Shown here: positions 1 through 36,482 of the stretch, piece after piece
How the letters are laid out: each line of letters begins with the position of its first letter
How positions within the stretch are numbered: position 1 is the stretch's first letter
Assembly (NCBI GenBank): GCA_018066715.1
Contig: JAGPWA010000132.1
Location: 1 to 36,482 of the forward strand
Source of the DNA: Porticoccus sp.
Lineage (GTDB): Bacteria; Pseudomonadota; Gammaproteobacteria; Pseudomonadales; Porticoccaceae
Direction: 5' to 3'
Length of the DNA stretch: 36,482 nucleotides
Program-made: the position numbers and the translations under genes
Notes under the pieces: model-generated
The model's input: the letters and a program-made list of their open reading frames with translations, nothing else
Databases searched by the model: none
What the model was told of the DNA's origin: nothing

Positions 1-352
1 AAGTGCACTGACGTTACACCCGGATGTGGCTGAGGCCGCCGTTGTGGGTTATCCCCATGATATCAAAGGCCAGGGTATCTACGCCTACGTGACTTTAATG
101 TCAAAAAGTGAACCCAGTGAATCGATACGGGCCGGCTTGCTTCAGCTTATCTCGACAGAAATTGGTCCGATAGCCAAGCCGGATATTATCCAGTGGGTTA
201 AGGATATGCCGAAAACCCGTTCGGGAAAAATTATGCGACGTATCTTGCGTAAAATAGCCGCAAACGAACTGGATAGCCTGGGAGACACTAGTACCTTAGC
301 CGAGCCTTCGGTGGTGAAGGACTTGATTGATAATCGCTGTAATAGGATATAG
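1..352 (+). CDS. acs: Acetyl-coenzyme A synthetase, C-terminal end (5' truncated by window)
   Basis: This is the last ~117 codons of an AMP-forming acetyl-CoA synthetase, read in the frame starting at base 2 and ending at the TAG at 350-352. The enzyme activates acetate to acetyl-AMP and then acetyl-CoA in the cytoplasm. The visible part is the mobile C-terminal domain. It contains the family segment [19 protein letters not shown] and then [11 protein letters not shown], whose Lys after SG is the catalytic residue that is also the known site of regulatory acetylation in Acs. The gene probably works with the ExaC-type dehydrogenase at 7691: acetaldehyde to acetate to acetyl-CoA. The product extends ~25 residues past the GKIMRR helix, about normal for the family. 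Three ATAGG motifs lie around the stop codon (342-359). Confidence 0.95.
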
Positions 353-424
353 GTATAGGGGTGGGGTTGTGCCCGGCCTAGAAAATGGCCAGAGCTCCAT
401 TCTTGGTAAGATAAGGATAGAGTG

Positions 425-1012
425 ATGATAATGATGCCCCCCGCTATAGCAGCCGCATTAAAGTATGTTGTCAGCACGCTGATGGTGTTGTTGATGACGA
501 CCACAGCAGTGAACGCAGATATGCGTTACAAAGTGTATCTACACAGCAATACTGAACACCGAACCGTTATTGGTGAACTAGTTTTGTCTGCCTTAGGTAA
601 AAATCAGAGTTATCAATTCACACTTGAGGATACGGCGTTTACCGATCATTTTTTATCCATGCGTCCGTTTAAATGCCTATCTGAACAGGGCAATATGTTG
701 TGCTATCTTCCCTATCCCTATAATAATCGCCGGTCTATTTCTCGTGACGATCTTACCGACCTTGAATACGATTTACTGTTTATTGCCCGCACAAAAAAAG
801 AATACGGTATTGACCCTTGGAATGGACGTTATTTTCAGTTGCGTTGGCAGGGTGAGGTTATTATTGGTGAATTGGCCGAAGTAGATCTAAATATACTGGC
901 GTCACCACCAGAAGAGGGTGATATTTATCCCATTGTTGATGCAGACCTTACCTTAGTTGAGCCGGGTGTGGGATGGTTGCCATACTTGAGCATCGAACCA
1001 TTTTCTCATTGA
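425..1012 (+). CDS. Exported protein of unknown function (195 aa)
   Basis: I do not recognise the family. The frame opens at GTG 422, but ATG 425 (or ATG 431/434) follows an AAGGAT Shine-Dalgarno-like stretch at 413-418. The first ~28 residues form a hydrophobic signal peptide ending near AVNA, so the mature protein is periplasmic or outer-membrane associated. The mature part is ~165 residues, has two Cys (MRPFKCLSEQGNMLCYL) that could form a disulfide, and is rich in beta-type aromatic residues. There are no membrane segments after the signal. It lies between acs and the convergent NosR-like gene, so context does not assign a role. The reading frame is long with ordinary codon use, and I take it to be real. 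Confidence 0.7.
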   Translation: MIMMPPAIAAALKYVVSTLMVLLMTTTAVNADMRYKVYLHSNTEHRTVIGELVLSALGKNQSYQFTLEDTAFTDHFLSMRPFKCLSEQGNMLCYLPYPYNNRRSISRDDLTDLEYDLLFIARTKKEYGIDPWNGRYFQLRWQGEVIIGELAEVDLNILASPPEEGDIYPIVDADLTLVEPGVGWLPYLSIEPFSH

Positions 1013-1091
1013 TACACATTGGCTAATGTAATCAATAATTTGATCATCCACCATTATAGAAAATTTAACACTGGTGTCCTGTGACAGTAAT

Positions 1092-3209
1092 TTAGTTAGA
1101 TCTTATGGCAGATTTTTTAAGTGCTACTTTTGCCGGTGCACATTGCTGTGGATCGTTAATAATTACAATGCACTCCAGGCATTGAATGCATTCGTCGTAA
1201 TCGATCTCGCCAGTCTTTTTAATAGCATCAATTTCACAGCGGTGATGACAGAGTTGACAAGGGCTGCCGCATTCTTTGCGGCGAGTCAGCCATTCAAACA
1301 GTTTGAAATGGCCGAGTATTGCAAGGCCCGCTCCCAATGGGCAGACGTAGCGACAATAAAATTTATGGATGTAAAGGCCGATACCAAGAAGTAGTACGGC
1401 ATAGACTACAAAGGGCCAGTAGCGGATGAACGTCAGTGTGATGGCGGTTTTAAATGGCTCTATTTCGGCAGCCTTCTCAGCGTAGTTGAGTGAGTAAAAG
1501 CATAATCCAAGCAAGCTGAAAAGCAGCAGGTATTTGACTTTTAGTAGTCGTCGATGTAGGGCGTTAGGGATGTTGACCTGTTTAAGCCCAAGCCGCTTGG
1601 AGAGCCAAGACAGCATTTCCTGTAGGGCGCCAAAGGGACATAGCCAGCCACAAAATAATCCTCTTCCAAATAAAAATAAGGATATAAAAGTGTAAACCCA
1701 TAATATAAAAATAATCGGGTCTAATAGAAAAACACCGATATCAAAATCATTTCTTAGTCCCAGTAACACCGTAAATATATTGACGACCGATAATTGCCCT
1801 TGGGCATAAAAGCCAATGAACAACAGGGTGAAGATAAGAAAAGCCCAGCGAAAGCGGTGGAAAAATTTATGTTGACGGGTGAGTTTATGTTGCTTGATAA
1901 AGGCGATGGTCAGCAATGCTAGTGCGATAAGAAGAATTATTATCTGACCGCTGCGAGATTGCCAAATGCGTACCCACAGTTCTGTATTTTGCTCCGTGTT
2001 CTCTACTTTTACGACGTCAAAAAATCTTGCTGGCAGTGTGTAGTCATCATCAAAAGACACGCGGTCTGTTATTAGATGATTTTTGGCCAGTTCGATAATG
2101 AGTTGTAACTGCATGGGCGCGCTGGGGTCGAATCCAGCCTGGGGCCGAATGCGAAAGATGTGGAGGTTGTCGAGTTTTGGTGCTCCCGTCATCAGCGATA
2201 AGGCACCCATTTCGTAGAAGTTGGTATCCCGGATACTGATTGGCAGGCCATGTTGTACCAAGCTGATATGGGCGGGTACGGTGCCGGGTTTGAAGTCGTC
2301 CTTCAGATAGGAGTAAAACCCCTCCGACATGATAGCGAAGGCGTGTTCGCCCGGTTTTAGGCGGGCCATTAATTGCTGATATTCATGTCCTCCCAGCAAG
2401 TTTTGGCCGATAGTGGGAGGGTTGAGGTAGGCATAATAGAGTTCAATTTTATTCTTGCCAGTTTTATCGTCCGGGGTGTCTTTATCTAGGGTTTCATTGG
2501 TTAAGTTTAACCGTTGTGTTGGGTAATCATTCAGTGACCCATCCAGTGCAGTCTCCACTGTTGATCGATCAATGGTCCAGTGTCGCACCAGTTCAGAACT
2601 GAGCAAGGTGGGCCAGCTCATGTTTTCTAAGTGATCGAACTTTATGGTGGCGGGTGGCTGTTGAGCAAATTCAGCTAGTTTGCTTCGTGCAACTTTAAGT
2701 GCCGCATTCAGGATTGTGTCGTTGGCGACGATAACAGACACGGTAGCTTTGGTGACGCCATCGAGATAGGTGGCGCCGGTGTTGGTATGGCCCTTTTTTC
2801 GACCAACAATAAAACGGTCGGCGACAGAGTGTTGTTCATACTGGCGAAGGAATTCAAGCAGCGGTTTAGGTCCCAGACCATGCATAAAAATTGGTTCATG
2901 GTGGTGTAGTAATGACACACCAGTAAAGGTGCCCTGTGTATCGATACCAATTAGCAGGTTAATACGTTCACCTGAAAATCCAGGTAAATCTACGAGGTCA
3001 TTGCTTTCAAAGGCATAGCCAATAATTTCATTGAGTTGGTAAACCGGCCTGAGGGGTGCAGCGGGGTCTGCTGTCTTGTCACCAATAACGGTTGCCTTGG
3101 GGAACATCGTCTGAATCAGCTGATCAATCTGTGGCTCTTCGTCACACAGGGTAATGGGTGCCATCAAGGACAGATAGATCAGAAATATTGCGTGGAAAAT
3201 ATAGTTCAT
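1092..3209 (-). CDS. NosR/NirI-type membrane flavo-iron-sulfur protein
   Basis: Full-length NosR architecture (705 aa from ATG 3209, where a signal peptide MNYIFHAIFLIYL begins; a start at 3287 would add 26 unlikely residues and has no ribosome site). Order: signal peptide; periplasmic FMN-binding domain with DGVTKATVS at 150-158, where Thr156 sits where NosR carries covalent FMN; a second periplasmic domain typical of NosR; about six membrane helices; two CxxxCP motifs (CGWLCP, CRYVCP); and a C-terminal cytoplasmic two-cluster ferredoxin segment (CGSPCQLCHHRC and CIQCLEC...C). NosR passes electrons from the membrane to periplasmic partners and is needed for nitrous-oxide reductase maturation. 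No nosZ, nosD or other nos gene is in view, so the partner here is unknown. The central Gly of the usual flavinylation motif is Lys. It is divergent from a TonB receptor 225 bp away. Confidence 0.9.
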   Translation of the reverse strand: MNYIFHAIFLIYLSLMAPITLCDEEPQIDQLIQTMFPKATVIGDKTADPAAPLRPVYQLNEIIGYAFESNDLVDLPGFSGERINLLIGIDTQGTFTGVSLLHHHEPIFMHGLGPKPLLEFLRQYEQHSVADRFIVGRKKGHTNTGATYLDGVTKATVSVIVANDTILNAALKVARSKLAEFAQQPPATIKFDHLENMSWPTLLSSELVRHWTIDRSTVETALDGSLNDYPTQRLNLTNETLDKDTPDDKTGKNKIELYYAYLNPPTIGQNLLGGHEYQQLMARLKPGEHAFAIMSEGFYSYLKDDFKPGTVPAHISLVQHGLPISIRDTNFYEMGALSLMTGAPKLDNLHIFRIRPQAGFDPSAPMQLQLIIELAKNHLITDRVSFDDDYTLPARFFDVVKVENTEQNTELWVRIWQSRSGQIIILLIALALLTIAFIKQHKLTRQHKFFHRFRWAFLIFTLLFIGFYAQGQLSVVNIFTVLLGLRNDFDIGVFLLDPIIFILWVYTFISLFLFGRGLFCGWLCPFGALQEMLSWLSKRLGLKQVNIPNALHRRLLKVKYLLLFSLLGLCFYSLNYAEKAAEIEPFKTAITLTFIRYWPFVVYAVLLLGIGLYIHKFYCRYVCPLGAGLAILGHFKLFEWLTRRKECGSPCQLCHHRCEIDAIKKTGEIDYDECIQCLECIVIINDPQQCAPAKVALKKSAIRSN

Positions 3210-3371
3210 CCGTAACTGTCTTTCATTTCTGGCTTTCAGGCAATGCGCCTTTTGGCAGAGATGGTTGCTACCTTGGTAGTGCTGCATAGGTCAGTATTAT
3301 TCAATCTAAGGGTCTCATGGACGATCGTAGGCCCGCATGAGTTAATCAGAAGTCCTCTTGTTTATATCCAT

Positions 3372-3392
3372 CCTGCAGTTATTTTTTGCAGG
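3372..3392. promoter_or_regulatory. Inverted repeat in the nosR-like/TonB receptor divergent spacer
   Basis: CCTGCA at 3372-3377 and its perfect complement TGCAGG at 3387-3392 are separated by 9 A/T-rich bases, 41 bases before the TonB receptor start and 162 bases before the NosR-like start. The position fits an operator shared by the two divergent genes, but six-base arms are short and no regulator is identified. Confidence 0.3.
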
Positions 3393-3433
3393 CATGCTTG
3401 TCAGGTGTATTAGCCATCGAGAATATATAGAAG

Positions 3434-5752
3434 ATGTCAGGTCAAGATTCCAATTTTAGGATCCAGGGCAGTCGGTGTGTACGGTGGTTGTGTGCCCTGA
3501 TATTGGGTGCAGGTTTTTTGCCAGCTAAGGGCTTGGCCGAGGTTAATGAACCTGTGATGGAGTCTATCGTAGTGGTTGGCGTAGCGCCCATGAAGGGTAG
3601 TCTTGACACGAAAAGTCTTCCCTATGCGGTACAGGTGTTTGATGAGACGGAGTTAAATAAAAATGGTGTTTACTCTGTTGCTGAAATGTTGGCCGCCCGT
3701 GCTGGCAGCGTAACATTTAATTCAGCACAGAATAACCGTTTGCAACCAGACTTGCAGTTTCGCGGCTTTACAGCATCCCCGCTTCTTGGATTGCCTCAGG
3801 GTATCGCGGTGTATCAAAACGGAGTGCGGATTAACGAAACCTTTGGTGACAGTGTCAACTGGGATTTATTGCCTGCAAGTACCATTGATTCCTTACAGTT
3901 AGTAGCAGGTTCTAATCCAATTTATGGCCTAAATGCATTGGGTGGCGCCTTTGTAGTGCAGAGCAAGACCGGCTTTTCTTCGCCGGGAACCACAGTGAAG
4001 GTCGGCCTGGCATCTGAGAAGGTACGGGATGTTGCCATCACCACTGGAGGAGATCATGGTGATTGGGGATATTTCCTGGCGGTGGACAGTATGGAGGAAG
4101 AAGGTTGGCGCGATTTCTCTGAATCCCGAGCCTTAAATATCTATGCCACACTTGGCTGGAGAAGTGAAACGCAGGATCTAGATGTCTTCTTTAATGGTGC
4201 TGATACGAAGTTGCGGGGCAATGGTACGGTGCCGGAAGCATTATTGAATGAAAGGCGTGAGTCCGTTTTCACTCACCCGGACATTACTGAAAACCGGTTG
4301 GCTCAGATCAGTGCTTCCTATCGTCGGCGCTATGACTTTGGCTCGGAGTTGAGCGTCAATCTGTTTTATCGACGAAATACTACGGACAGTTTTAATGGTG
4401 ACGGGTCAGAATTCGAAGCGTGTGAGGCCCCGCTGGATGATCATTTTCTTTGTGATGAGGATGAATCCGAGTTGCTGAGAGATCAGTTTGGCAATCCGGT
4501 TTCTGCACAGTTGGATGCCATTAACAACCTGAGTCAGCGCCGGCAGCGCAGTGGCGGGTTGACCTCTCAATGGCTTCAACCTGTGGACTTGTGGGGGATA
4601 CCCCAGCAGATACTTTTTGGGGTTGATGTGCTCTTCGGTGATACAGATTTTGACTCCACCGTGGAATTTTCTTCCTTGACTGAGGACAGGGGTACTACCA
4701 CCAGCGGTCTTTTTGATCAAGAGGGGCGGACTGAAATGAAGGCTCGTAGTCGTACCTCCTCATTGTATGCCAGTGACTTATTGCATTTGAATGAGCGGCT
4801 AAGCCTGACGTTTTCAGCTCGTTACAATGATACTCAGGTCGAAAATCGTGACCAAAGTGGAGAGCGTCCCGAGTTGGACGGTCGTCATCGCTACAAACGG
4901 TTTAATGCAGGATTGGGGATGGTCTATCTTTGGTCAGATGATTTGTCGGTGTATGGTAATGTCCAGCAGTCGTCAAGAACGCCGACGCCGGTGGAGCTGG
5001 CCTGCTCACATGCCGATGCCCCCTGTAGTCTGCCCAACAGTTTTCTCGCTGATCCCCCTTTGGATGATGTGGTAGCACAGAGTGCCGAGTTTGGTTTGCG
5101 TGGTGAAAGTGATTATTTGGAACACTGGCGGGTCAGTTTGTTTTATTCCGTTAATCGTGATGACATTATTTTTCAGACTACTGGTGGTATCTCTTCCAAT
5201 CAGGGATTTTTTACCAATGCCTCCGATACGGTGAGAAAAGGGGTGGAGCTTGATTTGTCGGGTATTCATGACAAGTGGGTATGGTATCTCAACTATACGT
5301 ATTTACATGCGAGTTTTGCCGATAGCTTCTTATCCAGTACACCCAATCACCCCTCTGCTGTAGATGGTGTATTGATGGTTGACTCGGGTAGTCGTCTGCC
5401 AGGGCTTCCCGATCACAGTATGAAACTGGGGTTGGACTATACGCTGAGTGACCATGTGCAGCTTGGTTTTGAGGCACAGGCCAATAGTGGTCAATATTTG
5501 CGTGGTGATGAAGCTAATATTGATGACCGGATAGAGGGATATACACTATTGAATGTCTATGCTCGCTATCAATTTAGTGACAGTGTTTCGTTGAGTTTTA
5601 AAATCGATAACGCCTTCGATAAAGAGTACGAAACGTTTGGCCTGTATGGTCAGGCAGGTGAAATATTCGACGATCTTGGTGATGGTGGCGGGCGTTTTCT
5701 CAGTTCCGGTTCTCCACGTCAATACTGGTTATCTATTGAGATGAACTGGTAG
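3434..5752 (+). CDS. TonB-dependent outer-membrane receptor
   Basis: A 772-residue TonB-dependent receptor with an N-terminal signal peptide (cleavage near residue 35), a TonB-box-like ESIVVVGVA, a plug domain (about 50-175, with NRLQPDLQFRGF and the plug-end LGGAFVVQSKTG), and a 22-strand barrel ending in aromatic W, as needed for Omp85 insertion. These receptors take up scarce ligands such as metal chelates using the proton-motive force. The substrate is not evident. Two extracellular-loop-like segments carry Cys pairs: C330...C340 within a run of Asp/Glu (CEAPLDDHFLCDEDESE), and C524...C531 (CSHADAPC). The acidic loop suggests a cationic or metal ligand, which is inference. Divergent to the NosR-like gene. 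The ribosome site is weak. Confidence 0.93.
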   Translation: MSGQDSNFRIQGSRCVRWLCALILGAGFLPAKGLAEVNEPVMESIVVVGVAPMKGSLDTKSLPYAVQVFDETELNKNGVYSVAEMLAARAGSVTFNSAQNNRLQPDLQFRGFTASPLLGLPQGIAVYQNGVRINETFGDSVNWDLLPASTIDSLQLVAGSNPIYGLNALGGAFVVQSKTGFSSPGTTVKVGLASEKVRDVAITTGGDHGDWGYFLAVDSMEEEGWRDFSESRALNIYATLGWRSETQDLDVFFNGADTKLRGNGTVPEALLNERRESVFTHPDITENRLAQISASYRRRYDFGSELSVNLFYRRNTTDSFNGDGSEFEACEAPLDDHFLCDEDESELLRDQFGNPVSAQLDAINNLSQRRQRSGGLTSQWLQPVDLWGIPQQILFGVDVLFGDTDFDSTVEFSSLTEDRGTTTSGLFDQEGRTEMKARSRTSSLYASDLLHLNERLSLTFSARYNDTQVENRDQSGERPELDGRHRYKRFNAGLGMVYLWSDDLSVYGNVQQSSRTPTPVELACSHADAPCSLPNSFLADPPLDDVVAQSAEFGLRGESDYLEHWRVSLFYSVNRDDIIFQTTGGISSNQGFFTNASDTVRKGVELDLSGIHDKWVWYLNYTYLHASFADSFLSSTPNHPSAVDGVLMVDSGSRLPGLPDHSMKLGLDYTLSDHVQLGFEAQANSGQYLRGDEANIDDRIEGYTLLNVYARYQFSDSVSLSFKIDNAFDKEYETFGLYGQAGEIFDDLGDGGGRFLSSGSPRQYWLSIEMNW

Positions 5753-5817
5753 TTTTTCTTCGTGTAATCCTGAAATTAAATAATATTGACACTAAATTAT
5801 TAGGTGAAAAAAATGCC

Positions 5818-5964
5818 TTAATTTTGTGGGTTAAATGTGACCCAGGCATACCGAAACTGGTCATGCTTGATACTTTGGTAGTAGTTCCCTTTGCGTAGCC
5901 CCGCGTGAACAAAAGCAGTATCAAAATAGTCGTAATGTTCAATTGGCCAAAATATAAAAGTTGT
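5818..5964 (-). pseudogene. Decayed 3' end of an unidentified gene
   Basis: On the minus strand, 48 sense codons run from just after a TGA (5965-5967) to a TAA (5818-5820). There is no ATG, GTG or TTG start with a ribosome site in frame. The translation looks like folded-protein sequence: IEHYDYFDTAFVHAGLRKG followed by NYYQSIKHDQFRYAWVTF. It is rich in Tyr, Phe, Trp and His with balanced charged residues, unlike random A/T-rich spacer. I read it as the C-terminal remnant of a deleted gene. I cannot name the family. The alternative is a chance open frame of 49 codons. Confidence 0.4.
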
Positions 5965-6149
5965 TCATATTAGAACCCTGAAAAAGACGTTGGGTTTATC
6001 TGAAATTTTTTGTTTTTCAATAGCGCCTGGTTTTGCAGAGAACCAAGCACTTATCGAAAGCAGCGTACTTCGAACGATAAAACAAAGGCTCACAGGGTGC
6101 GTCTTGACTGCGAACAAATACAGCTAGTGAATAAATATAAACCAGTGTT

Positions 6150-6156
6150 AGGGGAA
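6150..6156 (+). promoter_or_regulatory. Ribosome binding site of the porin gene
   Basis: A purine-rich TTAGGGGAA element a few bases before ATG 6161 fits a strong translation start for an abundant outer-membrane protein. Confidence 0.5.
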
Positions 6157-6160
6157 TCAC

Positions 6161-7318
6161 ATGAATAAGACTAAATTATTGAAAAATTTATTGCCGGGGG
6201 CCTTGGGGTTGGCTGCGTGCATGCAAGCCAGTGCTGCAATTGAATTTTATGACAAGGACGATACAACGGTTTCTATCGATGCATCGTTCAATACTTTCTA
6301 TACCAGTACGAGCACAGATAATGACATCAGTGGTAATGACCGCGATCAGTCTCGCGTTAAAATGGGTTTTCTTCCAAACTGGGTTGGGTTCAACTTTAAG
6401 AAGAAAGTGGACGACCTAACATTTGGTGGTCGTGCCTCGTTTTGGGTGAGTATCAATGATAGTGATGAATCGCCAACGGATGGTTTGATCGATACTCGGC
6501 AATTTTATGGGACTGTTGATGGCGCTTTCGGGCAAGTTCTTTTTGGTAAGGATTTCACGCTGTTTAACCGTAGTAATGTCTTCAACGACGAGATTCTGTT
6601 GGGTTACGGCTGGGTTAACGACACTATCGGTTTAACAGATGGTAACAATGTATCCTTTGGTAATATCGGTAGTGGTTATATCTATCCATTACCTACCTCC
6701 CAGATTACCTATCGCACCCCCACTATCGGTGGCTTTAAGTTGGCGATTGGTATTATCGACCCCTCTCGCACCAATGGTGATGATGATGCTGAGGAAGAGG
6801 CGCCTCGGTTTGAAGGTGAGCTGACCTATAACACGGCATGGGACGACGGCACGTTGGCAGCTTGGGTTGGCGGTTTGCAGCAGTCCTCTTCAGGTAGCAC
6901 AACTAGTGATGTGGACTCTACCGGCGTTTCTTTCGGTGCTCGTGTGAAAATTGGTGGGCTGGCTCTGCATGCCTCCGGTTATGACGGCGAAGGGATAGGT
7001 ATGTTGATCGGCCCGGCTGATGCGCAAGGTCTTGGCCTTAGCAATCTTGTTGTCGAGAACGAAGATGAGATTGACAGCAGCGGTTGGTTGACTCAAGCCT
7101 CTTATACGATGGGGACTAATCGTCTGGCTCTCTCCTTCGGTCAGTCTGAAATTGATAATGCTGGTGATTGGGAAAATGAGACCAGGACAGTTGCTTGGTT
7201 TCACCGCATCAACAGTACCTTCACCACCGCGGTTGAATTCACCCAAAACGAATTTGAAATTGGTGGCGATACTGAAGAAGCAGATACTTTTGGCATTGGC
7301 TTGATTGTTAATTTCTAA
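6161..7318 (+). CDS. Outer-membrane porin (general, Gram-negative porin family)
   Basis: 385 residues: a Lys-rich signal peptide cleaved after ASA (about residue 25), then a mature beta-barrel with alternating hydrophobic strands and long Gly/Asp/Ser-rich loops. Typical trimeric-porin segments include QFYGTVDGAFGQVLFGKDF and the C-terminal strand TFGIGLIVNF ending in Phe. The mature part is strongly acidic, common in marine bacteria. It would allow passive diffusion of small hydrophilic solutes. It has a good ribosome site and its own terminator (7346-7384), so it is probably a monocistronic, highly expressed gene. Its position between the TonB receptor and the acetaldehyde dehydrogenase might tie it to substrate entry, but that is inference. 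Confidence 0.9.
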   Translation: MNKTKLLKNLLPGALGLAACMQASAAIEFYDKDDTTVSIDASFNTFYTSTSTDNDISGNDRDQSRVKMGFLPNWVGFNFKKKVDDLTFGGRASFWVSINDSDESPTDGLIDTRQFYGTVDGAFGQVLFGKDFTLFNRSNVFNDEILLGYGWVNDTIGLTDGNNVSFGNIGSGYIYPLPTSQITYRTPTIGGFKLAIGIIDPSRTNGDDDAEEEAPRFEGELTYNTAWDDGTLAAWVGGLQQSSSGSTTSDVDSTGVSFGARVKIGGLALHASGYDGEGIGMLIGPADAQGLGLSNLVVENEDEIDSSGWLTQASYTMGTNRLALSFGQSEIDNAGDWENETRTVAWFHRINSTFTTAVEFTQNEFEIGGDTEEADTFGIGLIVNF

Positions 7319-7345
7319 GTAGAGAACAAGGTTCCCTCCCTCCTA

Positions 7346-7384
7346 TTCCGGAACATGCTCTCCCCATGTTTCGGAATTTTTTTT
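7346..7384 (+). terminator. Rho-independent terminator after porin
   Basis: A 12-bp stem (7346-7357 with 7365-7376, one G-U pair, TTCCGGAACATG against CATGTTTCGGAA) with a 7-base loop is followed by eight T residues (7377-7384), 28 bases past the porin stop. Confidence 0.92.
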
Positions 7385-7690
7385 GAGGAAATGAAACAAG
7401 ACAGTAGGTTGTCATGTTTGAGAGCTTACCCAAATTACATAGCCTTCAAATTAAACAGAGAGTTAATCATGGGGGAAACGATGCTCTTATATCAGCAGTC
7501 AACACTGCCGAGTTTAAAAGACTAGAACCATAGCCACCTAAGTACGGTTTAAAACTGACACTGCCTGTAGGCATGTAGACCAATAGCTCAAAAGGCGGGT
7601 TCAGGACGCAGGCTGAGAGGGCGTTAGCGCAGTGATCCACAGCTTTGTGGGCAATGCCAAGATGAATAATGAATTTAAGAGGTAATTGTT
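7385..7690. other. Spacer upstream of the acetaldehyde dehydrogenase gene
   Basis: About 306 bp between the porin terminator and exaC. I see no recognisable gene, sigma-54 (GG-N10-GC type) element or operator. A 44-codon plus-strand frame (7391-7525) starts six bases after the T-tract but has a badly spaced ribosome site. A ribosome site AAGAGGT lies 7-13 bases before the exaC ATG. Confidence 0.5.
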
Positions 7691-9211
7691 ATGATATATG
7701 CACAACCTGGTGAAGATGGCTCCATTGTTACATTTAAAACCCGGTATGATAACTTTATTGGTGGTGCCTGGGTGCCGCCTGTAGATGGTCAGTATTTTGA
7801 AAATATAAGTCCGGTTACAGGGCAACCTTTTTGTGAGGTGGCTCGCTCTACAGATGCTGATATTGAAAAAGCACTAGATGCAGCGCATGAGGCTAAAGAT
7901 AGTTGGGGCAAAAGCTCAGTAACAGAACGCTCTAATATATTATTAAAAATTGCTGATAGAGTTGAACAAAATCTGGAATTATTGGCTGTTGCTGAAACAT
8001 GGGAAAATGGTAAAGGTGTTCGTGAGACATTGAATGCCGATATTCCATTATTTGTGGATCACTTTCGTTATTTTGCTGGTTGTATCCGTGCTCAGGAAGG
8101 TTCTGCTGCAGACATCGGCGGCAATACCGTTAGCTATCATTTCCATGAACCTCTCGGTGTGGTTGGACAGATTATACCCTGGAACTTCCCACTGCTGATG
8201 GCTGCCTGGAAATTAGCGCCAGCACTGGCTGCGGGTAACTGTGTGGTGATGAAACCAGCAGAGCAAACTCCAGTCAGTATTCTCGTCCTCATCGAGTTAA
8301 TTCAGGATTTGTTGCCACCAGGTATATTAAACATTGTTAATGGATTTGGTAGGGAAGCTGGAGTGGCATTAGCTAGCAGTAGTCGTATTGCCAAGATTGC
8401 ATTTACTGGTTCCACACCAGTTGGTGTTGAGATTCTGAAATGTGCTGCAAACAGCTTGATTCCTTCGACAGTAGAGCTAGGTGGTAAATCTCCCAATATT
8501 TTCTTTGAAGATATTATGGATCAGGAAGAGGATTACATTAGCAAATGTGTTGAGGGGCTGTTGCTAGGCTTCTTTAATCAGGGTGAAGTCTGTACCTGTC
8601 CCTCTCGCGCGCTGGTTCAGGAATCCATTTATGATAAGTTTATGGAGCGAGTGCTGAAACGTGCTGCGGAGATTATCCAGGGCAACCCACTAGATACCGA
8701 TACAATGGTCGGTGCGCAGGTTTCACAAGAGCAACTGGATAGAGTTCTCGGATATCTGGATATTGGTGTCGAAGAAGGAGCTGAAGTATTGGTTGGCGGT
8801 TCTCGCAATGTATTGGAGGGCAATCTATCCGGTGGCTATTATGTTAAGCCGACCTTGATGAAAGGTACCAACGACATGCGTATCTTCCAGGAAGAAATCT
8901 TTGGACCTGCATTGTCCATCACTACCTTTAAGGATGAGGCTGAAGCATTGGCTATTGCTAATGATACCGAATATGGTCTTGGTGCCGGTCTTTGGACTCG
9001 TGATATGAATCGGGCTTACCGTATGGGTCGTGCTATACAGGCTGGACGAGTGTGGACTAATTGTTATCATGCTTATCCAGCGCATGCCGCATTTGGTGGT
9101 TACAAGAGGTCTGGTATTGGACGTGAAAATCATAAAATGATGTTGGATCATTACCAGCAGACCAAGAATTTATTGGTTAGCTATGAGATTGATCCACTGG
9201 GTTTCTTCTAG
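7691..9211 (+). CDS. exaC: NAD-dependent acetaldehyde dehydrogenase, ExaC/AldB type
   Basis: 506 residues, the same length as I recall for Pseudomonas ExaC, and matching it through most of the protein (for example [24 protein letters not shown], the end [14 protein letters not shown]). It oxidises acetaldehyde to acetate with NAD+ in the cytoplasm during growth on ethanol or related alcohols. Catalytic residues are present: Asn165 in PWNF, Lys188 in MKPAEQ, Glu262 in VELGGK, and the nucleophile Cys301 in QGEVCT. Ribosome site AAGAGGT upstream. In Pseudomonas it acts after the PQQ ethanol dehydrogenase ExaA and before acetyl-CoA synthetase. acs lies 7 kb away in the same orientation, but exaA is not in this window. 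The gene is more A/T-rich in its first third than its neighbours. Confidence 0.93.
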
Positions 9212-9295
9212 TTCATCAGACTTTTCTAAGTAGTACGATGGTGGTTAGTCGTCTGTCGGGCGCAACGCAGAATAACAGTGTAGCCCGGTAGGCAA

Positions 9296-11344
9296 CTAGC
9301 TAACCCGTTGCCCTGGTTCAGCGCCACTATCGGGCGAGAGTAGATAAATACCTTGTTTATCTCCCGCCGCTAGCACCATACCTTCCGAGAGGCCAAAACG
9401 CATTTTACGTGGTGCCAGGTTAGCGACCAATACGGTCAGCCGACCTTCAAGGTCTTCAGGCCGATAGGAGGACTTGATTCCCGAAAATACATTGCGGGTT
9501 TCGCCACCGATATCCAATGTCAGTTGTAGTAATTTATCCGCGCCCTCAACGTGCTGGGCTTTGGTAATAAGGGCAACTCGCAGGTCTACCTTAATAAAAT
9601 CATCAAAGTTGATTTCGTCAGCCAGTGGTTCATCGCTTAAGGGGCTGGAAGCAGGAGCCCCTGATGCTGGTTGTTCTACTGCGGCCGCCAGGGCCTCTTT
9701 ACTTGCCTCTAACATGGCATCTACCTTGTCTTGTTCAACACGCTGCATCAGCGGTTTGAACTTATTAATTTGGTGATCTTTCAGTGGGTGTAGTTCTCCA
9801 TCCCAGCTGAGGGTGTCATTGAGGAACGCTTCGGCATCGTTGGCCATGGCGGGCAGAATGGGTTTCAAGTAAACCATCAGCGCCCTGAACAAGTTGATAC
9901 CCAAGGAGCAAATGTCCAATACTTCCTGCTCACGGCCGGGCTCTTTGGAGAGTTTCCAGGGTTCCTTCGCGGCAATGTATTCATTGGCTGCATCGGCCAG
10001 TGCCATAATTTCACGAACCGCTTTACCAAACTCGCGGTTTTCATAGTGGTCGGCAATACTGTCAGAGGCTTCGGCGACTTGCTGCCACAGGGCCTCATCA
10101 GCAATAGTGTTGGAAAGCACACCATCGTTGCCCTTGGTAATAAACTTGGCACAACGGCTGGCGATATTTACCACCTTGCCGACCAAATCACTGTTCACCC
10201 GTTGAATGAAATCATCCAGGTTTAAATCGAGGTCATCGACACCCGAGGATAATTTGGCCGCAAAGTAGTAGCGCAAGTATTCCGGGTTGAGGTTATCCAA
10301 ATAGCTGCGGGCATTGATAAAGGTGCCTCGCGACTTCGACATCTTCTTGCCATTCACCGTTAGGAAGCCGTGTACGCAGACCTTTGTGGGGGTGCGGAAG
10401 TTGGCGCTGGTCAGCATGGCTGGCCAGAACAGTGCGTGGAAATTAACAATATCTTTGCCGATAAAGTGATAGAGCTCAGTGTCAGAGCCCTGTTTCCAGA
10501 AGTCATCAAACACTAGACCTTTTTTCTCGCACAGGTTCTTGAAGCTGGCCATATAGCCAATCGGTGCATCCAGCCAGACATAAAAGTATTTGCCGGGTGC
10601 ATCAGGGATTTCAAAACCGAAGTAAGGGGCATCACGGCTGATATCCCACTCGTGCAATCCGCTATCCAGCCATTCGCCCAGCTTGTTGGCCACTTCATCT
10701 TGAACATGACCGGCACGGGTCCACTTTTTCAGGAAGTCGGAAAATTCCGGTAGCTTGAAGAAGTAGTGGGTGGAGGCTTTTTCAATCGGGGTAGCACCAG
10801 ATATAGCCGATTTTGGGTTGATCAGATCAGTGGGTGCATAAGTGGCACCGCAGGCTTCACAGTTATCACCATACTGGTCATCAGTTTTACATTTTGGGCA
10901 GGTGCCTTTGATATAGCGGTCTGCCAGAAATAGATTTTTTTCTGGATCAAATGCCTGAGTGATTTCTCGGCTAGCTATATGATTATTGTCTCGCAGACGG
11001 TTGTAGATGAGTGACGACATCTCCCGATTCTCATCCGTATGAGTGGAGTGATAGTTGTCGAACTCAATCAGGAAGTCGCCAAAATCAGCTTCATGTTCAG
11101 CTTTCACCTGAGCAATTAGTTCTTCAGGCGTAATACCCAGCTGTTCCGCCTTCAACATAATCGCCGTACCATGCGCATCGTCGGCACAGACGTAGTAACA
11201 TTCGTGACCGCGCATTTTCTGGAAGCGTGTCCAAATATCAGTTTGGATGTACTCCACCAGATGGCCGAGATGGATCGACCCATTGGCGTAAGGCAGTGCG
11301 CTGGTAACAAGAATTTTTCGGCGTTCGGTCGTGCGTTCTGTCAT
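9296..11344 (-). CDS. metG: Methionyl-tRNA synthetase
   Basis: 682-residue class I aminoacyl-tRNA synthetase that charges tRNA-Met. Signature HLGH at 25-28 (HIGH motif), the zinc knuckle with Cys149, 152, 162 and 165 (CPKC...CEAC), and KMSKS at 334-338. The anticodon-binding helical domain follows. A C-terminal OB-fold tRNA-binding/dimerisation domain (EMAP type, about 580-682: [12 protein letters not shown] ... [13 protein letters not shown]) is joined by an Ala/Ser/Pro-rich linker. Length and domains match E. coli MetG. It is divergent from mrp/apbC, a pairing also seen in E. coli and Pseudomonas, and convergent with exaC. Confidence 0.98.
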
Positions 11345-11372
11345 GATTGTAGACTGCTAAGATTTGGTATTT

Positions 11373-11422
11373 GTAAAGGGGCGTAACCCTTGTAAAGGAC
11401 GCCACCGTAGAGGGGCGCCACT
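11373..11422. repeat. Imperfect tandem repeat in the metG-mrp spacer
   Basis: Three degenerate copies beginning GTAAAGGGGCG (11373), GTAAAGGACGCC (11392) and GTAGAGGGGCGCC (11407), period about 15-19 bp. They lie in the divergent promoter region of metG and mrp. Confidence 0.6.
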
Positions 11423-11469
11423 ATAACGGTTTTCCCTTGGTTTTTCATTAGTTTGTAAGAGGATGAGTG

Positions 11470-12297
11470 ATGGCTGACGCACCAGTTCAAGATGGTTTGA
11501 AAGACGTGAAACATATTATTGCGGTCGCTTCCGGCAAGGGCGGCGTGGGCAAGTCAACCACAGCGGTTAATTTGGCGTTGGCACTGGCTGCCGATGGGAG
11601 CAGGGTAGGGATTGTGGATGCTGATATATACGGCCCCAGCCTGCCAATGATGCTGGGTGTTGCCGATGGCACTCGCCCCCAAGTCGTTGATGATAAATAT
11701 TTTGTGCCGGTGGAAGCTCACGGTATTAAATCCATGTCGATGGGCTACCTAGTTACTGAACAGACGCCCATGGTATGGCGTGGCCCTATGGCCAGTGGTG
11801 CCCTGATGCAAATCCTCACCCAGACCCAGTGGGGTGAGCTCGACTATATGGTGGTGGATATGCCCCCCGGTACGGGCGATATTCAGCTGACACTGGCGCA
11901 GAAAGCCCAGTTGGCCGGTGCGGTGATTGTCACAACCCCTCAGGATATAGCTCTGCTGGATGCACGTAAGGCTGTTGAAATGTTCAACAAAGTGAGTATT
12001 CCAGTGTTGGGTCTTGTGGAAAACATGGCTGTTCATCATTGCAGTCAGTGCGGTCATGAAGAGCATATCTTTGGCGATGGTGGTGGTCAGCGGGTGGCGT
12101 CTGAATACGGCACTGAAGTACTGGGTTCTCTGCCGTTATCACTCGAGATTCGTCAGCAAGCTGATGCCGGAACACCCACGGTAATGACAGATCCAGGCAG
12201 TGTGGCCGCACAACATTATCGAGCTATTGCGACAAAGATTGTGACCAAGCTATCAGAAGCCGTATCCACGGGTGGCCCGGAAATTATTATTGAGTAG
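11470..12297 (+). CDS. apbC: Iron-sulfur cluster carrier ATPase Mrp/ApbC (short form)
   Basis: 275 residues from ATG 11470, chosen over GTG 11467 because AAGAGGAT ends 5 bases before it. A P-loop NTPase of the Mrp/Nbp35 class that carries and transfers [4Fe-4S] clusters to apo-proteins in the cytoplasm. Deviant Walker A GKGGVGKST at 22-30, DADIYGPS switch region, MVVDMPPGTGD, and the CxxC motif CSQCGHE that bridges the cluster between subunits. It lacks the N-terminal DUF59/MIP18 domain (~90 residues) of E. coli Mrp and Pseudomonas ApbC. The sequence upstream is the metG promoter region, so this is a true short form rather than a missed start. Confidence 0.95.
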   Translation: MADAPVQDGLKDVKHIIAVASGKGGVGKSTTAVNLALALAADGSRVGIVDADIYGPSLPMMLGVADGTRPQVVDDKYFVPVEAHGIKSMSMGYLVTEQTPMVWRGPMASGALMQILTQTQWGELDYMVVDMPPGTGDIQLTLAQKAQLAGAVIVTTPQDIALLDARKAVEMFNKVSIPVLGLVENMAVHHCSQCGHEEHIFGDGGGQRVASEYGTEVLGSLPLSLEIRQQADAGTPTVMTDPGSVAAQHYRAIATKIVTKLSEAVSTGGPEIIIE

Positions 12298-12355
12298 ACT
12301 TTGTTGTTGGATAGCCCTTTTTATGGATAACCCCTGTAGATCAGTGAAAGAATAG

Positions 12356-12970
12356 ATGCCAATCATTCGTCTTATATCGTGGTCCTTAGTGACGACCTTA
12401 GTATTGATGTTAAGTGGCTGTGCGACTTACCAGCCCAGTCAAGTTAACAATGTCTGTAAGATATTTCGTGGAGAAACTGATTGGTACGAAGATGCTCGAG
12501 ACGCTCATAAGCGCTGGGGTACACCGATTGGCTTAATGATGGCCATCATTAAGCAAGAATCTACGTTTCAGTCTGATGTTAGACCCGATAGGCCAACGTT
12601 TTTATTTATCCCTTTGCCAAGAAGATCCTCTGCTTATGGCTATGCCCAGGCCCAGAATGCGGCATGGAGTGATTACCAAAAAGCGACGGGAAACTGGAGT
12701 CATGATCGGGATGATTTCGGTGATGCCATCAATTTTATTGGCTGGTATACCGATGTGACGCAGAAAAGACTCAGTGTTTCAAAATGGGACCCCTATAAGC
12801 AGTATCTCGCCTATCACGAGGGCTGGGGTGGCTATGCAAGAGGGTCTTTCAACAAGAAACCTCAATTACTGCGTGTGGCCGCTAAGGTGCAGAGCCAGAC
12901 AGAAACCTACAATGCGCAGTTAAAAAAGTGCAGTAAATCATTGGATGATTCAGTAGATGGTTGGTTTTAA
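12356..12970 (+). CDS. Lipoprotein with lytic-transglycosylase (SLT-like) domain
   Basis: 204 residues. An N-terminal signal with lipobox LSGC places it as a lipoprotein (Cys22). The rest resembles the lysozyme-like transglycosylase fold: AIIKQESTFQSD supplies the expected catalytic Glu, followed by SAYGYAQAQNAAWSDYQ and AYHEGWGGYARGSF, which correspond to the GLMQ and AYN-type substrate motifs in variant form. It would cleave the glycan strands of peptidoglycan at the outer membrane's inner face. It follows mrp by 58 bp and may be co-transcribed. The variant motifs make the enzyme activity likely rather than certain. Confidence 0.8.
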   Translation: MPIIRLISWSLVTTLVLMLSGCATYQPSQVNNVCKIFRGETDWYEDARDAHKRWGTPIGLMMAIIKQESTFQSDVRPDRPTFLFIPLPRRSSAYGYAQAQNAAWSDYQKATGNWSHDRDDFGDAINFIGWYTDVTQKRLSVSKWDPYKQYLAYHEGWGGYARGSFNKKPQLLRVAAKVQSQTETYNAQLKKCSKSLDDSVDGWF

Positions 12971-13020
12971 TAATGGGCTGGTTCTAGCAGTAGCTCGGTT
13001 TTAACAATGGCTTGGTTCTA
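12963..13020. repeat. Tandem duplication across the stop of the lipoprotein gene
   Basis: Two 24-bp copies (12963-12986 and 12997-13020), 34 bp apart, differ at three positions. Both begin GGTTTTAA and end TGGTTCTA. The first contains the TAA stop (12968-12970) of the preceding gene. Confidence 0.8.
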
Positions 13021-13052
13021 ATTTTCAGCACTCGAAGGCTTGTGCCCGGGAA

Positions 13053-13337
13053 CTACGGATTAATTACAATACCTTCTGCCAGCGTTACTGTTTTTGCCTC
13101 AGAACGTTCGATCATTTTGACGATGGCAGATTGAATAACCTCATCCTCTCTGGCGTCAGATTTACTTTTAAATCTTTCCTCCATTGGGCTTGATCCTTCT
13201 TCAGCAATAAACTCGACTATCACTTCCTCAGCTAAGCCTGAGCTACTACCTGCGTAGGAAATAGAAATTACAGGGTATCCTTGAAATCCCATTTTTACTC
13301 TTTTCGCAATTCTCTTTTTAGATTTATCTAAGTTCAT
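13053..13337 (-). CDS. Small conserved protein of unknown function (94 aa)
   Basis: 94 residues beginning MNLDKSKKRIAKRVKMGFQG, with a GGAAA ribosome site about 7 bases before the ATG. No signal peptide or membrane segment. A basic N-terminus is followed by a likely alpha/beta domain with acidic surface (VIVEFIAEEGSS, REDEVIQSAIVKMIER, AKTVTLAEG). I recall similar short hypothetical proteins in Pseudomonas and other marine gammaproteobacteria but no established function. It lies 70 bp downstream of the GGDEF-EAL gene on the same strand, with a possible hairpin between them. Confidence 0.8.
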   Translation of the reverse strand: MNLDKSKKRIAKRVKMGFQGYPVISISYAGSSSGLAEEVIVEFIAEEGSSPMEERFKSKSDAREDEVIQSAIVKMIERSEAKTVTLAEGIVINP

Positions 13338-13370
13338 AACGATTTTCCAGGCAAAGTGTAAGGCCTAAAT

Positions 13371-13397
13371 AAGCGGCGGCTGTAGGCCGTCGCGCTT
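13371..13397 (-). terminator. Possible weak terminator after the GGDEF-EAL gene
   Basis: On the minus strand an imperfect G/C-rich hairpin (AAGCG ... CGGC ctaca GCCG ... CGCTT) just after the stop at 13408 is followed by TATTT. The stem has an internal loop and the T-tract is short, so it may be only a partial terminator before the small gene at 13337. Confidence 0.35.
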
Positions 13398-13407
13398 GAT
13401 TGTTTTG

Positions 13408-15543
13408 TTAATCCACTCTCCATGAGGTGCAGGCCAAGCTTTCATCGCAAAGCTCTTCAAATTTTTCCGCGGGGATCGGTCGGCTGTATAGATAGCCCTG
13501 ATAGCGATGACAACCTATACGGGCCAGGAATTCTTGTTGTGACTTTGTTTCAATACCTTCTGCCATTACCTCCATGTCGAGACTCTCGCCTAGCCCCACA
13601 ATAGCTTTGGCAATTGCAGCAGCATTCTTGTCAGCAAGCATGTCGCGCACAAAGCATAGATCAATCTTCAATTGTTCTAGCGGCAGGCGGCTCAGGTATG
13701 ACAACGAGGAATAGCCTGTACCAAAATCATCCAGCGAAAAGCGCACGCCTCTGGTTTTTAGCGCTAACATGGTCTCGATAATACCCTCAACATTCTCTAC
13801 CAGTGCACTCTCTGTCAGTTCCAGCTTAAGTCGCCCTGGATTCGCACCGGTATCCTTCAGTATAGTGAGCACCTGATCCACGAAGTCGCCCTGGAAAAAC
13901 TGTTTGGCGCTAACATTAACCGAAATCGTGAGGTGGGCCATTTTTGGTCGGGTAGCCCATTCAGCCAGTCGTGCACATGCCGCTTCCAGAATCCATTGAC
14001 CCACAAGAAGGATCTGCCCGGTTTCTTCTGCCAGTGGAATGAAGTCAGCGGGCGAAATCATGCCCTTTTCAGGATGCATCCAGCGCACCAGAGCTTCGGC
14101 TCCGGTAACTCGCCCTTTGTTATCGACTTGAGCCTGGTAGTGGATCAGGAACTGGTTCTCTTGAATTGCCAGCCGAAGATCAGCCTCCAACGTTATGCGT
14201 TTTAGAAGGGCAGTTTCCATGGCGGGGTCGAAGAAATAAATCGTATTTCGGCCACAGGACTTTGACTTATACATCGCGAGATCAGCCCGCTTCATTAGGT
14301 CGTCAATGCTAGACTCATTCCCCGAGAACAACGTAACACCGATGCTTGCCGTACTATGGTGGGAAATACTGCCAAAGGAATCACTCTGACTGATGGATAA
14401 ACGGACCTTTTCAGCGACCTTGCCAGCAACGATGGCAGCGTCTTGCTTTACCGTAGACAACCCTGGAAGCAGTATCATGAATTCATCACCGCCCAGTCTC
14501 GATACAGTATCTCCCTCACGTAGAGTGTTATCTAGGCGCTGAGCAATGCTCTTTAGCAGTTTATCCCCTGTGGCATGACCGCGTGTATCGTTGAGTGTTT
14601 TGAAATTATCAAGATCGATAAGTAGTAGTGCACCATGACGTCCATCACGGCCACTGGCTGTCATCGCTTGACGCAAGCGGTCCTGAAAAAGTGCCCTGTT
14701 GGGGAGCTCTGTGAGCGGATCATAGAAGGCCAGCTTCCTAATTCGCTCCTCAGCTTGTTTGCGCACCGTTATATCGCTATGTGAACCAACGTAATGGGTC
14801 GTGTTATCGTTGTCATCCTTCACTGCCGAGATGGTGAGCCATTTCGGATACACTTCGCCGTTCTTGCGCTGATCAAAGATTTCTCCCTGCCATTGTCCGG
14901 TGCTATTGATGCTTTCCCACATCGCAGCAAAAAACGCTTTATTATGACGACCTGACTGGAGGAAGCGAGGATTCTTCCCTACAGCTTCCTCAGCGGTATA
15001 GCCGGTAATGATGGTGAAAGCATGATTAACCCGCAGAATAGCTCCCTCGCTATCTGTGATCATCATCCCATCCCCTGTCTCAAAAGCTGCCGCTGCAATT
15101 TGAAGCTGCTCCTCAGCTTGTTTTCGCTCGGTGATGTCTGTCCCCAGGACAAAGAAACCTTTGACCTCTCCGTCATCCGAAATATCCGGGACAAAGGAGC
15201 CGCTGATGTAGTGCTCTTTATTATCACTGAATCGGAGCGAGTACTCGAAGTTGACTCTCTTACCTGAAAGTACCGAGGCATATCGTTCTTTTTGGATTGG
15301 GTAAGCCTCGTCACCCAATACATCTTTTACATGCTTTCCAATGACATCTTTTGATGATTTACCAAGCCAGTTTTCATAACTCTTGTTGCTAAACCGGTAA
15401 TGCAGGTCTGAATCAACATAGGCAATGAATGCAGGCACGTTATCCGTAATTAGCCGCAGTTTCTGTCCATTTCCCTGGAACTTCTCTTCTGCTTGCATTC
15501 CATACTCGCCTACGATTTTTTCCATATCTACAGTTCCATCCAT
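13408..15543 (-). CDS. PAS-PAS-GGDEF-EAL cyclic-di-GMP signalling protein
   Basis: 711 residues from ATG 15543 (the longer TTG start at 15549 adds two). Two PAS sensor domains (~25-140 and ~150-265, each ending in a DIT-R-KQAEE linker), a diguanylate cyclase domain with intact GGDEF at 351-355 and an inhibitory RxxD site five residues before it (REGD, 342-345), then an EAL phosphodiesterase domain with EAL at 483-485, ELTES, DDFGTGYSSLSYL and EGIET, all expected catalytic motifs. No membrane segments, so cytosolic. Both activities look possible, with the PAS domains sensing a cytosolic cue. Neighbours: a second c-di-GMP protein, divergently oriented, ~500 bp away. Confidence 0.95.
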   Translation of the reverse strand: MDGTVDMEKIVGEYGMQAEEKFQGNGQKLRLITDNVPAFIAYVDSDLHYRFSNKSYENWLGKSSKDVIGKHVKDVLGDEAYPIQKERYASVLSGKRVNFEYSLRFSDNKEHYISGSFVPDISDDGEVKGFFVLGTDITERKQAEEQLQIAAAAFETGDGMMITDSEGAILRVNHAFTIITGYTAEEAVGKNPRFLQSGRHNKAFFAAMWESINSTGQWQGEIFDQRKNGEVYPKWLTISAVKDDNDNTTHYVGSHSDITVRKQAEERIRKLAFYDPLTELPNRALFQDRLRQAMTASGRDGRHGALLLIDLDNFKTLNDTRGHATGDKLLKSIAQRLDNTLREGDTVSRLGGDEFMILLPGLSTVKQDAAIVAGKVAEKVRLSISQSDSFGSISHHSTASIGVTLFSGNESSIDDLMKRADLAMYKSKSCGRNTIYFFDPAMETALLKRITLEADLRLAIQENQFLIHYQAQVDNKGRVTGAEALVRWMHPEKGMISPADFIPLAEETGQILLVGQWILEAACARLAEWATRPKMAHLTISVNVSAKQFFQGDFVDQVLTILKDTGANPGRLKLELTESALVENVEGIIETMLALKTRGVRFSLDDFGTGYSSLSYLSRLPLEQLKIDLCFVRDMLADKNAAAIAKAIVGLGESLDMEVMAEGIETKSQQEFLARIGCHRYQGYLYSRPIPAEKFEELCDESLACTSWRVD

Positions 15544-16045
15544 ACTCAATCCACTCCCCGTACGTCATCAAAACTTATTGGGCAGATTGCATCCTGGCTT
15601 AAAGGTGATTTTAGCTCATCGTATTGTGTGGCTAAGAGTAAGGCATTTTTATTCGTATCGCCAACGTATTCAATTTAATCGTTTTTTTTATTTTTTATGA
15701 TCCGGTCGTACTCTTTGAAAGCTGAATTGTCTTCCTCGCGTATGGAGCAATGTAAGGTCATCATAAACAAGGTATCAAATAGCGTATGTATGTGTTTTTC
15801 ATAGTCCCACGATACATTTTTTTAGGGCAACCCCTTTTCTTTAAATCAAACCATGCTCCTCTTTCAATCACGCCATATCCTGCAGATTCAAGTGTCTGGA
15901 AAAACTGCCGATAATAAAAAGGTGTGTTTAACGAGCCGGAACCCCACCGACCGCACCAGACTGGCTCTGTACAATAGCTCAAACTAGATTGGCGTATGGG
16001 AGTTCACGCTTGAGTTGATGGGTGATACAAGGAACTGACAGCAGG
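15544..16045. other. Spacer between the two c-di-GMP genes
   Basis: About 500 A/T-rich bp without a well-supported gene. A T-rich run is at about 15679-15700. A 73-codon minus-strand frame (15761-15982, separate entry) is the only frame with protein-like sequence. I see no terminator or clear promoter. Confidence 0.5.
15761..15982 (-). other. Questionable small ORF or gene remnant (73 codons)
   Basis: Opens with a TTG (15982) without a ribosome site, directly after an in-frame TAG. The translation includes FYYRQFFQTLESAGYGVIE and GAWFDLKKRGCPKKMYRGTM, which look protein-like (aromatic and charged residues alternating). I do not recognise the family. It could be a decayed tail of a lost gene, a short real gene, or a chance frame. 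Confidence 0.25.
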
Positions 16046-17344
16046 ATGACAACTCTCGCTAGAGCCGAAAGCCGCACGCCTTCCAAGAAAGCCATAGATG
16101 CCAAGCATGTGTTAATTGTTGAAAGTAGTAGTCTGATCATACAGATACTAGAACACTTTGTTGGTGAACACTTATCCAATTACGTTGTGCACTTTGCCAA
16201 AAGTTTTAGCGAAGGGTGCTCGCTTTATGAACAACATAAAGATCAGATATTTGCCGGGCTTGTAAACCTCAACTTACCCGATGCACCTGACGGCGAAATG
16301 GTTGACCACCTCCTAGCTAGGGATGTGCCACTCATTGTTCTCACCGGTAACTATAATGATAAAAAGCGTGAACAGCTGTTGGAGCAGGGTGTCATTGACT
16401 ACGTTATCAAGGAGAGTCGGTACTCCTATGAGTACGCACTGAAACTGATCAAACGATTGGAGATGAACCAGAAAGTTAAAATTCTTGTGGCTGAAGATTC
16501 TCTTGCGCAAAAAGACTATATAGAAGCATTGCTAAAGCAGCACATGTATCAGGTTGTCACGGTGGATAATGGCGTCGAAGCTTTGGCAGCAATCAAACAA
16601 AACCCAGACATAAGCTTGCTTATTACCGATTACGATATGCCGGAAATGGACGGTTTTAGCCTCACCAAGGCTCTGCGCAGGGAATACACAAAGGCTGAAT
16701 TGATTATCATTGGGCTGTCAGCCGTAGAGAACAACACCTTGTCGGCAAGATTTATTAAAAATGGGGCCAATGACTTCCTGTGTAAACCCTTCATACAGGA
16801 AGAGCTCCACTGCCGTATTACCCATAACATCGAAGCCCAAGAACATTTAAATCAAATAAAAGAATGGGCATTCCGAGACCCCCTGACCAACCTCTTCAAC
16901 AGGCGCTACCTTTTTGGCAAGGGCGTTGAGTTTCATCGAGCGGCCAAGAATGAAGACGGGCAGCTATCCATTGCCATCGTTGATATCGATTACTTCAAGA
17001 AGATCAATGACAAATACGGCCACGATGCTGGAGACAAAGTCTTAATTGAAGTGGCAGATATTCTCATCGAGCAAATAGCCCCTCATTCGGTCGTTCGTAT
17101 GGGCGGTGAGGAATTTTGTATTGTTATGCAAGGTTTGGATAACAGCGAGGCCTCAGCACTGGTAGACAGTGCACGTCAAAAGATCGAATCAACGCCGATG
17201 GGCCTACAGGCGCCCATATCTGTTCGTGTTAGTGCAGGGGTCGCAACGGTATTAGGGGATACGCTGGATCAGCAAATTAATGCGGCAGACGCATTATTGT
17301 ACCGGGCTAAAGAGAACGGGCGAAATCAAGTCGTTCATGAATAG
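16046..17344 (+). CDS. Response regulator, REC-REC-GGDEF diguanylate cyclase
   Basis: 432 residues from ATG 16046 (GTG 16022 would add eight; AAGGAA at 16029 fits either poorly). Domain order resembles PleD: a first receiver (~20-138), a second receiver (~144-262) and a GGDEF domain (~275-432). Receiver 2 is intact: acidic residues E150/D151, phospho-acceptor Asp195 in ITDYDMPEMDG, and Lys247 in CKPF. In receiver 1 the acceptor position is Asn74 (GLVNLNLPDA), so it should not be phosphorylated. The cyclase motif is GGEEF at 353-357, an active variant, without an RxxD inhibitory site before it. It likely makes c-di-GMP when receiver 2 is phosphorylated. The partner kinase is not in view. Confidence 0.93.
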   Translation: MTTLARAESRTPSKKAIDAKHVLIVESSSLIIQILEHFVGEHLSNYVVHFAKSFSEGCSLYEQHKDQIFAGLVNLNLPDAPDGEMVDHLLARDVPLIVLTGNYNDKKREQLLEQGVIDYVIKESRYSYEYALKLIKRLEMNQKVKILVAEDSLAQKDYIEALLKQHMYQVVTVDNGVEALAAIKQNPDISLLITDYDMPEMDGFSLTKALRREYTKAELIIIGLSAVENNTLSARFIKNGANDFLCKPFIQEELHCRITHNIEAQEHLNQIKEWAFRDPLTNLFNRRYLFGKGVEFHRAAKNEDGQLSIAIVDIDYFKKINDKYGHDAGDKVLIEVADILIEQIAPHSVVRMGGEEFCIVMQGLDNSEASALVDSARQKIESTPMGLQAPISVRVSAGVATVLGDTLDQQINAADALLYRAKENGRNQVVHE

Positions 17345-17362
17345 ATTGTATGAATAGGTCGT
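17337..17362. repeat. 13-bp tandem duplication across a stop codon
   Basis: ATGAATAGATTGT (17337-17349) and ATGAATAGGTCGT (17350-17362), two mismatches. The first copy contains the TAG stop (17342-17344) of the response regulator. Confidence 0.7.
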
Positions 17363-17480
17363 TAAGCTATCCAGAAAAAGTCAGTCATACCTTTTGCTTA
17401 TTCAGTTGCTTTGAACAGCCCGGTCAAACGGGTATGATTGCCAACTTTCAACATCGAACAGTTTTGGGAAGTTAGCATCT

Positions 17481-18053
17481 ATGAGCATCAAGTCAGATAA
17501 GTGGATCACCCGTATGTCAAAGGAACACGCCATGATTGAGCCGTTTCATGGTAGGCAGGTTCGCCAGCCTGATCCCAATGGTGAGAAGGTGATTTCCTAT
17601 GGTGTTTCTAGCTACGGTTACGATGTTCGCTGTGCGGATGAATTCAAGATTTTCACCAACATCCACTCCAAGACGGTTGACCCTAAAAATTTCGATGAAG
17701 ATGCGTTTATCGATATAAAAGGCGATTACTGCATTATCCCCCCTAATTCTTTTGCCCTGGCACGCACCATTGAGCACTTCCGTATACCACGCAATGTGCT
17801 GACGATTTGCTTGGGTAAATCGACCTATGCTCGCTGCGGTATTATCGTGAACGTCACGCCGTTGGAGCCAGAGTGGGAAGGGCACGTCACCTTGGAATTC
17901 TCTAACACCACCAGCCTTCCGGCGAAGATTTACGCTAACGAAGGTGTTGCTCAGATGCTGTTCTTTGAGTCCGATGAAGTGTGCGAAGTCTCTTATGCGG
18001 ATCGGGGCGGTAAGTATCAGGGTCAGACGGGCGTTACTCTACCTAAAGCCTAA
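17481..18053 (+). CDS. dcd: dCTP deaminase
   Basis: 190 residues, the usual length for the trimeric enzyme that deaminates dCTP to dUTP, the main source of dUMP for thymidylate synthesis in gammaproteobacteria. Family segments are intact: [13 protein letters not shown], the [13 protein letters not shown] loop, [19 protein letters not shown] with the catalytic Glu in the following [15 protein letters not shown], and the C-terminal lid [15 protein letters not shown] that closes over the nucleotide. Very similar throughout to Pseudomonas Dcd as I recall it. In Pseudomonas it sits beside apbC. Here ~5.2 kb of other genes lie between. The ribosome site is weak. Confidence 0.97.
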
Positions 18054-18308
18054 GCCTCTCCGACGACAGCACGACCTTCTGGTGGCCCTAGCCGTGCCGA
18101 ATGGCTGAGGGCTACTGCAAAAAAATCACTCCATGTGGCCCCTTCATGCAGTCAATAGGCTGAACAGTACTGTGTGCCTGTGCCTGTCCTTCAGCTTTCC
18201 TATCGTCTTATAAGCCCACGATAACGGCTTGTTGGGGGCTGGCAGATGGATATTTTTTTTTCTGACATAATGCCCACCTTCTAATAAAAAAATGATGGGG
18301 TCAGTCAG

Positions 18309-21161
18309 ATGTCAGAGAGATTATTGGGGATTTACGAAAAACTGATTTTGCGTCGTCCTGTGGTCGCGATTCTGACGATGACTCTGATGGCTGTCTTCAT
18401 GGCGTTTGGTTTAGTAGGGCTGAAGCTGGATGCCTCTCTGGACTCCCTCACTCTTGAAAATGATAACGCCCTGGCGGAATACCGAGAATCCGTTCAGCGA
18501 TACGGTGGTAGTGACTTCTTGGTGGTGACGTACAAACCCCACAAGGGTGATCTGTTTGACGACGAGAACTTGAACACCCTCAAAGAAATTAATGATGAGT
18601 TAAGAGGGATTGAAGGCATTGGGGAGGTGACGTCGATATTGGATGTGCCCCTTCTCTATAGTCCAAAAATCAAGGTTGAGGCATTAAAGGAAGCGCCCCG
18701 GACGTTACTTCAACCCAATGTTGACCGAGACTTAGTTCGCCAGGAATTCCTCACGAGCCCCGTCTACCGCGACCTGGTTCTTAGCCCAGATGCTAAAACG
18801 ACGATCGTTCTGGTTGAGATGACACTGGATAAAAAATACCAGGAGCTGGTTAAGCAGCGAGATACCTTGCGCATCAAGCGTGATACGGAGGGGCTCTCTT
18901 CAGAAGAAGTCGCTGAGCTTAAGACGGTCAGTCAGGACTTTCTTGATTACCGCACGGTTCGTGCCGCTAAAGAAAAAATACGTGTCGCAGAAATACGCGA
19001 AAAAATGGCCCCGTTCAAAGATGATGCAGAAATATTCCTCGGTGGTTTGAGCATGATTACCGCCGATATGGTTACTTTCATTAAGAGTGACCTCAACATC
19101 TTCGGTGTCGGTATTGTGCTGTTTATCATCATTACTCTGGCGATAATTTTTCGGGAATTGCGCTGGGTTATGTTGCCACTGGCGACCTGTGTCCTGTGTG
19201 TGGAACTTATGCTTGGGTACCTCGGTTGGATCGACTGGCGTATGACGGTCGTCTCTTCCAACTTTGTGTCACTGTTATTGATTATCACGCTGGCACTAAC
19301 GATTCACCTGATTGTTCGATACCGTGAGCTGTATCGCCTGTTCCCCAACAAAGAGCAGCTTGAGCTGGTGCGCGATACCGTGAAAAGCATGGCTCGTCCC
19401 TGCTTCTATACCATGCTGACGACCGTGGTGGCCTTCTCTTCATTGGTTCTCAGTGATATCCGTCCTGTTATCGACTTTGGCTGGATGATGACCATTGGAC
19501 TGGTGCTGTCGTTGGTGGTCGCCTTTGTCATCATCCCAGCCGGGATGATGGTCTGTGGCAAAGGGAAGAAAAATGGTGGTGTGAGCAGTAATGATGAGAG
19601 CAGTGATAAAAATCACGATGCTTCCGGTGTGACGCTTTGTTTTTCCCGCTTTACTGAAAATCATGGTGGGCTGGTGCTGGGACTATCATTGACGGCTGCG
19701 ATCGCCAGTGCCTGGGGAATCTCTCGGCTTCAGGTAGAAAATCATTTTATTGAGTACTTCCATTCGGATACTGAAATCTATCAAGGGCTTTTGCTCATTG
19801 ATAACGAATTGGGTGGAACCATACCCCTAGACATCATTATTGATGCCCCTCCCCAGGTTGATGATGGGTCTCTTAGTTATGAGGACATAATGGGTGAAGA
19901 AGATGGGGAAGCTGACGAGGAGGTTCCAGCCGATATGGACCCCTATGGCGACCCCTTCGCTGGTATGTATGCTGATAGTGATGAAGGTGAAGCCGCCGGT
20001 GCTGAGTTAGAAGAGAGCGCAGAAGAAGAGGGCGCAGCAGCTGACCCTTATGGCGATCCCTTTGCCGGTATGTACGAAGATAGCGATGAGGGTGAAGTTG
20101 TTGATGCGGGGCCTGACGAAGAGGACACAGCAGCAGCTGACCCCTATGGTGACCCCTTTGCCGGTATGTACGAAGATAGTGATGAACAGGAAGGCGACGT
20201 AGTCGCTGAGTCTGCCGTTGAGGATGAAGCCTTTTTTGAAGAGGATTCAGGGGATTTCGAGGTTATTGAAGATAGCTATTGGTTAACCCGGTCGGGTATC
20301 GAGGATTTGGAAAAACTCCATGCCTATCTCGAGACGTTGCCCGAAGTAGGTAAAGTGAGCTCGTTGGTGACGGTTGCCGATGTGTACTCTGAGTTGGTCG
20401 GCCACAAGATCAGTGATCTTGAGCTGGGGTTGATGTCGCTATTGATGTCACCTGAAAATGCTGACTTCCTTCTCTGGCCGTATGTTGATGAGCGCAAAAA
20501 CCAATCGCGAATCACCATGCGCATCAAAGATAGTATGGGTGATTTGGATCGCAGTGAATTGCTCAAAAAAATTCATCGGTTTGCCATTGATGAGGCGGGC
20601 TTCGAGGAAGAGCAGGTTCACTTTACCGGCTTGATGGTGCTCTATAACAACATGCTACAGAGTCTGTTTCGCTCACAAATTCTGACCATGGGCATGGTGT
20701 TCCTCTGCATTATGGGCATGTTTTTGGTGCTATTCCGGTCCCTGTACGTTTCCATCATCGCCATTCTGCCAAATCTCTTGGCGGCAGGTGTGGTCCTTGG
20801 AGTCATGGGTATTGCGGGTATTCCCCTTGATATGATGACCATCACCATAGCCGCTATCACGGTGGGGATTGGGGTGGACCACGATATTCATTACATCACT
20901 CGTTTCAAGAAAGAGTTTGCCATTGATCACGATTATATTGCGAGTATGCACCGGGCTCACGCCAGTATTGGGCGAGCGCTGTTCTATACCGCGGTGACGA
21001 TTATCGTTGGCTTCTCGATTCTGACGTTGTCTAACTTTATTCCATCCGTGTACTTCGGTTTGCTGACGGGGCTGGCTATGTTTGCGGCATTACTGGCTTC
21101 CATGACATTACTTCCAAAATTAATTCTGGTCTTCAAGCCGTTTAAAACAGAGAAGGTATAA
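18309..21161 (+). CDS. RND/MMPL-type exporter with acidic repeats in the second periplasmic loop
   Basis: 950 residues. Topology: TM1 (~18-40), first periplasmic domain (~41-255), TM2-6 (~260-415), a cytoplasmic loop, TM7 (~450-468), second periplasmic domain (~470-775), TM8-12 (~780-945). This is the two-half arrangement of the RND superfamily (SSD/MMPL-like exporters), which use proton flux to move lipids or hydrophobic compounds. The GVGIDHD-type motif appears as GIGVDHDIHYITRF. Unlike ordinary members, the second periplasmic loop has a ~140-residue acidic insert (about 525-665) with three copies of DPYGDPFAGMYxDSDE (residues 544, 579 and 611). No membrane-fusion or outer-membrane partner is adjacent. 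Substrate unknown. Confidence 0.9.
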   Translation: MSERLLGIYEKLILRRPVVAILTMTLMAVFMAFGLVGLKLDASLDSLTLENDNALAEYRESVQRYGGSDFLVVTYKPHKGDLFDDENLNTLKEINDELRGIEGIGEVTSILDVPLLYSPKIKVEALKEAPRTLLQPNVDRDLVRQEFLTSPVYRDLVLSPDAKTTIVLVEMTLDKKYQELVKQRDTLRIKRDTEGLSSEEVAELKTVSQDFLDYRTVRAAKEKIRVAEIREKMAPFKDDAEIFLGGLSMITADMVTFIKSDLNIFGVGIVLFIIITLAIIFRELRWVMLPLATCVLCVELMLGYLGWIDWRMTVVSSNFVSLLLIITLALTIHLIVRYRELYRLFPNKEQLELVRDTVKSMARPCFYTMLTTVVAFSSLVLSDIRPVIDFGWMMTIGLVLSLVVAFVIIPAGMMVCGKGKKNGGVSSNDESSDKNHDASGVTLCFSRFTENHGGLVLGLSLTAAIASAWGISRLQVENHFIEYFHSDTEIYQGLLLIDNELGGTIPLDIIIDAPPQVDDGSLSYEDIMGEEDGEADEEVPADMDPYGDPFAGMYADSDEGEAAGAELEESAEEEGAAADPYGDPFAGMYEDSDEGEVVDAGPDEEDTAAADPYGDPFAGMYEDSDEQEGDVVAESAVEDEAFFEEDSGDFEVIEDSYWLTRSGIEDLEKLHAYLETLPEVGKVSSLVTVADVYSELVGHKISDLELGLMSLLMSPENADFLLWPYVDERKNQSRITMRIKDSMGDLDRSELLKKIHRFAIDEAGFEEEQVHFTGLMVLYNNMLQSLFRSQILTMGMVFLCIMGMFLVLFRSLYVSIIAILPNLLAAGVVLGVMGIAGIPLDMMTITIAAITVGIGVDHDIHYITRFKKEFAIDHDYIASMHRAHASIGRALFYTAVTIIVGFSILTLSNFIPSVYFGLLTGLAMFAALLASMTLLPKLILVFKPFKTEKV
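19938..20192 (+). repeat. Three acidic repeats within the exporter gene
   Basis: Coding repeat of 54 bases at 19938-19991, 20043-20096 and 20139-20192 (periods 105 and 96 bases). Each encodes DPYGDPFAGMY, then A or E, then DSDE plus two more residues. Spacers are Glu/Ala-rich and of unequal length. Synonymous differences between copies (for example GGC/GGT, CCC/CCT) mean the duplication is not recent and the protein sequence has been kept. Confidence 0.95.
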
Positions 21162-21189
21162 AGGTCAGTTAGACTCTGGGTAAGTCAGT

Positions 21190-21223
21190 ATCATTAGGGA
21201 GAGGAGGCTCTCTCCCTAATGAT
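21190..21223. other. 14-bp perfect hairpin after the exporter gene
   Basis: ATCATTAGGGAGAG (21190-21203) pairs perfectly with 21210-21223 across a 6-base loop, 28 bases past the exporter stop. No T-tract follows on either strand, so it is not a standard intrinsic terminator. It could be a 3'-end-protecting stem, or a bidirectional transcription barrier between the exporter and the convergent sirB2-like gene. Confidence 0.75.
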
Positions 21224-21231
21224 CGGCGGGC

Positions 21232-21286
21232 CTTAAATGATAGATATGGTCTTAAGTGATAGGTTTGGTCTTAAACGATGGACTGC
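21232..21286. repeat. 19-bp degenerate tandem repeat, about three copies
   Basis: CTTAAATGATAGATATGGT (21232-21250), CTTAAGTGATAGGTTTGGT (21251-21269) and a shorter diverged copy CTTAAACGATGGACTGC (21270-21286), in the spacer between two convergent genes. Confidence 0.75.
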
Positions 21287-21304
21287 CTTAACGTCATTCC
21301 AATT

Positions 21305-21334
21305 AAAGCTATCGTAATAAAAGCTGTCGTCATA
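21305..21334. repeat. 15-bp tandem duplication across the stop of the SirB2-like gene
   Basis: AAAGCTATCGTAATA (21305-21319) and AAAGCTGTCGTCATA (21320-21334), two mismatches. The second copy contains the stop codon (21330-21332, minus strand). Confidence 0.75.
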
Positions 21335-21704
21335 AAAACCAGGGCGTTTGCGTCACGGCAACAGCAACGATATAAGCGAAGGTCGCAATCGCGAGTAAGC
21401 TAAAGAGTAAGCGCACTCCAGCCGTTTTACCTCGCTTGATGGCGATGGTGCCTGTCACAATATAAACCAGCAGCGCAATAAATTTGGCGGTTAACCAGTG
21501 GTCGGCAAACGGGTATTGTTCTGTAGTCATCATCAGGTAAATAGCGGAACCCAACAGTAATGTGTCGATGATGTGTGGGGCAATTTTTGCCCACCGCTGC
21601 TGTAATTTGGCTGACTCTGTTACTGACCAGAACGCGCGAAGTACGAAAAAACTGATGCTAATAATGGCAAAGCTGATATGTGCTTGTTTAATTAAAAGGT
21701 ACAT
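21330..21704 (-). CDS. SirB2-like inner-membrane protein
   Basis: 124 residues from ATG 21704 (the frame extends to 21773, but the extra 23 residues do not fit the family). Four membrane helices start almost at once: YLLIKQAHISFAIISISFF, a helix around HIIDTLLLGSAIYL, one around FIALLVYIVTGTIAI, and one near LLFSLLAIATFAYIVAVAV. Conserved His residues after the first helix and in APHIID match the SirB2 family, a small integral membrane family of uncertain role (the SirB name comes from a Salmonella regulatory locus). Convergent with the RND exporter. Its 3' end lies in a tandem duplication. Confidence 0.82.
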   Translation of the reverse strand: MYLLIKQAHISFAIISISFFVLRAFWSVTESAKLQQRWAKIAPHIIDTLLLGSAIYLMMTTEQYPFADHWLTAKFIALLVYIVTGTIAIKRGKTAGVRLLFSLLAIATFAYIVAVAVTQTPWFL

Positions 21705-21892
21705 AGTGAGTCTTATGGTTAGGTGCGTGGGACTGGGCTTAGTTAACAGTTTGGCTTTGATCGCCGCAAGCAAAGGCGCGCGTTAGCACGTCCAGCCCGT
21801 GGGATGATTTTGCCTTGTATGGTTGTTCTTGCCTGTTTTCTACTTAGTAATTCTTTACGGATACTCTATTGGTCTCAGACTTCTTTTATTAA

Positions 21893-21943
21893 GGTCTGAC
21901 TTTCATTAAGAACCGGCTTTCATTAAGGTCTCAGTTTCATTAA
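21893..21943. repeat. 17-bp tandem repeat downstream of the Lys-rich small gene
   Basis: Three 17-bp units, 21893-21909 (GGTCTGACTTTCATTAA), 21910-21926 (GAACCGGCTTTCATTAA) and 21927-21943 (GGTCTCAGTTTCATTAA). They are flanked by partial copies on both sides (from about 21871 and to about 21950). Alternating GGTCT and GAACC heads suggest an original 34-bp unit duplicated once more. It ends 7 bases before the stop of the small gene. Confidence 0.8.
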
Positions 21944-21956
21944 GAACCGATACGGA

Positions 21957-22058
21957 TCATTTGTTCAGCTTTTTTAGTTTTTTCTCGTTGCGCTTTTCTT
22001 TCATCGTTTTTTCAGGTTTCTTTTTAGCTGATTTTTTTGAATCTTGGCCTTTAGACAT
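21957..22058 (-). CDS. Small Lys-rich protein (33 aa)
   Basis: ATG 22058 to TGA 21957: begins MSKGQDSKKSAKKKPEK and continues with TMKEKRNEKKLKKLNK. Nearly half the residues are Lys, none are aromatic, and no fixed fold is expected. It has the strongest ribosome site in the region (AAGGAG, spacing 7). I recall very similar short proteins starting MSKGQD and containing KT-KEKR-EKK in Pseudomonas and Acinetobacter, annotated only as hypothetical, which supports a real gene. The charge suggests RNA, DNA or ribosome binding, but no function is known to me. It follows the DUF3014 gene by 110 bp on the same strand. Confidence 0.8.
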   Translation of the reverse strand: MSKGQDSKKSAKKKPEKTMKEKRNEKKLKKLNK

Positions 22059-22100
22059 AGATTTCTCCTTTAACTTTGTTGATAAGACATTAAACGTCTA

Positions 22101-22130
22101 TTAAGTAGGTTGCACTTAAGTAGGTTGTAC
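22101..22130. repeat. 15-bp tandem duplication
   Basis: TTAAGTAGGTTGCAC (22101-22115) and TTAAGTAGGTTGTAC (22116-22130), one mismatch. In the spacer between the DUF3014 gene and the Lys-rich small gene. Confidence 0.8.
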
Positions 22131-22168
22131 TCAAAGCATAACAGTTAACGGTTGGTTTATATTCTTTG

Positions 22169-23056
22169 TTATTCGTTATCAGTTGGTACAGGCTCAGTAG
22201 CTCCGCTCAGCAGTGCCTCACGAAGCCCTCTCGCTTTTGTCTGAATTTTTTGGGTGTGATCTGGCCCCATTCTCAGCAATTGTTTTTGAATCGGGGGCAG
22301 CGCTTCAAGCTTTGGGTCGGCGTATTTGTATTGTACTGACTCTCTAGTCAAGGCCACTGGCGTTGTGGGAATCGGTGTGGCAAGAATTTGGTCGAGTGCT
22401 GCAACAATGGCATTGTCCAAATCTTCTGCGGGGTAGCCTAATTCTTCGTACGCCTGTTCTAGAAGTGGACGGAACATGTGGAACAGTTCTACCAACTTAT
22501 TGCTATCAATAGTATTGAGCCGATCTGCCAGGTAGTTGTAACGTTGATAGTTAGCTGGGTCTACCCAGATATTCTCCCCTTCTTTTATGGCGATAAATTT
22601 GCCTTTGGGGCTGGGCGCCTTAATCATTTTTTGTAGCAGTATGCCTCGGCTCAGGCCATCAACCAGTGTGATGCTACGGCGAAGGAGGTGGTCGGCATGG
22701 AGCCATTCCCCCAGCGTTCCCTCTGGTGTCAGTGTGGCCAGCTTTGACTTGGCTTCTGTATCACTGTCATCCAGCGTGGGCAGTACGACGGCTATCTCTA
22801 CGGGCGCTTGTTGTTGGGGTATATCGATTGCTTCTACTGTTTCTGTCGCTGCGGGGGAAGCAGGGGTAGCCTGCATGGGTTCTTCAATGGCCAATGTTTC
22901 TGGTTGTATTTCCAGAGGCTTTTCAACGATAGCGGGCATCAACAAAAAATAGCCCAGACCCGCCAAAATACAGAGGCCAACTGCCAGAGTGATCCATTTA
23001 CTGGAAGAGTTGGTTGGTGTGGGTCTTTCTGGACGTTCGTCCGGTGAGATTTGCAT
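22169..23056 (-). CDS. DUF3014 membrane-anchored protein
   Basis: 295 residues. A short basic N-terminus, one membrane helix (~20-42, WITLAVGLCILAGLGYFLL), a Pro/Glu/Thr-rich periplasmic linker (~45-95) and a conserved domain (~100-285). The domain includes EWLHADHLLRRSITLVDGLS, KGKFIAIKEGENIWVDPANY and RYNYLADRLNTIDSNKL, which I recognise as DUF3014, a family of unknown function in gammaproteobacteria. Anchored in the inner membrane with the domain in the periplasm. It lies 48 bp after the DUF3108 gene in a probable purM-purN-DUF3108-DUF3014 transcription unit. Confidence 0.85.
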   Translation of the reverse strand: MQISPDERPERPTPTNSSSKWITLAVGLCILAGLGYFLLMPAIVEKPLEIQPETLAIEEPMQATPASPAATETVEAIDIPQQQAPVEIAVVLPTLDDSDTEAKSKLATLTPEGTLGEWLHADHLLRRSITLVDGLSRGILLQKMIKAPSPKGKFIAIKEGENIWVDPANYQRYNYLADRLNTIDSNKLVELFHMFRPLLEQAYEELGYPAEDLDNAIVAALDQILATPIPTTPVALTRESVQYKYADPKLEALPPIQKQLLRMGPDHTQKIQTKARGLREALLSGATEPVPTDNE

Positions 23057-23104
23057 GATTTAACCCCGCGTTAGTGCCTTTGTAGCATTCATTAAAGATG
23101 TTGT

Positions 23105-23926
23105 TTATGACTTTCCTTTTGGTCTTGTCAGGGGTTTCTTGTCGAGGCTGCCTTCCTGGATGACGATTTTGTAGTCTTCGCCGCCTTTTTCTCGCTGCCA
23201 TAGTTGTACCAGCAGGTAGTTCCACTGTGGGGCAAACCAGAACAGTGTTTCCCTTTCATTATCTTCACGTATTCTTTTGACTTTAAGTGCTTTGATTTTC
23301 CCAAGGGGTGTATCGAGGGTTTCTTCACCTTGCGTTTCAAAGTTGTATTGTTTGAGCCGTCCTCGGCTAATCACTTGGTATTGCAGAGGGGACACCTGAT
23401 TGATCAGATCCCGCTGTAGTTGCACTTGGTAGGACAGGCGGTTGAGGTAGCCATCCTCCAGCGTTACTTGGCGCTTTTTCTTTTTTGTTTTGTAGTTGGC
23501 AACGCCGATCTCTCGGTCATATCTCAACTTTTCGGTCTTTTTAATACCCAAGACATTCCGCTTATATTGATAATTTTGGTCGACAATTCCTCTTTGTTCG
23601 TCGAGTAAGAAGGCACCTTCTTCCTCAATACTGCTGAACAGGTTTTTTGCGGTGGTGGTTAACACGTAGCGTTTACCTTCCAGTTTTAGCTGACGCTCGG
23701 CACTGATATCCATACCGTTGTATGTAGCAGCATAAGAGAGGGTATAGGGGGTTAAGGCCGTGTCACAGCTAATGTTGTCACAGTCAACTTTGTTCCCTTC
23801 GGCCTCGTTATCACTAGCTTGTGCTGTGCCTAGTGCACACAGTAGTGCGACACTCCCGAGGATGAACGTTTTTATCAGGCGTTGAATGGGGGATGTATAT
23901 ACATTGAGGCGCATATTTAGATCCAT
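23105..23926 (-). CDS. DUF3108 exported protein
   Basis: 273 residues. Signal peptide of ~37 residues ending near AQAS, then a predominantly beta-strand domain typical of DUF3108 (PYTLSYAATYNGMDISAERQ, GYLNRLSYQVQLQRDL, ETLDTPLGKIKALKVKRIRED, TLFWFAPQWNYLLVQLWQ). These periplasmic proteins are thought to have a lipoprotein-carrier-like (LolA-like) fold, but the function is unproved. Pseudomonas carries a DUF3108 gene next to purN in the same order, so the placement is ancestral. Starts at ATG 23926, with an alternative four codons in. Confidence 0.87.
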   Translation of the reverse strand: MDLNMRLNVYTSPIQRLIKTFILGSVALLCALGTAQASDNEAEGNKVDCDNISCDTALTPYTLSYAATYNGMDISAERQLKLEGKRYVLTTTAKNLFSSIEEEGAFLLDEQRGIVDQNYQYKRNVLGIKKTEKLRYDREIGVANYKTKKKKRQVTLEDGYLNRLSYQVQLQRDLINQVSPLQYQVISRGRLKQYNFETQGEETLDTPLGKIKALKVKRIREDNERETLFWFAPQWNYLLVQLWQREKGGEDYKIVIQEGSLDKKPLTRPKGKS

Positions 23927-23981
23927 AGAGGTTTCTGCTTCCCTGATCGGATTGTGATCGTTGTTAGATACAGTTTAGCGC

Positions 23982-24653
23982 TTATTGTTCAGTGTTTGCA
24001 GTTGAGAAGGGAAATCCGGTTTCAGGCAGTGCGTTGCCGTCCAGATGTGGAGCGCCGTTGTTCAGCGTTAGTCTACCCTCACAAAACCATTGTGCTGCGA
24101 GGGGGTAAATCTGATGTTCTTGAACCAGTATCCGGCTTGCCAGAATATCAGTGGTGTCCCCACTAGTTATGGGAACCTCGGCCTGAATAATGGCTGGGCC
24201 ACCATCAAGGTCACTGGTCACAAAATGTACGGTGGCTCCTGCTGCGTGATCACCGGCATCAATGGCGCGTTGATGAGTGTGTAGCCCCGGGTATTTAGGC
24301 AAGAGTGAGGGGTGGATATTCATGATGTGCCCGGCAAAGCGGTTGACGAATTTGGGGGTGAGAATTCGCATAAAGCCTGCCAATATCACCAAGTCAGGCT
24401 GGTAGCTGGACACTCGCTCTCCCAGTTCAGCGTCAAAGCTCTCTCGGTCCGCGAACTCTCGGTGATCCAGAATCTCGCAGGGAATGTGGGCTTTCTTGGC
24501 CCGCTCCAAACCCAGGACACCGGCCTTGTTGCTAACAACGCCAACAATCTCAGCATCGAGAGTACTGTTCTGAGAGGCATCGATGAAGGCCTGTAGGTTG
24601 CTGCCGCTACCTGAAATCAGTACGACTAACCGAGGGCGCTTAGGTGCTGTCAT
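23982..24653 (-). CDS. purN: Phosphoribosylglycinamide formyltransferase
   Basis: 223 residues (E. coli 212). Transfers the formyl group from 10-formyl-tetrahydrofolate to GAR, third step of purine synthesis. Phosphate-binding LISGSGSNLQAFID at 10-23, the catalytic Asn and His in NIHPSLLPKYPGLHTHQRA, and the catalytic Asp in FVTSDLDGGPAI. The ATG lies three bases after the purM stop, so the two are translated together. Confidence 0.97.
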   Translation of the reverse strand: MTAPKRPRLVVLISGSGSNLQAFIDASQNSTLDAEIVGVVSNKAGVLGLERAKKAHIPCEILDHREFADRESFDAELGERVSSYQPDLVILAGFMRILTPKFVNRFAGHIMNIHPSLLPKYPGLHTHQRAIDAGDHAAGATVHFVTSDLDGGPAIIQAEVPITSGDTTDILASRILVQEHQIYPLAAQWFCEGRLTLNNGAPHLDGNALPETGFPFSTANTEQ

Positions 24654-24656
24654 TCG

Positions 24657-25715
24657 TTATAGCCCTTGAAGCTCGACCTGTTCTTCACCGGGTTCAGCGT
24701 GAGCAATCGAGCCGATGATAAAGGCGTCTTCACCCGCAGCATGGAGGGTATCAATGGCCTTTTCAGCCGCTTCGCTGGGGACACAAACGATCATGCCTAC
24801 ACCGCAATTGAAGGTGCGGTGCATCTCTTCTGGGTCGACATTGCCGTTGTCTTGTAACCAATCAAAAATAGCGGGGCGCTGCCAGCTTGTGGTATCAATA
24901 ATGGCTTTGGCGCTTTCAGGTAACACGCGTGGAATATTTTCCAGCAGGCCGCCACCGGTAATATGGGAAATAGCATGTACGGGGACGTGGGCATGATCCA
25001 CCAGTGCTAGAACCGATTTCACATAAATTTTAGTGGGGATGATCAGAGCTTCACCTAGAGGTACGCCATCGACCAAGTCGTTGCGAACATCGGCACCAGA
25101 GACGTCAATGATTTTACGAATCAGTGAGTAGCCATTTGAGTGTGGGCCACTGGCGGCAAGTCCAATCAGGGTGTCGCCAACGTGTACGGCGCTGCCATCG
25201 ATAATATCTGCTTTCTCTACAATACCGACACAGAAGCCTGCAAGGTCATAATCTTCGCCTTCGTACATGCCGGGCATTTCAGCGGTTTCACCACCTACCA
25301 GGGAGCATCCGGACTGAAGGCAACCTTCGCCGATACCGGCAACAACAGATGCTGCCATGTCGACATTGAGTTTGCCGGTAGCATAGTAGTCGAGAAAAAA
25401 GAGTGGCTCAGCACCACAGACCACCAAGTCATTGACACACATGGCCACCAAGTCGATACCGATGGTGTCGTGCAGATCCAACTCCATGGCCAGCTTGAGT
25501 TTGGTGCCAACCCCATCGGTACCCGATGCCAGTACGGGTTCTTTGTAACCACTGGGTAGGCTAAACAGGGCACCGAAACCGCCCAAGCCTGCTAATACTT
25601 CAGGTCGACGCGTCTTCTTGGCAACGTGTTTAATGCGATCCACAAGTGCATTACCTGCATCAATATCGACACCGGCATCTTTATAACTGAGGGGGGTTGG
25701 CTGTTGGTCGCTCAT
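24657..25715 (-). CDS. purM: Phosphoribosylformylglycinamidine cyclo-ligase
   Basis: 352 residues (E. coli 345). Makes AIR from FGAM with ATP, the fifth step of purine synthesis. N-terminal [20 protein letters not shown], the ATP loop [25 protein letters not shown] and the C-terminal [11 protein letters not shown] are typical of the PurM/ThiL/SelD fold. The ribosome site AAGG precedes ATG 25715. First gene of the minus-strand purine unit. I see no convincing PurR-type operator in the 109-bp spacer to the divergent DUF2066 gene. Confidence 0.97.
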
Positions 25716-25824
25716 ACGTTGCCTTGCTGTGAAACGGATTAAAAGAGCGGGTATTTTATATGAAAAGCAAAGAACTGGCAGTTAGATAATGGGTCTATTT
25801 TCCCTCTGCTGTTACAATCGCGCC

Positions 25825-27051
25825 ATGAAAAATCGCTTCATTATCAGAAATGCCCTGATTTACCTGTTTATGGTGGGTTTATTTTCATTGCCTGTCTCTG
25901 CTGAGTCGGTCACAGATCTTTATGAGACAGTGGTTCCAGTGTCTGGTCAGGGGGCGGGTGAACGCATGCGGGCCATGAGAGTTGGTTTGGGCAAGGTGTT
26001 GGTTAAAGTGACCGGAGACAGTCAAGTACTGTCCAATATCAATACCACAGAAGCCTTTTCTAATGCCAAGCGTTATGTGACTGAGTACGGGTACATCAGC
26101 TATCAAAACCCAGAGGTAGAAGAGTCATCCTCATCACCGGGTATCGGTATGAGCCTGAGTTTTGATGAAGCCTCTATTGATCGGTTGTTGAGACAAAATG
26201 AATTGCAGATATGGCCTTCAGATCGGCCTGGGTTGTTAGTGTGGTTGGTTATTGATGATCCAGCGAAGGGAAAAAGTTTTGTCTCTTCTGAAACTATGCC
26301 TAAGTCTTTGGCGGTTCTTAAGGCTCTGATGCGTGACCGTGGGGCGCCGATGATATCGCCACTGCTGGACTTACAGGATCGACAAATGTTATCCCCAGAG
26401 AGTGCCTGGAAGTTTAATCAGGTAGCGTTGGCGGCAGCGACAAAACGTTACAACACAGAATCCTGGTTGGCGTTGAGATTCTATCGAAGTTCTACGGGTC
26501 AGTGGCGAGGGGCTCGTTTGTTGAATCTTAATGGCGATGACAACCTTCGGAGTATCGAAGCGAATAGCCTACCTGGGTTGATGAGGAAGGTTGTGCCAGA
26601 GGCCATTGATAGTTTGGCGAGTCGTTATGCTTATATTCCAAAATCGATCAATGAAGAGCTGCTGATTCAAATTGAAAACATTAATGACTATAAAACTTTT
26701 AACCAGGCGACGACGTACTTTGCCTCGTTGGAGGTTGTGCATCGCCTGACCGTGGATTATGTGGATGCGGACCGGGTGGGGCTTCGGCTTTTTGTTGAGG
26801 GAGAGGTGCCGCTGTTATTGGATACTCTGAGTCGGGACCAACGTATGACGGAAATGGTCGATATAAGTACGCCTATGCCTACACCCGAAATTATTACTCC
26901 CTCGTCTGGGGTTGTTTCTTCTGAAGTGGCTTCGCCTTCTTCTGAAATAAACGAGCCGTCAGCTGAATCCAATCTATCGGTAACTAATGTACCGGTACCT
27001 AATACACCTTCCTCTATAAAGAGTTATCGCTTTCGCTGGGGAGGGCAATAG
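25825..27051 (+). CDS. DUF2066 exported protein
   Basis: 408 residues from ATG 25825, where a signal peptide starts (MKNRFIIRNALIYLFMVGLF, cleaved after VSA). ATG 25789 would add 12 residues before the signal. No good ribosome site precedes either start. The N-terminal conserved block (DLYETVVPVSGQGAGERMRA, GLGKVLVKVTGDSQVL) identifies DUF2066, periplasmic proteins of unknown function that precede hda in many gammaproteobacteria. The last ~60 residues are a low-complexity Pro/Ser/Thr/Glu-rich tail. Its TAG overlaps the GTG of hda by one base, so the two are translationally coupled. Confidence 0.88.
   Translation: MKNRFIIRNALIYLFMVGLFSLPVSAESVTDLYETVVPVSGQGAGERMRAMRVGLGKVLVKVTGDSQVLSNINTTEAFSNAKRYVTEYGYISYQNPEVEESSSSPGIGMSLSFDEASIDRLLRQNELQIWPSDRPGLLVWLVIDDPAKGKSFVSSETMPKSLAVLKALMRDRGAPMISPLLDLQDRQMLSPESAWKFNQVALAAATKRYNTESWLALRFYRSSTGQWRGARLLNLNGDDNLRSIEANSLPGLMRKVVPEAIDSLASRYAYIPKSINEELLIQIENINDYKTFNQATTYFASLEVVHRLTVDYVDADRVGLRLFVEGEVPLLLDTLSRDQRMTEMVDISTPMPTPEIITPSSGVVSSEVASPSSEINEPSAESNLSVTNVPVPNTPSSIKSYRFRWGGQ
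27038..27044 (+). promoter_or_regulatory. Ribosome binding site for the GTG start of hda
   Basis: GGGGAGG lies 6 bases before GTG 27051 inside the end of the DUF2066 gene. This strong site supports the unusual GTG start and translational coupling. Confidence 0.75.
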
Positions 27052-27755
27052 TGCCCCGTCAACTCAGCCTGCGTATCAACCTCAATGACGATGCTACCTT
27101 TGAAAACTTTTTTCTTCTGGATCAAGACCACAAGCACCAGATAGTAGCGCTATTAAGCAGTCAGCTTATGTCCGGTGAAGAACCCTTTGTCTACCTTTGG
27201 GGGCCAAACGGTAGTGGTGTCTCGCACCTCTTGCAGGCGAGTTGTCACCGGGCGGCAGCCAATGACTTACAGGTACAGTATTTACCTCTGGCTGAACTGC
27301 TGGATTATCCACCACAGCAACTTCTAGAAAACCTGGAACATCTGCCATTGATTTGTCTTGATAATATTCAATTGGTCGCGGGGAACTCTGCTTGGGAGGA
27401 GGCCTTGTTTAGCCTGTATAACCGTGTCAGGCAGGCTAATGGCCGATTATTAGTAGGTGCTGACTGTGCGCCGCGAGAACTTCCTTTACAGTTGCCTGAT
27501 CTGCAATCCCGTTTGGGTTGGGGGCCTGTCTTTCAGCTACAGGCGTCCGATGATGAGGTTAAAACGTTGATTCTCCAGTTCAGAGCTTATCGCCGGGGTA
27601 TGGAGCTGGGTGATGATGTGGCTAGGTTTCTTATTAACAGAGCTGCACGGGATCTCAGTGGATTGATGGCCTGCCTTGATACATTAGAAGGGGCTTCGCT
27701 GGAGGCGAAACGTAAGCTCAGTATCCCGTTTGTTAAACAGGTGTTCGGCTGGTAG
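27051..27755 (+). CDS. hda: DnaA regulatory inactivator Hda
   Basis: 234 residues (E. coli 233), GTG start. AAA+ homologue of DnaA that, with the DNA-bound beta clamp, stimulates DnaA-ATP hydrolysis and prevents re-initiation of replication. A clamp-binding motif QLSLRI lies at residues 4-9. The Walker A region is degenerate (GPNGSGVSH, no Lys), as in other Hda proteins. The Walker B-like LICLDNIQ, sensor and arginine-finger region (SRLGWG) and C-terminal lid are present. Coupled to DUF2066, the same pairing as in Pseudomonas. Confidence 0.94.
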   Translation: MPRQLSLRINLNDDATFENFFLLDQDHKHQIVALLSSQLMSGEEPFVYLWGPNGSGVSHLLQASCHRAAANDLQVQYLPLAELLDYPPQQLLENLEHLPLICLDNIQLVAGNSAWEEALFSLYNRVRQANGRLLVGADCAPRELPLQLPDLQSRLGWGPVFQLQASDDEVKTLILQFRAYRRGMELGDDVARFLINRAARDLSGLMACLDTLEGASLEAKRKLSIPFVKQVFGW

Positions 27756-27775
27756 CTATCAGGTGTTGATGGTCT

Positions 27776-27877
27776 TTATTCGCAGATAGTTTTTATTTCT
27801 AGATAGTCTTCAAATCCATATTTACCTCACTCACGCCCATTACCAGACTGTTTGTAACCACCGAAAGGGAGGGGCGC
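27776..27877 (-). pseudogene. Remnant of an aldehyde dehydrogenase gene (C-terminal end)
   Basis: On the minus strand, directly after the TlpA-like gene, one frame reads PLPFGGYKQSGNGRE, then TGA (27827-27829), then GKYGFEDYLEIKTICE and TAA (27776-27778). LPFGGYKQSGNGREWG..GFEEYLE is the characteristic end of class I aldehyde dehydrogenases. The TGA stands exactly where Trp (TGG) is usual, so one base change disabled the frame. Nothing of the first ~450 codons is present. This is a vestige of a gene lost by deletion, distinct from the intact ExaC-type gene, whose end differs ([12 protein letters not shown]). Confidence 0.82.
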
Positions 27878-27881
27878 AGTT

Positions 27882-28373
27882 CTATTGGCTGGGGCTGGAA
27901 GGGTTGTCCATATCATCAGTTAGGCGGGTGACTATCTGCTCAAGGCCGCTAACGGTTTGTGGGCCAAGTAGCACTTTCTGAAACTGACCTCGTTGGTCAA
28001 TCACTAATGTTTCCGGGAGTGCTCCGCTGGGCATTACGCCAAACTGTGAACGAGGATCTTCGGTTAATATTGAAAATTCAATACCCATCGCCTTGGCTTG
28101 TTGTGCCAATTGATCCCCTTGGATGCCATCAAAGTTAACGGCCAGAACATGAACCTTGTCCCCCAATATTTTTTGAAACTCATTGAGTTCAGGCATTTCG
28201 GTACGACAGGGTTTACACCACTCTGCCCAGTAATTGATAAAAACTACTTTGCCCTGTAATTCCGAAAACCGTATTTCACCGCCATTAAGTAGCGGGTAGG
28301 CCGGTTCTCGATCAGCGCAGGCGCTCAGTAATAGGACAGAACAACCAAAAAGCAGGCTAGCTATTTTGGTCAT
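27882..28373 (-). CDS. TlpA-like thioredoxin-fold lipoprotein
   Basis: 163 residues from ATG 28373, chosen because GAGGGGAG precedes it and a lipoprotein signal (lipobox LSAC, Cys19) starts there. The frame extends to 28448 but would bury the signal. The thioredoxin-like domain carries the redox motif WAEWCKPCRTEMPE and a cis-Pro in ALPETLVID. Such periplasmic proteins reduce disulfides, often for cytochrome c or copper-protein maturation. The start overlaps the end of yihY by 17 bases, so it is coupled to it. The same TlpA-like/YihY pairing is known in Pseudomonas. Confidence 0.88.
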   Translation of the reverse strand: MTKIASLLFGCSVLLLSACADREPAYPLLNGGEIRFSELQGKVVFINYWAEWCKPCRTEMPELNEFQKILGDKVHVLAVNFDGIQGDQLAQQAKAMGIEFSILTEDPRSQFGVMPSGALPETLVIDQRGQFQKVLLGPQTVSGLEQIVTRLTDDMDNPSSPSQ

Positions 28374-29631
28374 TAAAGCTCCCCTCTTTGGTATGACGCT
28401 TCTCCTCAGAAAATAACTGAGCAATCGTCGGGGAGAATGTTTCTTCAAGTTGTTGGTTGGCGTTACTTAAAATGCCGGATAATTGGTTAAACCACGGATA
28501 CTTTCCTAATGCTTCGATGGACTTGGTGCCGGGCAAGATGGCGACACCTTGGCCGCTGAGGCTGGCGATATCGGTTAGCCGAAGCTGACTAGGGTCACGG
28601 GTTAGCACATAGTGCCCTGTTGCGGTCTCTGCCAATAGGTGGTTTTCCAGCAGCAGGTCACGCAGTCGCCGCCAGTGCTGTTCTTCGAGTCCGGTATTGA
28701 TGATATCTCGGTTTGAAAGAGAGTCACCGCACTGCTGCTTGCGCCAGCATTCCCAAAGAATAATCAGCACTGCGACTAGATCAGGGTACTCAAATCCTTG
28801 CCATGCAGTTTTGAATGTTTCCATGGCGCGAATCAGTTCGGCGCCGCCAAGTACGATGATCCACATCAGATAAACCCAGATCAGAAATATGGGAAAAACA
28901 GCAAAGGCACCGTACACAGAGGTATAACTGGAGTGGGCAATAAATGTCCCAAAGGCTATCTTTGCGAGTTCGAAGCAGATGGCTGTGACCAGCCCACCAA
29001 TCAAGGCATAGCGGGTAGACACTTTGCAATTGGGAACCGCAACAAATAGCAGGGTGAAGGCCGCCCAGGTGAAGACTAGCGGCAAAACTTTAAATATCAG
29101 AGCAGTGATACCGAGGACATCTACTTCATCCACCAGTAACTGAAAGGAGACTAGGTAGGTATGCATCATCAGGCCAATACCCAATAATAGTGGCCCAAGA
29201 CTTAGAATACCCCAGTAGAGCAAGAAGCTTGATAATCCGCGACGGCTACCCACGGTGCCCCATATATCGTTAAAGGTCTGCTCAATATTGGTCAGCATCA
29301 GATAGGCTGTGATCAGCAGGATAACCACACCCGCCACAGACAGTTTTCGGGCTTGGCTGGAAAATTCCGTGAGATACTGTTGTACTTCCGCTCCGCTTTG
29401 GGGGACGAAGTTACTGAAGATTAGCTCCTGGACCTGACTTTCCAACCCCTGAAAAGCGGGGATAAGGGAGAACATGGAGTACATCAATGTCATTAAGGGT
29501 ACGACAGCAAACAGACTCATGTAGGTAAGTGCTGCAGCACTTTGGCGGCAGCCATCACCGACAAAACGCCTTCCCAGGTGGCGAAAAAAATGTCCCGCCA
29601 TTTTTAATTGTTCTTTTGGTGTTAACGACAC
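28357..29631 (-). CDS. yihY: YihY family inner-membrane protein
   Basis: 424 residues. N-terminal membrane domain (~30-290) with about six helices typical of YihY/BrkB (once misnamed ribonuclease BN): QSAAALTYMSLFAVVPLMTL, LTNIEQTFNDIWG, YGAFAVFPIFLIWVYLMWII. A C-terminal cytoplasmic region (~295-424) resembles a winged-helix domain, as in the longer Pseudomonas proteins; E. coli YihY (290 aa) lacks it. Function unresolved; it has been proposed to act in envelope lipid transport. Divergent from the arsC-wrbA operon. Confidence 0.92.
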   Translation of the reverse strand: MSLTPKEQLKMAGHFFRHLGRRFVGDGCRQSAAALTYMSLFAVVPLMTLMYSMFSLIPAFQGLESQVQELIFSNFVPQSGAEVQQYLTEFSSQARKLSVAGVVILLITAYLMLTNIEQTFNDIWGTVGSRRGLSSFLLYWGILSLGPLLLGIGLMMHTYLVSFQLLVDEVDVLGITALIFKVLPLVFTWAAFTLLFVAVPNCKVSTRYALIGGLVTAICFELAKIAFGTFIAHSSYTSVYGAFAVFPIFLIWVYLMWIIVLGGAELIRAMETFKTAWQGFEYPDLVAVLIILWECWRKQQCGDSLSNRDIINTGLEEQHWRRLRDLLLENHLLAETATGHYVLTRDPSQLRLTDIASLSGQGVAILPGTKSIEALGKYPWFNQLSGILSNANQQLEETFSPTIAQLFSEEKRHTKEGSFNDQNS

Positions 29632-29725
29632 TTGGTCACCTCGTCTGGCCCCGATAGCTGGTTTACAGCTAGAATGCGTTTGTCTATATTTTTCACTATC
29701 ACTAAGGGTATTCTACACAAAGATT

Positions 29726-30659
<934 letters not shown>

Positions 30660-30660
<1 letters not shown>

Positions 30661-31034
30661 TGACAAAAATAATTCCTAATCTCGGTAAAAAATTACGTAT
30701 TGGGCGTCAGCTCACTTGGGGCAGCTTTATCCTGTTACTCGTCGTTTTGCTACTCAACTGCTTAGCGACGCAGATGCCTATTAGCTTAATGATCTTCACA
30801 TTTATACCATTGTTGATTCTTGTTCCAGGGCTCTACGCTGAGCGATATAAAACCATATCCATGCTGTGCTTTGTGACGTTGCTCTACTTTGTTGTGACAG
30901 TTTCTAATTTGTTTAAGGCCGACTCCAGCATGTTTGATGTAGCGGAAGTGGTGCTGCTGGTGATTCTATTTAATGCAGCGATGATGTTCAGTCGCTGGAA
31001 GCAATATTCTCTTTATCAGGATGATATGACATGA
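30660..31034 (+). CDS. DUF2069 inner-membrane protein
   Basis: 124 residues with four hydrophobic helices (~18-37, 40-58, 65-84, 92-110) and short loops. The helix GSFILLLVVLLLNCLATQMP and the YAERYKTISMLCFVTLLYF segment match DUF2069, small membrane proteins of unknown function next to wrbA in Pseudomonas. Overlaps wrbA by one base and sppA by four bases. Confidence 0.87.
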
Positions 31035-32899
31035 GTGAGAAACCTGGTCTGATTCGACGCTTTTTCCGGTTGATTGGTGGCTTTCTGAGTGCTGTTCGGG
31101 CTCTTATTAATATTGCTTTTTTGTTGCTATTAGTCGTGCTGGTGCTGAGCTTTATTCAGAATGATGTTCAGCCACTACCGGAACAGGCTGCATTGAGAGT
31201 CGCACCGGGTGGTTTTCTGGTAGAACAAAAAACCTATGTAGACCCGCTTACTCAGATTATGCAGCAGAGCAGGCCATCCGATGCTGAAACCCTGGTATCA
31301 GATCTGATTGAAGCCATTGATCGTGCGACTGACGATAGTCGAATCACCAGCTTAGTTCTTGAGCTGGATTACCTGGTTGGTGGTGGCATCAACAAACTGG
31401 AAGATATTGGTGGTGCATTGGCTCGCTTTAAGAAAAGCGGTAAGCCTATTATTGCTGTCGGTGATAACTACACCCAGGAGCAGTATTACCTGGCCAGTTA
31501 TGCCGATGAAATCCATCTCAATCCGATGGGTACAGTATTACTGACTGGTTATGGTAGCTATCCCAATTATTTTAAAGAGGCGCTCGATAAGCTGCATATT
31601 AACCTCCATATTTTCCGAGTTGGCACCTATAAGGATGCCATTGAGCCTTTTACCCGCAACGATATGTCCACCGCATCCCGAGAACACACCACGGAGTGGC
31701 TGAATGCGCTCTGGTCTGTTTATACCAGCAGGGTCGAAACCATGCGTGGCCTACCGACCGATGCAATCAATGATTATGTTAATAATCTGGGTCATAAGCT
31801 GGCCGGGCATGATGGTGATGCTTCGGCATTGACTGTTTCCACTGGTCTGGTGGACAAGCTATCAACGCGGCCTCAAATGCGGGCTCGACTTCAACAGTTA
31901 GCGGGTGTGAATGATGAGGGCGGCTATCTGCGTATTGACGTCGATCAGTATCTTCGTCACTTGCGTCGGGCTAAAGCCATACAGGTAGAACCTGAGTCGT
32001 CCAAGATTGGGCTTATTGTGGCTAAAGGTATGATTCTCGATGGTGAGCAGCAAGCGGGCACGGTCGGTGGTGATAGTTTGTCTGCACTGCTTAAGCAAGC
32101 TCGTGATGATGAACAGGTTGAAGCATTGGTGTTGCGAATTGATAGCCCTGGAGGCAGTGCTTTTGCTTCTGAAGTGATTCGTCAGGAAGTGGCTCTCACT
32201 AGACAATCAGGTATCCCTGTCATTGTTTCGATGGGTTCCGTGGCGGCATCGGGTGGTTACTGGATTGCCATGGGTGCCGATCAGGTGTGGGCCAGTCCCA
32301 CCACGATTACCGGTTCTATAGGCGTATTCGGCATAATTCCCACCTTTGAAGACAGCCTGACGGCTCTGGGTGTTCACAGTGATGGCGTTGGTACCACAAC
32401 AATGGCCGACTTCTTTCGGTTAGATCGACCTATGTCTCCACAGGCCGAACAAGTGATTCAGTTTGGTGTTAATCACGTTTATGGTCGTTTTCTATCATTG
32501 GTTGCCGAGGCTAGAAACAGTACGCCCAATGAAATTCATGACGTAGCACAGGGTCGAGTCTGGACCGGAGAAAAGGCATTAGCGCTGGGATTGGTGGATG
32601 AACTGGGCAATCTACAACAGGCCATTGCCGCCGCTGCTGAAGTGGCCGAGTTGGAAACCTATAAGGTTGAACTGATAGAGCCTCCGCTGGATTTCTCTGA
32701 GCAGTTGATGCAAGAGATTGCCAATGGTCAGGTGGGTACTTTGGTTTCTATCGTGTCTGACAAGATAGTGCCTGAGAAGTGGTTGCCCACCAGTTTGGTG
32801 ACGAGTTTTTATGGCCTGACAAGGAAGCTGGAGCTGCTGGTCAATTTCAATGATCCGCGAGGTCTGTATTTGAACTGTTTCGAGTGCATGGATCAGTAG
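31031..32899 (+). CDS. sppA: Signal peptide peptidase SppA, 67K type
   Basis: 622 residues with an N-terminal anchor helix (~26-43) and two tandem ClpP-like domains in the periplasm. It digests cleaved signal peptides in the inner membrane. The Ser-Lys dyad is split between the halves as in E. coli SppA: Lys201 in RVGTYKDAIEPF, and Ser407 in GSVAASGGYWIA. The ATGA overlap with DUF2069 indicates coupling. It ends at a bidirectional terminator shared with fdxA. Confidence 0.96.
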   Translation: MSEKPGLIRRFFRLIGGFLSAVRALINIAFLLLLVVLVLSFIQNDVQPLPEQAALRVAPGGFLVEQKTYVDPLTQIMQQSRPSDAETLVSDLIEAIDRATDDSRITSLVLELDYLVGGGINKLEDIGGALARFKKSGKPIIAVGDNYTQEQYYLASYADEIHLNPMGTVLLTGYGSYPNYFKEALDKLHINLHIFRVGTYKDAIEPFTRNDMSTASREHTTEWLNALWSVYTSRVETMRGLPTDAINDYVNNLGHKLAGHDGDASALTVSTGLVDKLSTRPQMRARLQQLAGVNDEGGYLRIDVDQYLRHLRRAKAIQVEPESSKIGLIVAKGMILDGEQQAGTVGGDSLSALLKQARDDEQVEALVLRIDSPGGSAFASEVIRQEVALTRQSGIPVIVSMGSVAASGGYWIAMGADQVWASPTTITGSIGVFGIIPTFEDSLTALGVHSDGVGTTTMADFFRLDRPMSPQAEQVIQFGVNHVYGRFLSLVAEARNSTPNEIHDVAQGRVWTGEKALALGLVDELGNLQQAIAAAAEVAELETYKVELIEPPLDFSEQLMQEIANGQVGTLVSIVSDKIVPEKWLPTSLVTSFYGLTRKLELLVNFNDPRGLYLNCFECMDQ

Positions 32900-32953
32900 T
32901 ACCCAGATATCAGGATCATTTATCAGGGCTAAGTATCTGGAATAGCAGGTACA

Positions 32954-32982
32954 AAAAAGGCGGCTTAAATAGCCGCCTTTTT
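32954..32982. terminator. Bidirectional rho-independent terminator (sppA / fdxA)
   Basis: A perfect 12-bp stem (32954-32965 AAAAAGGCGGCT against 32971-32982) with a 5-base loop, and A/T runs on both sides, so it works on both strands between the convergent sppA and fdxA. Confidence 0.95.
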
Positions 32983-33011
32983 AATGTCTGTGTCTGAGGT
33001 GTTAATACTCT

Positions 33012-33041
33012 AGGAGCTAATTCTTCAGGAGCTAGCGTTCC
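33012..33041. repeat. 15-bp tandem duplication across the fdxA stop
   Basis: AGGAGCTAATTCTTC (33012-33026) and AGGAGCTAGCGTTCC (33027-33041), with a further partial AGG copy following. The second copy contains the fdxA stop codon (33032-33034, minus strand). Confidence 0.65.
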
Positions 33042-33355
33042 AGGTATTGTAGCTTGTCTGTTACACCGTCCCACTTTTCCGCATCAGGCGAGGGCTCTTT
33101 TTTCTCAGTGATATTGGGCCACACTTCTGCCAATTCGGTATTCAGTTCCAAGTAGACTTGCTGATCTTCTGGTAGCTCGTCTTCCGAGAAAATGGCTTCG
33201 GCAGGACATTCTGGTTCACAGAGAGCACAGTCAATACACTCATCAGGGTGGATCACCAAGAAGTTAGGGCCTTCGTAAAAGCAATCAACAGGGCAAACTT
33301 CTACACAATCAGTGTATTTGCACTTGATGCAGTTTTCTCCGACGATGAAGGTCAT
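33032..33355 (-). CDS. fdxA: Seven-iron ferredoxin FdxA
   Basis: 107 residues, nearly the same as Azotobacter ferredoxin I (7Fe) as I recall it. [18 protein letters not shown] gives the [3Fe-4S]-type site and [12 protein letters not shown] the [4Fe-4S] site, then the family's C-terminal tail ([12 protein letters not shown] ... YLER). Cytoplasmic electron carrier. GGAGAA lies 7 bases before the ATG. Adjacent to mutS as in Pseudomonas. Confidence 0.97.
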
Positions 33356-33412
33356 CTGGTGTTCTCCGTAAGGCTGGGGTTCTAACAGCGGCGCATTATA
33401 CAGAAATCAATT

Positions 33413-33438
33413 CCCGAATTTAAACCCCGAATTCAAAC
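33413..33438. repeat. 13-bp tandem duplication after mutS
   Basis: CCCGAATTTAAAC (33413-33425) and CCCGAATTCAAAC (33426-33438), one mismatch, in the spacer between the mutS stop and the fdxA start. Confidence 0.75.
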
Positions 33439-33473
33439 TATAGTGTACTAAATTGCTCGGTTTTTGCGCTCAA

Positions 33474-36062
33474 TCAAGTTTTATCACTGATTTTTTTCAG
33501 AACATAGAGCTTTTCTAGCGCTTCTCGGGGGCTTAATTCATCTGGGTTCACAGCCGAGACTGCATCGAGTAGGGCAGAGGCAATAGGGTCAGAAAATAGC
33601 TCGCTTTGAATAGGCTGTGATGCCTCGGTAGTATTGGGTTTGACCGTGGGATGCGCCCCTGCTTCAAGGTTAGCTAGCTCCTGGCGCGCCAGAGTAATGA
33701 CTTCTGGTGGTATACCGGCCAGTTTAGCCACTTGAATACCATAGCTTTGGCTGGCGGGCCCTTCCTGAATTGAGTGCAGGAATACAAGGTCATCATTGTA
33801 TTCCGTGGCATCTAGGTGAACATTTGCGACGCCAACGGTTTTGTCCGGCAGGCTGGTCAATTCAAAATAGTGCGTGGCGAACAGTGTGAACGCCTTTACT
33901 TTTTCGGCCAGCTGCACGGCACAGGCCCAAGCCAGTGACAAGCCGTCAAAGGTGCTGGTGCCACGGCCCACTTCATCCATTAACACCAGACTTCGCTCTG
34001 TGGCATTGTGAAGAATATTGGCAGTTTCGGTCATTTCCACCATAAAAGTAGAGCGGCCACCGGCTAGATCATCGGATGAGCCGATACGGGTAAAGATACG
34101 ATCTACCAGCCCCATACTGGCACTTTGTGCGGGCACGCAACTACCAATATGGGCCAGTAATACAATGAGGGCGGCTTGCCGCATATAGGTGGATTTACCA
34201 CCCATGTTAGGGCCGGTTATCACCAGCATTCGGCGCTCATCGTTCAATATTAGGTCGTTGGCCACAAAGGGGCTGTCGAGAACCTGTTCTACGACTGGGT
34301 GGCGCCCACCGATGACATTCATACCCGGTTGCTCAATAAGTGTGGGTGCGGTCAGGTTTAAGGTGTCGGCACGTTCTGCCAGGTTTACCAGCACATCCAG
34401 TTCAGAGATAGCCCCAGCGCAGTCTTGCAAAGGTAGCAGCTGTTCATTAAGGATTTCGACCAAGGCTTGATAGAGGGCTTTCTCTCGTGTCAGTGCACGG
34501 CTTTTAGCGCTCAGGGCTTTATCTTCAAATTCTTTTAGTTCTGGTGTGATAAACCGTTCGGCATTTTTCAGGGTTTGGCGACGAATATAGTCAGCCGGGG
34601 CCTGGTCAGATTGAGCGCGTGAAATTTCGATGTAATAGCCATGAACTCGGTTATAGCCAACTTTGAGCGTGGTAATCCCGGTGCGCTTTTTTTCTCGTGT
34701 TTCTAGGTCAATTAAATACTGTCCGGCATTGGTGCTGATATTACGCAGCTCATCCAGTTCACTGTCATATCCTTCAGCAATCACACCACCATCACGAATA
34801 ACCACCGGTGGGTTGTCGGTGACTGCGCGAGTTAATAGGTCAACTGTTTCCGGAAACTCTGAGGCCTGGGTCAACAGTTGTTGAAGGCGTTCGGATTCCG
34901 AGGCAGACAGTTCAGATTGAATGGCAGGTAATGTGGTGAGGGATTGATTCAGCCGGGTCAAATCTCTGGGGCGTGCCGAGCGCAGTGCCACCCGGCCCAA
35001 AATACGCTCCATATCACCGATATTTTTTAGCTGTTCTACTAGGGCTTCATAGTGGTAGTCCTTTCGTAGTTCAGCTAGAGCCAGCTGTCGTCCCTGTAAT
35101 ACAGGAAGGTTACGTAGTGGCCGATTAAGCCAGCGACATAATAGCCTGCCACCCATAGCTGTTGAGGTGTTATCCAGCACGGACAGTAGTGTGTTTTCAG
35201 TACCGCCATTAAGGTTGGTGTCCAATTCCAGATTACGCCGAGTGGCCGCATCCAGAATCACGCTGTCATCGCGGTTTTCATGGCTGATGGTACGAATGTG
35301 GGGAAGGGCAGTGCGTTGGGTTTCGCGTGCATATTGCAATAGGCAGCCAGCAGCAGCGAGGGCCAGTGGTAAATGATCACAGCCAAACCCCATCAGGTCT
35401 TTGGTGCCGAATTGGTCGGTCAGTTGTCGGCGTGCAGTGTCCTGTTCAAACTCCCAGGGTTGTCGTTGGCGGACGCCTTTACACTGTTGAAGCAGTTCCG
35501 GGTAGGGAAAGCCATCATCCACCAATAACTCAGCGGGGTTTAGCCGCTGTAGTTCGCTCTGTAAGCTTTCGGTATCAGAAACTTCTAGTACTAAAAATCG
35601 CCCACTACCAATATCTAGCGTGGCAATACCAAATTGATCTTTGTGGTGAGCCACCGCAGCAAGCAGGTTATCCCGTCGTTCATCTAGCAGCGCTTCATCA
35701 CTGATTGTACCTGGTGTCATCACCCTAACTACCTGGCGTTCCACCGGCCCTTTGCTGGTGGCTGGGTCACCGATCTGTTCGCAAATGGCGACAGACTCTC
35801 CTTGCTTGACCAACTTGGCTAGATAGCCCTCGGCAGCATGATAGGGAATGCCTGCCATCGGGATAGGATTTCCTCCAGACTTACCACGAGCGGTGAGCGT
35901 CACATCCATCAGTTGGGAGGCTTTCTTGGCATCGTCGTAGAACAGCTCGTAGAAGTCACCCATCCGATAGAACACCAGTTCATTGGGGTGTTCGGCCTTA
36001 ATGCGCAAATACTGCTGCATCATTGGGGTGTGATGCTCCAAAGAGGTTTCAGCTACGGTCAT
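33474..36062 (-). CDS. mutS: DNA mismatch repair protein MutS
   Basis: 862 residues from ATG 36062, which matches the E. coli start (about ten residues before HTPMMQQYL). The frame continues to ATG 36113 (17 more residues); neither has a clear ribosome site. Binds mismatches and recruits MutL. Mismatch-wedge Phe and Glu in [14 protein letters not shown], connector and lever domains, clamp, Walker [14 protein letters not shown], Walker [17 protein letters not shown], the ATHYFEL switch, and the C-terminal tetramerisation helix. IQSELF, about 45 residues from the end, resembles the beta-clamp binding motif. Confidence 0.97.
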
Positions 36063-36132
36063 AATCGAATGGTGGCTTGTGTGTGAGAAGACCATGGATT
36101 CTACGTGATTCATGGAGATGAAAAAACTGTTG

Positions 36133-36154
36133 AGTAACTCTGCGAGAAGTTACT
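36133..36154. other. Short inverted repeat upstream of mutS
   Basis: AGTAACT (36133-36139) and AGTTACT (36148-36154), perfect 7-base arms with an 8-base spacer, 70 bases before the preferred mutS start. Possible operator or mRNA hairpin; no matching regulator is known to me. Confidence 0.3.
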
Positions 36155-36337
36155 TAAAAAATATTTACTCCCTACCTCGTTTTTAGACAAATCTGGGCCT
36201 GTGTCGAGGCCATTACAGCCTCCCGTTCAATTTTTACTGACTTGCTTTAAATCTATAACAAAGCTATTAATTGTGTTCTACGACTGGACTTTAAGAATTA
36301 AAGTACCTGTTTTTTCTGGAGTGAGTGATACGTTTTG

Positions 36338-36482
36338 ATGAAAAACTCTGACCATTCAAAAATTTATCGTGTGCTGGCACTTCGTATCACATTGGCTGTC
36401 GTCGTGATTGCTGGAATTTTCGCAACTATTTCTCTGGTTACTCAACGTGGTGAGTTAGAAAGTGCTCTGGGTGATCTGGTAC
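36338..36482 (+). CDS. Membrane protein, N-terminal fragment (3' truncated by window)
   Basis: Only the first 48 codons are present. ATG 36338 follows a TCTGGAGTGAG ribosome-like site. The translation has a short polar N-terminus (MKNSDHSKIYRV), one membrane helix (about 13-34, LRITLAVVVIAGIFATISLV) and the start of an extracytoplasmic segment TQRGELESALGDL. That layout is common for sensor kinases, chemoreceptors and other membrane signalling proteins. Too little is visible to assign a family. Confidence 0.75.
   Translation, partial: MKNSDHSKIYRVLALRITLAVVVIAGIFATISLVTQRGELESALGDLV

Follow-up and report, generated by a model that had tools for sequence, protein, structure and literature searches.

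NosR2, a clade of NosR-type transmembrane flavoproteins whose presence follows PQQ in gammaproteobacteria

Here we have analyzed a 36,482-nucleotide stretch of Porticoccus sp. DNA (the window), in which a gene encoding a NosR-type transmembrane FMN/iron-sulphur protein, named NosR2 here, lies divergent to the gene of a TonB-dependent receptor (Table 1). NosR2 belongs to a clade of its own, apart from the other NosR proteins in the comparison, nosZ is not required for its occurrence, and its presence follows PQQ even where the NosR2 gene is unlinked. We tentatively propose, at just under even probability, that periplasmic alcohol oxidation, PQQ-dependent and probably of the lanthanide type, has in NosR2 an electron-transfer arm of its own, which delivers electrons into the quinone pool.

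Table 1. Positions in the window of NosR2, its neighbors and the elements between them
Feature	Positions	Strand	Remarks
NosR2, NosR-type transmembrane FMN/iron-sulphur protein	1092-3287	-	731-aa ORF
Divergent promoter region common to NosR2 and receptor	3210-3433	.	224 bp with a NosR2 start at 3209
Palindrome CTACCTTGGTAG	3268-3279	.	within shared NosR2/receptor promoter
TonB-dependent receptor	3434-5752	+	divergent to NosR2
Second operator-like core copy TACTTTGGTA	5871-5880	+	between receptor and porin
Porin_4 family porin	6161-7318	+	same position beside receptor in 5 closest loci
ExaC-type acetaldehyde dehydrogenase	7691-9211	+	NCBIfam 953.5 bits, cut-off 900

The likely start of NosR2 is the ATG at 3209 (ORF residue 27), where a signal-peptide-like segment begins, and from this N-terminus the FMN_bind domain is predicted to be extracytosolic. 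Pfam matches were obtained for FMN_bind (residues 106-187) and Fer4_5 (residues 523-569), and the protein has the domain plan of NosR, i.e. an FMN domain, a membrane part with two CxxxCP motifs and a two-cluster ferredoxin end; it also fits the definition of flavinylated NapH-like proteins (a PF12801 membrane protein with an N-terminal FMN_bind domain). In an alignment of 50 family members, D176 and T182 are invariant, the latter lying in the motif DGVTKAT, which we take to be of the flavinylation type. All 12 electron-transfer cysteines are strictly conserved in this alignment, namely those of both CxxxCP motifs (C546/C550 and C645/C649) and eight of the ferredoxin type (C673, C677, C680, C684, C700, C703, C706 and C716). 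While NosR2 shares with NosR (NF046105) the full domain plan, the 12 cysteines and the flavinylation-type threonine, it differs in scoring 680.6 bits over residues 52-721 on this NCBIfam model, below the cut-off of 1000, in its separate clade, in the NosZ search of the window's genome, which found none, and in its residues near the FMN, which are consistently F134, H136, L138 and G139 instead of the L, V, I and P of canonical NosR. The FMN domain of the AlphaFold model (pLDDT 84) is of the RnfG/NqrC type (Z about 10-15); outside it, structure comparison gave no outstanding solved-structure match, the middle periplasmic domain (about 221-424) yielding weak matches alone (Z about 5 or less). Pfam, NCBIfam, the alignment and the model agree with the original prediction that the NosR-type protein is complete with every element. 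The receptor, porin and acetaldehyde dehydrogenase that it placed next to NosR2 were confirmed by Pfam/NCBIfam and coordinates, and the length of 224 bp that it gave for the shared promoter with a palindrome is right for a NosR2 start at 3209, the region being 146 bp when measured from the longest NosR2 ORF. The acs gene that it placed nearby was not found in the window, which has no unassigned ORF of acs size; an acs whose score exceeds the family cut-off neighbors a PQQ alcohol dehydrogenase on contig C29.

The NosR2 clade, a single clade whose carriers are gammaproteobacteria, many of them belonging to genera that are, judged by name, known as marine, has an SH-aLRT support of 100 and a stem of 0.51 changes per column (quick tree method), which places NosR2 outside the canonical NosR group. 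It contains 51 NosR2 rows plus L149 (genome G493), which is canonical by bit score yet lies inside the clade on a long branch (1.32) that the program flagged together with L120; the L149 genome has pqqC, and L149/G493 was excluded from all counts. The original prediction saw no nosZ in view, proposed a genome check and named nosZ elsewhere in the genome together with a canonical grouping as its refutation, which fails, as NosR2 lies outside the canonical group and no nosZ was found: the whole assembly (96% complete) gave no NosZ match at E<=1e-40 with a clade I (TAT-type) query, itself scoring 1052.5 bits on TIGR04244, that matched 9/9 control genomes but that a very distant NosZ could escape. 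For the clade III lactonase-type NosZ (NF052460), the comparison covered a beta-propeller protein on C29, which scored 119.9 (cut-off 700). The full NosZ protein replaced the Pfam nos_propeller model, which was discarded as a nosZ test on finding that the controls also gave no match. Across the 47 distinct NosR2 genomes searched (48 handles), NosZ is present in 22; L012 and L059 are an identical NosR2 protein (G019, G561) from one genome that sits in both the order sample and the 70 named loci, and they were counted once in this tally. Canonical NosR adjoins nosZ where looked at (7 of the 10 named canonical rows and some unnamed rows, the remaining canonical rows being labelled by score), and no clustered NosR2 locus has a NosZ cluster member. 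Four borderline matches with 41-42% identity (in G316, G253, G526 and G348) have a NosZ-like gene adjacent and were counted as canonical.

The link to PQQ is seen at the level of whole genomes. In the order sample, pqqC is present in 8/8 NosR2 carriers versus 40/194 genomes (hypergeometric 1.8e-6), an alcohol dehydrogenase at at least 70% identity in 8/8 versus 16/194 (3e-10), and, among the pqqC-positive genomes, NosR2 in 8 of the 15 with a DxD-type dehydrogenase versus none of the 25 without (p=8e-5), p-values that overstate independence because the carriers are related to each other. The DxD motif is present in 16/16 of those dehydrogenases, as read from the search loci because simple ORF calling missed the dehydrogenase in the L201, L202 and L203 stretches; half of these order genomes (8/16) have no NosR2. 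In the class sample, pqqC is present in 4/4 carriers versus 52/369 genomes, and no dehydrogenase was found in the pqqC surroundings, the region examined, of the carriers G535 and G337. In families f1, f20 and f24, no pqqC match was obtained in any genome seen to lack NosR2. Among 46 searched carriers without nearby pqq genes or a DxD-type dehydrogenase, 42 have pqqC elsewhere and pqqC was unmatched in four. The suggestion that the locus has to do with lanthanide supply and PQQ-type alcohol oxidation is well supported.

The window's own genome has its dehydrogenase/pqq locus on C29, not beside NosR2. PqqB, PqqC, PqqE and the cytochrome c550 PedF of this locus score above the NCBIfam cut-offs, as do the ABC proteins of the PQQ system (binding protein, beta-propeller, ATPase and PedC-type permease). 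The C29 alcohol dehydrogenase (TIGR03075, 788.8 bits; cut-off 480) carries the DxD motif GWDYDGVNE, within which the residue that differs between PedE and PedH presumably falls. According to PMC5487730, this extra metal-binding residue is Ser in PedE and Asp in PedH. Judged by this sequence motif alone, the C29 enzyme and related DxD-type dehydrogenases are presumably lanthanide-dependent.

Core PQQ/ExaC genes are located within 10 kb of NosR2 in 31 of the 70 named loci, versus 0/10 canonical loci, and none within 10 kb in the other 39, with 13 of the 70 loci being under 19 kb and some ending at contig edges. In the loci compared, the same-strand gene directly upstream of NosR2 is exaC in 15, and the one directly downstream is pqqB in 6. 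A quinoprotein alcohol dehydrogenase lies within 10 kb in 17/70 loci, 16/17 of which also keep cytochrome c550, the exception being L114, whose dehydrogenase is without the DxD motif. Cytochrome c550 was labelled in 4/6 dehydrogenase stretches from genomes with NosR2 and in 4/6 from genomes without it, so that the cytochrome is no more frequent with NosR2 than in its absence. Since the cytochrome is usually retained, NosR2 looks like an extra electron route rather than a replacement and, as the own genome keeps it too, electrons have a way out other than NosR2, which need not be the only outlet.

The proposed electron-transfer arm can be outlined as follows. ApbE, for which the window's genome has one gene, would link FMN to T182, facing the periplasm, and this flavin, the CxxxCP region in the membrane and two [4Fe-4S] clusters at the cytoplasmic face would exchange electrons. 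The reduced dehydrogenase or its cytochrome c550 would donate to NosR2, and NosR2 to the quinone pool, a direction that we slightly favor given the PQQ link. NosR2 would then be a second outlet beside cytochrome c550, and the receptor, porin and ExaC would be further members of the same regulon. Counted against this outlet model are that NosR, the best-studied relative, is thought to move electrons the opposite way, and that NosR2 is not beside the dehydrogenase here, along with the retained cytochrome c550, the 8/16 genomes that have the dehydrogenase but no NosR2, the four carriers unmatched for pqqC and the 39 loci that show no core PQQ/ExaC gene within 10 kb.

An outlet is not the only role that would fit a PQQ partner. 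Electrons might flow outward as in NosR, from quinol or a cytoplasmic donor through NosR2 to the periplasm, where they would serve the maturation, repair or reductive activation of the PQQ system; their target would be the enzyme or its vicinal disulphide, PQQ, or a metal, for example Ce(IV). We consider this possible but doubtful: we know of no reductive step for PQQ alcohol dehydrogenases, and NosR2 is missing from half of the genomes that have this type of enzyme; yet cytochrome c550 is already an outlet, NosR2 directly precedes pqqB in six loci, and its presence goes with the DxD-type enzyme and not with PQQ synthesis at large. In addition, the characterized relatives NosR and PceC belong to periplasmic-reductase systems, and PMC7660919 places NosR as an electron donor thought to move electrons to the periplasmic reductase. 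It is unlikely, though conceivable, that lanthanide/PQQ alcohol oxidation in these gammaproteobacteria has its own redox step for maturation or recycling, in which NosR2 would send quinol-derived electrons outward to reduce part of the enzyme, its cofactor or its metal supply and a dedicated receptor of one subclade, for lanthanide complexes or PQQ, would share its promoter. A regulatory role, with NosR2 signalling the redox state to a FIST/hybrid-kinase/LuxR system that controls the locus, seems improbable. A FIST gene lies directly downstream of NosR2 on the same strand in 8 loci, the genome's own FIST gene scores above the cut-off as NosP, a nitric-oxide sensor, hybrid kinase and LuxR regulator genes are common nearby, and nosZ transcription is affected by NosR according to PMC7660919; however, the full set of electron-transfer cysteines is strictly conserved, and many loci have none of these regulators in the vicinity.

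The idea that NosR2 acts in the periplasm to reduce a ligand taken up through the TonB receptor draws on the divergent pairing, kept in six loci of one subclade, and on the shared promoter with its recurring palindrome. The receptor orthologue (46-50% identity) is divergent to NosR2 in 6 of 73 loci (the window, L039, L040, L054, L055 and L090) and was not found beside NosR2 in the other 67, some of the 73 being cut by contig ends; five of the 67 have distant relatives further off. Moreover, exaC or pqqB directly adjoins NosR2 more often than a receptor does, the other NosR2 loci being beside exaC, pqqB or alcohol dehydrogenase, or apart from all of them. The receptor-paired loci placed in the tree form one subclade, divergent orthologues occurring in Zhongshania, Pseudomaricurvus, G192 and G123, and more distant relatives are present in PQQ loci of Alteromonas and Colwellia. 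The receptor pairing that the original prediction proposed to survey in relatives is therefore real but narrow, and the receptor is not the main partner of NosR2; with pairing limited to 6/73 loci, a receptor-plus-reductase uptake unit is not supported as the core function, and we give this reading very little probability. Least probable is a displaced NosR that still serves N2O reduction, which would explain the shared domain plan, the bit score on the NosR model and the denitrification-type cluster in the genome, with NirJ above cut-off, but which is at odds with the lack of a clade I NosZ match in this genome, with the separate grouping of the canonical NosR that adjoins nosZ, with three genomes that hold both types, and with NosZ in fewer than half of the NosR2 genomes.

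As for the receptor itself, the best solved-structure sequence matches of its family are PqqU/YncD (100 and 99 bits; next 61). The possibility that it is PqqU, the PQQ importer, was rejected, as it scores 79.7 on NF041535 (cut-off 1200) and has Leu, invariant in 9 sequences, at the Y99 position, whose aromatic residue is the PqqU signature according to PMC12124388; the alignment behind this reaches Y99 but not the region of R304 and R365. PqqU came second by Foldseek with the low-confidence receptor model (pLDDT 65), a ranking that does not separate PqqU from siderophore receptors. Lanthanide complexes or PQQ are, we infer, the most likely ligands that it imports.

For the link itself, the sole prior art that surfaced in the literature on NosR with PQQ, lanthanide or TonB is Meheust et al. 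2021 (PMC8238504). It reports a NapH-like/ExaA link in 172 genomes and proposes these proteins as a cytochrome c stand-in; an electron outlet model for ExaA-linked NapH-like proteins is already in print. These systems resemble NosR2 in the Fer4_5 membrane protein, the N-terminal FMN domain and the association with PQQ alcohol oxidase genes. Compared with that description, NosR2 is one gammaproteobacterial clade, goes with DxD-type enzymes and follows PQQ even when unlinked, and its carriers usually keep cytochrome c550; the window has no dehydrogenase gene in the same cluster, the enzyme being on C29, and replacement of cytochrome c does not fit c550 in 16/17 dehydrogenase loci plus PedF in the own genome. 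With the ped/exa cluster of Pseudomonas, as given in PMC12997753, the genome shares PedF, the PedC-type permease, the PQQ-system ABC proteins and NosP above NCBIfam cut-offs and, by product type only, a porin, hybrid kinase, LuxR regulator and PedG-like binding protein; NosR, FMN, 4Fe-4S and ferredoxin are absent from the main text of that article. The same 2026 article calls outer-membrane lanthanide transport in P. putida unresolved; for the passage of lanthanides or PQQ across the outer membrane, the paired receptor offers a concrete candidate. Proteins of the NosR2 clade are similar enough to NosR to be mistaken for it, and bacteria that lack nosZ would then be wrongly credited with N2O reduction; with the clade recognized, PQQ/lanthanide alcohol oxidation gains a membrane redox partner that is specific and testable, and this partner is set apart from the published cytochrome c replacement idea.

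The core of the palindrome, TACYTTRGTA, recurs between genes of the PQQ loci of relatives, upstream of related genes. In related loci, the operator-like motif gave 12 intergenic versus 3 coding matches, the 12 including near-duplicate loci (L057/L061, L066/L068, L086/L097 and L117/L118), and the p-value is descriptive only, the motif having been picked from the same data; one of six control patterns likewise leaned intergenic (3/5, p=0.02). Genome-wide, exact TACYTTGGTA matches numbered 26, including the one at 3269 (inside the longest NosR2 ORF and upstream of the likely start), versus 16 for the reversed pattern, and the core is thus not specific. Among the 20 of these 26 matches that were examined, four are intergenic or just upstream of a start, and three of the four sit at the NosR2 regulon.

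The NosR2 proteins, i.e., the NosR-type protein encoded on the minus strand of the window and its relatives, which form clade R2, go with PQQ alcohol oxidation. NosR2 is carried by 8 of the 194 genomes of the order; pqqC is present in all eight carriers, as against 40/194 overall, and so is an alcohol dehydrogenase sharing 70% identity or more with that of the window's genome, which was detected in 16/194. All 16 dehydrogenases at this level of identity have DxD, a motif with an extra metal-binding aspartate that is associated with lanthanide PQQ alcohol dehydrogenases. Among the 40 genomes with pqqC, NosR2 occurs in 8/15 with this dehydrogenase and in 0/25 without it. In the class sample, the figures are 4/369 for NosR2, and 4/4 versus 52/369 for pqqC, two of these four carriers belonging also to the order sample; because genomes are related, the p-values of the co-occurrence are a guide only. 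In three families of the order sample, NosR2 and pqqC match genome by genome: in f1, both are present in the window's genome only and neither in six relatives; in f20, among the matches listed, pqqC is present in three NosR2 carriers and absent in three genomes having canonical NosR only; and in f24, again among the matches listed, it is present in two carriers and not in five others. The link to PQQ-alcohol oxidation, a guess in the original prediction, has thus gained firm ground.

The window itself encodes a complete NosR-type protein opposite a TonB receptor, a porin and the acetaldehyde dehydrogenase ExaC, which lie across the promoter region shared by the divergent NosR2 and receptor genes; domains, motifs and gene order were all seen as predicted. 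The NCBIfam NosR model covers nearly the full length of NosR2 (680.6 bits; cut-off, 1000), and the AlphaFold model (mean pLDDT 84, pTM 0.74) has an RnfG/NqrC fold in the FMN domain. A 196-aa ORF at 422-1012, convergent with NosR2, had no match in Pfam or NCBIfam.

Features of the NosR2 region in the window
Feature	Position	Strand	Remarks
NosR2 gene, complete NosR-type protein	1092-3287	-	FMN_bind, membrane helices, two CxxxCP motifs, eight-cysteine ferredoxin-type end
Palindrome CTACCTTGGTAG	3268-3279		Shared NosR2/receptor promoter region
Second core copy of CTACCTTGGTAG	5871		Before porin

No acs gene was found in the window, where it had been predicted; it is located instead on contig C29 of the same genome, together with genes for a DxD-type alcohol dehydrogenase, a binding protein, cytochrome c550 PedF, PQQ-system ABC proteins, a LuxR-type regulator, a hybrid kinase, NosP, PqqE, PqqC and PqqB. 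Acs, the dehydrogenase, PedF, the ABC proteins, NosP and the Pqq proteins score above their NCBIfam cut-offs; the binding protein had no family match. Of the core genes ExaC, pqqB, pqqC, pqqD, pqqE and alcohol dehydrogenase, one or more lie within 10 kb in 31 of the 70 named R2 loci, and two or more in 21, versus none of 10 canonical loci. At the Vibrio, Grimontia and Shewanella loci, a single strand carries, in this order, cytochrome c550, binding protein, alcohol dehydrogenase, ExaC, NosR2, pqqB and pqqC. The NosR2 gene is flanked by pqq genes or a DxD-type dehydrogenase gene in 24/70 loci, four of which (L057, L061, L098 and L099) have the dehydrogenase and no pqq gene in the flank. For the remaining 46 loci, pqqC was found in 42/46 genomes searched, the genomes of L078, L092, L102 and L107 giving no match; it was found in 2/4 canonical-only control genomes. 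At L107 (Paraglaciecola chathamensis) and L078 (Motiliproteus), ExaC, FIST and hybrid-kinase genes adjoin NosR2, and these organisms are possible users of scavenged PQQ.

NosR2 appears to differ from the NosR of N2O reduction. Searched with NosZ, the window's assembly (2.33 Mb, 153 contigs, 96% complete) gave no match, and 9/9 control genomes gave one. A tree of 103 rows places the window protein in R2, separate from the remaining NosR proteins (SH-aLRT 100, stem 0.51); NosZ adjacency was seen for part of the canonical rows. Both checks agree with the prediction. In R2, 12/12 cysteines are kept, and FMN-region residues differ from canonical ones, e.g., G139 in 96% of R2 versus proline in all canonical rows compared. 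Three genomes have one gene of each type, and NosZ was found in 22 of the 47 distinct NosR2 genomes searched, with no match in 25. L149 (genome G493, pqqC-positive), a very divergent NosR-type gene that is canonical by score, places inside R2 on a long branch and was excluded from counts. Further NosR-type groups with long stems (L036, L037, L038 and a 13-row group around L033-L161) lie outside R2 and the main canonical rows. The sole other NosR-family gene found in the window's genome encodes a shorter NirI-like protein, in a denitrification-type cluster on contig C127 (L004:760-18528) that includes NirJ, above its cut-off, and nirS, named by eye only; with no NosZ found in this genome, the organism is probably a partial denitrifier.

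Since the FMN of NosR is reported to be periplasmic and its clusters cytoplasmic (PMC7660919, in the part available), and since the residues are conserved, NosR2 most likely transfers electrons across the membrane. A general link between NosR-like proteins and PQQ-alcohol oxidation is already in print: in the available part of PMC8238504, Meheust et al. describe a NapH-like flavoprotein clustering with ethanol oxidase in 172 genomes, and propose that it takes the enzyme's electrons where other bacteria use cytochrome c. Unlike in those systems, as described there, cytochrome c550 is mostly retained alongside NosR2: it is kept in 16/17 loci with the dehydrogenase near NosR2 and in the window's genome, and is labelled in the DNA around the dehydrogenase in 4/6 cases with NosR2 in the genome versus 4/6 without, so that cytochrome replacement is not the rule in R2. 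Lanthanide PQQ enzymes may run at lower potential than calcium ones. We therefore favour an inward direction, in which NosR2 would be a second outlet for electrons into the quinone pool; close behind it comes an outward flow via NosR2 that would serve maturation or repair. Literature searches on NosR with PQQ, lanthanide and TonB returned no earlier account of a distinct R2 clade, of NosR2 dependence on the DxD-type enzyme or retention when unlinked, or of the kept cytochrome, receptor pairing and shared operator-like site.

The pairing with the receptor, predicted to be conserved, holds in the window and five more loci (L039, L040, L054, L055 and L090), where receptor orthologues (46-50% identity) are divergent to NosR2, but is narrow, as the NosR2 proteins concerned, where placed in the tree, form one subclade. 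Alteromonas and Colwellia have more distant relatives (34-35%, 456-477 bits) at their PQQ loci; no other receptor encoded by a long ORF of the neighbourhood DNA reaches 100 bits. The best solved-structure matches of the family are YncD/PqqU, the PQQ importer. The receptor was rejected as PqqU itself, as it falls below the model cut-off and lacks the key aromatic residue, so that only its context suggests lanthanide or PQQ as the ligand.

The palindrome CTACCTTGGTAG is a candidate control element common to NosR2 and PQQ-locus genes. A core copy on C29 lies in the promoter between the cytochrome c550/alcohol dehydrogenase and ABC genes. The core TACYTTRGTA occurs 15 times in 85 loci, 12 times in intergenic DNA, although non-coding DNA makes up only 14%; 10 of these 12 adjoin a gene for a dehydrogenase, cytochrome, ABC protein, ExaC, receptor, porin, regulator or NosR2, among them an unlinked NosR2 in Amphritea (L076), and two (L117 and L118) are beside none of them. 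One of six control patterns was likewise biased to intergenic DNA (3/5). As the motif was picked from the same data and its core showed no genome-wide specificity in the window's genome, it is supportive only. A perfect palindrome, CTACTACCAAGGTAGTAG, at C37:9035 of this genome, 123 bp upstream of a gene that by eye resembles one for a NarK-type transporter, has the core of the PQQ-locus motif, and the regulator of that motif may thus also act on nitrate transport.
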